Positions 1-64,000 of a stretch of DNA of 64,000 nucleotides are shown piece after piece. The notes beneath the pieces were generated by a model. The model was not told the origin of the DNA. It made no database searches and was given only the letters and a program-made list of their open reading frames with translations. Where the stretch lies: assembly GCA_963678705.1 (NCBI GenBank), contig OY783205.1, forward strand, positions 24,605,034 to 24,669,033, read 5' to 3'. Positions within the stretch are counted from its first letter, which is position 1, and every line of letters begins with the position of its first letter. This stretch comes from Panorpa germanica. Lineage: Eukaryota; Arthropoda; Insecta; Mecoptera; Panorpidae. Position numbers and translations under genes: made by a program.

Positions 1-11
1 CGGGACAGTTG
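1..11 (+). mobile_element. Possible 3' terminus of a Helitron-like element, cut by window start
   Basis: The window opens with CGGGACAGTTG followed by TTTAAATATA. It resembles the end of the Helitron-like piece near 10920-10936, which reads CGGGACAGCTAG followed by TTTAATATA. Only about a dozen bases are available, so this is a weak call based on similarity within the window. Confidence 0.25.
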
Positions 12-296
12 TTTTAAATATATTTACTACTCTATACAATGTAGATTCATTAAATTTATGGTATTATAAATGTAAATATATATATTTAAAACATTAATGT
101 GTTTGAATTGTCATGAATTCTTAAAGAATAGGACTAAACAATGAGTGTTTTAAATGTTTCAGACATGTTAATTGTTCATTTAACTGTGATTTAAGGGTTC
201 GTACATCTTAGACATTTTGTAACATTCTTTAGGTGCTTGTCGTTGTCTCCTTTGTGTGTTTGTTTTATTTTTAATGACTTTTTTCTTTTGTTTTAG

Positions 297-367
297 GTCG
301 TAACTATTTAAATAGTCTGGTGCAACATGCAGCAAACTTTGAGTTAGCAAGACTTATGGAATTTAAG
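297..367 (+). CDS. Internal coding exon, unknown protein (plus strand)
   Basis: A strong splice acceptor lies just upstream: a T-rich tract at about 265-294 ending in TTTTAG. A donor, AAG|GTAAAT, follows at 368. Between them the frame starting with two bases of a split codon is fully open and encodes 23 residues, beginning RNYLNSLVQHAANFELARLM and ending EFK. The exon is 71 nt, so it enters with one base of a codon supplied by the previous exon and leaves at a codon boundary. Third codon positions are AT-biased (about 30% GC), as expected for this genome. I do not recognise the protein. The upstream exon lies outside the window. The next plausible plus-strand exon (39230-39310) does not match this phase in its best frame, so either another exon lies between or the two belong to different genes. 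Confidence 0.55.
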
Positions 368-1500
368 GTAAATGACATTATAATATTCTTTATAAACGGG
401 CATCCATAAATTACGTCACACAAATCGCATGGTTATTTCCCCTCGTCCTCATTGTCCCGGTTTATCTTATAACACATCGCTCAATAAGTACGTAGAATGA
501 CATATAGATGGCGCCACAATTGACAAATCGATAAGATTTTTAGATAGTACCAAACTTCAAACGATTTATGTCAAAATTTCATGGCATTCGGGCCAGTAGT
601 TTAAGAGATACAGGGATTTTAGTAACGCTACTTTTGTAACTTTAAAAACAATAGAAAAATCTGAAGTAAAGAACTAAATCGGTTACAATGAGTTACGTTT
701 ACTAAAAATAATATTAAAAATCGCTCGTCTGTTCATTTACGCCATCTATAAAGATGAACCACGCGATTAAATCCTCGCTAAGCGTGATCCGTTACCAAAC
801 CTGTCTAGCAATCCTATATCTCAAAGAAAAACATTTTTTCTTTTATTTAAAATAACAATTTATACTCGTATTTTAAGTTCTACGATTTTCACAAATCTAA
901 AACAATTTTCTATTTTTATCTCTTTTTGAAATGTCATATAAAATCTTTCTGTCAACTTCTTGTCGTTTCTTTTTTTTTATATTAGAAAATAGTTGACACA
1001 AAATAGGATGTAGCATGACTTGTATCACATTTGACGTAAGTCTGGTATTGCCATTTCGTAACTAGATAGATTAAAAAGGTTATAAAAGTATCTGTAAATA
1101 TCTACAGACGTTTAAAGTTGTATCATTTTCTGACGTAATTCTTGAATTATTTATTTTCTTTAAAATATATAATTATTTTTTTAAAGCTACCAACGCAACT
1201 TAAATCGATATGTCTTGGGTTGTAGGTCAGTATAGTAAATATGCTTTAAATAATAAATAACTATATAAACTTAATAAAACTTGAAATAGAGCAAGTTAAT
1301 GTATATATAGTACAGTATATCCGGTATTAGAAAGAGGTTATGACTAATCGTACATTTTGGGTAGGCAGCAATTTTTCATTATGTAAAAGAGTCAAACGTG
1401 AATTTAAATTTGATATTTCAAAGTGATGCATCGAAAAAAAAGTATACTTAGTTTTTCTTGTTTATCTTAAAAACTACAATTCTCACAAAATATTTATATA
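368..1500. other. Intron-like AT-rich DNA with a transposon-like terminal motif at about 398
   Basis: No coding exon was found. At about 398-415 the sequence GCATCCATAAATTACGTCA begins. The same motif recurs in diverged form at 9788-9806 (CTATCCATAAATTATGTTA). It resembles the outer end of a DNA transposon, but no matching opposite end was found. A stretch at about 500-530 (ATAGATGGCGCCACAATTGA) is GC-richer than its surroundings. Confidence 0.35.
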
Positions 1501-1589
1501 GAGCTTTTTTGTAGATAAAAATATTATTAACAACTTTCATTAATAACTTTTTGCTATAACTTTTATAATAAAAAAGTTATAAGCATAAT
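1501..1589 (+). repeat. Repeat O, copy 1
   Basis: An interspersed segment starting GAGCTTTTTTGTAGATAAAA and ending AAAAAGTTATAAGC. Two more copies are at 20120-20213 and 21198-21290, all in the same orientation. All share the order TTTTTTGTAG, then a TTATCTACAAC-like block, ACAACTTT, and AAAGTTATAAGC. It is probably a piece of an unrecognised transposon. Confidence 0.5.
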
Positions 1590-1651
1590 AAATCTCTGTA
1601 TGTAAAATATACTTAAAAAAATGCCATATATTGTGAGACACCATCTGAAGT

Positions 1652-2120
1652 CCCACTCTCACTGTTTTTATATTTAATTTACTGTTTTTATTTAATATTG
1701 TAATCTAGATTTCAGGTTCACGTTTAAGCATTCCTTTTTACATTTGTGTTTTAATTTAAGTTTAGTTAATTTAGTTAGTGCGTATGCATCGTTAGTAATA
1801 TAAATTTTGACAGTTCGTCAAATTGTATGTGATATTACTATTTTTAATTAGAATTAGCAATAGAAATGATTTTCACTTCTATATTTTTTAAAAACTGACG
1901 TTAAACTTCTTTTAAAAGTAAATCGTACTGCATTTTGACAGATTGTCACATTTTGGAGGTTATAATATAATATGGTTTTTCTTAATTTAATATTTATAAT
2001 TTAAAACATTGGTTCTAAAAAAACTAAGGAAACTTAAAAAATAAATTAAATTGAAAATGGTACTGTGAATGACTACGCGTATTGCCATATGGTAAACAAT
2101 TTAAATTAAATACAAAATAA
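1652..2120 (+). mobile_element. MITE C, copy 1 (right end missing)
   Basis: The stretch from about 1674 to 2115 matches 31783-32220 in the same orientation over about 440 bp with scattered substitutions and small indels. Shared landmarks are GCGTATGCATCGTTAGTAAT, TTTTGACAGATTGTCACATT and GTGAATGACTACGCGTATTG. This copy keeps the left end CCCACTCTCACTGTTTTTA. The other copy keeps a right end TTAAAACAGTGAGTGGG, the reverse complement, so the two together define a TIR-bearing non-autonomous DNA transposon. The superfamily is not determined because neither copy has both ends. Confidence 0.65.
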
Positions 2121-2326
2121 AATGATACTTTATGCTGGCAGTAATATATTCATACGAGTAAACATACATCCTTTCCGACGTTTAAAACCAAAATCAAATG
2201 CATTGTTTGCTTCTTGTATTCCTCACATAATGTCACTTATTTTATTTGTTATAAATATATCTAATTCTGTTAAGTAACGCCACAATGAAATTTCATATGT
2301 AAGTAAAAAAAACCATAAGTTCTTAC

Positions 2327-2521
2327 CGGTACAGCTCCACAAGTTTCAATATCCGGTATAGGATCTTCACTACAATAAACATCAGTCTGTAAAAATGGCG
2401 GTCTTGGTGGTGGGGGTAATAAAAATTCTGGAGGGGGTCCCGGACAATCACAATCACTTTCAAGCTCCCACATTGTGCTTGAATCCGGTGAAGTAGAGTC
2501 AGTGGCCATATACCACAAAGC
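2327..2521 (-). CDS. Proline-rich coding exon, unknown protein (minus strand)
   Basis: Read on the minus strand, a TTTGTTTCAG acceptor precedes base 2521 and a CCG|GTAAGA donor follows base 2327. The exon is exactly 195 nt and open in phase 0, giving 65 codons. Visible features are MATDSTSPDSSTMWELESDC near the start, then a Cys/Pro stretch (CDCPGPPPEF), a proline-rich run (LLPPPPRPPF), and an acidic Cys-containing segment (VYCSEDPIPDIETCGAVP). An ATG at 2509-2507 (TATATGGCC) could be the initiator, making this the first coding exon; otherwise the frame is open into the acceptor. The PPPP run is the kind of sequence that binds SH3, WW or EVH1 domains, but no family is recognisable. A candidate 5' exon lies at 13752-14160 on the same strand, and the following exon is beyond the left edge. 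The open frame continues past the donor only to chance sequence. Confidence 0.6.
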
Positions 2522-2530
2522 CTGAAACAA

Positions 2531-3608
2531 AACAATATAGAACTACCATTAGATATATTGGATACAGATCTATATATAGCGTATGTATGTGTATAGAACA
2601 TAATACAAATAGACACTAGTAGTACAACAAATCACGGATAGATGGATCCACAGTCATTATCATTACCAGAGACAAAAACAGATAGATGAACAGAATCACT
2701 TGGTCATTTGTTTTACACAAATTGTTAGATAATCATTGCACTGACTAATTGGATGAATTAATTACAATTGAAGATAAGAATAATATTTGTTGGAACAAAT
2801 TTATAGAAAGTACGTTTATCTTGAAAATTGAAATAGGTATATATATTTATTAGCGTCGTTTATACGTAGAAAAAGTTTCAATACTTCTTGCGGTACTAAC
2901 TTGGTGTTACTAACCGGTGTTATTATATTACAATTCCTAGCCATCATAGAATGCAACACCACACTTAACAAAAAATCCAACGATACTATTTGTTTTTATG
3001 ATTAACAAGTACTTCAAAACGTTTTTCCCCAAAAAGTAAATATATCAAGCTCTACTTTATAAAAGCTCATTGCATTGTATTCTATACAAGTAAACAGTGA
3101 ATATAAAAAGCACTTTTATATTTATCAGTTTCCATTTTGAATTTGACCAACTCTAGCTTTAACCAAATACATTTTAAATATTCAAAAAAAAACTCGAACA
3201 AAGTAAATAGTTTAAAAATACAAATAAAAAGCTGTCATAGATAGAACATAGTTGATAAATATTTAACAATCAAAAGAAATGAATAGTTTAAGCTCCCTAT
3301 GGAGTAGAGCTTTATTTGACAGTCGTTGTATTCACTCCCTATAGTCATTTTTTTTAACATGCAATAAACAAAAGGTGGCAAATAAATGCATCTCCCAATG
3401 GTATCATAGTTTTCTAGTTTTTTTTCTCTCACTTTTCAACAAAAGCGCATTCGTTGCGAAACTCTAACAACAACGTGTTAGGAATAGTAATATTGACATA
3501 AATAAAGATACAAAACTACACTAGCGCAATAGTGTAACAACGTGAAAAAATAGAACTAAATTATATACATATATATATATGTGAGGTAAAGAAAATAAAA
3601 AATATAAA
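2531..3608. other. AT-rich DNA without a recognisable feature
   Basis: I see no exon, repeat copy or RNA gene here. The only open frame near 60 codons (about 3235-3432, minus strand) lacks splice signals and coding-like composition. Confidence 0.4.
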
Positions 3609-4199
3609 TGGGATTGTGTCCTATGTCTTAATTTCTATAAAAGTGTACTATATATTGATAAAGTCAAATGTCCAATTACTTTTTAATAACTCGTTATATG
3701 TTAAGAGATATTAACAATTAAAAAGGTCAGTTTGTCTCTTTAATTATTAAAGGGATTCAACGTTGTACACATTCGAAATACATGTGACATCACAACCTTA
3801 CAGCTCATACATCTCTGCTATATGTATTTATATATCAAAATATCAAATATTATTTACAGCTATTTCAAGGAACAATAAAATTTCAATATTATGTCTGCCT
3901 TAGCAGGGGTAAATAAAATAAAAACTTATTATTCTTTGAGTTGACTTGATTATTTTGACTACCAACAGCTACAAAATATTACCACAGCACTGACCTACTC
4001 AACAAACAACTGACGTTAAAATGAATTTCACGTCATACAAATATGGCCGACTATTTCTAGCGCTAAAACTACAATTCAAACTTTTAATTGGTATATCTCC
4101 GTCAATATTTAGATATTTAAGAAAATAGACACGTTAATACACATTTATTAACATCAATTTCAATCAACAATTGAAAAATCGACCACTAAAAAATGAGGA
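3609..4199 (-). mobile_element. MITE A, copy 1 (inverted, one terminus lost)
   Basis: Nearly full-length member of the MITE A family, reversed relative to 18548-19157. It starts TGGGATTGTGTCCTATGTC, which is the family's right end with one change from TGGGCTTGTGTCC. It runs through the family landmarks: AATATTATGTCTGCCTTA, CAACAAACAACTGACGTTAA and ATTTCTAGCGCTAAAACTA. It stops at AAAAAATGAGGA, lacking the final CACAAGCCCA. Left flank is AAA. Confidence 0.85.
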
Positions 4200-4789
4200 A
4201 TGTTAAGTTTGAATCAGCGGATAGTAACTAAAGAGATTTTCATTTATTAATATAAGTTGTTAGCTTATAATACCACTCTATCTCAGACCAATATCCAATA
4301 TTTAAAGTATTTAAATAATCCACTACAGTACATATTTTCCTTTATGACGCTGCATAATTTGAAAGTTATTATAACGCCTAAGAGTTATGAAACCTTTCAA
4401 CATTCAGAGCCAAATAACTGCCAAGATCAAATAGTTTTTTTTTAAACAAATGTAGTGTACGTGACAGCCGTAACCGTAGCCGTGGCGCTGCTATGCAGTT
4501 TAGATTTTATCCCATCTGGAATTGCATAGAAAAGTAAACCCTAGATTCTAGGTACGCTAGAACATGCACAGCTACACTACTGTAACAAAACTACTAGGAA
4601 AAATTATGATTTATATGTTTTATGCTTTGCTATGGGATAAAGATACGGTGTTATTAATGTTTAAAGCTACGAATATATGATGCACACACGAATAATACAT
4701 TTTTCATAGTGTAGTATGTTTGGAGGTTAGGGCGAACGCATACTAAAGACACGACTGTCTTAGATAGAATTTAGTTTTTGGAGAAAATT

Positions 4790-4818
4790 GTAGCGGAGAC
4801 CCCCCGGATCTCCGCTAC
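4790..4818. repeat. GC-rich perfect hairpin, 10-bp stem
   Basis: GTAGCGGAGA at 4790-4799 and TCTCCGCTAC at 4809-4818 are exact reverse complements around a 9-base loop, CCCCCCGGA. It stands out in DNA of about 28% GC. It is not followed by a T-run, so it is not an obvious terminator. It may be the end of a small foldback element. Confidence 0.5.
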
Positions 4819-6518
4819 TGCTTTTTAAAGATAATTAATGTATGTAGGTTAAATAATATTCATGTAAAACAAATAATAAAACAATTTTCAATTTTTATTA
4901 TCTTTTTCTCGATTCAACAATAGAAATAACATAAATTATAAAACTATATTTTAAAACATAAAGTTTTATGGAAGTATGGTATATACTTGTGCTTTTGTGT
5001 TGAATAAAATATATCAAAAACAAGGAAAGATGATATATATGTATAGAAATACGAGTTTGAAAATATATTTAGTGAAAAGTGCTAAATAATATATGTTTAT
5101 CTATATATTATATATATATACTTACACATACATGTATATATCTATATTGTAAAGTGGAAAAATATTGTGAAAATTTATTGCTAACAAAGTTTTAAAAACT
5201 GTCATAGTATCACAATAACATGTTGAAAATAATGTACGGGAATTTTTCCGAAAGTAAATGAGTAAATGGTTTTTAACTATGTCATAAATTTCAAACTGTA
5301 ATGATATAGTACATGCTGTATAACATAGAGTATTTATTTATTTTTAATTAATTGCAAAAATAAATGTTAAAATATTATAATTACAATAAATACAGGCGTA
5401 TGAAGATGGGTGATCGAAATTTATAAAAAAAATAAGAATAACTTTTTTTTGAGAAAATGTTAAGTGTAACAATAGAGCAACGAATTAATTGTTGCGAAAT
5501 ATAAATATTTAAATTTTCTTGAGAACGTTCTTAAATAAAACGTAGTAATATTTAAACTATTTTATACTCGTAATTTAATAATTGAGCAAAAGAACAAAAG
5601 TGTTCAGCGGGTATTCTCTGTTATTTGGATGGTATAAGACCACCTTAGAACACACAAAGTAAAGCCATTTGCACGTCGATCATTGAACCTCCGCCTGCTC
5701 ATGCATTTAATGACTTAACCAACAAACTTTTTATGCAACTTTTTTACTTTATTTAACATACATATTATTAGTTTCAAAACCGCAAAATGGCTTTTTTGTT
5801 GTTGTTAAAGTTTACACAAAATTGCTCTAACTGTTATTGTAATCATTTCGTTTGAAATACGTGCCCAGTGGTTTTTCAATTCGTCTACAATAAGTCATAA
5901 CTGTCTAGAAAAGTGTCTCTAAATTACTTAATGAGATAAATTGATGTAAACTGTGTATTTTACTAAAAAAATGTTTAAATAAAAGTTGTAGAAGGTTAAA
6001 AATCCTTTTCAATGATATATGATATGTTTACATGCTATAATAGGTTTAAAAGATATGGTCAAAATTGTATACGCATGTTGGATGTCATCCTCTGTTTTGA
6101 ACCTTTACTAATTTTCAATGAAGTGCTCTACTTTACAGCGGTGTAGCTCAATATTTATCAGACATACAACACATATTGCTGACACAAATTGTAGGAATTT
6201 CAGTCCTCTATTATATTGATATTAACTATTTCATCCTATGCCCAATTGGTAAGAAGATATTGCAATAAAAACCGAGTTCCAAGATGGAGACAAAATCTTC
6301 AAAATTAAATCAACTTTTTACCAGCTTCTCTGCCAATTCGACGAATTTCGAATCAATTCTGGATTTTGAAACTAGTCACAAGTAAAATAATATTTTCCGA
6401 AAGGTTTGTAAACTTCTTTATAATCGACAGGTATCAAGTATATTATAATGTAGTCACTTCTAGATTACGGTTAATGGAGGTGTTTTATATTTCTTAAATA
6501 TAGTTCAACTTACGAGAG
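4819..6518. other. AT-rich DNA without a recognisable gene
   Basis: Simple TA-rich stretches (about 5095-5130) and poly-A/T runs only. No exon with matching splice signals was found. Confidence 0.4.
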
Positions 6519-6570
6519 TTCGGCGGCGATTCATACAACAAGTTGTAGGGTATAAACTTCATTCATTCAT
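6519..6570 (+). mobile_element. MITE E, orphan left end
   Basis: TTCGGCGGCGATTCATAC followed by ACAAGTTGTAGGGTATAAAC matches the left end of the complete small element at 6971 (TTCGGCGGCGACTCATAC, then ACAAGTTGTGGAGTATAAAC). It may be a truncated copy, or the left end of a longer element into which the second copy inserted. Confidence 0.5.
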
Positions 6571-6724
6571 GGTTCATTTTTTAACCGTAGTAATTTTATT
6601 TAGTACACCTCCATGTCTATTAGTAATATTTTCGTGCCCCAACTTATAGTGACCCAAACCTTGCAAAATTAATCTAGGTTATAGGAACTGTCTCAATGAC
6701 AACCAACTCTATTAAATTTACTCA

Positions 6725-6955
6725 ATAAAATAACTGAAAAACATGAATTAGTATTCCTTAGTTTGTAGTTGCATTTTTAATCGGAACCAAACGAAGATAA
6801 CAAATAATTAAAGTGTAAGGTTAAACCTATGCGTCTATAAGTTTATATTTCTGATATTCGAATCTTAAGAGCACGATAAACCATCCTAAATATTGCAAAA
6901 TTTCGTACCTTTTTAGGAATTAATTTCTACTTGTAGCATACATTCTTTTTACATT
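6725..6955 (+). repeat. Repeat D, copy 1
   Basis: Matches 44137-44360 in the same orientation. Shared blocks are AAAATAACTGAAAAACATGA, TTAAAGTGTAAGGTTAAA, CTATAAGTTTA and GATATTCGAATCTTAAGAGC. It lies between two MITE E left ends. It may be interior sequence of a longer relative of MITE E, but the second copy shows no GGCGGCG end nearby. Confidence 0.55.
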
Positions 6956-6970
6956 ATAGGGATATGAGAA

Positions 6971-7148
6971 TTCGGCGGCGACTCATACTTAAAACAAGTT
7001 GTGGAGTATAAACTGCCGATATAACTAAAAAGTACTGACTCACTTATTTTTCTATAATGTATATAGAAACGAATAAGATAAAATTCATTATCGTATTATA
7101 GATTTATACCGGTGTTATAACCTCTTTTAAGTATAAGTCGCCGCCGAA
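6971..7148 (+). mobile_element. MITE E, complete small inverted-repeat element (178 bp)
   Basis: The left end TTCGGCGGCGACTCATACTT and the reverse complement of the right end TTCGGCGGCGACTTATACTT agree at 19 of 20 bases, and the match extends through the next four A residues. The GGCGGCG core is striking in such AT-rich DNA. A possible related terminus, GAGTCGCCGCCGTTC, is at about 19263. No open frame is inside. No clear target duplication was seen, so the superfamily is open. Confidence 0.7.
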
Positions 7149-7265
7149 CTATCGTGATTTGGACTATATCAGGATGTTTAAATGGAACTCTTTTTAAATA
7201 GAATAAAAACATATTCTCAAACTGTTGATAAGGTTATATATATATAATACTACTCTATTACTTCT

Positions 7266-7345
7266 TTTTTTATATTTATTTATTTATTTGCCTTGACTAT
7301 TATTCGTCATAGCCACCATCTAACATTTTCTATACATAACTCTAC
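7266..7345 (-). mobile_element. LINE Q 3' tail fragment
   Basis: TTGCCTTGACTATTATTCGTCATAGCCACCATCTAACATT is nearly the same as the 3' end of LINE Q copies at 14650 and 21348 on the minus strand. It then diverges. It is preceded on the plus strand by TTTATTTATTTATTTG, the complement of a short simple-repeat tail. Confidence 0.6.
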
Positions 7346-9785
7346 TACTTACACAATTAACTTTTAAACTGAAAATATTATTTTCGAAATATTACTACTA
7401 AATTTTTCTAAAATAGAAAACTAGTTATGATGTGATTACCATAGTTAGAGTTGTATTCTCTATATAAGTATTTTATGTAAGATTCTTTTCTCAAAAGAAA
7501 GCGTATGTAATTCATACCTAATTATATAAATTAACAATAATTTTAATATCAAATTATAAATAATGACATAATAACCAAAATATACAGCTAGGTCATTCTC
7601 CTAACAAAAGATCACTGCACTTTACATCAATAAAATTAACCTAAACGTATAATAACAAAAAAATAATTCCCATCATTTTGTTTTTTTAAAAATTATCTTA
7701 ACCTAAACTAATAAAGTAATATAAATTTCAAACCACGTATCACATAGTTATGAAAGAGATAACATTATACTAAAAATATGTAAGAGTGATAGAGGTAGTT
7801 GTATAAGTTGTAATGCAATATATGCATATGCAAATAGTAACAAACAAATCACTGATATAATATTCTGAACACGGTTATATAAGCCATATCTTCATGGTGT
7901 TTGTGCTACGACTGCTGCTGCTACTGCTGCTGATTTTAACTCTCTGAAATGACATCTGGGGATGAATTTTATAACTAGCATATTGCATACAGAATAAATT
8001 ATATGATTGTCCTAGTCAAGATCTAATTTACACGATGTCAAATGAAACCTAACCTTACTTTATACCCCCTTCTCCTCCTCTTCACAAGCTAGCATTAGTA
8101 GTATTATGTCAATAAACTTCATGCAGTCATGATGCCAAAGTGCACTTTCTTGCAACAATTCGATTTGTACGAGTCATGAGCGTCGGCAGAATATTTAACA
8201 AGGGGAACATGATAATGAAGCCAGAAGCTGCCGATCTCAAAATATCAACATTGCAAAACTATTTTAAACCTATTTTTACTATAGACTTGGCCTTCACTGA
8301 TGTACCTAATGAATAAAACTTGTTTAACATATATTTATTATCGTTGTGAAATCAAATTAGTGTCTTTATTATTAATTCATGTCCATATTTGACTTTGTCA
8401 GGCTTGCAATCAGATTTGGTTGGTATGTATATGCATGGAACATTCCTAAAATGAAGTATGATATATTCATACAATGTATACATTAATAGCCTGCGGAAAG
8501 ACACGTCTATCATCAATCAAATATATTTATCGGACATGTTTAATTACTTTTAATTGCTAATGATTCTGTTTTACAATCTCCTTGCCCTTTCACCGATGAT
8601 CGAAGTTAAAACATATGTCTTATTACTTAACTTTATGAAAGTGTTACAATCAGTGACGGATTAGGACATGAATGCGTTAAATTCGACTCTGGTATTCTCA
8701 TACAAAAACCCTAATTACGAAAACCAATTAGCAAAGTTGAAGTTTTACTTTTTCATATTTTTTCTATTTTAAAACTTATTTGTTTATATTTTCTTGCACG
8801 AATAAATCTTTGAAATGTCATAGCGCATTTACAAATTGCTTTCGATGTTTTTCCGGTTTTATGCATAAAAAAATGTATGAGAGAGGGAGAGGGATAGGGG
8901 TAGTCTCGCCGTGGAATAAATGTCAAATCGAACAATGAATACAGCAGGAAAATCAACGACTACTAGTATATGACACATACAGTCGCTAACACTGCAGTAG
9001 CTATCTTTTTTTTTTTGCTAAGTACTGTATTTGAATTGAAGATGGCAGCACTAAAATATGTTTGTAATATTGGTAATTTAACACATTTCGTCTACCAATG
9101 TCCTAATAATCTGCTAAATATATTTAATAGACCTAGAGATCCCTCTTCTGTATTTTAACAGTAGTAATTACGCTGTCGAATCTTGGATTATTAAGAGGGA
9201 GATAGAGCTAGAGCACCACTCTGTTCATCAATTATTTAGTTTTTAATTTTCGTAACTACGTATTTATTAGTTGAATTTAAATCACTAGAAATAAAATTAC
9301 TTTCTTATGTCTAAACTTATTTTAATTTATTTGAAAGTTGAAGGGTCCACAGCATTAATGATTAATTAAATAAATATACAAACATTTTATCGTCATGTAT
9401 GTACATGCACCTACTAGTTTTTAACGCAACAACAAAAACAAAAGACTTCTTTCAGCAGTAATTGACGTTCACTTAGCGTTAGTGACAAATAATACTTGAT
9501 AACTAAACCAACAAATGGTCCATTGTGCGTCTTAGTGCTCTGTACTGGCTACGTGTCAATTTATGTACTTTAACGCAGTAATTGTCATCAAGTAGGTCGA
9601 TCTGGACATCATAGCTCACTATTTCCTTATCGTTAATTATTTTATTTACATTTATTTTATGACTACATGGTCTAAGCACACAATGAGTTCACTTATTAAT
9701 GATAAAAACACCTCTACACGCTGATAATAAAATAATTAGAAAGCTTTTAAAAAAATTTAATTTTAATCGAAATTTATTACTAAGG
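7346..9785. other. Gene-free AT-rich stretch with a CTG-type microsatellite at about 7910-7933
   Basis: ACTGCTGCTGCTACTGCTGCTG (about 7911-7932) is an imperfect trinucleotide repeat. A GA-rich patch (GAGAGAGGGAGAGGGATAGG) is near 8880. Open frames at 8753-9158 are short, low-complexity and lack splice context. No gene is supported. Confidence 0.4.
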
Positions 9786-9830
9786 AGCTATCCATAAATT
9801 ATGTTATACAAATTTCCTGCTATTTTTGAT
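9786..9830 (+). repeat. Transposon-like terminal motif
   Basis: GCTATCCATAAATTATGTTA followed by TACAAATTTCCTGC parallels the motif at about 398-425 (GCATCCATAAATTACGTCAC then ACAAATCGCATGG). The two are probably diverged ends of one DNA transposon family. The partner ends were not found. Confidence 0.35.
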
Positions 9831-10603
9831 TCTCTATGAATCTAAAACTTTAAGACTTTATAAGAAGGTTATTATTTATCAATAATAAGGGATATCATAT
9901 CAAATTAGAAGAGATTTTATCTTCCCCGTCAATTAAATACAAAGTTTCTTACAAAAAAACAGGTTAAAAAACATACAGGTCGTATAAAATTCATTTATTA
10001 TATAAATATTACCAAGAAATAAATTATATGTTTACGAATAAACAATGGACAATGGTATATAAAATGTCAATAATGTTTATTTATAGGTCCGGTATTGAAT
10101 ATATACGCGTTTGTGAATTGGCAACACACTGCTATGCTTCTTTTACAACATTGTTATATTCATCGATGTCATGATGTAATATTAAAAGGTGTCGTTGATC
10201 ATTTGTAATTATAAATCTTTTATTCACTGAACAAATATTAAATAAATGTTGTTTTACGAGTGAACGAATGCTAATTATTAAACTGGCCTTACAGACAGTC
10301 GTTATCTCCATAACTGTGGCAATAGTATCTTCTTATTTATAACCTCAGATTTAGTGTATCACTCAGTAAATCAAGATCTCTAAATTGCAATAACTATTTC
10401 TCTCTTTTGATCAGTTCACCTCTCTGAATACTAACGTACTTAGTTTCTTCCTACATTTTTCTACCTGCGACTTAGAACGTGCCTCGAAAAATCTTACTCA
10501 AATTGTAATCAGACTATTCGACATTACTACGATACGAAAAAACGTTTCTAGTGATATATGTTTATCACTTTTTAATTTTTAAATGGTAAACTGAATCCAT
10601 TAT

Positions 10604-10935
10604 CTTAATATATATAAATTACGTGTCACTGTGTTGTCCGCTATGGACTCCTAAACTACTTAACCGATTTTAATGAAATTTGTACACCGTGTGCAGTTTG
10701 ACCCAACTTGAAAGATAGGATACCTTACATCTCAATTTATTTATCTTATTGCTAATTATTTGTCTATTAATTATCTGTATATGACATATGACATCGGGCG
10801 ACGATGATGGCGACATCTGTTGACTAGATTGAGTAAATATTCTGTTGAGTAAATTGAAATCAGTTGACTAGATTGAGTAAATATTCAATAGATGGCGCTA
10901 CGTTAGGCACAGCAACGCGTGGCCGGGACAGCTAG
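10604..10935 (+). mobile_element. Helitron-like non-autonomous element
   Basis: Begins near AATTACGTGTCACTGTGTTG and contains CTACTTAACCGATTTTAATG, AAATTTGTACACCG and AATAGATGGCGCTACG. It ends GGCCGGGACAGCTAG followed by T. A CTAG end next to T, with no inverted repeat, fits the Helitron rule (CTRR followed by T). Sequences with this order of blocks are common in insect genomes. An internal direct repeat, GTTGACTAGATTGAGTAAAT, occurs at about 10819 and 10863. No Rep/helicase reading frame is present. Confidence 0.55.
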
Positions 10936-12105
10936 TTTAATATAAAAATGTATGAAGGATTAAACAAAAAGTCAACCAATAATTTGAAAGCAACGTTTCT
11001 TGTTATTAAACTGAACAGATTTATTGTCGGAAAACGGAAGTTAAAAAGTATTTCCTTTAAGAAACTTTACAAACAAATTGCATATGCGCTAAAAACAATA
11101 ATACTACTATGAATGTAGGACATCGATTGTACATGCACATTATTTTATAGACATAGATGCAAGAAATGAATGCATAGAGTTCACAAGTTGTCGGTGGGCT
11201 ACTACTAGGGCATTGTGGGCGGTAAGATATCTAGTATAGGTAGAAATATCAATATAAATATCCATTATTCTCTGTGAATGCAACGGTGAAATATATTTAC
11301 ATGGAATAAATTCATATATATATGTAGAATCAGAAATTAAATATTTATACTTATCGTAATAAATACTTGAAGTATAGATAAAATAATACAATAGTTTATT
11401 AGATTATAAAGCTAATTGACTCATTACTTATCAGGTGATGTGTCACAGGTCTAAGAATTATTAGTAGATAAACTTGCTTCCTTATTTGTTGCAGATAACA
11501 TTTTTTAAAAAACATTTAAAATATTTGATGTTATATTAAGTGCATCAAAAACCATATCAGTTTGATTGTAATTGTATAATGGTAATTGAACTATATTTTA
11601 TGGGGAAATGTTACTTTTGTGCATTTCCTTAATTTATAAGGATTAGAAAATGTTGAAAAGTCCTTATTAACATTTTTAAAATACCAATAGAATAATAAAG
11701 AGAATTCATTAGATAATTCAAAGAGAGTTAATATGTCTAGGTTTTGTTTAGGAATTATATTAATGTTATGTAATATTGCGCTTAAGATTCCTACATATAT
11801 TTAAGGTTTATTTAACATAAAAATGTTTACCTGTTACATAAACTTTTTTAGGTTATATAACTAAAGTTATCTTTACACAAATTTACCTTTTCTGATGTTA
11901 AGAAATCCTTTTATGTAAGATTATATAATGTTACATATTAAAGTAATATATTAGTAATACATTTATTTATTTAATGACAATGTAAACGAATTATGTTTAA
12001 CATCAGTAAATAATCAAACTTAACGTTAGGTAAAAATAGTATGAATATTTTATGTTAATTATTAGTTACTATAAGAACACTATAACTACTTTAACAGATG
12101 CAATA
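10936..12105. other. AT-rich DNA without a recognisable gene
   Basis: No exon signals, no repeat shared with the rest of the window and no RNA gene were seen. The minus-strand frame at 11140-11391 is Tyr/Ile-rich, as expected of AT-rich noise. Confidence 0.4.
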
Positions 12106-12125
12106 CTCTCTCTCTCTCTCTCTCT
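12106..12125 (+). repeat. (CT)10 microsatellite
   Basis: Twenty bases of uninterrupted CT, followed by GTCTG. Confidence 0.9.
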
Positions 12126-13751
12126 GTCTGCTAAAAGTATATAACTTTTTCCTCGTATGTATCTATAACTTTTTCCAATATTCTGATTTTAAACTTTTGA
12201 AGATTATAATATTTTACAAAACAAAAAAGAAAACAACATATTTTTTGTTTTTATTTTATTTAAATCAAAACACCTGTTCCACAGATATAAAGCTTTATTT
12301 AAAAGCTCTGAAGCTTTTTTTAACTTTAATAAAAAACATGTAAATCATAACATTTCAGTTTTATACAAAAACAAATATTTTTTTCCATTTTGTAAAAGTT
12401 TCAAAGTTTTACATAAAAGAAATTCTGTTTTTTTTTTTGTTTTTGGTGAATACAAGAGATTATTATTTTTAAAGGATGTGTAAATTAGAAAATTGTTTGT
12501 CAGTCAAGTTTGTAAACTGACATAAATTTGTCAAAATCTTATAAAAATGTTAAAAGAAAATAAATTATAATTTACGTCAGGCATTTTAGGAAATATTTGT
12601 AATTCGCTGGTTTTCTTTTTCATTTTAATTAAAACAACAGAAAGAGCTTAATGCTCATTCATGGGCGAAATATATTTTATAGGTTTACGAGTCTTTTCCG
12701 CTGGTTTATTGGATTTAAGAATAATTGATTTATCCTATTAAGGGATTAAAGAAAATAATTGTCAATTTAAGTCAAAATTATTAAGACGTATAACATAATC
12801 AGGAAAGCACTTTCAAAGTGAATTTGTTAATGTTTCAAAGTTTTTTAAATCATTTTTTATTTATCCTCGATGCTCTAAAACTATCACCGACAATCTCTTT
12901 CTAAGATATTTGCATTTCTACTTATATCACGTTAAAATATAACACAGAGATTTTAAACAATATAATTTTTTATATATTTACACTAAGCACAGTTAGTAAC
13001 TGCTGTATAATTTTGTTTTACGTTAATTAATATGAGATTACATAATAAAAGCGATCTTTCGACATAAATTTATGTTGCTTAACGTTAATAATGTTTTTTA
13101 TGCAATATTATATAATATTACGTATTAAATTAATATACTAGTAAAAGATTTTCAATGACTTTTGCATTTATTTAATGGCAATGTAACAAAATTATGTTAC
13201 TCTTCGGTAAATTATGATAAATGTAATGTTATGTGAAAAATATTACGTAAAATAATTTTGTGTAGTAGGTTGTTTTATTCACATTTGTTAATATGATGAT
13301 TCTTATGAAAGAATAGGACAACGTTTAACTTAATAAACAAATTTTAAATATTTTACTATCCAGAAATATTTAAAATAATAGAATTCTTAGAGAATCGTTT
13401 ATTTTTGTTGTTAATTATAAATTTTGTAAATTATGTATATCGTTTAAATTAATAAATTGCAAAAACAACTGTGAAATATTTTTCAGACATACGTAATTTT
13501 AGAATTAATTAATCATTATATAAATTATTAATTACCGACGAATTTCACTGATAATTAAGACTAATAGTTTAGTCTGTTGTAAATTAAATTAATTTTAAAA
13601 ATAGTTGATTTATTATAAAATACATTCACTGTTATTTTTTGTTGTTAACTCAAAATATATTGGCGTGCCGAAACGCTTAAAAAACAATAGTTTCGATTTT
13701 TCAACACTTTCTTAATTAATTAATTTATATATAAAAAAAACAATAACTTAC
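12126..13751. other. Very AT-rich DNA, probable intron
   Basis: No coding features. If the candidate minus-strand first exon at 13752-14160 is real, this is the 5' part of its first intron, which would run to 2522. Confidence 0.35.
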
Positions 13752-14160
13752 AAAAAGGGGAAGTAACATCCATTCACCAAAAACACAAATTTAAACAAAA
13801 CAAATATATCCAAATTATCAAAAACTTAACACTCACTAAATAATAATAAATAATTATTATAACACAAAAATCATATCACAAAAAACACAAAATTAACAAA
13901 AGCACTGTAACTATTTGTAACTTTCACAGTATTCTACAATAAAATCACAATTTTTTAATAAACAAGAATATTTCAACAATTTTTTCGTAAAAATACGAAA
14001 ACGATTATACAACACAATTTAGACATACTCTCCCGGCGAGCGGCAAAGTCAGACTAAATTGTTATAGCACGGGGTCTCGCTTTACGCTGTATGTCGTCGT
14101 TGAGGCAGCCGCGATTCTGTAGCTAGGCTTCCATGGTCCAATGCTGAAACAGTATCCACT
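13752..14160 (-). other. Candidate first exon (mainly 5' UTR) and promoter region of a minus-strand gene
   Basis: On the minus strand a GC-enriched stretch (about 14030-14150: CCGGCGAGCGGCAAAG, GCACGGGGTCTCGC, GGCAGCCGCG on the plus strand) is followed by AT-rich leader-like sequence. It ends at TTT|GTAAGTTATTG, a near-consensus donor at 13751-13750. Two ATGs lie just before the donor. The one at 13773 leaves the donor in phase 1. The one at 13769 gives six codons (MLLPLF) and exits in phase 0, which would read into the phase-0 proline-rich exon at 2521. Alternatively the exon is untranslated and the ATG at 2509 is used. The transcription start is not placed. Everything except the donor and the base composition is inference. 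Confidence 0.3.
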
Positions 14161-14630
14161 ACTAGTAAGAAAAAGACAAATATATATTTTATGTCTCTTT
14201 TCATAATGGTAGGGGTAGTTTTGTTATATATAATGTATTGGACATAGGGGGTATAATAGTGGGGGAATTTTTAAACATATTGAAGAATTTGAATGCAATT
14301 TTACTGCATTTTCAGTTGGTTACTAAAGCACTCTTGAGTCTTATCGCGGATATATGGTAAAGAAGTTCGAATTCTGAAGAAATTTCGTTTGATTTTCTTT
14401 ATTTTTTACGGGGTTTCAATAGTTAAGTTAAAACTGTAAGAGGTACATTTTAGTCTAAGCGATTTTATAGGTATTACAGATTAAAGCTACTTTTTTAAAT
14501 AGTACAAAAAGTTGGATGATATTTTACATTTATGTAAAACCTAGTAATTTTTAATCTAAAAAGGTTTTATATTATTATTTAACATGTTTTATAAAATTCC
14601 GAAAAATTAGTCACAAAGCGTTATATTTTA

Positions 14631-14996
14631 TTTTTTTATATTTATTTGCATTGACTTTTATTCGTCATAGCCACCATCAAACATTTTTTATACATATTTT
14701 ACAATTTATAATTCTATTTTACAAATTTCTAAATATTTAAATAATTCACTAATAAATTTTGAATCACTTAACAAAAATTTAGTATTAACAGGAAAAGTTT
14801 TAATCACATCTAATATTCCACTAATGAATTTTGATCTTTCTAAAATATAATTTATGCATTCAAATATAATATGATCCAAAGTTCCTTCTTCACCACATTG
14901 ACATCTATCGTCGGATTTAATATTAATTTTGTACAGGTGAGCTGGAGTTTTACAATGATTACTTTTAATTCTGATTATAGGTAATATAATTTTGCG
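14631..14996 (-). pseudogene. LINE Q, 5'-truncated 3' end of a non-LTR retrotransposon
   Basis: On the minus strand this matches the end of the LINE Q reading frame seen at 44611-44949: the Cys-rich block CQCGEEGTLDHIIFEC, then a basic, Ile/Lys-rich tail. A 3' UTR follows, ending ATGACGAATAAAAGTCAATG and a short A/T tail. In insect I/Jockey-type LINEs this region follows the RNase H domain. The copy is cut at its 5' side at 14996 (AATTTTGCG on the plus strand), the usual result of incomplete target-primed reverse transcription. It is not functional. Confidence 0.8.
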
Positions 14997-16584
14997 TAAT
15001 ATATTAAGTTATATTATATATAAGGGTAAAAACCTGATTTCATTATTTTTTATACCAATTATTAAATACTTAATGTATAAATCCATATAAATATACACGA
15101 ACCATCAACAGAATAAAACCACACGCTATAATAATCGCAGATGCAATGAAAACTTGAAATAAACAGGATTTAACACAATTGTGCAGCACAGAAAACGTTT
15201 AACCAGGGTAATTGTTACGAATAGGTGTTGAAATGTAGTTCGTGTTCAGAAAAGACCACAACACAAACGATTATTGCAACAATTGTATAAAACTGTTATT
15301 GTTCACTAGTTTAGGTTACTTTAAGTGAAAAATAATTTAAACGATTTAATGTTACAAAAGAAGTGGCATACATTACGCAAGTAAACACTACTAGTTACTT
15401 TTCAAAGACACTAAAAGTATCTAGATACTTCAAAACACTGCATCTTGTAATCTACTTTTAAAACTCAACTAGTATCGTATAACAATTCAGTAATTAACAA
15501 AACAAGTCTGTAAATTCTCTTCTTGAAAATATCTTTGTTGTTAAAACAGTAGTAATTAAATTTATAGTTTACTCACTATAGAAAACAAACTCTAGCCTTG
15601 TATGTATACACAGTATATGGTATATACAACATTTTATACACTAAAACCTATATAGTAAATAACATTAAACAATATAATTTAATAATAACTTTCTCTATTG
15701 TTATGAACAAACTATAACTACATAAAGTTAACTTAAATGAGGTAAGTTTACGTTAATTTACGTTGAACAGAATATGCGTACATTTCCTATCTTGTTCTTT
15801 GCTAAAACACTGTTAAAATTATTGTAATTGATTAGGATTCGTAACGCACATCATTTGTAAATCTCTTACTTTTTAATGCTCAATGTATTACTACTTTATC
15901 ATTCATAATATGCTAGCCTGTATTTTTATAATTGCAATTATATTTAAACTCAACAGCGATAGATGACAATAACTTCGTTTTGTCTCTTCTGAACGGATTC
16001 ACTTCGTTGAGTACGCACCGTATTCAATCAAGCACAGGTTCAAAGAAATAATTTTCAAGATTTTCAGTGTTTTATTAACAGTGTAAACTTACCCGCGAGG
16101 TGATTTTATTTCCCCTCGAAGCGTAGAATAAGGTGGTAAAGTACAATATCCAGAACACCTCTTCCCCATTTTCCTGCATCTTTTACCCCTGCCATCTACG
16201 AGTAAAACCATGTACTAACCTTGGTATTTGGACACTTTTATACATATCCCACTCCCTAATATTTAGTGTGTAACATAACGACAAAACAGCATCCCTCCAT
16301 TCCTTCCCTTACCGCTACACTAACGGCCACTACGACGATACTACATTGGTATCCCAACCCCATCCCCTTCCTGAGAATATTTGTGTCACTACATGTAGGA
16401 TAATTAACAAAACTAAGCATGTTTTATTTTAAAACTAATTGAAACTTGTACAAGTAATAACATGCTACAGAATTTTGGTTTTTGGTAAACATTGAAACGC
16501 TTGGAAATTAGGAAGGATGTGAAAGGATAAAGGGGTGATGACAGGAAAGCCAAAACTTAAACTTCGTAGCGCAGAAAACATTTC
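14997..16584. other. AT-rich DNA with a GC-richer patch at about 16090-16380
   Basis: No exon or repeat was identified. The patch at about 16090-16380 is C-rich (CATCCCTCCATTCCTTCCC, CCCCATCCCCTTCC) but has no open frame with splice sites. Confidence 0.35.
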
Positions 16585-16785
16585 GGAGTCACTTTGACAT
16601 CATATTAAAGATGCGCATGAATTTTGTGTTACGAAACAATTCAATCTGATTTCACCCGTGAGTAATATAAACTACAAATAGCAAAATCATTTCACCTAGC
16701 CTCACTACCGTACCACTGTTGAATGAAGTTGCAAATAAACCATTTAAGTGTAACAGAGACAGATATATCTTGTTTCTTTGTCTAT
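16585..16785 (+). repeat. Repeat M, copy 1 (relic of an open frame)
   Basis: Matches 63042-63250 in inverted orientation and, for its first part, 41055-41160. Read from the GGAGTCAC end, the three copies share a frame: ESPCHNIEDAYDSFVMKQF in the 63-kb copy, ESL-stop-HHIKDAHEFCVTKQF here and ESL-stop-HHIEDAYNFFVIKQF at 41 kb. Several substitutions keep the amino acid class, which hints at an old transposon coding region. This copy has stops and is dead. Confidence 0.5.
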
Positions 16786-18502
16786 GATCTCTACTAAAAT
16801 ACATATTTTCAATTGTAAAAGAGACAACAAATATATCTTCATTTAAGTTGGAAAGAGAAACAATATTCTTATGAAAAGATTCTTACAATTCTGTTCCATA
16901 GATGACATCTATCTGATATCTGAGTGAAAAAGAATCGATTTCTTGACTGGATCTTTACCCAGCTTCATTCCACCAAAATGTTAACTGTGATATTCTTAAA
17001 ATTTAGTCTGCTTCTGTCCGCATATTGTCTAAATTTACAACTCTTTGTTCCAAAATCCATACCTAATTATTTTCCATCCACATGACGTTGGTTACACAAA
17101 GAGAGAGAGTGAGAAAACAGATCGTAGGGAGAGTAGGTAATAGACGTTCAAACAATAAATACTTCTTAAGTAAATATATTTTAAAATGCGTTTACTAAGT
17201 AAACTAATATTTGAGCTACTTTATCAGCTTTGATAAGGAGAGGAACTCGAAATTTATTTCGTTCGTTTACCTTAGTAATGGTAAATAAGATATTCTCTTC
17301 CTTTATGATTCAAGGAGTTGTTCCGATATCATTTGATAACAATCTTTGTTTAATTTTGTGAGCTATAGGTGTCAGTCTGGAAGATAACGATTTGTTTTTA
17401 AAAATAATACATGCTACGATAGCTTCAGTTGGTGGGAATGAACCGTTCACTTTTTTAACACATCCTTTTCAACCTTTTCGGGTTGTGAACTATTTTTTTA
17501 TGGCCGAATCTTTGGGATTCTTATTGAAACATGTACTAACATGTTCTCATTAATGTTAATTATCAATTTCAATCGAATATATATGTTGTCAAGTCTTTTA
17601 AGCGATCTGTATGTGTCGAAGTTCCGTGTTCCCCCAGATATGAGCACCTTTGTACCTCTGCATGATATCATCTAGGTATAGCTACTTAAAATTTCTAATT
17701 CTGCTTTACCGTTTATTATAAAGCTATATTCTACTGACATAGATTTAGCATTATATTTAACGTATATAAGTGCGCAGACAAACTTATCCGTAATGAGAAT
17801 CAAAGACAACCTAAGTTTTATTCTGTTTCAGTTGCGCGCTTGTCTCGTTTACTCTCATACTACGCTTACATAAGTGTTTCTCGCTTACTCTTATATGGAT
17901 GCTAACTAAAAAAAGGGTCTTAGCACAGACTTTAAAGTTGTGCATGCTATTTATGTCTTAACACTATTTATGTTTCTATTGTCTAATTCAATGTTGATGA
18001 AAGTTAAAGTTTCTGCAAGGTTAATACCGTTTTGTGTCTCCAATTTGCGAATGCTATTAAAATGCAATAATATTTACAGCTCAAATACCTTCAGTTTAAA
18101 ATAACCCTAGCTAATGTCATAAAATAATTAACTAAATTGCACATATTCATGTCAAATAACTTTCCAGTTAAGTCATTAGGTCTGACTTACCCCATTAACA
18201 TTGTAACTTTCGTCTGATCGATAAGTAAAGCTGGTTATTTCAAACTGTAATAAATATTTTATAAACTTCAGGCAATTTACTAATAAATTTTGTAAATAAC
18301 ATAGTTATGAAATACACCTTGTAAATCACATAACTTAAAGTTACTTTCAAATATTTACTTCAAAATATCTAAATATACTTTCCGTTTCTCCAATACAGGG
18401 ATGGAGAACAAGTTAAGACATGCTACAACGCTAATTCTAACCTTGTAAATGCAATCAACTGTTTCAGACTGGAAGGGAATGCAATAGTCTCTTTCTTAAC
18501 AG
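16786..18502. other. AT-rich DNA without a recognisable gene
   Basis: A GA run (AGAGAGAGAGTGAGA, about 17098-17113) is the only patterned feature seen. Confidence 0.4.
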
Positions 18503-19188
18503 TGGTGTATCGATAAAAATGAAGTAAAAGTTTGTTCTCATTGTAAATGGGCTTGTGTCCTCATTTTTTAGTAGTCGATTTTTCAATTGTTGATTGAAAT
18601 TGATGTTAATGAATGTGTATTGGCGTGTCTATTTTATTAAATATCTAAATGTTGACGGAGATATAGCAATTAAAAGTTTGAATTGTAGTTTTAGCGCTAG
18701 AAATGGTGAAATGCATTTTAACGTCAGTTATTTGTTGAGTAGGTCAGTGCTGTGATAATGTTTTGTAGCTGTTGGTAGTCGAATAATCAAGTCAAATCAA
18801 AGAATAATAAGTTTTTATTTTATTTAACCCTGTTAAGGCAGACATAATATTGGAATTTGAGTGTTCCTTGAAATAGCTGTAAATAATATTTGATATTTTG
18901 ATATATATATATTCATAAAGCAGAGATTTATGTGCTGTAAGGTTGGTAACCTTACACAAGGATTGTGATGTCACATGCACTTGGAATGTGTACAACGTTG
19001 AATTCCTTAATAATTAAAGACACAAAATGACTTTTTTAATTGTTAATATCTCCTAACATATAAGGAGTTATTAATAAATAATTGAACATTGGAGGTTCTA
19101 GTAACCCACTTTATATAGTACACTTTTATAGAAATTAAGACATAGGACACAAGCCCATTATGTTAGTGCAAAACAACTCCAATACACC
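18503..19188 (+). repeat. Repeat B, copy split by a MITE A insertion
   Basis: The two flanks of MITE A (18503-18547 and 19158-19188) join to form a sequence matching the uninterrupted copy at 43841-43917: GTGTATCGATAAAAAT, GTTTGYTCTCAT, then TTATGTWAGTGC and AACTCCAATACACC. The ends (GGTGTAT and ATACACC) are short imperfect inverted repeats, so B may be a tiny MITE. Its value is as an empty-site reference for the insertion. Confidence 0.7.
18548..19157 (+). mobile_element. MITE A, copy 2 (both termini present, 610 bp)
   Basis: Both termini are present: TGGGCTTGTGTCCTCATTTT at the left, and ATAGGACACAAGCCCA, its inverted match, at the right. No open frame of transposase size is inside, so it is non-autonomous. 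Comparison with the unoccupied repeat B at 43841-43917 shows insertion between AAA and TTA without gain of flanking bases, or equivalently an AT duplication around GGGC...GCCC. See the separate finding on target-site behaviour. Confidence 0.9.
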
Positions 19189-20119
19189 CTACAGTATACA
19201 ACTTGGCGTACTGTCGTATAGGTACGTGGTATGTATCTTTTGTGTGCGACAGGCCTAGGTTTGAGTCGCCGCCGTTCTAAATTTTTTAGGACTTTCTTTC
19301 TATATTTTGGCTCTCATCTAGTTAATATTTCTTATTTAGCTAAATAAAGGTCTCTAGACTAGATAGCCTACAAATAAATTCAGTGCTTGGTGAGTGTATT
19401 AGCTTACTCATTTATTTTCTGTACAAATGTAAACCTAGTGCTCGGAGATAGTTTGCAACCTCTGCTAAAACTATATTACTAAATATATATTACAGCTATA
19501 AATCAAATATTTTTATTACAACCTGTAAATCACTGAAAAGACATTTAGCTCAACAATTCGATGACTTTACCAGGAAGTCAAGTGATAACACTTAATCACT
19601 TAAATATTTATAAATCGACAAAAACTTGAAAACTAAAAGTTTCACAAAATCAACTCATTTAAAAATAAATAACAACTAAAACAAGTAATAAAATAATAAA
19701 ATGCAATAAATAGAAAACGAGTTGTTAGTTCTTTCGCTCAACAAAATACTATTAAGCATTCGCAAGGCTAAACATTTGTGTGTGCTGGTTGTTCTGCAAA
19801 TGACTGACGAAAGGGGAGCATCGTAAATCTCCTTCAAGGAATAACAAGAAAGACACAGGACGAGGTGGAGAACGAAACATAGTGAAGGACGGTGTAGCAC
19901 AACAACAGAACGCTATAAAACCCATAGTACTGTGAAAAACCCGTAAAGTACGTCATGAAAATAATAAAAAGGAAAATATATGCATCAAACACTTACCGTT
20001 ATTGCTTGTGTCTTCAAATTATTGCTAAGTATGGTATTTGTATGTCAAACTATGTATTTTTAGTTGGCTCAGTTTTTTTTATTTATCTTGACAACTATAA
20101 CCTTTGCAAAATTTTTGTG
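19189..20119. other. AT-rich DNA; possible MITE E end near 19263
   Basis: GAGTCGCCGCCGTTCTAAA at about 19263 resembles the right end of MITE E, without a partner. The minus-strand frame at 19676-19900 is Leu/Cys-rich, without splice sites or start context, and is not credited. Confidence 0.35.
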
Positions 20120-20213
20120 AAAATGTTTTTTTGTAGATATTAAAATTATCTACAATTTTTATTTACAACTTTTTGTTCTAACTTATATAATAAGAAAGTT
20201 ATAGGCAAAAAGA
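20120..20213 (+). repeat. Repeat O, copy 2
   Basis: TGAAAATGTTTTTTTGTAGA through AAGAAAGTTATAGGCAAAAA, matching copies at 1501-1589 and 21198-21290. Confidence 0.5.
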
Positions 20214-21197
20214 AAGACTAAAGAAAATAAGATACAACACCGCTACTGTACATAAGTTGAAAACTTAGACCTAATGGCTTTCGAATATACGCGGATACTC
20301 ATGCGGCGAATAACTGTATAAGCGACGTTGCCAAATCATACATCGCGTTTTGAACAGCGGAAATGATTCTGATGATATTTTTTTATAAAAATGTCAATTA
20401 TTTTTATTATTTCTTCGGAAACATACTACTTTTATTATTTCAATCGGAAGCTTGATGTTTTCTGAACCATATTCAATTGAAATAATAATTTTCTCCATTA
20501 GATACCTATATAAAACATTCAATCAAATGCACAAGGTAATAGAAAGTAATTATTTCCTTAAAAGTTATTAATTGTTGAGTATCGTAGAACAAATTTACAA
20601 AGCTTCAGCATGTTAAGTCCTTAAAGACATAAGAGGTTTATTATTTAAGTTAAATATATTCTAGCATCTATTAAATATGTAATTCTTATGTAAATGATAT
20701 ATTTAGTAAGAAGATATCCAATAATTTTAAAAATGTGATTTTTTATTGAAATATATTGAAGATCGGTTTCTTCAAAGATGCGTTATCAGCTACCTACTGA
20801 GAGAGGTATAAACATGTTTAAGTAATAATCACATTCTCATATCAAATCTCACAACGAATCAATATCCAACCTGCAGGAACTGCTGGATATCAAGCCATCG
20901 GTGTGGACAACATAAAGAAATTAACATAAAATCATAAACTTCGAAAAGTCTCAACCGTTTCTTTCGAGATATTAAATTCCATTAGAAAATGTTGCTTGGA
21001 TATTTTAAATGAAGTTTGAATTATGAATTTAAATTCTTGGTATTGACGAGATAGACTGTAAATTATAAAAGAATTTTATGATAGTTTTCTAATAGTACAG
21101 GAAATACGTAAAAAAGATCATCTGTATATTTTGGGGATCATATTGGTGCCTCTGATGGGCCGCCCTGTCAAACTGTGACTACCACAAAAATTTTGTA
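20214..21197. other. AT-rich DNA without a recognisable gene
   Basis: No exon, shared repeat or RNA gene was seen. Confidence 0.4.
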
Positions 21198-21290
21198 AAA
21201 AGCTTTTTTGTAGAAAATTACATTATCTACAACTTTCAATAACAACTTTCTGTTGTAACTTTTAAAAGAAAAAAGTTATAAGCAAAAATG
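21198..21290 (+). repeat. Repeat O, copy 3
   Basis: AAAAAGCTTTTTTGTAGAAA through AAAAAGTTATAAGCAAAAA, matching 1501-1589 and 20120-20213. Confidence 0.5.
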
Positions 21291-21321
21291 TGATTTAAAC
21301 AATTATGCGACATTATATATA

Positions 21322-21595
21322 CTTTTTTATATTTATTTATTTATTTGCCTTGACTTTTATTCGTCATAGCCACCATCAAACATTTTTTATACATATTTTA
21401 CAATTTATAATTCTATTTTACAAATTTCTAAATATTTAAATAATTCACTAATTAATTTTGGATCACTTAACAAAAATTTAGTATTAACAGGAAAAGTTTT
21501 AATCACATCTAATATTTCACTATTGAATTTTGATCTTTCTAATCTATAATTTATACATTCAAATATAATATTATCCAAAGTTCCTTCTTCACCAC
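21322..21595 (-). pseudogene. LINE Q, short 3' end fragment
   Basis: Same minus-strand 3' end as 14631-14996, about 95% alike by eye. It includes the TTGCCTTGACTTTTATTCGT tail and codons back to the GEEGTLD block, where it is truncated. It carries no complete domain. Confidence 0.8.
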
Positions 21596-21652
21596 ACGAG
21601 ATTATATATTTTTACATATAAAAACATTGTAATAGTAATAAAATAGGTAACA

Positions 21653-22209
21653 GAAAAAGTTTATAGATATATATATTGGGAAATGAAGAAAAAGGAAACA
21701 GATACTGGGAAAGTAGTGAGGAAAGAAAGTATAGAGTGTGCGGAGCGGAGGACGAAACACTGGAGCACATTAAGTTTGAGTGTAATGAAAAAGTAGCGAG
21801 CGAAAGGAATATTGGCCAGCTCTTAAAGGGAGGCAGTGAAGGAAAGAGGTGGATGGCGGAAATAGTAAGAAGGCAAGAAAAAACAGGAGAATAAATAAGC
21901 TGGTGGCTGGGTTGCACAAGGAACAGGAAGAGAAAGGAAGTACTAAAAGAGGCAGTGAAGGGAAGCAGGAGCAAGAAAGAAGTAGCGAGGAAACAGTTAA
22001 ACTTCAGCCCTGAAAAATAGACTAGGGAATAGACCAGTACAGAAGGAAGACTAGGGAAAATGTAGGAAGAGGGTCAAGAGAAGAAGAAGCAGAAAGTACT
22101 TTTGGAAATAAAAAGGTCTAGAATAATGTAAATTTAAATGTAAGTTGAAGTATATGAAATGTATTAAGAATGTAGATTGTAAAGCCGAAAGGCGAACAAT
22201 AAACAATTA
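21653..22209 (+). pseudogene. LINE R, 5'-truncated insertion with a 21-bp target duplication
   Basis: The frame from 21676 encodes LGNEEKGNRYWESSEERKYR, then the zinc-knuckle-like block RVCGAEDETLEHIKFEC. The first Cys of the related copy's CRVCG is Tyr here. This is the C-terminal end of an insect R1/I-group non-LTR retrotransposon. The coding part stops at TAA (21892-21894). A purine-rich 3' UTR follows, ending GTAAAGCCGAAAGGC and an ACAATAAACAATTA tail. ATAGTAATAAAATAGGTAAC plus A at 21632-21652 recurs as ATAGTAGTAAAATAGGTAAC plus A at 22210-22230, a 21-bp target duplication with one mismatch. Confidence 0.88.
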
Positions 22210-22230
22210 ATAGTAGTAAAATAGGTAACA

Positions 22231-23279
22231 TTTTTACGTAAAACGTGACTTTTTTGTGTTAAATAAACCTTAAATATACGAACTCTGTTTGGATTCATAT
22301 TCTCGTTTTTCTAAATATGTTATATTTTGTTAATGATCATTTTCTAGATTATTTCACTAATACCAAATTTCTAAAACAAAATGTTTCTTTTATAACAAGA
22401 AATCAATATCTTTGTCAACTAATAAAACTTCTTTAACAGGTAAAAATACCTTTTTCCTCAACAAAAAATATCAGATCACAAAAGATAACCTAAAAATAAA
22501 ACAAATATTAAACTCACGCTTTAAACTTTAATTCTTTATAAGACTTAGTTGACATTATTAGATTATTTTGATTTTATCTTTAGGTGACAACATTAATCTA
22601 TCAAATTTACCCTTCAGGGATATATAGACAAAGAATTTAAGGGATGAAAATACTATAATACAATACCAACTTCAAATTGGAATGCGAATGTAACACAAAA
22701 ACAAAATGACAGGCTGACAGAATGACTTATTTTAAAAGTCTGATCTTTAATTTAAACATTTTTGACAAATACTTTTTTCTAAAATGTTTTATATAAAAGG
22801 GACATGCTTCTCTGAAGGTTCTATTAGAGAGTTAATTTTAGAAATTTGTGGTTGCCATGTGTTTTATTTTAAATAAATATTTAGATGATATATCCTGGCG
22901 ATTTGAGTCGTTAAACTTAATTTGCAAATAACTAATATTCATGTTTTCATAAAAAACCAACTCAAATTGTTGTAATACATATATGTTTTTATATAATTTC
23001 GGCAAGTCTATTATGTTTATGCTTTTTTGTCCGGAAATTATACATGGCTTTTAATAATAGTTTTTTTTATAACAGACTCTCTCATTTCTTCCTAACAGAT
23101 AGCTAGCTTACAGTAAGATAAAGCCAATGCTGAAGTATATCCGTCTCTCTTTCTATCCATCATCGTACGTGTTAAACCTCGTATTAATTCTAGTTATAAT
23201 AATAGTACATGGTACTATGTGTTCAATACAGAACATAAAATGTGTGTGGCAACATTTTAATATTTCAGTAGAAGCCACA
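22231..23279. other. AT-rich DNA without a recognisable gene
   Basis: No exon or shared repeat was seen. Confidence 0.4.
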
Positions 23280-23440
23280 CACATATGACAACACAGATGG
23301 GCGAGAGCAATGATGCTTGACTCTGACTACTGTGTCCCCGGGTTCGATCCCCGGGCCAAAAATGTATTTTCTGGGTTTGGTAAAGATCAGGTTGTGTGCA
23401 ACCTAGAAATGAAATTGAATAAAATACAAATATTCTAAGG
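23280..23440 (+). repeat. Candidate tRNA-derived SINE or tRNA-like relic
   Basis: CCCCGGGTTCGATCCCCGGG (about 23336-23355) is a perfect T-arm with a B-box (GGTTCGATCC). It lies about 50 bases after GATGGGCGAGAGCAATGATG, which is only a loose A-box. The full cloverleaf does not form: no clear acceptor stem pairs. An AT-rich unrelated tail (AAATTGAATAAAATACAAAT) follows, as in tRNA-derived SINEs. No second copy is in the window, so SINE status is inference. Confidence 0.4.
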
Positions 23441-23760
23441 ATGTCACCCAATGCCATTGATTGGGTGCTACAACGCTTTATTTCGTACACTATGCAAAAC
23501 GAAATTAGTTATCTTAATTACCAAGGTTACTTTAAAATATACGAGCATGCAGAATTAAAAATAAAAATTATTTTTCCAATTAAATGTTTATTTATTAAAT
23601 TACAATATTTAGCAGCTACAAAAATCTCTTTATTGTATAACAGAGAAACTTACAACAGAGAGAGAGTGAGAGCGCGGGGGGAGAAGGGGAGAGGGAGATC
23701 ACACAATGATCACTATGTTTTTATACTATATTGGAAATACATTTCGCTTAAGATAAATCA

Positions 23761-23823
23761 CTAATCCGGATTACACATAACGCTTATCCTAAACAATTTT
23801 CAATAACCAAGTAGATGCAATAG
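23761..23823 (+). repeat. Repeat I, copy 1
   Basis: CTAATCCGGATTACACATAA and the following ACGCTTATCCTAAACAATT match 35745-35810 in the same orientation at roughly 80-85%. It contains the palindrome AATCCGGATT. The parent element is unknown. Confidence 0.5.
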
Positions 23824-24605
23824 TTCCAACAGTCAGTTATAAACTGATAAAACTGAAGTGAAATTATTTAAGGCGATAACATTTAAATTAAAATAAGATC
23901 CTACAACTTGTACATTTTCAAATGAAACATTATCAATAAACAGCACAAATTTAAAGGTTTTAGGAGTAAGGAAACAACCCAATTTTATGAAGAGTTGTAT
24001 AAACAAACGATCTGAACAAGTAACAAGTCGTCACTCTTACAGAAGGAGCTAGAAACACTTCTCGATGCGAAGTAAAGATCTTGATCTTGAAGTGAAATAT
24101 GATGCACAACCAAATAGCAGCTTCCCTTTGAAGTTTAGAACGGATTACTCATTGTAAGCCCTTCTCAATGGCTGTATCATTTATCGTTTTATCCCTAGTA
24201 CAACCTCCCCTCCCCCCCTCATCTACTCCCTCTAGAAATCCTAGCACTATCAACACAGCAACATAGCAGCACCCTAGCTATTTTTTCAAGTGATAGATAC
24301 CTGTTTATTTTAAATTGCAGTCGGTGTAAACACCAAGGGGGTTCAAATCCCTGTGGAGCAAAGGGTAGAAAGTAAGAATGGTAGGAGAGGGGTGTGAAAG
24401 GGAGCGTGATGTGTCCCCGTTCTTGTACAAAGAGCGAGAGTTGATTAGAAGGTCATATAAAGGTCTCTTGCAGGGTTGGTAAATCTTGCTGTACACTATG
24501 TTAAAGAACGATCATCTACTGTACAATTTTTCTATTTAAAATATATTAATTGTATTGTTATTGATTAACATCTGAGAAAGAGTAAGAGAGAAACATTTAT
24601 GTATA
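23824..24605. other. AT-rich DNA with GC-richer patches, no gene supported
   Basis: A C-rich run (CCTCCCCTCCCCCCCTCATC) is near 24206. GGGGGTTCAAATCCCTGTGG near 24338 looks like a tRNA T-arm, but no tRNA folds around it. Confidence 0.35.
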
Positions 24606-24980
24606 CTAGTATGAGAACAAACGTGACAGATACATAATTTCAATTTTTTCAGTTCTTACTAATTCCCTGATTAGATCACAATGTCCAAAATATTCGAAAA
24701 CGTCACTAATGACGTCATTAATTTCGCTCACGCCAAGCTCACAACGACCCATCTGAAGAGTTGGGTCGTAGTGGTCGTTGTTGAGCATTTTGGCGCAATG
24801 TATATGGAATATACGTATTGGAATATGATATAAATATGATTTTATTGGATTTTATATAATTATGATAAATAAGCTTAATGATTATTTAATCAACTATAGC
24901 AATCCTTATGTTTTCAACGCTCACAACCAAGTGAAACGAGAAAAACAGCAGTCGTGAGCGTGATTGTTGTGAACGCGCCC
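24606..24980 (-). mobile_element. Possible PIF/Harbinger-type transposon 5' end with a transposon ORF fragment
   Basis: On the minus strand, starting at 24980, the sequence GGGCGCGTTCACAACAATCA continues with CGCTCACGAC. GGGCGCGTTCACA is a type of terminus I associate with PIF/Harbinger elements. About 190 bases further in, a 60-codon frame opens at an ATG (24788), beginning MLNNDHYDPTLQMGRCELGV. It has more coding-like composition than its surroundings. No matching opposite end was found, so this is a remnant at best. Confidence 0.3.
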
Positions 24981-26699
24981 TATAAATTAAAATTACTTTG
25001 TTTCCATAAATTCCTGCACCTGTTACTGCAAAGGTTTACCTACCCTGATCAGGGGGGTGCTCATGTCGGATGATATATCACAAGGGTAAATCGGGGGTGT
25101 CCTTTTGAATTACTTCGCTTCAGTAGAGCTAGTAGAATACAGGGGTTCTGATTTAATATAAATTTTTATTACTGTAAAATTTTTTTTACAAATTTTATTA
25201 AAAAGAAAATAAAAATAAATTAGTTGCACTTGTGATATTTTTTGAACAGATCTTTATTAATTGATCAATTATTCAATCCATTTAAACTGATATCGAACGG
25301 GATAGCTTAATTGAAAACAACTATGCATTAAATGGGATATCTGGGTTCGAGTTTAGTTCCAAGAACTTATTTTATTACTCAGTTAAGAACTAAAAAACTT
25401 ACAGAATCTGGCGAACTATAGATTACTGTACTTCAAACAATAAATAAGATATTGATTTAACCATGATAATGATTTTTACTTTCATCACATTTCTATTTCA
25501 CTTTTTTAATATTCTTATAATTTTTTAAAAAAAAAGGTAAAAGTTATACTTTTATTTTCTTGTGAAATTTTATTTTAAAAAAGTTTGTAATTTAAGTATT
25601 AAAACTTAATTCTAAATAAAGGTATACCTTGTCTTGGATTCATTTATAAAATATTAATTAAATCTAAAAGGTATTACAGATAATACCTGCTGTGATGAAT
25701 ATGAAAAGCAAGTTGTTTTATTATTAATACTTTTTAGAAAAAAAGTTTAAAAGTTATAAAATATTACATCACTTAAAAAAATAACGGAATATTTAAAAAC
25801 ATAATTTAGAGCAAGGGGTTTTAAGGCAGTGCGATATCCAATATTCAAATATTTTTTATTAAATTCTCTCTAACCGACTTATCCATGTTAACCGACTTAA
25901 CCGATTATCGTCTGTGAAAAAAATGTTTCTCTATCTTTTGTATACCAAAGGGAAATATTAAAAAATTCTTCCAACTGTTAAAACTTAATTTATCACTTTT
26001 TATATGTTTTAAATTACTATAAATTAAATTACATTAATTGTTTTTAGTTTTAATTTAAGGTTTTAAGCTTAAATGTAATTTTCAACTTGTGAAATCATGT
26101 GTCATGCTTCAGTAATATACATTATTGTGTAATAATTACTATTTAATGCAAATTATTGTATTTAATATAATTAATTTTATTTCTTTATATTTCACAAGCT
26201 AAAACTGTGAATTTAGAATTATGAATTTATAATATAAATATAATGTTGAATTTAGAATTGATGTTGTCTCTTCAGAGCTCTAATTGAACGTTTGATTCTG
26301 CGTTAAAAGTTACAAGAAACTGTCTTCTTCTATACGTACAAATAACTCCAGAATAGGAGACTTAAAATATAAAGTACTAGTTGTAATTTATAAATACATA
26401 ACACTGACCATATTTTAAGTATTTTACCATTAGATTCAGAATATGTCAACGTAAAAAAAATACGTCGTAAAAAATTCTTAAAAATGGAAACCGGAAGGAA
26501 GTGGGCTATCGAAAAGTTTATGAAAAAATGTGAAGTACCTTCAGTAATAAGCAATAAAGTGAAGTAGTTGGGTCAATAAGGGCTTCTAATGGCTAAACCC
26601 ATAACCTAGAAAAATCCTCTTCAATTTATGCTTCGTCGGTTTATCACAAACCATTGAACTGTAGAATAATAAAGAAGTGAAACTTTGTTTTAAAAAATG
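24981..26699. other. AT-rich DNA without a recognisable gene
   Basis: A G-rich patch (CAGGGGGGTGCTCATGTCGG) lies near 25050. Otherwise only AT-rich sequence and poly-A/T runs. Confidence 0.4.
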
Positions 26700-26857
26700 C
26701 TAAAATCGCGATATGCAAATCGCTGTGAATGGTCGTGTCCACAGCACTTAGTTACCGGGAATATCCTTCATAGTCCCGTGGACTTCAGGCTCTAGAAATG
26801 CTGGATATCATTAAAGAAGATGTTGCAAACCGGAGGCAAAAAATAAATAAATAAAAA
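26700..26857 (+). mobile_element. Non-LTR retrotransposon 3' tail
   Basis: GATGTTGCAAACCGGAGGCA followed by an AAATAAATAAATAAA simple tail. The CCGGAGGC(AAAAT)n arrangement parallels the GCCGAAAGGC plus tail of LINE R, and is usual for insect R1/I-type 3' ends. The upstream boundary is uncertain. Confidence 0.45.
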
Positions 26858-27186
26858 TCACATACAAGAGCTGAGCTGAGCTACCGTTTAACCATCGTGG
26901 GAAACGTTTGTCTCATCATTTAGAGAAATGTATTCATTTAGAACTCAATCTATTTAAAATACATTAAAGATTGGTGCAGGGGCGTCCGCAGAAAATTTGT
27001 CAGAAGAGATAACTCAAAATATCACCCAATAAGTTCATAAATTGACATATAGATGGTAGTTTTCTATTAAAAATAAAAACTGGTGTAACTACATGTCAAA
27101 TGTATTTGCCTCTCATTTACTCTCATTGCTATCCATGCAAAAGGTTCTAACTTTATTAAAATCATCGAATATATAATGTTGACAAC

Positions 27187-27829
27187 AGGAAAGAATGGGA
27201 AAAATCGAGAAAAGCAATTACAATACAAGATATAAAAGGATTTGGGAGAGTGATATACCTCAGTACTTAATAGAAAAAGATATAAAAAACATAAGAAGGA
27301 CAGCAAGGTTTAGATTGGGAAATGAGGAAAAAGGAAACAGATACTGGGAAAGTAGTGTGGAAAGAATGTGTAGAGTGTGCGGAACGGAGGACGAAACACT
27401 GGAGCACATTGAAGATGAATATTGGGCAGCTCTTAAAAGGGGGCAAGGAAGAGAACAGATGGATGGCAGAAATAATTAGAAGAAGGAAGGATGAAGCTTT
27501 TCAAATCTTTTTAAGGCAAAAGAATGTAATGCCGAAAGTGAAGGGAAGAGATGGATGGCGGAGATAGAGGAAAAAGAAAACTAGGAAAGAGAAGGAATGG
27601 CAGAGTAGAAACAGGAGGGACAGTAGCAGGAGGAGCGAAGCAGTAGCAGTAGTAGTTTTGTTTTTATTTTTATAAGGAATTTTTTTTCGTTTGAAAAAAA
27701 GGAGAATGTTTAGATTTAATAAGGATCAAAATTGAATTAAGCACAATGACATGTATATAAATGAGTTAAGGCACAAGAATGTAGTGCCAAATGGTAAAAA
27801 CATTAAAAAATATATATACTGTTGACAAC
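27187..27829 (+). pseudogene. LINE R relative, 5'-truncated, with a 10-bp target duplication
   Basis: From 27195 a frame encodes MGKIEKSNYNTRYKRIWESD, then PQYLIEKDIKNIRRTARFRL, LGNEEKGNRYWES and the Cys block CRVCGTEDETLEHIED. This order is typical of the region downstream of the reverse transcriptase in insect R1/I-like LINEs. The last Cys of the C-x2-C...H-x4-C pattern is lost, and the frame shifts after it. The 3' end reads GCACAAGAATGTAGTGCCAAATGG plus an A-rich tail. This differs from other LINE R copies, so it is a distinct subfamily. TGTTGACAAC occurs at 27177-27186 and again at 27830-27839, a direct target duplication. Confidence 0.87.
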
Positions 27830-27959
27830 GTTAACGTCCTATTTGCTATTATCTTTCTCTTTCCACAAAACTTGAAAAAACATTGCAAAAATAATATTAC
27901 TAACTAAATTATCTCAGACTGTATTAAGACAGTGGTATTTTACACATATGTCGTATATA

Positions 27960-28558
27960 CGAGGCGTGTTTTTTAAGTAAGTACCGTTTTGGAATTAAAA
28001 AAAGACGTGCAAAGATATCGCAATAATTTTATTGTTACATGAAAGCCTGCACCTTAATCTACTTTTCTACATAATTTCCGTGAATATTGAGGCACTTGTC
28101 ATAACGTGGCACCAGTTTTTGAATACCCTCTCCATAAAATTCTGCCGCCTGACTTGTTAACCACTGTATCACAACTGACTTCGTTATCGTCTTGAAGACG
28201 CTAACCACACAGGTGTTTCTTCAAGTGCAGGAACAAATGGTAGTTGCTGGGCGCCAGATCAGGGCTGTATGGAGGATGATCCGTAAACTTCACAGATCTC
28301 ACGATGAATATCGATCGGTTTTACGCCTTTAGCACTAAGAAATCGTATAACAGCCCGTACTTCACAATCGGCGGGACTCACGATTGTCGGAGGCATCTTA
28401 AACACTCAGTAAATAACGTATACAATGAAGAATCAGACTGTAATGGCGTCAGTGTGTAGACAAGAGATGCAGGTAACCAGCGCGCATACGCGGAACGCCG
28501 ACCGTAGCGCTGCAAAGGCGGAATCGCAAAACGGTAATTACTTAAAAAACATGCCTCG
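27960..28558 (-). mobile_element. Internally deleted mariner transposon, 599 bp, TA target duplication
   Basis: The ends are TIRs of at least 32 bp with two mismatches: CGAGGCGTGTTTTTTAAGTA at 27960 and CGAGGCATGTTTTTTAAGTA on the minus strand from 28558. Both are bounded by TA (27958-27959 and 28559-28560), the mariner target site. A full mariner is about 1.3 kb. This one keeps the first 39 and roughly the last 75 codons of transposase and lost the middle. It may still be mobilised in trans if its TIRs are recognised. Confidence 0.93.
28059..28396 (-). pseudogene. Mariner transposase remnant (N- and C-terminal parts joined by deletion)
   Basis: On the minus strand the start ATG is at 28396, followed by MPPTIVSPADCEVRAVIRFL and a helix-turn-helix start (SAKGVKPIDIHREICEVYG). 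The sequence then jumps to DHPPYSPDLAPSNYHLF, which holds the third catalytic Asp (YSPDLAP motif), and on to the C-terminus GEGIQKLVPRYDKCLNIHGN with YVEK-stop at 28061-28059. The join shifts the frame and gives an immediate stop. A further stop follows KKHLCG, and a second frameshift lies before QWLTSQAAEF. The first two catalytic acids are absent. It cannot make transposase. Confidence 0.92.
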
Positions 28559-28560
28559 TA

Positions 28561-30037
28561 TAACAAATGCTACAAAGTTTTAAAACCTTCAAATACCAAG
28601 TTCCAGTTAATTAAAAACAAAATGTAAAAGAACAAGAAATTAACATTCAGTTTAAAGCAAAAGAAAAAAAAAACAGATTTGTATTATAAAACTAAAGAAC
28701 AGTTGTTTGAAGAGTCAACCCACAAAAAAAATCCTGCCAAACTTTAATTAGATTGTTATATTCCAAACAGCCTCAATTATAGGTTACAACAATACAAAGG
28801 TATATAACGTATCTATTTATTAGGATTGTAACATCTCAATATACTTTAAACAACCGCACCCGAGCCGAGCCAAGTTAACGAACGATTGGTGTTGCTGAAA
28901 CAGCTGGCAAGCGGTCAATTTGTAAAAAAAACAGTAAATAAAAATATACAGGTAAAATAAAAATAAAGAAATTCATTCGCCCAGGTAACCCAGGTTGCAC
29001 AAGCTCATGCTGAGTCAGGTAAAAATTGAATAAAACTTTTTAAGATTTTATTTCATGATTTTGCGACTTTATTGTTTTCGGAAATTAAGTTATGGTTATT
29101 TCAACAATAAAATAAAATTAATGTGCTTGTTTTTTTATATATTTTTTTAAGGTTTTATTTATTTATTGTTATCGTCGTGGCATACGGCTGTAATTGATAA
29201 ATTATTGCAAAAAAACAACACTCAAAAAAGTGTTAATTAAATTTTTGTGTACCGATAACTGCCGTGCCTTCGAGTTCGATCTCCGGACTAGAATTATACT
29301 TTCTAGTTTGACTATATATACAGTTTGTTAAATAACCGTTACAATTAAAACCAATCATAAATTTTAACAAATTTCTCGTTCATTTATTTAAAATAAATCA
29401 CAATTAATAAACAGTGGTTCCCTTCTTCCTGTGCCACGTAACAATACAACAAAATTAAAACGTAATTAAAACATAAAAATCTGTGTTCCAGAACATATTT
29501 ATCAAATAAATTTATTTTGATAAAAGAGCGGTAATACGCATGCGCAGTAGTCTGGCATTACGGTACCTTTATACCTTTGTATTATGACGTCATTATTAAT
29601 TATGTGTAATAAAGTTATCAATTCGATAATGAACTTCCTCCATCAAAAGAAACCTATTGTGGTTTCACAACGGTTCCGTTTTGGGAATTAAATTACAGGT
29701 GTGAGCTAATTGTGCCTGAATTCAACACACACCGACACCGTCATCGTGTTGTCGGCATGGCTATTGTGAAATTGTATTTTGAACTTTATGTTCTCCTGGA
29801 TATGTCTTTGTTTCTATCTCTCTGATAAAAACAGCCAGTTATTATATTAATGAACTTGTAAACTCATTTTTAGATTTTTGTTGACGAAAATATAGCTATT
29901 TAAAATTTGAATTTCGGAATTGGTAGACCAATTTACTAGCTTATAGAGAATTATGACTCAAAGTTGCAATAAAACGGCATTTTTTTATTGATAATTTAAT
30001 TTTCTATATATTAAATCAATCGGACGACTTTTGGCGA
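28561..30037. other. AT-rich DNA; promoter-like short motifs near 29540-29610
   Basis: An NRF1-like ACGCATGCGCAGTA (about 29536) and a CRE-like TATGACGTCATT (about 29582) sit close together. A B-box-like GAGTTCGATCTCCGG is near 29270. No exon could be tied to them. The motifs are short and may be fortuitous. Confidence 0.25.
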
Positions 30038-30075
30038 AATGGTCAGTGGTCATGTCATATTATTTCAGCAAGCCC
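30038..30075 (+). repeat. Short repeat shared with the filler in MITE A copy 3
   Basis: GGTCATGTCATATTATTTCAGCAAGCC is, in reverse complement, nearly the same as 31340-31376 inside the short MITE A copy (about 90% over 35 bases). Confidence 0.55.
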
Positions 30076-30187
30076 CGGTAATTTTCATTCTCGTGTAACG
30101 CACGGATCAACACGAGATTCTTCATATAGTTTGCACTGAGTATCGATGTATCATACGATTGGCGATATATAGCATATTCCATAGTAG

Positions 30188-30505
30188 TTATATTGCGCTG
30201 TGGAGAGCGCTTGGTTGATTGACGGTGTGGTATAGGGTAAACAAGCAAGCAGATGCTGTAGTTAAAAATAAGAATATTTGTAATAGTGAGTGTAACATAC
30301 AGTAAATTTTACAACGAATAAAGACATCAACAGCCCCCACTCTGACGCAACATGGCTCTAGTATATCTATATTTTCGTTAGCACGGAAAATCACAGTACT
30401 CGGCTCGAAAGAGACACATAGGTCTTTCGCGGCTATCTCTCTCTTTAATTTTATTACAGTATTCAGCCTGTCACGGTAGTGACAGTATATTTTTTCTATG
30501 CACAA
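30188..30505 (-). other. Unassigned open frame, 105 codons, coding status doubtful
   Basis: On the minus strand an open frame runs from about 30505 to a TAA at 30188. It starts from a TTG, not an ATG; the first ATG is about 68 codons in. It lies in DNA of higher GC content than average. Its second half contains a hydrophobic stretch (SLLQIFLFLTTASACLFTLY) that could span a membrane; the first half is charged (DRLNTVIKLKREIAAKDL). No family is recognised, no splice sites bound it, and the opposite strand is also GC-rich. It could be part of an exon or a chance frame. Confidence 0.2.
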
Positions 30506-31269
30506 TGCGTAAAAATGTAAGATTTACTAAAGTTAATATTGCTGATGATTGTAATATGATGACAAACCTTTCAATTTCTTCGAGGTAGATCTTCTGAATC
30601 TTCCAAGGAAAAATACGATCTAATTTTTTGCTAATCATTGCATTTTATTTCCATTTAGTTAATTTAATTAATGTTTTTCATATTTCTCAATTTCAAACAT
30701 ATTAAAACAATATCTGTAAGATCAGTTCATCTAAAAGTTCTTGTATAAACCTGATAAAAACAAGACGCCAAAAATATATTACATATAAACTTGAATTTTA
30801 AATTTAACTGTGAACAATCTTGATTCTCCGATCCCGGCGCGATCTTGTTTAAAACCAGATTCATTTCAGAAATATTTCCTTGTATTGAATTGTACACCGT
30901 CCGTAGAATTTCGCCCAGAGGCTCAAAAAAAAAGCCGTGCAACCTCTTTCTCATCTCTTTGCACCCGCCCAATAACCAACAGCGTAACAGACGCTCAGCC
31001 GGTAATGCAGATCACTGTAATAACTTAATCTGAGGCAGACGGATGTTGTTTTGTTTGAATCTTTTTTCTTGTTGTGTATTCTGATGCGCTTTGAAGAAAT
31101 TCTTTTTTATTTTTTGTAAACTTATTTTTTTCTTTTTTTTTTGAGATAATTTCTTTATTGCATCGCATATGGTATGTGGAACAATAATGAAGACATTATA
31201 AATCTCAAAAAATGCCAAAATATTAAATAAATGTATTTATTATTATGTGTTGTCTAAAATGTAAATCAA
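30506..31269. other. Mixed-composition DNA, overlapping short open frames, no gene supported
   Basis: The stretch 30815-31025 is GC-richer (GATCCCGGCGCGATCTTG, TTGCACCCGCCCAATAACC) and open in two plus frames and one minus frame. None has convincing splice sites or a recognisable product. Confidence 0.25.
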
Positions 31270-31423
31270 TGGGCTTGTGTCCTATGTCTTAATTTCTATA
31301 AAAGTGTAGTATTTATTGATAAAGTGGGTTAGGTTACTTGGCTTGCTGAAATAACATGGCATGACGATTGACCATGAAAGTCGTTGGAAAAATCGACCAC
31401 TAAAAAATGAGGACACAAGCCCA
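31270..31423 (-). mobile_element. MITE A, copy 3: 154-bp internal deletion derivative with filler
   Basis: Both MITE A termini are intact, in reverse order (TGGGCTTGTGTCCTATGTCT at the left, AATGAGGACACAAGCCCA at the right). About 60 bases of the right arm and 35 of the left arm remain. The middle is replaced by about 56 bases (31329-31385) that match 30038-30075 inverted. Flanks are CAA and TTT. Confidence 0.85.
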
Positions 31424-31769
31424 TTTGTGTTGTTTATGATTGGGAGGCTGCGTTTTTAGAGTTATTAAAATGTGTTCACACTTTTTGATGTTGAGAATTA
31501 TGTTTAACAGGTGGCGCGCGGGATGCCGTTGATTTAACACATTTAAAACAAATTATTTCGGTAGTGATCTTTATGGCTTTTTATACAAAACATTAGATTT
31601 TATGGCTTATTTTCCCATAACAAAACGATGTTTAATAGAACACACATATAATATCTGTCGCATAAAATGTGACAGAGAAAGCAGCAGTTCACGTTCCTCT
31701 CTCTCTAGTGGTATGGTTCTTCTACAGGATCATATCAAATATTCAATTAGTTTCAAATTCAAACTAAAG
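31424..31769. other. No feature recognised
   Basis: The plus frame at 31602-31817 runs into MITE C and is not a gene. Confidence 0.4.
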
Positions 31770-32239
31770 CCTGTTTTGATATTTAATTTACTGTTTTTAT
31801 TTAATATTGTAATCTAGACTTCAGATTCTCGGTTAAGCATTTCTTTTCACATTTGTGTTTTAATTTCAGTTTAGTTAATTTAGTTGGTGCGTATGCATCG
31901 TTAGTAATATAAATTTTAACAGTTCGACATAATTGTATGTAAAATAATTAAAATTGCTATTTTTAATACCAATTAGTAATAGAAATTGTTTTCTCTTCTA
32001 TATTTTTCAAAAACTGACATTAAACTTCTTTAAAAAATAAATACTTCTGCATTTTGACAGATTGTCACATTTTGGAGGATATAATATAATATAGTTTTTC
32101 TTAATTTAATATTTTTAATTTAAAACATTAGACCTTGTCTAATGAATTAATTAAAAATGGTACTGTGAATGACTACGCGTATTGCGATATGCTAAATAAT
32201 TTAAATTAAATACAAAATTAAATTAAAACAGTGAGTGGG
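31770..32239 (+). mobile_element. MITE C, copy 2 (right end intact)
   Basis: Parallels 1652-2120 over about 440 bp. The right end TTAAAACAGTGAGTGGG is the inverse of the left end of copy 1. The left end here is degraded (CCTGTTTTGATATTTAATTT). Confidence 0.65.
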
Positions 32240-32314
32240 AATGCTACCTAACTGTTTGTTTATCTTGTACACGTGTGAAACAAATAATAAATTTGTTATG
32301 CAAGTTATTACAAA

Positions 32315-32466
32315 AAAGAGTTTTAATTTACGCCAAGCTTTATGACGTTTCTACTTTTCTACTTTTTCAGTTTTCCACTTTTCTTAATTTGTTTTATGAT
32401 TAAAAGAAAACCTCGAACAAAAAGTAATAAAAAGTGAAAAAGTTTATGGCGTCGGCGTCGGTCGGA
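32315..32466 (+). repeat. Possible small inverted-repeat element
   Basis: TTTACGCCAAGCTTTATGACG at the left and AAGTTTATGGCGTCGGCGTC at the right are imperfect inverted relatives. A-rich and T-rich arms (TCTACTTTTTCAG against AAAAAGTGAAAAAG) lie inside. Tentative. Confidence 0.3.
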
Positions 32467-35124
32467 ATATAGAAAATATAAACCTGCCGATATATATATC
32501 ACTGGTTTAAAGTATTCTCGAGAAGTAAAAATCTTCAGCTAGCTGAACGAGCTCACTCAAATATTTGAGCAATCCGTTGAATACACTGAATAATAAAACG
32601 GCTTCACCGTCTGTCCAATGGTGAGGCGCCCTGCTCTCGCTTCCCGGAACCAGTCCCGGTGCAGTGCATTTGCAGTTTTAGCAAAACTTCTACTTAACTA
32701 AATGCATTTATTTAAACACGTTCACAACAAACATTTAAATCGGTTTAAATTTACAATAACCGCAGACCAACTTTAAAAAGCATTATTTAATTTTTCATTT
32801 TTAGTGTTAACTTTTTAAGGAACAAATTATTTACCAATTATGAAATAATTTCCTAATTCTCGTGTATTAATCTTAAATCTTTTTGATTTATTTACTCCAA
32901 TGCAAAACAAATTTGAAACTTGTTTCTTTACAAACCTCTTGATAGCGTACTGTCTCACCTTAAACATGCACTTTACATTTTATGGTATATTCTATATCCT
33001 GGCTTTGAAGAATTAAAAACTAAATAAAAAAGCAGCGTTTTGCTTGGGTAGTTATTAAAATAATCTAGTTCCGGTCTCTGATTTATACAATCTGTCTTCA
33101 TTATTTATTATTTCTTAATTTGGTGTTATAAAGCGTGTTTATTAACTTACAAAATTATAAACAAACAGACTATGTTTACGACGAAATAAATACATCTTTC
33201 TACAAAGCTTCTCATTTTGTTATTTCTAGATTATTTTGACGTTAAGGAGGTACATAACCTTTACGTAAATGATGAAAATATCGTGAAACTTAGAGAATCC
33301 ATAAAAATAGACAAAATACATGCTGTCTCAAAGTTTTAGTAACCTAGGGTTCATAGTTTTTTAAACATGATTAAAAATGCAATTCCCATACATTTTATAA
33401 CTTTTAATTCAATTTATCTATATTTTAAAACATTTTACTATAAAAAATTGATGACACGGTTTTCAGAAACCACATGTATATAAGTAGAAACTATTAATAA
33501 AAGCAAATTATCACAAGGATACCTATTTACTAATAATATATATAAATGTGAGTTACAAAAAGGCAACGTTGCAAATGCCAGATCGGGACGAATTCAAAAT
33601 AAAAGGACCATACTTACAGCGTTGCCAAATTTAATATTTATTTTTTTAATTTTACTTTGACATTAATTATAGATAATTTTTTAATTATTAAACTATTATA
33701 TGTATCACAAAATAATCTTAACAAACAAAAAGTTATGTAATTGGAATTTAACAATTCTGCTATATTTCGTATTACCGGGAGATAAACTTTATGCTTCAAT
33801 AAAAGATAAAAATTATTAACAATTTATTTCTACATGTTCTCTAAATTTTACCATCGAATTAGATTTTGTTATAACGAACTCAGAAACTGGCAAAACATAC
33901 TGCAAATTGCTTAATCCTAAAGTAATTATTACATCTAATAGCCTTACTACATAGTAATAGTTTGTGCAGCCATTTTGGATATTATAACTAAATGGATTAT
34001 ATTATAATAGACCAGACTTAAATATCTAATTACGGACAATCTAAACGACATATTCAAAGATGGTAACGGTCCAATACTTACAAGAGTTTTAGAACCAAAC
34101 GATTATAAAGTAACAAGAAATCTTACAACTAGTTTCCTTTACAAAAACTAGAAATTTGTTTTCGTTTGTTTAGATAATAACATCTCACACAGATGCATCT
34201 TATACAAACTTTGGGTTAACCGTTGTTTTATCAATTTTACGCTTTATTTATTTTTTAAGATGAATTATTTAACTTAATTATGTTACATACTTTAAATCTA
34301 AGACTGTTCATGCCGCGTTAGATTTCAACAAACAAAAAATGATAGAAAAGTTGTTAGGTTTAGTTGTAGTGCATGGATAATGTAATTGTTACTTTAAAAT
34401 ATTAAGCTGAACTAATAAATAAGTGAAGTAAAAATATTCTTATTGAAGTTTACGAATTTGATGATCCATTATTTCTTAAAGAGAGTAGAAAATAAATTTT
34501 CAAAATTGCATTAGTAAAATAGTATACTCTCTTTATTGCGAAACACTGGTGGGCTTAAAGTAGGCATTAAATTATATTACCACCTTCTCTAGCTGCGTCT
34601 TACACGGCGCGCCTAAACTCTAAAGAGCACATGTCTTCAAATACAACGCAATTTAGAATTTACGATAATCCCACATAAGCCTCACGTAAACAACACATAC
34701 TCTAATTTTATTTAAAGAATTTAAACTATTAAATTAACTTGTCTGCAACGCAACAGCAAAGCAAGCGGATGAACTTAGAAGTATTTTTATTCTAAAGTAG
34801 TAAATTCTTTCTACATTTATAAGTATCTCTCTTACTGAACTGAAGAAGTGGATTAAGTTTTAGATTCCTCTTATTATGCTTCATTGAAAAACACTTGACT
34901 TTAGTAAATGATGCAACGGCTCTTTGGAAAAAAACTAACACGATTTGTTTTGGTTGGTTTTTGGTCGTCATTAGTTCCGGTAATTATCTCCAGTTAATTA
35001 GACCCAGAAATTGTAACATTTTTATTATTTAGTTGCGGGAGAAGATGTTTTAGATGTTGTAATTGTTAACTAAAGAATTTGTATCATTATAAATCTATTG
35101 GAGGACGTAGTTTGTTTGTATTTA
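32467..35124. other. Long AT-rich stretch without a gene
   Basis: Two minor items. A tRNA-like or GC-rich patch is near 32600-32680 (GGTGAGGCGCCCTGCTCTCG). A 65-bp segment at about 33559-33625 is bounded by GGCAACGTTGC and GCGTTGCC. No exon was identified. Confidence 0.4.
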
Positions 35125-35570
35125 AGAATAAGGAGCAAAGTTGGCTGCTGTAGAAGGAACTCCAGTCTGTGATATATTACACTTAGACTTAATAGAGTGG
35201 TATAAAAAGGGTATGAGCAAATTCAAAACCAGTGCTGGACGCAAATGAGTAACAACAAATTGAGATTAATTAAGGAAAATACAAACAAGTGGAAAACTTC
35301 TTATCAGAGCAACAGACAATTTGAAAAACTTATCTTCAGACTAAGAACAGAACATACGACATTGACGCATCAACCTTTAATCAGTAAAACAACAGCTCTG
35401 CAGTGCAGCAAATAACAGTCCATCATCTACTAGTAACCTGCCCACAATATCAAACGCAAAAAACAAAACACAGTGGTGAACTAAGGGACATACTTCCAAA
35501 CAATACAGAAGAAAATCAAAAAGTGCTGAAATTCCTTAATGATATAAATATAATAAACCAAATTTAATTA
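35125..35570 (+). pseudogene. I/Jockey-like non-LTR retrotransposon, 3' coding end
   Basis: Split over three frames, the translation shows the post-RNase-H end of an insect LINE: KLAAVEGTPVCDILHLDLIE, then NKLRLIKENTNKWKTSYQSN, FRLRTEHTTLTHQPLISKTT, and TVHHLLVTCPQYQTQKTKHS. The C-terminus ends VLKFLNDINIINQI-stop at 35565-35567. The known pattern is RLRxGHTxLTHxxLL, C-rich, LxECPxY, and a final helix with NFLKxTxLxxxI. Frame changes and a lost Cys pair show it is dead. It belongs to a family different from LINE Q and LINE R. Confidence 0.82.
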
Positions 35571-35744
35571 AAATAAATTAACTTCAGGCGAATATGACCT
35601 TATTGTTTATTTCGCCGCAAATTCTAACAAAAAAAAAGGAAAAACGGAAACGTTCTAATGATGTGGAAACTTCAAAGTTTATTTATTCAAAATATAATAT
35701 TCAGAAGCCAGAAGAAACACTTTATGAAGGACCATTCAAGGATC

Positions 35745-35810
35745 GCTAATCCGGATTAAAAATAACCCTTGTCCTAAGCAATTATCATTAACCAAATAAA
35801 TCCAATAATT
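35745..35810 (+). repeat. Repeat I, copy 2
   Basis: CTAATCCGGATTAAAAATAA then CCCTTGTCCTAAGCAATT; see 23761-23823. Confidence 0.5.
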
Positions 35811-36870
35811 ATGTCTAGGCATGGTACATCTTAGTCTGACCTACTTTAAATACTACCTGAAAATATTACCTATTAAATAATAAATACAAAAGTGTCGATA
35901 GTTAAGACACTGACTCTCTCAACAAAGAATTATATTTCTTTATTATGTTGCACCACGCTGTGCGGCATTATCGTTGGCTGACCGTCTCACATGGCAGTTG
36001 TAGATGACCACGTGACCCAGACGGAGTTTGCAGAGAAACATTTAATGAAGACATCAGGAATCAGCGTCCGCGTTTTAGCAATCGTGCTACAACCAAGCGC
36101 ATTAGATGCGGTAGTACTCCATGCGGTAGGTTGCTTAGCAGACAAGCTGGTCTTCAAGTTGTCTTGGTGTTGGAATTGATCATATATATGTATACATAAA
36201 GATGCTGGACATTGTGGAAAATAATCGCGATGTTTGTTGTATGTATTAGTAGAAACTTCTTATGTCTAAATGAGAAGACAGAACGATTAATGTGGTCTAC
36301 TTCGTTTAGTCTCAAAACCTTGCGTATAGATTTATTCTTTCAAGTTTTGGACGGCTTTATTACTTAAGTATAGTCCAATAAAATCGTTGTTAACATTAAG
36401 GCAAAGATAATAGGTCTATCACTTTATTAATTTTCAAAAAGACAATATTATTTTTAGAAAAGGAATTCGTCAACATTAGAGGACTCTTTCACACTGCAAT
36501 CTGTGTTCTTCCGACTTGCGCCTTTTTTAGTAGGTTGTAGTTGCTTTAGCACACTTTAACGTGAGAGGAAAGTTTCTATTTTGATGTTTATTAATACACC
36601 ACTGTATGTATTTGATACGTCCGTATTCATAATGTGATTTATACATTTTGTCATTAAGTGGCGCACTAATTTGTTTCTTCTTCACTATTTCCATCGTTCT
36701 TCATAGACCGTCTTAATGATTTCCTTAGTTGCTTCTTTTTGCACATCTCCTTTCTTACTCCTTTTCATTTTTCCCCCATTTATCTTTCGTCGTCCTCTGC
36801 TTCACCATCCTTACTTGATTTAGATTTTCTTTTCCTAGCTGTAACCTAACTTTCTGCTGCTTTTGTCAAT
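35811..36870. other. Mixed DNA; GC-richer open stretch at about 35985-36180
   Basis: The stretch at 35985-36180 is open in two plus frames: one begins MAVVDDHVTQTEFAEKHLMK, another reads DPDGVCRETFNEDIRNQRPR. The minus strand is also open. No splice sites or family match could be seen; it may be transposon-derived. Confidence 0.25.
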
Positions 36871-36884
36871 TACTTGTATAAATA

Positions 36885-37324
36885 GACAAGAGGTGGATGA
36901 CGGAGATAGAGACAATAATAAAATAGTAAAGGAAGAGAGTCTAGAAGAAATAGTAAAGATAGAGCGTTTATGCCTGTAATAGACATAAGTGGAGAAGTGA
37001 AAACGAAGAGAGAAGGCAGGAAGGATAGTGAAAAGATAATAGAGGGTTTGTCGAGAGAAGACAAGGAAGGCAAGAGGTGATAGATGAAGATACAGGCAAT
37101 AAGGAAGGAGAAGCAGGAAACGGTGTGAGTAAAGGAGGAGTAGGGAACATAAAGAGATAGGATCAAGAAAAGAAGAAACAGAAAGTACTATTCGAAGTAG
37201 TAATAGTCTAGAATAGTTTAAGTTTAGTTTTCAACTTTGAATTTATATGAAATGCATTAAGAAATATAATAATGTAGATTGTAAAGCCGAAAGGCACACA
37301 ATTAATATAATAAAATAATAATAA
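36885..37324 (+). mobile_element. LINE R 3' UTR insertion with a 14-bp target duplication
   Basis: A purine-rich LINE R 3' region ending GTAAAGCCGAAAGGCACACA and a TAATAATAAAATAATAATAA-like tail. TACTTGTATAAATA at 36871-36884 is repeated exactly at 37325-37338. It is very similar to 57380-57805 (shared landmark ATAGAGCGTTTATGCCTGTA). The minus-strand open frames across it, up to about 98 codons, are antisense artefacts of the purine-rich sequence. Confidence 0.87.
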
Positions 37325-37338
37325 TACTTGTATAAATA

Positions 37339-37854
37339 ATCTTGAATAACAATTATTGGGTACTTTTAAATTTTACATGATCATATTTTTACTATAGTTG
37401 ATTTAAAGAGTAGTCTGGCAAGCTATCAAACACAAAAACAAATCAACAAATTTATATACCAAAACAGATTGACATAAAATATGAAAATATCTTCAGAAGG
37501 TTCATATTTCACAAATATAAAGATTTCTTTATTTTTGCTTATGCCAAATGGTGCTTGTCTTCTAAGCCAGCACTCTTAATGCTTGTGCTTTTCTTGTCCT
37601 ATGAAAACTCAGCGGAAACAACTGATTTTGGCAAAGATTCATATACACTTCCAAGAAATATTTGTAGTAAATGTAAAAGCCAACATGTATTTAAATAATA
37701 AACCTAATAATTGTTTCTGGCTTAAGACGGTTATACACATTGAATTCTGGAACAATTTACAAACAACTAAGTACAAAGTAAACGAATATATAACGATATA
37801 CGTCGATACAGAAGGGTTTAAAGTCACACATATAAAAAAAAAAGCTGCGAAATA
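37339..37854. other. No feature recognised
   Basis: The plus frame at 37583-37924 runs into the LINE Q tail and has no splice context. Confidence 0.35.
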
Positions 37855-37905
37855 TTTTTTAAATTTATTTGCCTTGGCTTTTATTCGTCTTAGCTACAAT
37901 ATGCA
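37855..37905 (-). mobile_element. LINE Q 3' tail fragment
   Basis: TTTATTTGCCTTGGCTTTTA then TTCGTCTTAGCTACAATATG is a diverged copy of the LINE Q 3' end seen on the minus strand at 14640 and 21345. Confidence 0.5.
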
Positions 37906-38589
37906 AAGCCTTAGCCTTTTTTAATCTCAATTTTGACCCTATAAAAGTGCTGACTTCCCCAGAAAAGCATCCCTAGATAGCTCCTTAATTTTTTATACAA
38001 CTATTATTATATTATCTTAACTACAAAATTAATTAAGAATATAACTTTATTCCCACCCTGTATACGAGCTAGCGTGCCTTTAATTAATCGCGCACATAAT
38101 GTTTCTATCGTCTTCAAAGTCAAGACCATGTGTTCCACGTTGCAGCAGCATAGTAGAAGGGTTGGTGGGGTCGATAGGGGGCTGCTGACAGAGTCAGATA
38201 ATGTACTAGTGTGAAGAGTACAGATTAGAAAGAGAAAGATATAGCTAGAGCGAGACTAATTATGTCTGCAAGTTAGTCACGCCTTAATCCACTTGTTTTT
38301 TTATTATTTGGTATATACATCACTGTTGGTTTCTGAGATACGGTTAACGTGGAGTAGAATTGTGTATTGAAATACGACTGTACACTGTTAATTCATTGGT
38401 GAAATATCTGTAGGAAACTTTGGTAATAAAAATAACAGTGTATTTCTTAGATAAAGTGTTTCTAAAAAGTGTGTTTAACAAGTAACGGAAATTTGTAATT
38501 TATACATGCCCGTGCTAATTCTTTCATAACATTACTATGCCAAATATGAACAAAATCGGTCAACCCGTTTACTTACAGCAGCTAATTGA
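37906..38589. other. No gene; GC-richer patch at about 38130-38200
   Basis: The patch (GTTGGTGGGGTCGATAGGGG) is closed in most frames and not flanked by splice sites. Confidence 0.35.
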
Positions 38590-39176
38590 ATCCACTGAAA
38601 ATTTAAAGTCGATTGGGGTAAAACTGTCGGAGATATAGAGTTTTAAGTCTTCACCTCTCTGGTCTGGTTTCGTCTTTCTGTGAATCTCTTTGCTCAAAAT
38701 CTGCTGCACCGATCCTTTTGAAATTTTGTACACTCTTTCTTTACATAAATGCCGAGGTAACGCTGTCGAGTTTCTTTTCTTTTTTTAATTTTAACGTATT
38801 TTAAAATAACAAAGCTTCTGATTTTTTTCATGAAAAATCGGTAGTTTGACTTCTAAGTTCTGTGAAAAATTAAATAATCAATAAAAGAAAAAAAAACTCG
38901 ATAGCAGAAACTTATTAACTAATATAATCATTTTGGTTTTTTGAATTCAGATAATCCAGTGATGAGTAATGAGAGAAACCACAATGTCACTTTTTTTTGT
39001 GAAGTCTGCAGAGATTCGCTGTCAGTGCCTCATTTCTTGACCTTTATTTATGAAAATTTCATAAAGTATTCTTTAAATGTTATTTTATCATGTAGTAATT
39101 ATAGAAATAATTATATATTAACTGTGTCGTCAAAAAACATTATCGAAAATATGCTTTTTTAGAATTGATTTTGACC
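38590..39176 (+). repeat. Repeat J, copy 1
   Basis: About 585 bp matching 47346-47905 in the opposite orientation. Landmarks are ACTGTCGGAGATATAGAGTT, CGATCCTTTTGAAATTTTGT, AATCCAGTGATGAGTAATGA and GTCGTCAAAAAACATTATCG. An inner pair, GGTAACGCTGTCGAG at 38757 and CTCGATAGC at about 38897, makes a hairpin-like core. It ends about 53 bases before the exon at 39230, so it sits in the 3' end of that intron. Confidence 0.7.
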
Positions 39177-39229
39177 TTATTTATCATTCGGTGAGATGAT
39201 TTGTTTGATGTGATATATATAATTTTCAG

Positions 39230-39310
39230 GACAAATACATGAAGAGAGACTTGGATCCGATAAACTACTGGATCATCTCGAAATCTTCAACTTATTGCTG
39301 AGTTCAGATC
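39230..39310 (+). CDS. Internal coding exon, unknown protein (plus strand)
   Basis: The acceptor ATATAATTTTCAG precedes 39230 and a consensus donor GATC|GTAAGTG follows 39310. The 81-nt exon is open in two frames. The frame entering with two bases of a split codon gives QIHEERLGSDKLLDHLEIFN then LLLSSD; it leaves with one base, so the exon is symmetric in phase 1. Its third positions are about 35% GC, like the other exons. The alternative frame (DKYMKRDLDPINYWIISKSS, then TYC and a stop at 39299-39301) would join the exon at 297-367 in phase and end the protein. Its third positions are about 60% GC, which argues against it. I do not recognise either peptide. Confidence 0.5.
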
Positions 39311-40185
39311 GTAAGTGTATTTTTAGTAATTGGTGATTGAATTTATTCATAATTTTTCAAGTTTTTGAATCATACTACTAATCGTAGTTTCAAAGAATTT
39401 AAAAATTAAAATAAACGTTATTAAGATAAATAATAATTGGGAGCATAACCTGTTTCAAAAACCCATTAAAGAATTAATGAAATCACAAAGTAATTCATTA
39501 CAATAATATAAATCATTTAGTTTTGTTTTTATTTTTGTTGTCAAAAGTAAAATATATAGTATTATTGATTATCCATCTGTCAATCAAAAATTTATTATTA
39601 GTAAAATCTTAAACATATGACAATATTTATTTCCTTTTCTAATATCATAAAATAACATTAGATGAAGTAGGATAGAGATATATAGAAATATAAATTAATC
39701 TTCATTACAGTTATGTTATATATAGTTTTCAAGTCAGAGATCAGTAACATACTGCTGCCGAGTTATTTGCGGCGTGCTTTGATTTTTTGGGGATTCCGTA
39801 ACATTGACATTAAATAATAATTATGTGTTAAGCTTTCTAAATGTATACTAATTAACTAATAATTAATTTTATACAATAGTCGATAAACATTAGTTTAAAT
39901 TATTACAAGAGTTTTACTGATGTTTAATTATTTTTTGTTTATTTTTTATCTTGTTTATTGGAGTTTAATAAATTGATATAGATGGTATAGTGAATTCGGG
40001 TTCGATTCATAAGTCCAGCGATATATTTTCTGTCAACGGAAATGCCATGTTGAACACACCAGATTGATCAAGCAAACTATAGAATTTTTTTGTCTATAAC
40101 TATAGAATTATTGTCATTCGTTTATGTTACCAATACTCATTTTCTCCTCATATTATAAATAGTTTGTAATATACAGTGTGGTGAA
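39311..40185. other. AT-rich intron-like DNA
   Basis: No exon or shared repeat was seen. GGGTTCGATTCATAAGTCC near 40008 resembles a B-box but lacks a partner A-box. Confidence 0.4.
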
Positions 40186-40530
40186 TATTAATCAATCAAT
40201 CATCTCGGCGCTGAAGCCCTTGTAGAGTCCTGGCATCCTTTAAGATTTTTTTCATTCCTTTCTGTTGGTCACCTTAATCTTCTAGTTCTTCACACCTAAC
40301 TTATTTAGGTATTCCTTTACCTCACACATTGTCATCCTTGCGCTCTTGCACCACCTGATTTTCTTCCATTAGTTTCTATGCGGTTCCATTCCCGACCATT
40401 ATTTCCACATGTCCTAACCATTGTAGTCCTAATTTCCTCCTTATTTCCATCACTACATCGCTTCTTCGATATCTACTATACATTTATATATTTGTTCCTA
40501 ATCTTTCCATTGTTCGTTTTTACATACTGC
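40186..40530 (-). pseudogene. Non-LTR retrotransposon 3' end (WLGHV...LGxRxW..A.D type)
   Basis: Minus-strand translation, allowing frame breaks, gives RYRRSDVVMEIRRKLGLQWL, WLGHVEIMVGN, a degraded GRPR-like region, then RCEELED, DQQKGMKKILKDARTLQGLQ and RRDD-stop. The order WLGHV, RP.xRW, LGxxNW, DRxxWxKIxxxAxTxxGL is a well-known C-terminus of insect LINE polyproteins. Several stops make it dead. The tail GATTGATTGATT is a simple repeat at the 3' end. Confidence 0.7.
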
Positions 40531-40642
40531 TCCATGAATTGTTGTACATATGTTTAGCATTAATTAAGTTATAACTTACTTTTAACATTTCATTTTCATC
40601 AATTATTATTTATATCTTTTGCAACAGCAATTGTTAACCTTA

Positions 40643-41027
40643 GAGCATATATATATGATGAGTGAATAGCCTATGTTTCCTATAGGTTAAAAATGTGTCC
40701 AAAATGTGTGCGAGAGAGAAAGGTGCGTCGAATGCGCATGCGTACAGATAACGGTCCACTTAGTTGATATTTGGAGTGGATAGAACTCACGCTTTAAGTT
40801 ATATTTATATATAGTTTATTTATATTTATACATATCTACATTATTCTACATCAATATAATGTCATATTTAACAACTGTCACGTATTATATCTAGACTGCT
40901 CTGACTTGACAACTGTCACTTTCGACGTATGCGCATTGAGAACAAATAGGAACATATACCTTTCTCTCTCGCACACATTTTGGACACACTTTTAGGTACA
41001 GCATTCTCTCTCCATATATATATGCTC
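40643..41027. mobile_element. MITE K, 385 bp with long TIRs and TA flanks
   Basis: The outer ends GAGCATATATATATG are inverted matches. After a less conserved gap, 30 bases starting GTGTCCAAAATGTGTGCGAG at 40695 are exactly repeated in inverse orientation, ending at about 40988. TA lies at 40641-40642 and 41028-41029, which fits Tc1/mariner-type insertion. It contains GCGCATGCG-type motifs but no open frame. Confidence 0.8.
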
Positions 41028-41054
41028 TAACCCAGTTTGGAGCATTTTGGAGCA

Positions 41055-41160
41055 TTTGGAGTCACTTTGACATCATATTGAAGATGCGTATAATTTTTTT
41101 GTCATTAAACAGTTCATTTATAGTTCAGTTTCTCACAATCGTTCATATGAAATGTCTGTT
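41055..41160 (+). repeat. Repeat M, partial copy
   Basis: GGAGTCACTTTGACATCATA then TTGAAGATGCGTATAATTTTTT matches the start of 16585-16785. It diverges after about 60 bases. Confidence 0.5.
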
Positions 41161-43356
41161 TTATCGGCTACAGATGACGGAACCACTCCACCTGTCGGAA
41201 TACAAATGAAGATAAAGTTGATGCGAACTATAATTGAAGTGAAATAGTGATAGAAACGTCACTAAATAGGGCACTTCACTAAATGTTTACTGGGAAGTTG
41301 TTAACACTAACTGTATTTGAATCTCTAGCAACACCAAAGCTCATTGCCAGTAACTAATACTTTAACCTGATTTAATTTTCATACGGCGCGCTATATTCAT
41401 TTAAACAAATAAATAAATACTAGTACATCAGTCTCTGTAACAGAACCACGTGCTTTAATTTATCATTTCCTAAACACACTTTCCTTTAAGAAAATGTTTC
41501 CCATCTCTGTTTTAAATATTTTCGCCCTTTTTCATCAACGCCAATGCTGCCTGTGCGTAAATGTATAATCCAAATGAACTCAAGTTGATCTTAGTTGATC
41601 AATCTTAATCTAAAATAATAAAGTTTAATATGAATGGATTGATCAAATGGTAAGCTAGGTTCCATCTAACTCTAACTAATTGATAACGGTTCAGATTCAG
41701 ATTGTCGTTCATCGCATTGCCGTATTGCCGCGTTACTTCATCACAAGACAAGTAAAGTAAGTAGGAAATAGATGCTTTTGGATTAAATATGTCACACAGA
41801 TAATTAAATGAAACGTGACGTGAGATCAAGAAGAATTACTCGCAGCACAGGCACGATTATTATGGAGAAAGGGCTCCCGTGGAGGTGCGACCTGATTTTA
41901 TGGACATTGCCATCGGCTAGCGGCTTCTCTATTGAATTAAAATTGTGATAAATGGAGTGTGGCTTTAGAGAACCATTTATTTATGTAAGAGAAGTGATGG
42001 ATACATCTAAACGTCAAAGAGAAGATGTAAATTGCATGTATAAAAACGTAATATTGTTATTTCTCAAGAGCTTCATGTATAAGGAGGCTTATATTCATGT
42101 AATATTTTACCCAAGCTAAATCTAGTAATTTTATTAGGCTACTTAAGATTTTATAATCCTTATAGTCCAAGACCGCAGGGCCGCCAGACATCACTTATTT
42201 TCTGGTGAACAAAATGTGTAACATTGTGTAGTGTTAGTATGTACAATGATCGTATGCCTACTTGCTAGCTTGACCAGGCGTCTCGGTTTATGTCTTACTC
42301 ACTCTCACGCGCACGGATAATGCCCTCTTGCTTCTACTCATAGCGAAATTAAAATTAACTAATGAAGATTCCAATGAATCGTCGCATAGAGTCAATCCCA
42401 GTAAAGCAAGAAATTGTGAAGAAAATTGAAAGACTTTGTACAATTTCATCCAAAGTAGAGTTTGGAGAAGAATAATGAATAAAATTTCCTGTAAAAACCC
42501 CAAATAAAAAAACTATATTTCTACTAAAACACCCCTTAAGTTTAAACCCCATAAAAAGCAACACATTTCATTTTAAACGAATGATATAAGTTACTGACCA
42601 AAAGGGGTAGACCTTAATAGTAATTTTATGCATTGTTACACAAATGTTCACAAAGAAAGAACTATTTCCTTTTACAGACTCTAATACACTAACACAATTT
42701 TCCAAAATATAAAGTCAATAACATTAAAAAAAGAAAAACCGCATAATATATTATATTACTTTATATATTTTATTTTTTTTTAGTATTCAATTTTATTTTA
42801 TTTATACCGTCATCTATTTAACAACCCCTGTGTGTGCTTGCGGGGGATGTTTTTAGCTTTGGTCACATAGTGTGAACCTTATGCAGTCAGATCCGTAGAC
42901 AGGAGAGGGTTGAATATGGGTGGGCTATGTTCGTGTGAATAAAGGCTGTGGGGTGGATTTAGGGATGAGAACAGGGTTGTAGATGTCGTGGTGTTCACGC
43001 GGGGTGGTTTTTTTTACTGTTATTTATATTTTCTATTATAGTACGTGTACTAAGTAAGCATTATACGTTATGTACTCGAGTTTAATATATAAATAATTTC
43101 ACGTTATTAAATTAACTGAACACTTTTTTAGAATTTAGCGCGATATAAAAACTGAACTGATACTGCTAGCAGATGCCAAGGCGTTATGACGTCACCATCC
43201 ATTCAAATAAATGAAGATTGTCTCATGGAGGTGGTTCCCATTTATATTAAGAATATACATCACCGTGAATTTCCCCCTCTTACCGAATTACATTAAATAA
43301 TTAAAGAGAATATCTCATTGACAATCAAATCAGAATCAAAACTACTCAAAGAAGTG
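41161..43356. other. Mostly AT-rich; GC island at about 41815-41945 and G-rich patch at about 42838-43010
   Basis: The island at 41815-41945 is close to 50% GC and open in more than one frame. One frame reads IKKNYSQHRHDYYGERAPVE then VRPDFMDIAIG-stop and looks protein-like, but no donor or convincing acceptor bounds it. The G-rich patch (TGCGGGGGATG, TGTGGGGTGGATTTAGGG) has no clear frame. Neither is a supported gene. Confidence 0.3.
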
Positions 43357-43359
43357 TTA

Positions 43360-44039
43360 GGCCTGTCTCAGTATGGCACCGTATTTAAGCGAATTTATGC
43401 CGGACGTATACGGGCTACTACGCTTTACCTATCCGAACCATGTAAATGTAATGAGATCGCTCTGGAGCTCTCAGACTGCACGATACAAAGCAGTCCGAAT
43501 ACGGGCGGCACTACCTCGCACATTAGAAGCGTATAAAGGCGAATTTTATTCAAGCGTTACCACTACTACAACGATATCCTATCCGAACCTTTGTAAATGC
43601 AAACAGCCGCCTCAGACTGGAGGGGATACCTAAGATCGCTTGTTATTACGCTGCAATACGGTTCAAATGAGGTCTATAGACGACATCGCTTATGACGAGT
43701 ATGTTCTGCATGCAGTTTATGTTTGTATTTCAGTGAATCATGGACACCGATACCGATACCGATACGATAGAACTAAATTTAAATTCATGACAACCAGAAC
43801 TCAGATATATAATAATTGCTAAAGTCCCTTTAATACCAGTAGTGTATCGATAAAAATTAAAGTTAAAGTTTGCTCTCATGATAAATTATGTAAGTGCTAA
43901 AGAACTCCAATACACCCCCTAATACACGACTACAGACATCTGTGACACACATAGGCGGTTTGCTTTGTAGCTCATCCAATCCGCCGATTTACGTCCGAAT
44001 ACGCCGTCGCTTAAATACGGTCCCATACTGAGACAGGCC
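43360..44039. mobile_element. MITE G, PIF/Harbinger-type, 680 bp with TTA target duplication
   Basis: The ends GGCCTGTCTCAGTATGGCAC and, inverted, GGCCTGTCTCAGTATGGGAC match over about 33 bases (through GTATTTAAGCGA) with one mismatch. TTA precedes (43357-43359) and follows (44040-44042), the 3-bp duplication typical of PIF/Harbinger. Sub-terminal CGGACGTA blocks are shared by both arms. An inner direct repeat (TATCCGAACC...TGTAAATG) occurs at about 43429 and 43579. No transposase is present. Repeat B lies inside. A related end is at 61444-61520. Confidence 0.85.
43841..43917 (+). repeat. Repeat B, uninterrupted copy inside MITE G
   Basis: AGTGTATCGATAAAAATTAA through AACTCCAATACACC. It is the unoccupied counterpart of the copy at 18503-19188 and shows what the MITE A target looked like: GATAAATTATGT. 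Confidence 0.7.
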
Positions 44040-44136
44040 TTATGCAGATAGACGGCTGTGTAGATCTTGCTTGTATGTGTTATATAAATAATAAAAACTG
44101 CTTGTAAGCATAGTTAAAATTTCCAGTGTAGTTCGA

Positions 44137-44360
44137 ACAAAATAACTGAAAAACATGATTTTGTATTAGTTAGTTTGTGCTTACATTTTTAATCGAAAAT
44201 AAGTGAAGACAATAAATTATTAAAGTGTAAGGTTAAATCTAGGCTTCTATAAGTTCACAATTTTGATATTCGAATCTTAAGAGCATAATACTGCATCCCA
44301 AACATTGCAAATATTTGTACTTTTTTTAAAATTATTTTAAACTTGTTCTAAAAACACATT
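44137..44360 (+). repeat. Repeat D, copy 2
   Basis: Matches 6725-6955 in the same orientation (AAAATAACTGAAAAACATGA, GATATTCGAATCTTAAGAGC). The LINE Q fragment begins where the match ends. Confidence 0.55.
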
Positions 44361-44998
44361 CTAATGATCTCCAATCAAATAATGATATTTTGACATGCAA
44401 AATTAAGGAGATGTATTTCAATATAATAAATAAGAATAATACCATAAAATTTATGTGGATACCAGGACATTGTGGAATAAGAGGAAATGAAATTGCGGAT
44501 AAATTGGCAAAGGAATCTATAAAATTTTTAATATAATCAAAAAATTAAACTTCAATTTAAGAAACACAGATTTCATTAACAAAAGTCAGTGAAAAGGAAA
44601 AGATTATTATATGTTACATCCAAATTTAAGTAAGAAAAGATGGTTTAGAAATGAATCCCGCAAAATTATATCAAGTATAATCAGAATCAAAAGTAATCAT
44701 TGTAAAACTCCAGCTCACCTGTACAAAATTAATATTAAATCTGACGATAGATGTCAATGTGGTGAAGAAGGAACTTTGGATCATATTATATTTGAATGCA
44801 TAAATTATAGTTTAGAAAGATCAAAATTCAATCGTGAAATATTAGATGTGATTAAAACTTTTCCTGTTAATACTAAATTTTTGTGTAGTGATTTTAAATT
44901 AATTAGTAAATTATTTATAAAACAGATATATTATAAAACAGAATTATAAAAAAATAATAAACATTTTCAAAAAAAAAAAATTGAATATAGAATCCATC
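44361..44998 (+). pseudogene. LINE Q, RNase H end and C-terminal region
   Basis: The first part encodes the end of an RNase H domain: KIKEMYFNIINKNNTIKF then MWIPGHCGIRGNEIADKLAK. The His and Asp of the H..N.xAD motif are present. A 40-bp deletion relative to the copy at 45848 shifts the frame after KESIKF. The frame reopens at 44611 (MLHPNLSKKRWFRNESRKII) through the Cys block DDRCQCGEEGTLDHIIFEC and a Lys/Ile-rich end to the stop at 44947-44949. This is the C-terminal part of an I/Jockey-group polyprotein. It is 5'-truncated, and its 3' end differs from the usual LINE Q tail. Confidence 0.85.
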
Positions 44999-45199
44999 AA
45001 AGAACGAAATAAACAATATTAATGTACATATGTATCCATATATCCTTTTCCATGATATAAAAATCCCATTCCAGCATCCTTCAAGTATCTCACGTCCAGA
45101 ATTCCGAATCCTGAATATACTTATATAGATAACAACATTATCTGTTTATTTTGTTTCTATTTTCTGTAACTAAAAGAATAACAAAGCTGTTCTCTTCAG
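44999..45199. other. No feature recognised
   Basis: AT-rich; ends in CTGTTCTCTTCAG, a fair acceptor for the frame that follows. Confidence 0.35.
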
Positions 45200-45402
45200 T
45201 CTTCTGGTCCATCGACATTGACTTGGACATGGACACAGAGTGGTTTTCATGTTTTGTAGCACTTTCATATCCTCTTTCATATCCATATACCTCCTATGAT
45301 TTCCCTGGAGATTTCATACAAGATGGCTATGGATATATCGTGGAGCAGGAGATGCCGGTGCCAACATACCAGAAAACAAAACACTACCAGCAAATCTCTT
45401 AA
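45200..45402 (+). CDS. Possible terminal coding exon, Tyr/Pro/Asp-rich, unknown
   Basis: After TCTCTTCAG an open frame runs to TAA at 45400-45402. It encodes SIDIDLDMDTEWFSCFVALS, YPLSYPYTSYDFPGDFIQDG and YGYIVEQEMPVPTYQKTKHY, then QQIS. The DNA is GC-richer than its surroundings and the other strand is closed by stops in the compared frame. The acceptor leaves two bases to complete a codon, which fits the one base left by the exon at 39230-39310 in its preferred frame. A one-in-three chance match cannot be excluded. No domain is recognised and no poly(A) signal was placed. Confidence 0.25.
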
Positions 45403-45847
45403 AAACCGACAAAAAACTAACATTGTTAGGGTTAGGAGAAGCAACGAAACTTTTAAAGAAACGTGAAATATATGTTTATTTGAATCATATCTTATTTATA
45501 GGAAAAGTAAAAAGTATGAGAGAATATAATAATGTTATAACTACTACAAACAGTAGTTGATGTTATTGCTGTTGTGAAATAGTAGAAGTGCTGCTATTAA
45601 ATAACGAGACGTGGCGTGTGTATACGCCAAACGCCTTCCCTTTCTAATGCAGTGCCTCTCGCTTCTGTAAAAAAATCAGTACAGCCGTAGCCTTCGCCCG
45701 CATTACAGGAATTATTGTGATATTTCATAAGAAACTTGGAAAAACCACTATTGAAACTTATAATTTATTGAAAAAAGTGTACAGCAATGAATGTTTATCA
45801 CGTGTACGTGTTTATAAGTGATTCAAACATTTTCAAGATGGCCGAGG
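45403..45847. other. No gene recognised
   Basis: A GC-richer patch near 45609-45720 (GACGTGGCGTGTGTATACGC) has no open frame of note. Confidence 0.35.
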
Positions 45848-46464
45848 GATACCAGGACATTGTGGAATAAGAAGAAACGAAATTGCGGATAAATTGGCAA
45901 AGGAATCAATAAATTTGGTAATTGAGATGAAAGTGAAATTACCTACATATGAAATTTTTAATATAATCAAAAAATTGAACTTCAATTTGAGAAGTCAAGA
46001 TTTCATTAACAAAAGTCAGCTAATAAAAGGAAGTTATTATTATTATTATATATATTAATTGTGTGTGCCTTTCGGCTTTACAATCTACAGTATTATATTT
46101 CTAATACATTTCATTCCTATATACATTCAAACTTAAAACTAAACTTAACTAGACTTTTTACTACTTCCAAAAGTGCTTTCTGCTTCTTCTTCTTTTGACC
46201 CTCTCTATTATTCTCCACCAGCTTATTTATTCTCCTGTTTTTCCTTTCCTTCTTACTATTTTAGGTAGTTATTATTATATGTTACATCCAAATTTAAGTA
46301 AGAAAAGATGGTTCAGAAATGAATCCCGCAAAATTATATTAACTATAATCAGAATCAAAAGTAATCTTTGTAAAACTCCAGCTGACTTGTACAAAATTAA
46401 TATTAAATCTGACGATAGATGTCAATGTGGTGAAGAAGGAACTTTGGATCATATTATATTTGAG
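45848..46464 (+). pseudogene. LINE Q copy interrupted by a LINE R insertion
   Basis: The 5' segment (45848-46043) encodes IPGHCGIRRNEIADKLAKES, then LPTYEIFNIIKKLNFNLRSQ. The 3' segment (46267-46464) resumes at MLHPNLSKKRWFRNESRKII and runs to the DDRCQCGEEGTLDHIIFE block, where it is cut. Without the insertion the two segments are in one frame. This copy keeps the 40 bp that the 44361 copy lost. It is truncated at both ends. Confidence 0.87.
46044..46266 (-). mobile_element. LINE R 3' end inserted into LINE Q, 12-bp target duplication
   Basis: On the minus strand the sequence ends GTAAAGCCGAAAGGCACACA followed by a TAATATATATAATAATAATAA-like tail, the LINE R 3' end. AGTTATTATTAT occurs at 46032-46043 and 46267-46278, a duplication of the LINE Q target. 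LINE R therefore arrived after LINE Q at this site. Confidence 0.88.
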
Positions 46465-46904
46465 GGCTGGTGTAGGAGGAGGAGCAGATAGTTCAGGAGG
46501 GGTCTATATTGAAGGATTGATAATAAGTAAATATGTATGAAATAAAATGTCGCATCTCCTATTTAATAAACAACAAGCTGTAAAAGTATACGTCACACAA
46601 ATCTTATTACTAAAATTGTCTAGAATTTTCTTAGTTCTATTCCTTGGAAGCAACTGAACAAGGCAGATCCAACATTGTTAATAAACAAATAACTTATTTA
46701 TAAGTAAATCTCTAACAATCAATCTGTCAGTCGTAGATGATACAAGTCGGCGTTCTATGTCATCAATAGATCATCTATATCATCACCATCGTAAACCGGG
46801 ATCCAATGCTCTTAAAACACATTTTTTTATTTTGGCGGAAACAAAAAAAAAACCAAGTGTATAATTACTGAAGCATGACGAGTCAAAAAGTCAAATCAGC
46901 AGTT
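46465..46904. other. No gene recognised
   Basis: AT-rich after the end of LINE Q. Confidence 0.4.
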
Positions 46905-47100
46905 GTTCACCCAGTAGTTCAGTCGGTTGATCATAGAGGAGTTCGAGTCGAGAGCCCTGTGCCCGGTGCCCGGTGGCTGGCTCCAGGGGTTTCACGGGGT
47001 ACATGTCTGGAGGCGATAATAACCTAATGTAGTACCTGTTTACAGCCGAGGATCAGGTTATCATACACTCAGATAACACCATCAAGAACAACAACAGAAA
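46905..47100 (+). repeat. Candidate tRNA-derived SINE
   Basis: TAGTTCAGTCGG (46915-46926) is a good pol III A-box, and GAGTTCGAGTC (46939-46949) a good B-box, but they are only 12 bases apart instead of the usual 30 or more, as if the anticodon arm were deleted. A GC-rich body follows (GTGCCCGGTGCCCGGTGGCT, GTTTCACGGGGTACATGTC), then an A-rich tail with ACAACAACAG and AAAAAATAGAAAAAAT. Only one copy is in the window. Confidence 0.45.
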
Positions 47101-47345
47101 AAATAGAAAAAATATAACGAAAAAAGTCTATTTGTTAATGGATTGATTTCAAGCTTGTTGATTATGAACATGTGTTTGTTAATTAGTATGATGACGTAAT
47201 ACATTATAGATGATGATAAATTTAATAGTGATTGCCAAGATGAGGTTCACGGCATAAATAATTTTAGATTTTAATTAGTTTTTTTTTTTAAATATTGCAA
47301 TTAGTATTTTGTAGACACGCTTATCTTTAAACTAAAAGGTCTAGG

Positions 47346-47905
47346 TCAAATATTGATACAAAAAAAGCATATTTTCGATAATGTTTTTTGACGACACAGT
47401 TAATATATAATTATTTCTATAATTACTACATGATAAAATAACATTTAAACAATACTTTGTGAAATTTTCATAAATATGTATCAAGAAATGAGGCATTGAC
47501 AGTGAATCTCCGCAGACGTCACAAAAAAAAGTGACATTGCGGGGCTACTCATAACTCATCACTGGGTTTTCTGAAATCGAAAAACCAAAATGATTTCATT
47601 ACTTGATAAGTTTCTACAGGTAACGCTGTTGAGATTTTTTTCGAGATCTCTTAGAAATCAAAATACCGATTTTTCATGAAATAAATCAGAAATTCGACAG
47701 CGTTACCTTTGCATTTATGTAAAGAAAGAGTGTGCAAAATTTCAAAAGGATCGGGGCAGTAGATTTTGAGCTAGAAAGGACTGAAAAAGTTAAGTGTGAG
47801 AAAAACACATTTAAAAGTTTCAAAGAAAAACGAAACCAGAAGAGGTGAAGACCAAAAACTCTATATCTCCGACAGTTTTACTCCAATTGACTTCAAATTT
47901 TTACA
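47346..47905 (-). repeat. Repeat J, copy 2 (inverted relative to copy 1)
   Basis: Matches 38590-39176 in reverse. Its inner core is clearer: GGTAACGCTGTTGAGA at 47611 and TCGACAGCGTTACC ending at 47707 form inverted repeats bounding about 97 bp. Confidence 0.7.
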
Positions 47906-49674
47906 CAATAAACTGAATATGTTCTACATTAATATAAATAAATAAAAAGAATTTAAATCTTACCCCCCCTAAAAAATGGAAGTCTATCAAATGACCCACA
48001 AGTGAATTCCTATATACTAATTAAAGAGTTTTACCTCTAAATTATATAATTTTTTTATATTAAGTCGGACATCACACCAAATAATATTTCTATAACTCTA
48101 TCTTCAAGGAAACGTGTTTGTTTAAGGAATTGAAATACTGAAGAAGACTCATATGAGTACGTACGTGTAATAAAATATGAAATTTATATCTAAACCGTCC
48201 AATTACAATTTGTTATTCCATTACATTTACTGTCTGGAATAGCTTCTTCTTCTTCTTCTGCTGCTGTTACTGCTGGTGTTGGTGCTTCTACTATTGTGTA
48301 ATATATAAAACAGACAGTTTTGAAAATGGCGGCTATTTACTTAATAGAAAATGCTGTGATAAATATAAATTTACTTGTTTTATAAGTACGAAGAAGTTGG
48401 AGTTCTTTCAGTGTTTCACTGTTTCACTGTTTTACTGTTTCAATGTGTACTAGTAGTACAGACAGACAAATAGGATGTTCCATTCTTTAGTTCCGATGTT
48501 TTCCGCTAGTATGTATACCACATACTCTTCTTCTATATCTACCTTGCAGTTTCTTACAATTTTTTTGTTGTTTTTCTCTGCTAAAAATAAAATAAAATGT
48601 TGTAGGAAATAATCTTGTAATAAAACTGCATTGAAGTTATGGCTAGCTTTTGTTTTACCTTACATTTCTTTGATGTATTCGTGGTAGTAATATGTTTTCA
48701 TGCTAGATTTTGAGCAGTTCATTCATTAATAAATCTATCTCTTATGACATATTTGTTAAGATGTCGAAATGTAAACTGCTTCTTATTCGCCGTCACTGTA
48801 GACACAATTGTGTCGTTAAATTCGTAACAATATCAATAGTTTTCGTTTCAATAGTTTCATTCAATAGTTTTGGCGGAAATGCCTCTACTTAATTTATCTG
48901 TTTTAGTCAACAGCTAGAAATTCGAAACTAGTTCACAACTAAAAACATCATATCTTATTATATTTTATCTACTAAGAGTGCACAGCTCATTTATATATTT
49001 CTATTATTAAAAATACATTGAATATAAGCACGGAGTAAGGTTATTATCTTAGTACGATTACAATAACATCGCTATCTTACGACCTATTAGAAGCTCTAAC
49101 AGTTTGTCAGCATAGTTCTAGATGATATTATTTATTGATCCTACAAGATCATGTTCTAACTGATCATGAAATTTACTGAACAAAATATTTACCGGCTATA
49201 TTAAATACGTTTTAAGACTTACATTAGAAAATTGAACAATTGAAATATCTGTAGAACATTATCAATTCTCATCTATTGCAAAATTGTGCAACAATTTCAT
49301 AATTTATGAATGTTCATTATTAATAAAATCATGAGATATCCGTTTCGATTAGATTAGAGTTCTAGCAAATTAGATAAAAGTAGGATGCTCTGTATCTTAT
49401 CTAGGTGTTGATAGCTTATGCTGTTTAATATGCACTTACTGATAACTCTATGGTATATTAGATATTGCATAAATACTTGTCAATTTTTAATTGTTAGTAA
49501 TCGATATCCAATGTTTTGAATTAAGGAATGAATCACGCTGAGATGCTAGCTTCAAAATATGTATGTATCTACTTATTGTGTGTTCCTTCTTGACAATTTC
49601 GTTACATTTGTATCCACAATTCATTCTTTAAGTAACGTAACTACAATTGACTTAGATAGACATAACAATCTACA
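47906..49674. other. Gene-free; trinucleotide and 10-bp tandem simple repeats
   Basis: CTTCTTCTTCTTCTTCTGCTGCTG is at about 48243-48266. Tandem copies of a TTTCACTG/TTTTACTG unit are at about 48408-48443. Neither lies in an open frame with splice sites. Confidence 0.45.
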
Positions 49675-50030
49675 CAGAGGCGGCCTTTGGGGGTGGCAAG
49701 CAGGGCAACCGCAAGTAGAAAAATTCATTACTATATATGTATTTGAATCTCCTGCCTCACGTTTTAGAAAACCCACTTGAATCACTGCGTATATCTTTTA
49801 AGGCAATCATGTAGCTTAGTTTTCCATTATTAATATTTGTCGTCTTTGTGCTTGTTAATTTTTATACATCTTCCAATATAAAATTTTACAACTCTACATT
49901 TATTTATTTATAACTTTTGCATTTCTCGTCAATCATTATCAAAAATACTTACTTTCAATTTACATAAATTACACAAAGAACAAATGACTCGCAAAGATCT
50001 GCCGTCCGGGCCTCGCAATGGCTAAGGCCA
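49675..50030 (-). mobile_element. hAT-type MITE F, inverted and diverged copy
   Basis: Reads as the reverse of 54327-54745. The left end CAGAGGCGGCCTTTGGGGGT continues GGCAAGCAGGGCAACCGC; the right end CTCGCAATGGCTAAGGCC lacks the last GCCACTG. The interior matches in order (GCACGAAGACGACAAATATT and AAATTGAAAGTAAGTATTTT on the minus strand). Confidence 0.8.
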
Positions 50031-51358
50031 TTCGTACCTTAAGTAAAACTAGAAAAATTCTTTCCTAATTCTTTGAAGGTTAAATATTTTAGTTACTTCC
50101 TAATGATGGACTTCTATTGCTAACTCATTTCCCTCTCCTTTCGTCGTAATCTTCTTAAATCCTCATTACTTTTTCTCTTATTCCTTCTTTCACCGTGCCT
50201 TCTTCCTCCGCTGACTTATTTTTAGGTCTAAATGCGACAGAGGAATAATTCGCAGTGTGTATTCACGTTTTGGATCTGGGTTGGATCTAGCCTTTAGTGC
50301 TAATAAAATAATGTTTAGGTTAATGCTCAAGATAATTTAAAAGAAACTACGCAGTATCAACTTGTTGAAAACATTTTCCAAAACCACCTACAATTTATTT
50401 ATTAAATGGTCATTTATTTATGGAGATGGTTTACAAGGTTTGCAAGCTATATTCAGGCTGCAGTTACTCTTTTTGAATCACGTAAGAAGTTTTGTTAAAC
50501 AATACAAATTCAAAGCTTTTATGATAAAATATTTGTATAAAAATCCAGTAAAATATAAAATAATATATTTCTCTCACCAACTATGCTACAATTTCATTCC
50601 GCGGTTCGTTCATCGCGTTTCGCTTTTCGCGGGGATAAAAATGTGATCCCCTTAAACATGTTTTATAGCAGTCGTTCCGATAGTGTATACAACAACCCCC
50701 CTGTCCTCCCGACAACACCATCTACCGTATACATTGCACCCTCACAGAGAAATAGAACGAGAGAGATGATGATGATGTTGTACAACTTGAAGTTTGTTGT
50801 TGTTTAACCAAACCGCTGCTCCATGATAAACAAATGTTGTCGGTGTATGTCCACATTGAATTCAGTGAAACTATAATCTAGAAAATCTGTAACTATAAAT
50901 TATAAGACCTTACTGCAGTAGTAAACGAAACAGGACAATAGATAACGGGATAGTATAATAGTGATTTGGGTAATAAAGCAAAGCAGAATTAACTACAATA
51001 TCCTGATGCTGGAGTGCTGGAGTCCTGGACCAAGGAAGACATTCTGGTGTGATAAATTGTCAACCGAGTTGGCACATTGTATGCAGTTATTTTAGGAGTT
51101 ATATATAAATAATTGTCTGTATGTTTCCGGTAGAGGTTGTAAAGCATTTGTGCTATTTTTAATTTTAATGGCCCAGATAAATAAGCAGTAGTGATAAGGA
51201 TTTGTATTATTATTCCTGCTAAACACAGTTATATTTTACTTAAAGTTTTGTGGCCTATTTTATTGCTTTTTGAAAAATAAATCAACCTTTTTTCGGATTA
51301 ACAAAATTTTCAAGAATTAAAAAAGTTTAAAACGTTTTTATTCCTAATCTGCTTTCCC
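50031..51358. other. Mostly AT-rich; GC-richer stretch at about 50590-50810
   Basis: The stretch (TTCCGCGGTTCGTTCATCGC, TTCGCTTTTCGCGGGGATAA) is open in one plus frame (50583-50807), but it has no family match or splice context. A MADF- or transposon-like origin cannot be shown. Confidence 0.3.
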
Positions 51359-51362
51359 TTAA

Positions 51363-51727
51363 GGTGAAACGATACTTGGCCATTTTTGATACGTAATATA
51401 GATGACGATACTACACAGCAGGTTAAATATTATCAAGAAAACCATTTTTTTTATGTTTAAATCGTTTTACCTAGAAAATATAGCAATATTAATTTTCAAA
51501 AGTTATTTTTGTGGTTTCAACTCATTAAAAGTCAGTGGAAGAAAGCTTAAATTGTAGATACGTTATTCATCTAACTAATTGCAGCTTTAGATTTTGATTA
51601 GCGTTTATAATTACTTACATAAAACGATTCAAACATAAAAAAACATGATTTTTTGATAATATTTAACCTGTTGTATAGTATCGCTATCTATATTTCGCTA
51701 GAAAAAATGGCCAAGTATCGTTTCACC
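51363..51727. mobile_element. MITE H, 365 bp, TIRs of about 107 bp, TTAA flanks
   Basis: The left arm starts GGTGAAACGATACTTGGCCA. The right arm is its near-perfect inverse and ends TGGCCAAGTATCGTTTCACC. The match extends for about 107 bases to TTTAAATCGTTTTA. TTAA lies on both sides (51359-51362 and 51728-51731), the target duplication of piggyBac-type elements. No coding sequence. A transcript would fold into a long hairpin. Confidence 0.85.
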
Positions 51728-51731
51728 TTAA

Positions 51732-53600
51732 GTAAAATTATATATGTCTTTGTTTTTTGTTGTTAAGACATATTATTATTTCTTTTTTTTGGTTTTTGTT
51801 TTCGATTACACTTTTTACATCATGTTCACTTGATCTATCTAAGCTACTCCACTGCCTTAAAAAATTACGATTATATATGTACATAATCAATTTAATTTAA
51901 TAACAACCAAACTCGCGCAAATAATAAATAAATCATTATATTATGAAATGTTTTTGTTTATTAAATCAATGTAATGTTTTTTATTAATTATGGTTTTATT
52001 TGTGATCAATATTTAATCAATTTTATAATTCGTTTTAGTAAAATTGAAAATTATTAAATTAAATGTTCGTTTAATAAATAAATTAAAATTAAATTTTAAA
52101 TACCCATTTCTGTTTTATGTATTACTGATTATTTAATATCTAATGTCTGTGTATGAAAATAAATTAATATTTAAATGGCAGAGTTGTATTAAGGACTCGT
52201 GCGTTGCACTACCAAATATTTATAACTTGAAAAGATGCACAAAATATCATATAATACCCCAATTACATACAGACTTTATACTTAGGAAGTTGCAAAGAAT
52301 CAACTTAATCTCTATGCCGAATTAATTAAAACTTATTTTCGCTCGAAGTGCGCTCTTCACAACGCACGTAGCTGTTCAACATAACCAGTATGGAATATAC
52401 GATACATCATATCATATACAACACAAAATAAGTACAAAATCGTATTACTATTTATAAATATATTGAATTTATTTTCTCTTTGTTGACTTTTATAATATTA
52501 TGATATTATTAAAGTTATCGGATGTCAGAAGTGGGATTGGTTTTTTTTTATTATTACGTCGTACACAAGCTGTGGGTTATTGGTATTTGCTGTGACAGTA
52601 TTCCACAGTGGGAGATTATATACGAGTATATGATTTAAATACGGATTAAGAAATATTGTATTTTTATAATTGAATTTTTTTTTTATACAAGTACATATTT
52701 ACCTATATATCTCTAATATATATCTCAATAGCTATTTGCATAATCCCAGATTGTATTGAGTCTTTTTTATTCAAAGATATAAATTCGATGAAATTGAATT
52801 GATGAATCGTAAAAATGATTTATTTTAGTAACTTAATATAGCGTAAGGTATTAAATTTATGATGTGGATATATACATACATATGCAGACTGTACATATAT
52901 GAATATTTAATGTAATGGTAATTATCCAGCACGTTAGTAATTATGACTATTTAACGAGTGAGTAAATTATCACCCACACGTATAATGACTCCATTGTTTT
53001 TTAAGTATTTATTTTCGTTGTACAAATAACGATGTAGGAGAAAGAGTATATAGTGTTTAGTATATAAGCTGTAACGTATTATATAAAAACCACGGAGTCA
53101 AGGGTGCCCGTTCAATGGCTAACATTCAAACTGTTAAAATTTAGAATCAAGATTCTTGAATTACTTACAGGAAATATATAAAAAAAAAATTATAAATCTA
53201 TTTATACGAGTAACATAAAGTAAATTGTTAACAAATACGCTGGAGGTTATTGTTAAGTATCATTCTCACTTACTGTTTTAACATTAAATTGTGTGTTTTA
53301 GTTTCAGAAGTTTTATTAATTTTTTATTTTGAATGTACTTATTGTGCAATTATTATCACGTCGGTTCAATTATTATCACGATTGTGTACTTCAATCAATC
53401 AAAATGATTACAGTATTAAATCGAACTATAGTATTCACCTTGTTCGGAAACCAACAAATAGAATAACTAATATGTCTTCTAAATAATAGCAAAATTTAAG
53501 CCGTAACAAATACTTCTTTAATACAGAAATTATAATTTTTATATACCATGTATATAACCTCAATTCATATTCAGGTGTATGCATCTGAAGTTCACAATGC
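51732..53600. other. AT-rich DNA without a recognisable gene
   Basis: The plus frame at 52143-52325 begins with an ATG and lasts 60 codons, but has no splice context or recognisable content. Confidence 0.35.
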
Positions 53601-53860
53601 GGTGAAACGATACTTGGCCATTTGTTCTCCTGAAATATAGATTGCGATACTATACAGCAGGGTAAATATTATCAAAGAAACCATGTTTTTTTATGTTTAA
53701 ATCGTTTTATGTAAGTAACTATAAACACGAATCAAAATCTAAAGCTGCAATTAGTTAGATGAATAACGTATCTACATTTTAAGCTTTCTTCCACTGACTT
53801 TTAATGAGTTGGAACCGCAGAAATAAGTTTTGAAAATGAATATTGCTATATTTCGTAGTT
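53601..53860 (-). mobile_element. MITE H, truncated inverted copy
   Basis: Starts GGTGAAACGATACTTGGCCA. The interior (AATCAAAATCTAAAGCTGCA, CTTTCTTCCACTGACTTTTA) is the reverse of 51363-51727. The far TIR is missing after GAATATTGCTATATTTCG. No TTAA at its intact end. Confidence 0.8.
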
Positions 53861-54326
53861 AAATTCCAATTTTTATATAACTGATAACATTTCTAACGGT
53901 TTGTCATCAATTTTATAAACTTTATTTATGATAAACCCTTAGAAATGTTACCACTTATACTTATAGTAATTAATTTTTTTCATATTTATAAAATACATTC
54001 ATTTTTTCTCATTTCATTTTTCTTTCATAGATTATCAAAAACTAAAGATATACTCGTAATTTCTATTTATTGCTATTCATAGGTTCTCTTTTCGTTATCT
54101 CATTATTTCCGCCATCTATTTTCACCTTCCACTTCTCCTAGGAACAGTTCCTCCAAACTGCTTCCAATTCTAATCATAATCTAATTCTAAACCAAAGTAA
54201 TTAACAATTATAGTACATGCTATCACACTTGGACTTTAAATATAAATTGTATATACTCTAACCGGTGCTAGTTATGTATTTACAATTTATATTTGAAATT
54301 CAACTGTACCCGAAGATATAGGAGAT

Positions 54327-54745
54327 CAGTGGCGGCCTTAGCCTTTGCGAGACCCTGGGCGGTAGAACTTTGCAAGGCCCCGGGGTGGCAGATCTTTGCG
54401 AAGGCATTGTTCTTTGTGTAATTTATGTAAATTGAAAGCAGGTATTTTTGATGATGATTGAAGAGAAATGCTAAAGTTATAAATAAATAAATGAAGAGTT
54501 TACAAATTTTATATTGGAAGATTTATAAAAGTTAACAAGCACGAAGACGACAAATATTAATGATGATAAACTAAGGTACATGAATGTCTTAAAAGATGTA
54601 CGCAGGGATTCAAATGGGTTTTCTAAAACGAGAGGCGCGAGATTCAAGTACATATGTAGTAATATTTTTTTCTACTTGGGTTGTTGCGCGAGTGTGCGAG
54701 GCTCCGGGTGATTGCCCTGCTTGCCACCCTCTAAGGCCGCCCCTG
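54327..54745 (+). mobile_element. hAT-type MITE F, complete (419 bp), 8-bp target duplication
   Basis: Starts CAGTGGCGGCCTTAG and ends CTAAGGCCGCCCCTG; these ends are inverted relatives. TAGGAGAT at 54319-54326 and TAGGAGCT at 54746-54753 form an 8-bp duplication with one mismatch. A CAG-type end plus an 8-bp duplication is the hAT signature. Non-autonomous. Confidence 0.88.
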
Positions 54746-54753
54746 TAGGAGCT

Positions 54754-57379
54754 TATCTATCGATGGACGATGGAGTTAATTCTTTGTAGCATCCATTTTA
54801 TTTGAACGAACTTCAGCGATAGTTAGAGAATCTCAGTTAAAGAAGTGGGGTCACTCTTTCCGTGGAAATGCAAACGGTCCAGCATTACAGAACGTAGACC
54901 CTCGAGTGCAGAACACTAAGATCTCTACAGAGCAACTGTTTGTGATTTTCTGTTTACATAACCACTTAAAAAAAGAGTTTGTTTACCAAACATTCATGTA
55001 TATTTTGTTGTAAGTGCTCTTTTGAATGAATGTTTCAAGTAAAACTAATGTTTTATTTACTTTTACGTAAAACTCTCAACAGTGTATTATTTAATGCGAT
55101 AATTATACTAATTTACATGAGAGTTACTGTTATTGTTGCATTTGTTTTGTTTATTTTTATTTGTTGTTTATTGTTATACGTAAAATCTTTTCTTCTTCTT
55201 AAGGTACACTCTGAGAAACATTTGGATATACATAGTATATACATTCAGGTATTTTATTCACACTGACATATGCATGCATAAATATTATTTTCGCGTAAAT
55301 GGTGAAGTTATTGTTTTGAATATTTAAAATACATTTATGTTGTAGATATCAATGTGAGAATGAAAGAAAATATTTTAAATATAATACATTAGAATAGGAA
55401 TCTATAAAGCGAATAAACGGAAAGTAAAAGCGTTGTCAACTTAACGTCAGGTTAAGTGAATGGTAAAACGGGTAATTTTAAGTGACAGCGGAATTAGATA
55501 CGAAATGTTGCTATCTGATGCAAGCAGACATTTACATATGGAAGACGCATGTAGAAGTCAGAGCAACGCAGAAAGTGACAACGCAAAGAGAAGGAATGGA
55601 AAGACGAAATAGCAAACTTTCAAAAACATTGACGAAGCCGTTTTCATTCTACCATACGAATTTCAGCAACAAACAAACCACAATTCCACCACAGCAAACT
55701 AGAATTTTTTAATCACGTTTCCCTACACAAACACACTAGACATCAACTAAGAATATTGACAATGTGGGTTTGGACAAAACCTAGGAACCATGGAATTAAG
55801 ACATAGACTAGATGTTGAGTCTTATAACGCGGTTCTTTTTAATAGTGTCAAGGCTTCATATGTGAGCTACACCATTGCTTAATAAGTTAAGAGTATGTCA
55901 TTTAACTTTTGATGCATTCAAACCCAGAAAATATAGCGGTGGTCCAAAGATCACATGTGGACTACTGTGGCAACATTCAAGAATGTACTGTCCCATATAA
56001 CATTAAATATTCCCTATATATTCAAATATGCTCCATAATGTAAAAATAATATTTTGCATATATATTACATATATAGGAAATGAATAAACCTAACAGTAGT
56101 TGATATCAACAAAAACAAATTCTAACTTTAAATAGATATATCTCCGTCAATTGCATTGTGTTGTTGAAATTTTTCGGTGGATCATTGTGTCTAATCTTAT
56201 AGCATACTGGTATCAACCTTTGACCTCAAAGATCAGTTTCTCTTCTTGATGGCGGCATAAATATTCTGTTTTAACAACATAGACAAAATTAAATTTCGTC
56301 AAAGGTTTAAAATTTGTTTTTCAAATATTATTTTGCTTTAGATATTTTTACAAAGAAGTCTGCATATGAATTTCTGAAAGTCACCCCAACCACAATTTTC
56401 ACATACTCTGTGGTACTGTTTGAAAGTGAAAAATCCAGAGAAAACCTCTTTAGTAATTGACATTTTAAAGAAAAAAACAAAAAAGCTGTTTGTTCTATTC
56501 TATATATAATGTAAGTGTAAAAGCAGAAAAACGAGGTGTGTTTAGAAAATGTACCTCCCCTCATATTGCAGCTTTATTTTGACACAAATATCTTACACAC
56601 ATACATTCAAAAAGCTTTAGAGGAGCTTTCAGTTAAGGTGATGTGTTTACATCAAAAAATCAGAACGAGTTAAGTTAAATAAAGTTTTTTTTGTTCTCCA
56701 TGCGTTGGATTTCAAAAAAAAAAAAAAAGCTTACGCAACAAATATGAAAACTACAAGAAAATAAGTTGTTTCATGAAAAAATAAGAAAAGTTTAAGCTTT
56801 AAAGTAGTTTTGTTTTTTCTTGTTAAAAAAAAACTTTTTTTAAATTGATATTTTTTTACCGGTGAAAATTTTCTTGTAGAATAGTGTAAAGACAAATAAT
56901 TCTACTTTCATTTGGAGGTAATATAACTTTTATTACTATAGTCATTCATGGACTCTTCTTTTAGCTATTCACTGTGATAAGACAGTTTCGTATTTCTTTA
57001 TTGTATGTTTCTATTCAAAGGTGTTTTCGAGATATCGGCGTTTTAGCGGTTAAATAATGGAACGATTTCAAAATAGTTACTAGCTTTGGATTCGTTCAAA
57101 TACATTTTTAAAAGTTAAAAAAAGACATGTATTACCTGCATTTCAAAGTTAAACATTCTATCTCTTGGTGGTGGTAAATATTAATGGATAAGAAAGAAAA
57201 AAAGTAATGAAAAGAAATCTTCAACTACTCCATCCGATAAATAAATATCACTTTAATTCTTAAAAGGACAAAATTGACTATTTCAATCGTTAATAACTTT
57301 AATAATATTCTATAATATTACGAAGTGAACAAACATAATTGGATAAATGCAATTGCAATTTTTTTATAAACTCAGTTAT
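54754..57379. other. Gene-free; some exon-length open frames not supported
   Basis: The plus frame at 55030-55266 is hydrophobic because the DNA is T-rich. The frame at 55482-55712 begins at a GTG and is Lys/Thr-rich. The 56328-56564 minus frame is AT-driven. None has a matching acceptor and donor. A long A-run lies at about 56714-56728. Confidence 0.35.
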
Positions 57380-57805
57380 GTCAAGGAGGTCAGGAAGAGA
57401 GTCAAGAAGAAATAGTAAAGTAAAAGAGTCAAGAGGAAATAGTAAAGATAGAGCGTTTATGCCTGTAATAGACATAAGTGGAGAAGTGAAAACGAAGAAA
57501 GAAGGCAGGAAGGATAGGGAAAAAAAATAGAGGGTTTGTCGAGAGGAGACAAAGAAGGCAAGAGGTGATAGATGAAGATACAGGCAATAAGGAAGGAGAA
57601 GCAGGAAACGGTGTAAATAAAGGAGGAGTAGGGGACATGAAGAGAGAGAATCAAGAAAAGAAAAAACAGAAAGTACTATTCGAAGTAGTAATAGTCTAGA
57701 ATAGTTTAAGTTTAGTTTTAACTTTGAATTTGTATGAAATGCATTAAGAAATATAATAATGTAGATTGTAAAGCCGAAAGGCACACAAGTAATATAATAA
57801 AAAAA
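57380..57805 (+). mobile_element. LINE R 3' UTR, second copy
   Basis: Very similar to 36885-37324, with an extra duplication of the GTCAAGAAGAAATAGTAAAG block near its start. It ends GTAAAGCCGAAAGGCACACA, then AGTAATATAATAAAAAAATG. The 161-codon minus-strand frame across it is the longest in the window but is antisense to this purine-rich UTR. No clean target duplication was found. Confidence 0.82.
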
Positions 57806-58025
57806 TGTAAATTCAATTATGGATCACAACCCAATTACACAATTTCTAAAAATCTGCGATGCGCCTCTCTTTCTCCCACCTTGATAGTATTTTTCTTCAT
57901 CTCATTGCATAAAAATAAATATTATAAATATTTTATAAATTTAAAACATTGGAAATCGTTTTTGATGTTTTTGGCGCTTGTGAAATATTAAACAAACTCC
58001 TCGCATCGGGTTAATTGTTGATGGA
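57806..58025. other. No feature recognised
   Basis: AT-rich DNA. Confidence 0.4.
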
Positions 58026-58256
58026 TTGACCCCGCGTAAGATTAATGGTCCAAACAGCATCAAAACATACATCCGACTGCGGGAAGTCAAGAGGAACGGT
58101 GATGGAGACGCAGGCGGAGATGAAGAGACGAATGACCATCCGTTGGCGCTTGCTACTGATCTCTGCATTTGTCTGTATGCAGTGATAGGACGTTACGTGA
58201 CTATACAGTGCTATGAATTGGAAATAGAAGAGCAAAGCCAGTGTTACACAACTTAA
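58026..58256 (+). other. Unassigned GC-richer open frame, possible exon or transposon ORF piece
   Basis: An open frame, extending upstream of an internal Met-equivalent, encodes a charged peptide: PRKINGPNSIKTYIRLREVK, then RNGDGDAGGDEETNDHPLAL, to a TAA at 58254-58256. The GC content is well above that of the flanks and the peptide lacks AT-driven bias. The minus strand is also open. No splice acceptor of quality precedes it. I do not recognise it. Confidence 0.25.
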
Positions 58257-58934
58257 AATAAAAGAAACAAACGTTTCTTAACTTAGGTGTTAGTATTTTA
58301 ACATTATTATTTCATTAGCTTATTAATTATTACGTGAAACTACAAATAAATGTCTTAATACACTGAACAATTTGCCTATATAGTGTAAGCATAATCAATG
58401 ACCTTAAATAAGAACCCGTCTTATTGAAACCGTCTTATCTGAATATAAACAATCTAGCAATATCTAACAATAAGGCGTTCTACATTTCTCAGAAACAGAA
58501 TGGTCTAACTTAACACTCAATCCTTGGAAGTAATTCTAACTAAAAATATTAAATTATATACGACTTCAGGTTCTTTTTATGAATTTATACTAACACGGAT
58601 TACACTGGCTCTCACTTTCATAGTAGCAATCATTATAACATATTTAACAGAAAACATCAAACTATAAAAGAATTATGATATAATACACTAAACTGAATTA
58701 CGTTTGCTCATTGAACACTATTCATAAATCATATCATGAAATTAGTCGTGTAATTCATAACTGTACTCGATACCTCTCAAGACATCATCTCGCTGATGCC
58801 ACCCTTGCACCCCTATCCGTCACAGGGCTGTGTTTCCGTCCTTTGTTTTCCGCGAAGTACATCGACAGTATCACAATATCCAACATAAAAATGTGAAACG
58901 ACTTTATGAACACTGGTTCTTAATATCGATAGAA
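58257..58934. other. No gene recognised
   Basis: A GC-richer patch is near 58790-58860 (CACCCCTATCCGTCACAGGG), without splice sites. Confidence 0.35.
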
Positions 58935-59274
58935 TGTGCTTGTGTCCTCATTTTTTAGTGGTCGATTTTTCAATTATTGATTGAAATTGATGTTAATAAA
59001 TGTGTATTTGCGTGTCTTTTCTATTAAATATCTAAATATTGACGGAAATATAGCAATTAAAAGTTTGAATTGTAGTTTTAGCGCTAGAAATAGTCGGCCA
59101 TATTTGTATGACGTAAAATGCATTTTAACGTCAGTTATTTGTTGAGTAGGTCAGTGCTGTAGTAATGTTCTGTAGCTGTTGGTAGTCAAATAATCAAGTC
59201 AAGTCAAAGAATGATAAGTTTTTATTTTATTTAACCCTGTTACGGCTGACATAATATTGAAATTTCATTGTTTC
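58935..59274 (+). mobile_element. MITE A, copy 4 (right half missing)
   Basis: Starts TGTGCTTGTGTCCTCATTTT, one change from TGGGCTTGTGTCC, and matches the family to ACATAATATTGAAATTTCAT. Left flank is GAA. Confidence 0.85.
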
Positions 59275-60160
59275 ATTTCATTTCAAGTAAGGTCTTCAAA
59301 TCTTTATCTTCTTTTAAATATCAGCTTAAATATCTACAGGAATGATACAATCTTGTCAGCAATGAAAAATTATGTGACACATATTTTTATATATTTTTTC
59401 ATTACCAAAAGTGTTTCATGACATGTACAGTTTAAGAACCAGTGTTACACTTATATACAACATCTACCAATACTCCATAATGTTGTATATATGTATATAT
59501 CGGTATCCAGGCATAGAGCGCCATAAATGCCATAACGATCATAACTCCTATAATACCAAAAAACATGAATATACTTTTACATACATTTTCCTTTTTAAGG
59601 GGAAATTATGACGGTGTTATTTTTATTACTTTCCTGAAATATTCGCATAGTTTGTTTATAGTGTATGCACTGCACTCACTCGAACTCCTACACTTAGCTA
59701 TCGTTGAAGAACTGTTGAATAAATCAGATCTACGTAAATACAACAGAATACCAGACGCGATGAAGAACCACCCACCCCCCTATAGATTGGTGTAGTGGGG
59801 TGAGGTGAGGTGGATGAGATAAATCATATTTACGCCGCTAATTTATAGATTTATGTTCATGGTAATTATGTTTATGGGTTTTTTTTTATTAGAAATAACA
59901 TTTTGTTGAAAGTAAAAGAATGTTTAAAGTCTGTTGGGAGTTGAATATTAGCGGGTAATAAAACCTGTACAAATTCAATTAGTTTAATATTATTTACAAG
60001 GCCGCATGGGAGAAGGCCCCTTATGCAAAAAGCTTTTTTTTTTTAACTATTAGGATTTACCTAATGATATTGAGTAAATTTTGTGACACTGAACTACTGG
60101 CTTGTGAGTAGTGGATCCTGTGATCCACTTCCTCCTACTTTAGATTATACTTGTATGTAA
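59275..60160. other. No gene recognised
   Basis: AT-rich; short chance frames only. Confidence 0.4.
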
Positions 60161-60796
60161 TGGGCTTGTGTCCTCATTTTTAAGTGGGCGATTTTTCAAT
60201 TGTTGATTGAAATTGATGTTAATAAATGTGTATTAACGTGTGTATTTTATTAAATATCTAAATATTGACGGATATATAGCAATTAAAAGTTTGAATTTTA
60301 GTTTTAGCGCTAGAAATGGTCGGCCATATTTGTATGACGTGAAATGCATTTTAACGTCAGTTATTTGTTGAGTAGGTCAATGCTGTGGTAATGTTCTGTA
60401 GCTGTTGGTAGTCAAATAATCAAGCCAAGTCAAAGAATAATAAGTTTTTATTTTATTTAACCCTGTTACGGCAGACATAATATTGAAATTTTATTGTTCC
60501 TTGAAACAGCTGTAAATAATATTTAATATTTTGATATATAAATACATATAGCAGAGATTTAAGATCTGTAAGGTTGGTAACCTTACACAAGGATTGTGAT
60601 GTCACATGCACTTGGAATGTGTACAACGTTGAATCCCTTTAATAATTAAATAGACAAAATGATTTTTTTTAGTTGTTTATATCTCTTAACATATAAGGAG
60701 TTATTAAAAAATAATTGAACATTTGAGGTTCTAGTAACCCACTTTATCAATATATAGTACACTTTTATAGAAACTAAGACATAGGACACAAGCCCA
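60161..60796 (+). mobile_element. MITE A, copy 5 (full length, 636 bp)
   Basis: The most complete copy. Left end TGGGCTTGTGTCCTCATTTT, right end ACATAGGACACAAGCCCA. Contains TTAGCGCTAGAAATGGTCGG, AACGTCAGTTATTTGTTGAG and TAAGGTTGGTAACCTTACAC, the last holding a palindrome (AAGGTTGGTAACCTT). Flanks are TAA and TTG. No open frame of transposase length. Confidence 0.92.
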
Positions 60797-61443
60797 TTGT
60801 TTTTAATTGATCGGTATTTGTATTGGGAATAAGTCTGTGGGCACTCGAGAACAGTACCACTGTACTTGCACAAATATTTTCAACTAGGATATCAGCACTA
60901 TGATTAAAACTTGAAAATAATTAAAAGTAATGAAACGTAATTCTGAGAAAGTTATTCAATAAAAATAATCGAGGAGAAATTAAGATATATTTAATTAATA
61001 CAACGTCTTCAAATAAAAACCGGAAACTTATCAGTTAATATTCTAATTAAAAACGCGTTGTTAATGACAATTAAATACCTAAATTATTAGTTAATTATAA
61101 AACTAATTAGTCCTATATCATGTTTATTATAAGGCATTTAATAACATCAGAAGTTTCTTTTAAATGTATATGTCCAATTGGTAAAAAGCTAGCTAGCTAC
61201 TAGCTCCTGGTATGTAAATTGATATTTTTATGATATATTATATTTACTTTTTGACCTAAATCTTACGCAGGAAATGAAAACTATAAACATAAAAAATAAT
61301 CTCGTTTTTATATTTGTATATATTTTTATATTTATCGATTCTTATTTTTATAACAAATTCAAGCTACAGTTAAGCTATGATTGTTAAATAAGATTAGAGA
61401 AAAAATAAATTTAAAGCACCGTCACCAACATTTTACAGCAGGA
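60797..61443. other. No gene recognised
   Basis: AT-rich DNA. Confidence 0.4.
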
Positions 61444-61520
61444 TTAAGCCCTGTCGCACACTGCAAGAGTATTTAAGCGACGGTGAATTTGGACGTAAAT
61501 CGGCGGACGTAAAAACTCTC
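61444..61520 (+). mobile_element. MITE G-related terminus
   Basis: TTA followed by AGCCCTGTCGCACACTGCAA, then GTATTTAAGCGACGG and GGACGTAAATCGGCGGA. It parallels the right arm of MITE G (GTATTTAAGCGACGG, CGGACGTAAATCGGCGGA). The other end is not found. Confidence 0.6.
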
Positions 61521-62418
61521 AGAGCACACCGACTTCTGTGTTATTTACATGTTACGTTTGTATTTAAAGGAACATAAATTTAGTAAGAAATTGAATAAAA
61601 TCTACAACAATTTTCACAATACGAAAACTACGGAATCCTACTACTAAATAAATTCACATTCCATGTGGAGACAATTCAATTGGAAATGTGTATATTTTCT
61701 TCAATGAAATTGAAGCAAAAAAAACTATTCATGGTACTTGAAGATAGAAACAATTCAACTAAATATATCGTAGAATGTTTCTAAACGGATTGCTTTAAGG
61801 TGATAACACGGACTCGGTAAATTGATTTCAAAGGTTCAATTCAGGTTGATACAGATTGGATGTGCGGAGGAAGGTAACTACGGGTATGAATGTATTGGTT
61901 TCCGTATTAAACGACAGGAGCAGGGTGAAGGGATTGCAGAAATAACTTTGGGAGTAAGTTGGGGCAAGTAAAGGGAGCGCTGGTCCTAGCCATGTAAAGG
62001 TAACTGTTCACAGGTCCGCAATGCGTGCATGCATCGCATTCGTTTTATTAAATAAAACATGGAAGAAAAGGAGTAAAGTAATTCTTATTATTATATTTTT
62101 CCTTTTTTCACTTATTTTTAAACATTCTCGATCTCGGTTTTAATTTCTTGTCTCAGGTATGGCAAGATAGTGGAGCAGTCTTTCGTTTGTAATATATCAT
62201 GTTATATTAATTAATTAATAATAATTATTATTTCGAATTAAAAGAATATACCCGCCGCGAAAAAAAACAATATCAATTTCAAATTAAACATTTTCAATTT
62301 TAATTCTATCGCTAATTAATATTTGTATATTTATTACGCCCCTAATGACCCTTTAACAAAAAGCAATCATTGGATTATATAGAGGGCATATTCTATTACC
62401 TGCAATATACATTGTAAG
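61521..62418. other. No gene recognised
   Basis: A G-rich patch at about 61915-61985 (GGGTGAAGGGATTGCAG, TTGGGGCAAGTAAAGGGAGC) has no convincing frame. Confidence 0.35.
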
Positions 62419-62440
62419 CAGGGGCGGCCTTAGCCATTTA
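62419..62440 (+). mobile_element. hAT-type MITE F terminus
   Basis: CAGGGGCGGCCTTAGCCATT matches the end of MITE F. Only the terminus is present. Confidence 0.55.
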
Positions 62441-63041
62441 CAATATTACATAATAAACATAATAAACATTTTAATTGTGTCTTTGTTTTCTGTTTTTCTA
62501 ATTATCTTGAATAATTTCCACAGTACAGCAATTTACTAAAGTTATAGAATCAAACAAAACCATAAATTAATAAACAAAACTTTATAAATATTTCTCCATG
62601 TAACAACAAATTCTAATTAGCTTCCACAATATCACTGTTGCTAAGTCAGAAGTGTGTATTAATCAAAAACTTTTACAATATTTTTCTTCAACTTTACAGA
62701 ACTATAAAAACTCAAGAAAAGTTTTCTTATTTTTAGAAAATGCAAATAAAAGCACTTGCACATTTTTATTATGATTAAATGCAATACGATGCATAGACTG
62801 CCTTACTGGGAAGTACATTTTAAAGCAGTAAAAAAAATCCATATGTGAGATACGAAAATCAAATGATATTTTTTATATTACTGTATAAAAAATTACGAAT
62901 ATCACACAATGTAGATCATAAAGTTGTAAATCTAGGCAGTGGCGTTTATAGAAATATCGGGAGCTTGTGTCGCCCTTTAGTTATTGTTCTTGATCATAAA
63001 AAAATGTGTTACAAAATATTCATTTCACAAGAATACACATA
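62441..63041. other. No gene recognised
   Basis: AT-rich DNA. Confidence 0.4.
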
Positions 63042-63250
63042 GAAAAAGAAACAAGATATATCTGTCTCTGTTACACTTAAATGGTTTATTTACAACTTCA
63101 TTCAATACTGGTACGGTAGTGAGGCCAGGTGAAGCGATTTTACCATTTGTAGTTCATATCGCTGACCTCATGAACGAGTGAAATCAAATTGAATTGTTTC
63201 ATGACAAATGAATCATACGCATCTTCAATATTATGGCAAGGTGACTCCAA
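63042..63250 (-). repeat. Repeat M, copy with the longest open frame
   Basis: Reverse of 16585-16785. Its minus frame (continuing to about 63337) is open: KCPKFCNVATMLESPCHNIE, then DAYDSFVMKQFNLISLVHEV. It shares the DAYxxFVxKQFNLIS core with the other two copies. Probably a fragment of an unrecognised transposon protein. Confidence 0.5.
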
Positions 63251-63751
63251 CATTGTCGCTACGTTACAGAATTTAGGGCATTTATAAAACAGACTACTAA
63301 TTCCGCTACTGAATACATGCTCTGGGAATTGAACCAAATATAAAAGACCTCAAAAATGTTTCACCTAAGTGTTTTTATTTAAAATAATACACTATTGTAT
63401 TTTAAAATCAGTCTACTTTTATCTCTTTCTAAAATATCCTTATTTCTTCAATATGTTTGTATGTTTTTCTTTATATAAACATATTTCCACTTGAATATTT
63501 TCCACATAGATTGACAGAAAACTAAACACATTTTCACTTTGAGAGCTATAGCGATCTCAATGTTTATTTTCCTACTCGTTATTCACACATTGTTGCACCT
63601 ATTTTTCTATCAGATTGTTTTCTTTGTTTCCATTTTATTTTACTATTTTGATCCGTTTTTTTCTACTTTATATTTTTTATCATATATGAGAAGGTTGCAG
63701 TAAAAGCAAGATGGTTGGTGATAACAAAGGTATATTAATATTATTCGCGAA
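63251..63751. other. No gene recognised
   Basis: AT- and T-rich DNA. Confidence 0.4.
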
Positions 63752-64000
63752 TGGGCTTGTGTCCTCATCTTTTAGTGATCGATTTTTCAATTGTTGATTG
63801 AAATTTATGTTAATAAATGTGTATTGGCGTGTCTATTTTATTAAATATCCAAATGTTGACGAAGATATAGCAATTAAAAATTTGAATTGTAGTTTTAGCG
63901 CTAGAGATGGTCGGCCATTTTTATGACGTGAAATTTATTGTATACGTCAGTTATTTGTTGAGTAGGTCAGTTCTGTGGTAATGTTTTGTAGCTGCTGGTA
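63752..64000 (+). mobile_element. MITE A, copy 6 (cut by window end)
   Basis: Starts TGGGCTTGTGTCCTCATCTT after flank GAA. Matches the family to TTTTGTAGCTGCTGGTA at the window edge. Confidence 0.9.

Follow-up and report, generated by a model that had tools for sequence, protein, structure and literature searches.

An abundant AATT-targeting MITE in the Panorpa germanica genome with the features of a non-autonomous ISL2EU transposon

INTRODUCTION

Transposons of the ISL2EU group generate AT duplications within the target A/AT/T, have terminal inverted repeats (TIRs) starting with GG, and carry a THAP/HTH/DDE transposase together with a YqaJ gene (Han et al. 2015, PMC4482050). The same account gives Spy elements an AAATTT target, no duplication and one ORF, and PMC9179366 describes the gene sets of both groups likewise. 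The present study concerns MITE A, a very abundant repeat first noticed in a window of 64,000 nt, the whole stretch of DNA analysed here. The original prediction assigned MITE A to Spy. We find that its target and the gene content of its likely parent are those of ISL2EU.

MATERIALS AND METHODS

Copies of MITE A outside the window were sampled on C1 in 20 stretches, each of 9.9 kb, that surround exact occurrences of the 13-bp end TGGGCTTGTGTCC. Ends were tallied by anchoring on the inner sequence CTTGTGTCCT, which yielded 58 ends, 43 of them with distinct outer 13 bases. Flank-base patterns for use on the whole genome were defined as AATGGGCTTGTGTCC, AAVGGGCTTGTGTCC and AVGGGCTTGTGTCC. In the search for empty sites, the joined flanks of 33 TIR pairs, 30 from the C1 stretches and 3 from the window, served as queries. 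Transposase loci were read over 5.4-5.8 kb around four DDE loci and over 2.7 kb at the transposase 5' side of 20 others, 24 of 151 in all. For the estimate of divergence, 23 copies of 500-700 bp were aligned and 20 closely related, correctly oriented ones were used. The remaining rows were L041_8714 and L049_2862, which differed from the column majority by 50-52% and were apparently misoriented in the alignment, and L038_402, a diverged relative at 18.9% from the majority.

RESULTS

MITE A in the window

Six copies of MITE A lie in the window (Table 1). Both ends, inverted repeats of 14 bp, are kept in three of them: the copy in repeat B, the 636-bp copy and the short copy. The 13-bp end TGGGCTTGTGTCC occurred nine times in the window at two or fewer mismatches, compared with a mean of 0.31 and a maximum of 3 in 100 shuffles. 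Stop-to-stop frames reached at most 73, 61 and 50 aa in three copies, the 73-aa frame being that of the copy in repeat B. In the short copy, 36 bp of the non-MITE insert match positions 30039-30074 in inverted orientation (89%, E 8e-9), as if gap repair had copied them from 1.2 kb away or as if the common source were another repeat.

Table 1. Coordinates of MITE A copies, empty sites and the partner locus
Feature	Position	Strand	Details
Window	G000:C2:24605034-24669033		assembly of 464,208,970 bases, 249 contigs
MITE A copy in repeat B	18548-19157	+	610 bp with T/A ends; 608 bp if GGGC...GCCC
Left TIR of this copy	18548-18561	+	14 bp, TGGGCTTGTGTCCT
Right TIR of this copy	19144-19157	-	14 bp
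Left flank, repeat B	18480-18547	+	81% of 69 columns to 43817-43885
Right flank, repeat B	19158-19189	+	90.6% of 32 columns to 43886-43917
Unoccupied paralogous site	43817-43917	+	84% over 101 columns with joined flanks
Two-ended MITE A copy	60161-60796	+	636 bp; flanks AA/TT
Short MITE A copy	31270-31423	-	154 bp: 62 bp right arm, ~55 bp other, 37 bp left arm; flanks AA/TT
MITE A copy, left-arm end lost	3609-4199	-	
Truncated MITE A copy	58935-59272	+	left arm only
MITE A copy cut at window edge	63752-64000	+	
Occupied site on C1	L047:8081-8678; duplicate L048:1218-1815		empty: L050:9613-9728, 94% of 120 columns
Occupied site on C1	L043:2701-3335		empty: six copies of a repeat; left side only 19 bp
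Occupied site on C1, nested in another MITE A	L051:4821-5453		empty: 11 places; L051 site has 2 bp fewer beside junction
Occupied site on C1	L056:6107-6687		empty: L049; left side ~20 diverged bases
Partner locus	G000 C5:15.92 Mb (TIR at L068:1346-1358)	-	TIR flank AA
DDE_Tnp_4 match, partner locus	C5:15918999-15919487		136.6 bits
YqaJ match, partner locus	C5:15917821-15918207	opposite to DDE match	46.0 bits; one internal stop; ~0.8 kb from DDE match

The window contained no tRNA, nothing in it matched Rfam at the gathering score, and a Pfam scan of five of the eight frames of at least 110 aa gave no transposase match. Weak zf-RVT matches, both below the cut-off, were found in the frames at 44593-44949 (E 2.4e-4) and 46153-46491 (E 4.3e-3), which are probable LINE 3' fragments. 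The window also contains large imperfect inverted repeats, one at 51358-51732 (72% self-inverted) and a pair formed by 49706-50018 and 54370-54683 (88% inverted).

Empty sites

The original prediction held that MITE A interrupts repeat B and that an intact copy of the site lies in the same window. This is confirmed by a 101-column alignment of the joined flanks, gap-free at the junction, where the occupied copy reads TGTAAA/TTATGT and the empty copy GATAAATTATGT. The match has an E value of 3.5e-26 and a score of 120, and none of 1000 base shuffles scored above 29. The intact site had been placed at 43841-43917; it is present there, and the match is longer, beginning at 43817. The element can thus be delimited either as TGGGC...GCCCA with no duplication or as GGGC...GCCC with a 2-bp duplication of AT. 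Further homology to repeat B joins 18423-18478 to 43566-43626 at 77%; at the 43-kb site an additional ~190 bp separate the two pieces. A third copy of repeat B near 36541-36605 (minus strand) was unconvincing, its score being reached by 7 of 300 dinucleotide shuffles.

Junction-spanning matches were obtained with 6 of the 33 joined-flank queries and represent five distinct sites, the one in the window and four others (Table 1). No junction gained bases beyond T/A or AT. The view that insertion involves no duplication longer than AT is thereby upheld, and the search for empty sites with a duplication of 3 bp or more, proposed with it, returned none at the five sites. No 3-bp TWA duplication of the PIF/Harbinger type was seen there either. 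Two of the five sites, those in L043 and L056, depend on ~20 bp on one side. At the L047/L048 site, 4 bp that are present in the occupied copies but absent from the empty one lie 7 bp from the junction. In the empty repeat copies that correspond to L043, TATT or CATT stands in place of the AATT of the occupied copy.

Target sequence

A recount in the window agrees with the earlier tally of six left flanks ending in AA and three right flanks starting with TT. The wider sample shows that the target of MITE A is AATT. Outside the T that adjoins GGG, the first base was A in all 43 distinct ends and the second was A in 42, while the third was A in 10, C in 13, T in 15 and G in 5. The adjoining T itself was present in 43 of 43 ends, a count that is largely given because the C1 stretches were picked by exact TGGGCTTGTGTCC; the bases outside it are unaffected by this choice. 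In the unselected window ends T adjoined in nine of nine, and AAT preceded GG or GT in all nine. The TIR start, GGGCTTGTGTCCT, had GGG in 41 of the 43 ends, with one GTG and one GGA, under the same selection by exact TGGGCTTGTGTCC.

When both ends of an element were considered, 32 of 33 TIR pairs had AA...TT flanks. The exception, L041:4976-6144 with AA...TA, is a composite of two left-type ends and lies outside the 500-700-bp size range. All 15 two-ended sites of 500-700-bp copies had an AATT core, and none had AAATTT. The 15 sites and 43 ends differ in their flanking letters, although some might still be duplicates of a single site. They are not all independent, since a larger repeated segment contains some of them. 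Identical flank letters of MITE A recur at several places on C1 (L040, L047-L050, L054 and L056), where copies appear to have travelled as part of such a segment.

Abundance and age

Exact copies of the 13-bp end number 18,276 in the 464-Mb genome (9198 and 9078 by strand), compared with 2 (0 and 2) for the reversed control. The 20 copies used for divergence differ from the column majority by only 1.7-4.8%, which suggests a fairly recent expansion.

A partner locus on C5

The genome has at least 151 DDE_Tnp_4 matches (381 candidates, 150 scored) and 91 YqaJ matches, and at some places on C1, C3, C5 and C6 the two lie within ~1-2 kb of each other. Exact MITE A ends were present in three of the 20 stretches at transposase 5' sides (L067, L068 and L070; 54 kb in total). 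About two would be expected by chance at one per 25 kb, so proximity of a TIR to a DDE gene carries no weight by itself. Only in L068 does the end face its DDE gene. From this TIR inward, the first 398 bp align to MITE A positions 1-389 at 85%, and an ATG follows at base 416, past the MITE-like arm. The reading frame in L068 is disrupted close to its beginning, and its pieces were scored separately. One is THAP-like (E 0.0011; 20.2 bits, under the Pfam curated cut-off of 23.9) and another is HTH_Tnp_4-like (E 2.3e-5; 24.3 bits, under the cut-off of 27), while a third piece of 26 aa had no meaningful match. Together with the DDE_Tnp_4 and YqaJ matches in Table 1, these make up the gene set of ISL2EU, and the locus is the likely parent of MITE A.

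Two related loci were compared with L068. A sister locus adjoining DDE and YqaJ matches, L072, is collinear with L068 bases 3-634 (65%, E 9e-27), from the arm through the THAP region, and L072 is also matched directly by positions 3-152 of MITE A (74%, E 5e-20). Because the collinearity runs through the arm into the THAP region, the arm of L068 is a native ISL2EU end and not a landed MITE. In a second copy of the partner, L076, two segments of 704 bp and 243 bp are 97.7% and 96.7% identical to L068. Homology in this copy begins at L068 base 395, with other sequence upstream, so the arm is not seen in it. On the far side of the partner, 1.3 kb (L081, C5:15916250-15917550) contained neither a TIR nor a match to MITE A; its left part, judged by eye, looks like an inserted retrotransposon. 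The search for an autonomous partner with these ends, also proposed earlier, has led to a locus of the ISL2EU type, a group with published AT duplications, and one of its two ends has been seen. As far as the locus was read, this is the kind of partner that the original prediction had named as contrary to it.

Other candidates were rejected. Four long TIR pairs on C1 (L037-L040) proved to be MITE A arms around other sequence; in one of them, L040, a Helitron Rep/helicase frame (4639-7965; Helitron_like_N, PIF1) lies between the two arms. The loci L057, L058, L059 and L060 had no TGGGCTTGTGTCC at two or fewer mismatches in the 5.4-5.8 kb read, though L058 carries ISL2EU genes. Exact-pattern scans gave 0, 0 and 24 matches to three patterns in viral sequences and 0 and 4 matches to two patterns in GTDB, and none of these 28 stretches had a second end at one or fewer mismatches.

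Several further transposon families were seen. L060 (G000:C3:15292500-15298000) is a Pangu-like DDE_Tnp_4 element with the TIR GGGCGCGTTC and AAT on both sides; among the matches listed, nine of this type score 96.8-97.1 bits and have a 195-aa frame. At L057 (G000:C4:17214000-17219700), 23 DDE_Tnp_4 matches have 116.4 bits and 22 of them, among the matches listed, have an open frame of 325 aa, which suggests that a DDE_Tnp_4 family from a different group has been active recently. Eight YqaJ matches at 67.8 bits (e.g. C1:24745313-24745750) share a frame length of 243 and a single in-frame TAG, as if a stop-bearing copy had multiplied.

DISCUSSION

MITE A is very probably a non-autonomous deletion derivative of an ISL2EU element (PHIS superfamily), moved in trans by the transposase of its parent into AATT. 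Internal deletion of the parent would have kept ~400 bp of the transposase-side end and ~220 bp of the other end and left no gene. The left arm is observed to be collinear with the partner locus; the right 220 bp presumably correspond to the partner's YqaJ-side end. The THAP/HTH/DDE transposase of the parent, with the YqaJ gene adjoining, would act on the ends common to both and mobilize MITE A in trans by cut and paste into AATT. By analogy with the published ISL2EU group, the cut would most likely be staggered by 2 nt at A/AT/T, and repair would duplicate AT around GGGC...GCCC.

The original prediction favoured Spy, with blunt insertion between AAA and TTT and no duplication of the target. 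It is true that no bases are gained at the empty sites if T/A are counted as element, that Spy and ISL2EU transposases form sister clades, and that ~60% of the insertions of an active Spy are in AAWTT, so that its target is not strictly AAATTT (PMC11304231). However, absence of a duplication alone cannot indicate Spy, because a constant palindromic target gives an identical sequence either way. What decides the matter is the target, which has no preference for A at the third flank base and was never AAATTT at the two-ended sites, and the gene content. Spy is described as having one ORF (PMC4482050), whereas a THAP-like piece and an adjoining YqaJ match are present at the partner locus. We consequently reject the assignment to Spy, which now appears very improbable. 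The correction is one of group level within PHIS, since Repbase files Spy under ISL2EU (PMC12730594). A more modest departure would keep MITE A in ISL2EU but treat T/A as its true outer bases, inserted bluntly at AA^TT, so that AT is no duplication. The T adjoining GGG is indeed as constant as the TIR in the unselected window ends, and the product is identical in sequence to that of a 2-nt stagger; these copies look alike under both readings of AT, as a genuine duplication or as end sequence. The published description of ISL2EU, itself based on the same type of evidence, gives an AT duplication in A/AT/T (PMC4482050), and we regard blunt insertion as unlikely. About equally unlikely is a broader version of it, by which ISL2EU and Spy would share one blunt, duplication-free chemistry, the published AT would consist of the terminal base pairs of the two ends, and the groups would differ only in target, AATT or AAATTT.

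The partner locus could also have arisen if a truncated MITE A copy had landed upstream of an unrelated ISL2EU gene. The MITE match does end no more than ~20 bp from the start codon, and in L076 the L068 sequence begins only beyond most of the arm. The sister locus L072 argues against such an event, as it is collinear from the end through 400 bp into the THAP region and is itself matched by MITE A. We believe that this origin has very little to recommend it, and that the ISL2EU locus on C5 is the likely parent.

These results correct the family assignment of a very abundant repeat and name a likely source of its mobility. They also illustrate a general trap: when a target is constant and palindromic, a short duplication and an extra end base look identical. 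A search of the literature, Repbase aside, for the 12-mer at the ends of MITE A and its complement gave no description of these ends; the seven papers returned seem unrelated from their titles and opening abstract lines, and no such family appeared among the ISL2EU and Spy papers listed, as judged by their titles or the start of their abstracts.

Comparison with the described groups places MITE A as follows. Pangu (PMC4482050) is represented in the same genome by the Pangu-like L060, which also has GGGC ends, but L060 is flanked on either side by AAT, a 3-bp duplication of the ANT type, and MITE A has none. With Spy (Han et al. 2014, cited in PMC4482050; PMC11304231) MITE A shares an A/T-rich palindromic target and, if T/A are element, the lack of any gain over the empty site; it differs in its AATT rather than AAATTT target and in a partner with a YqaJ neighbour rather than a single transposase ORF. 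With ISL2EU it shares a TIR starting with GG, AT adjoining the ends with A before and T after, and a partner with THAP/HTH/DDE and YqaJ. It differs from ISL2EU in being ~0.6 kb long and coding for nothing, with a parent known here from one end. MITE A fits ISL2EU proper and is an ordinary, very abundant member of an already known kind of mobile DNA.
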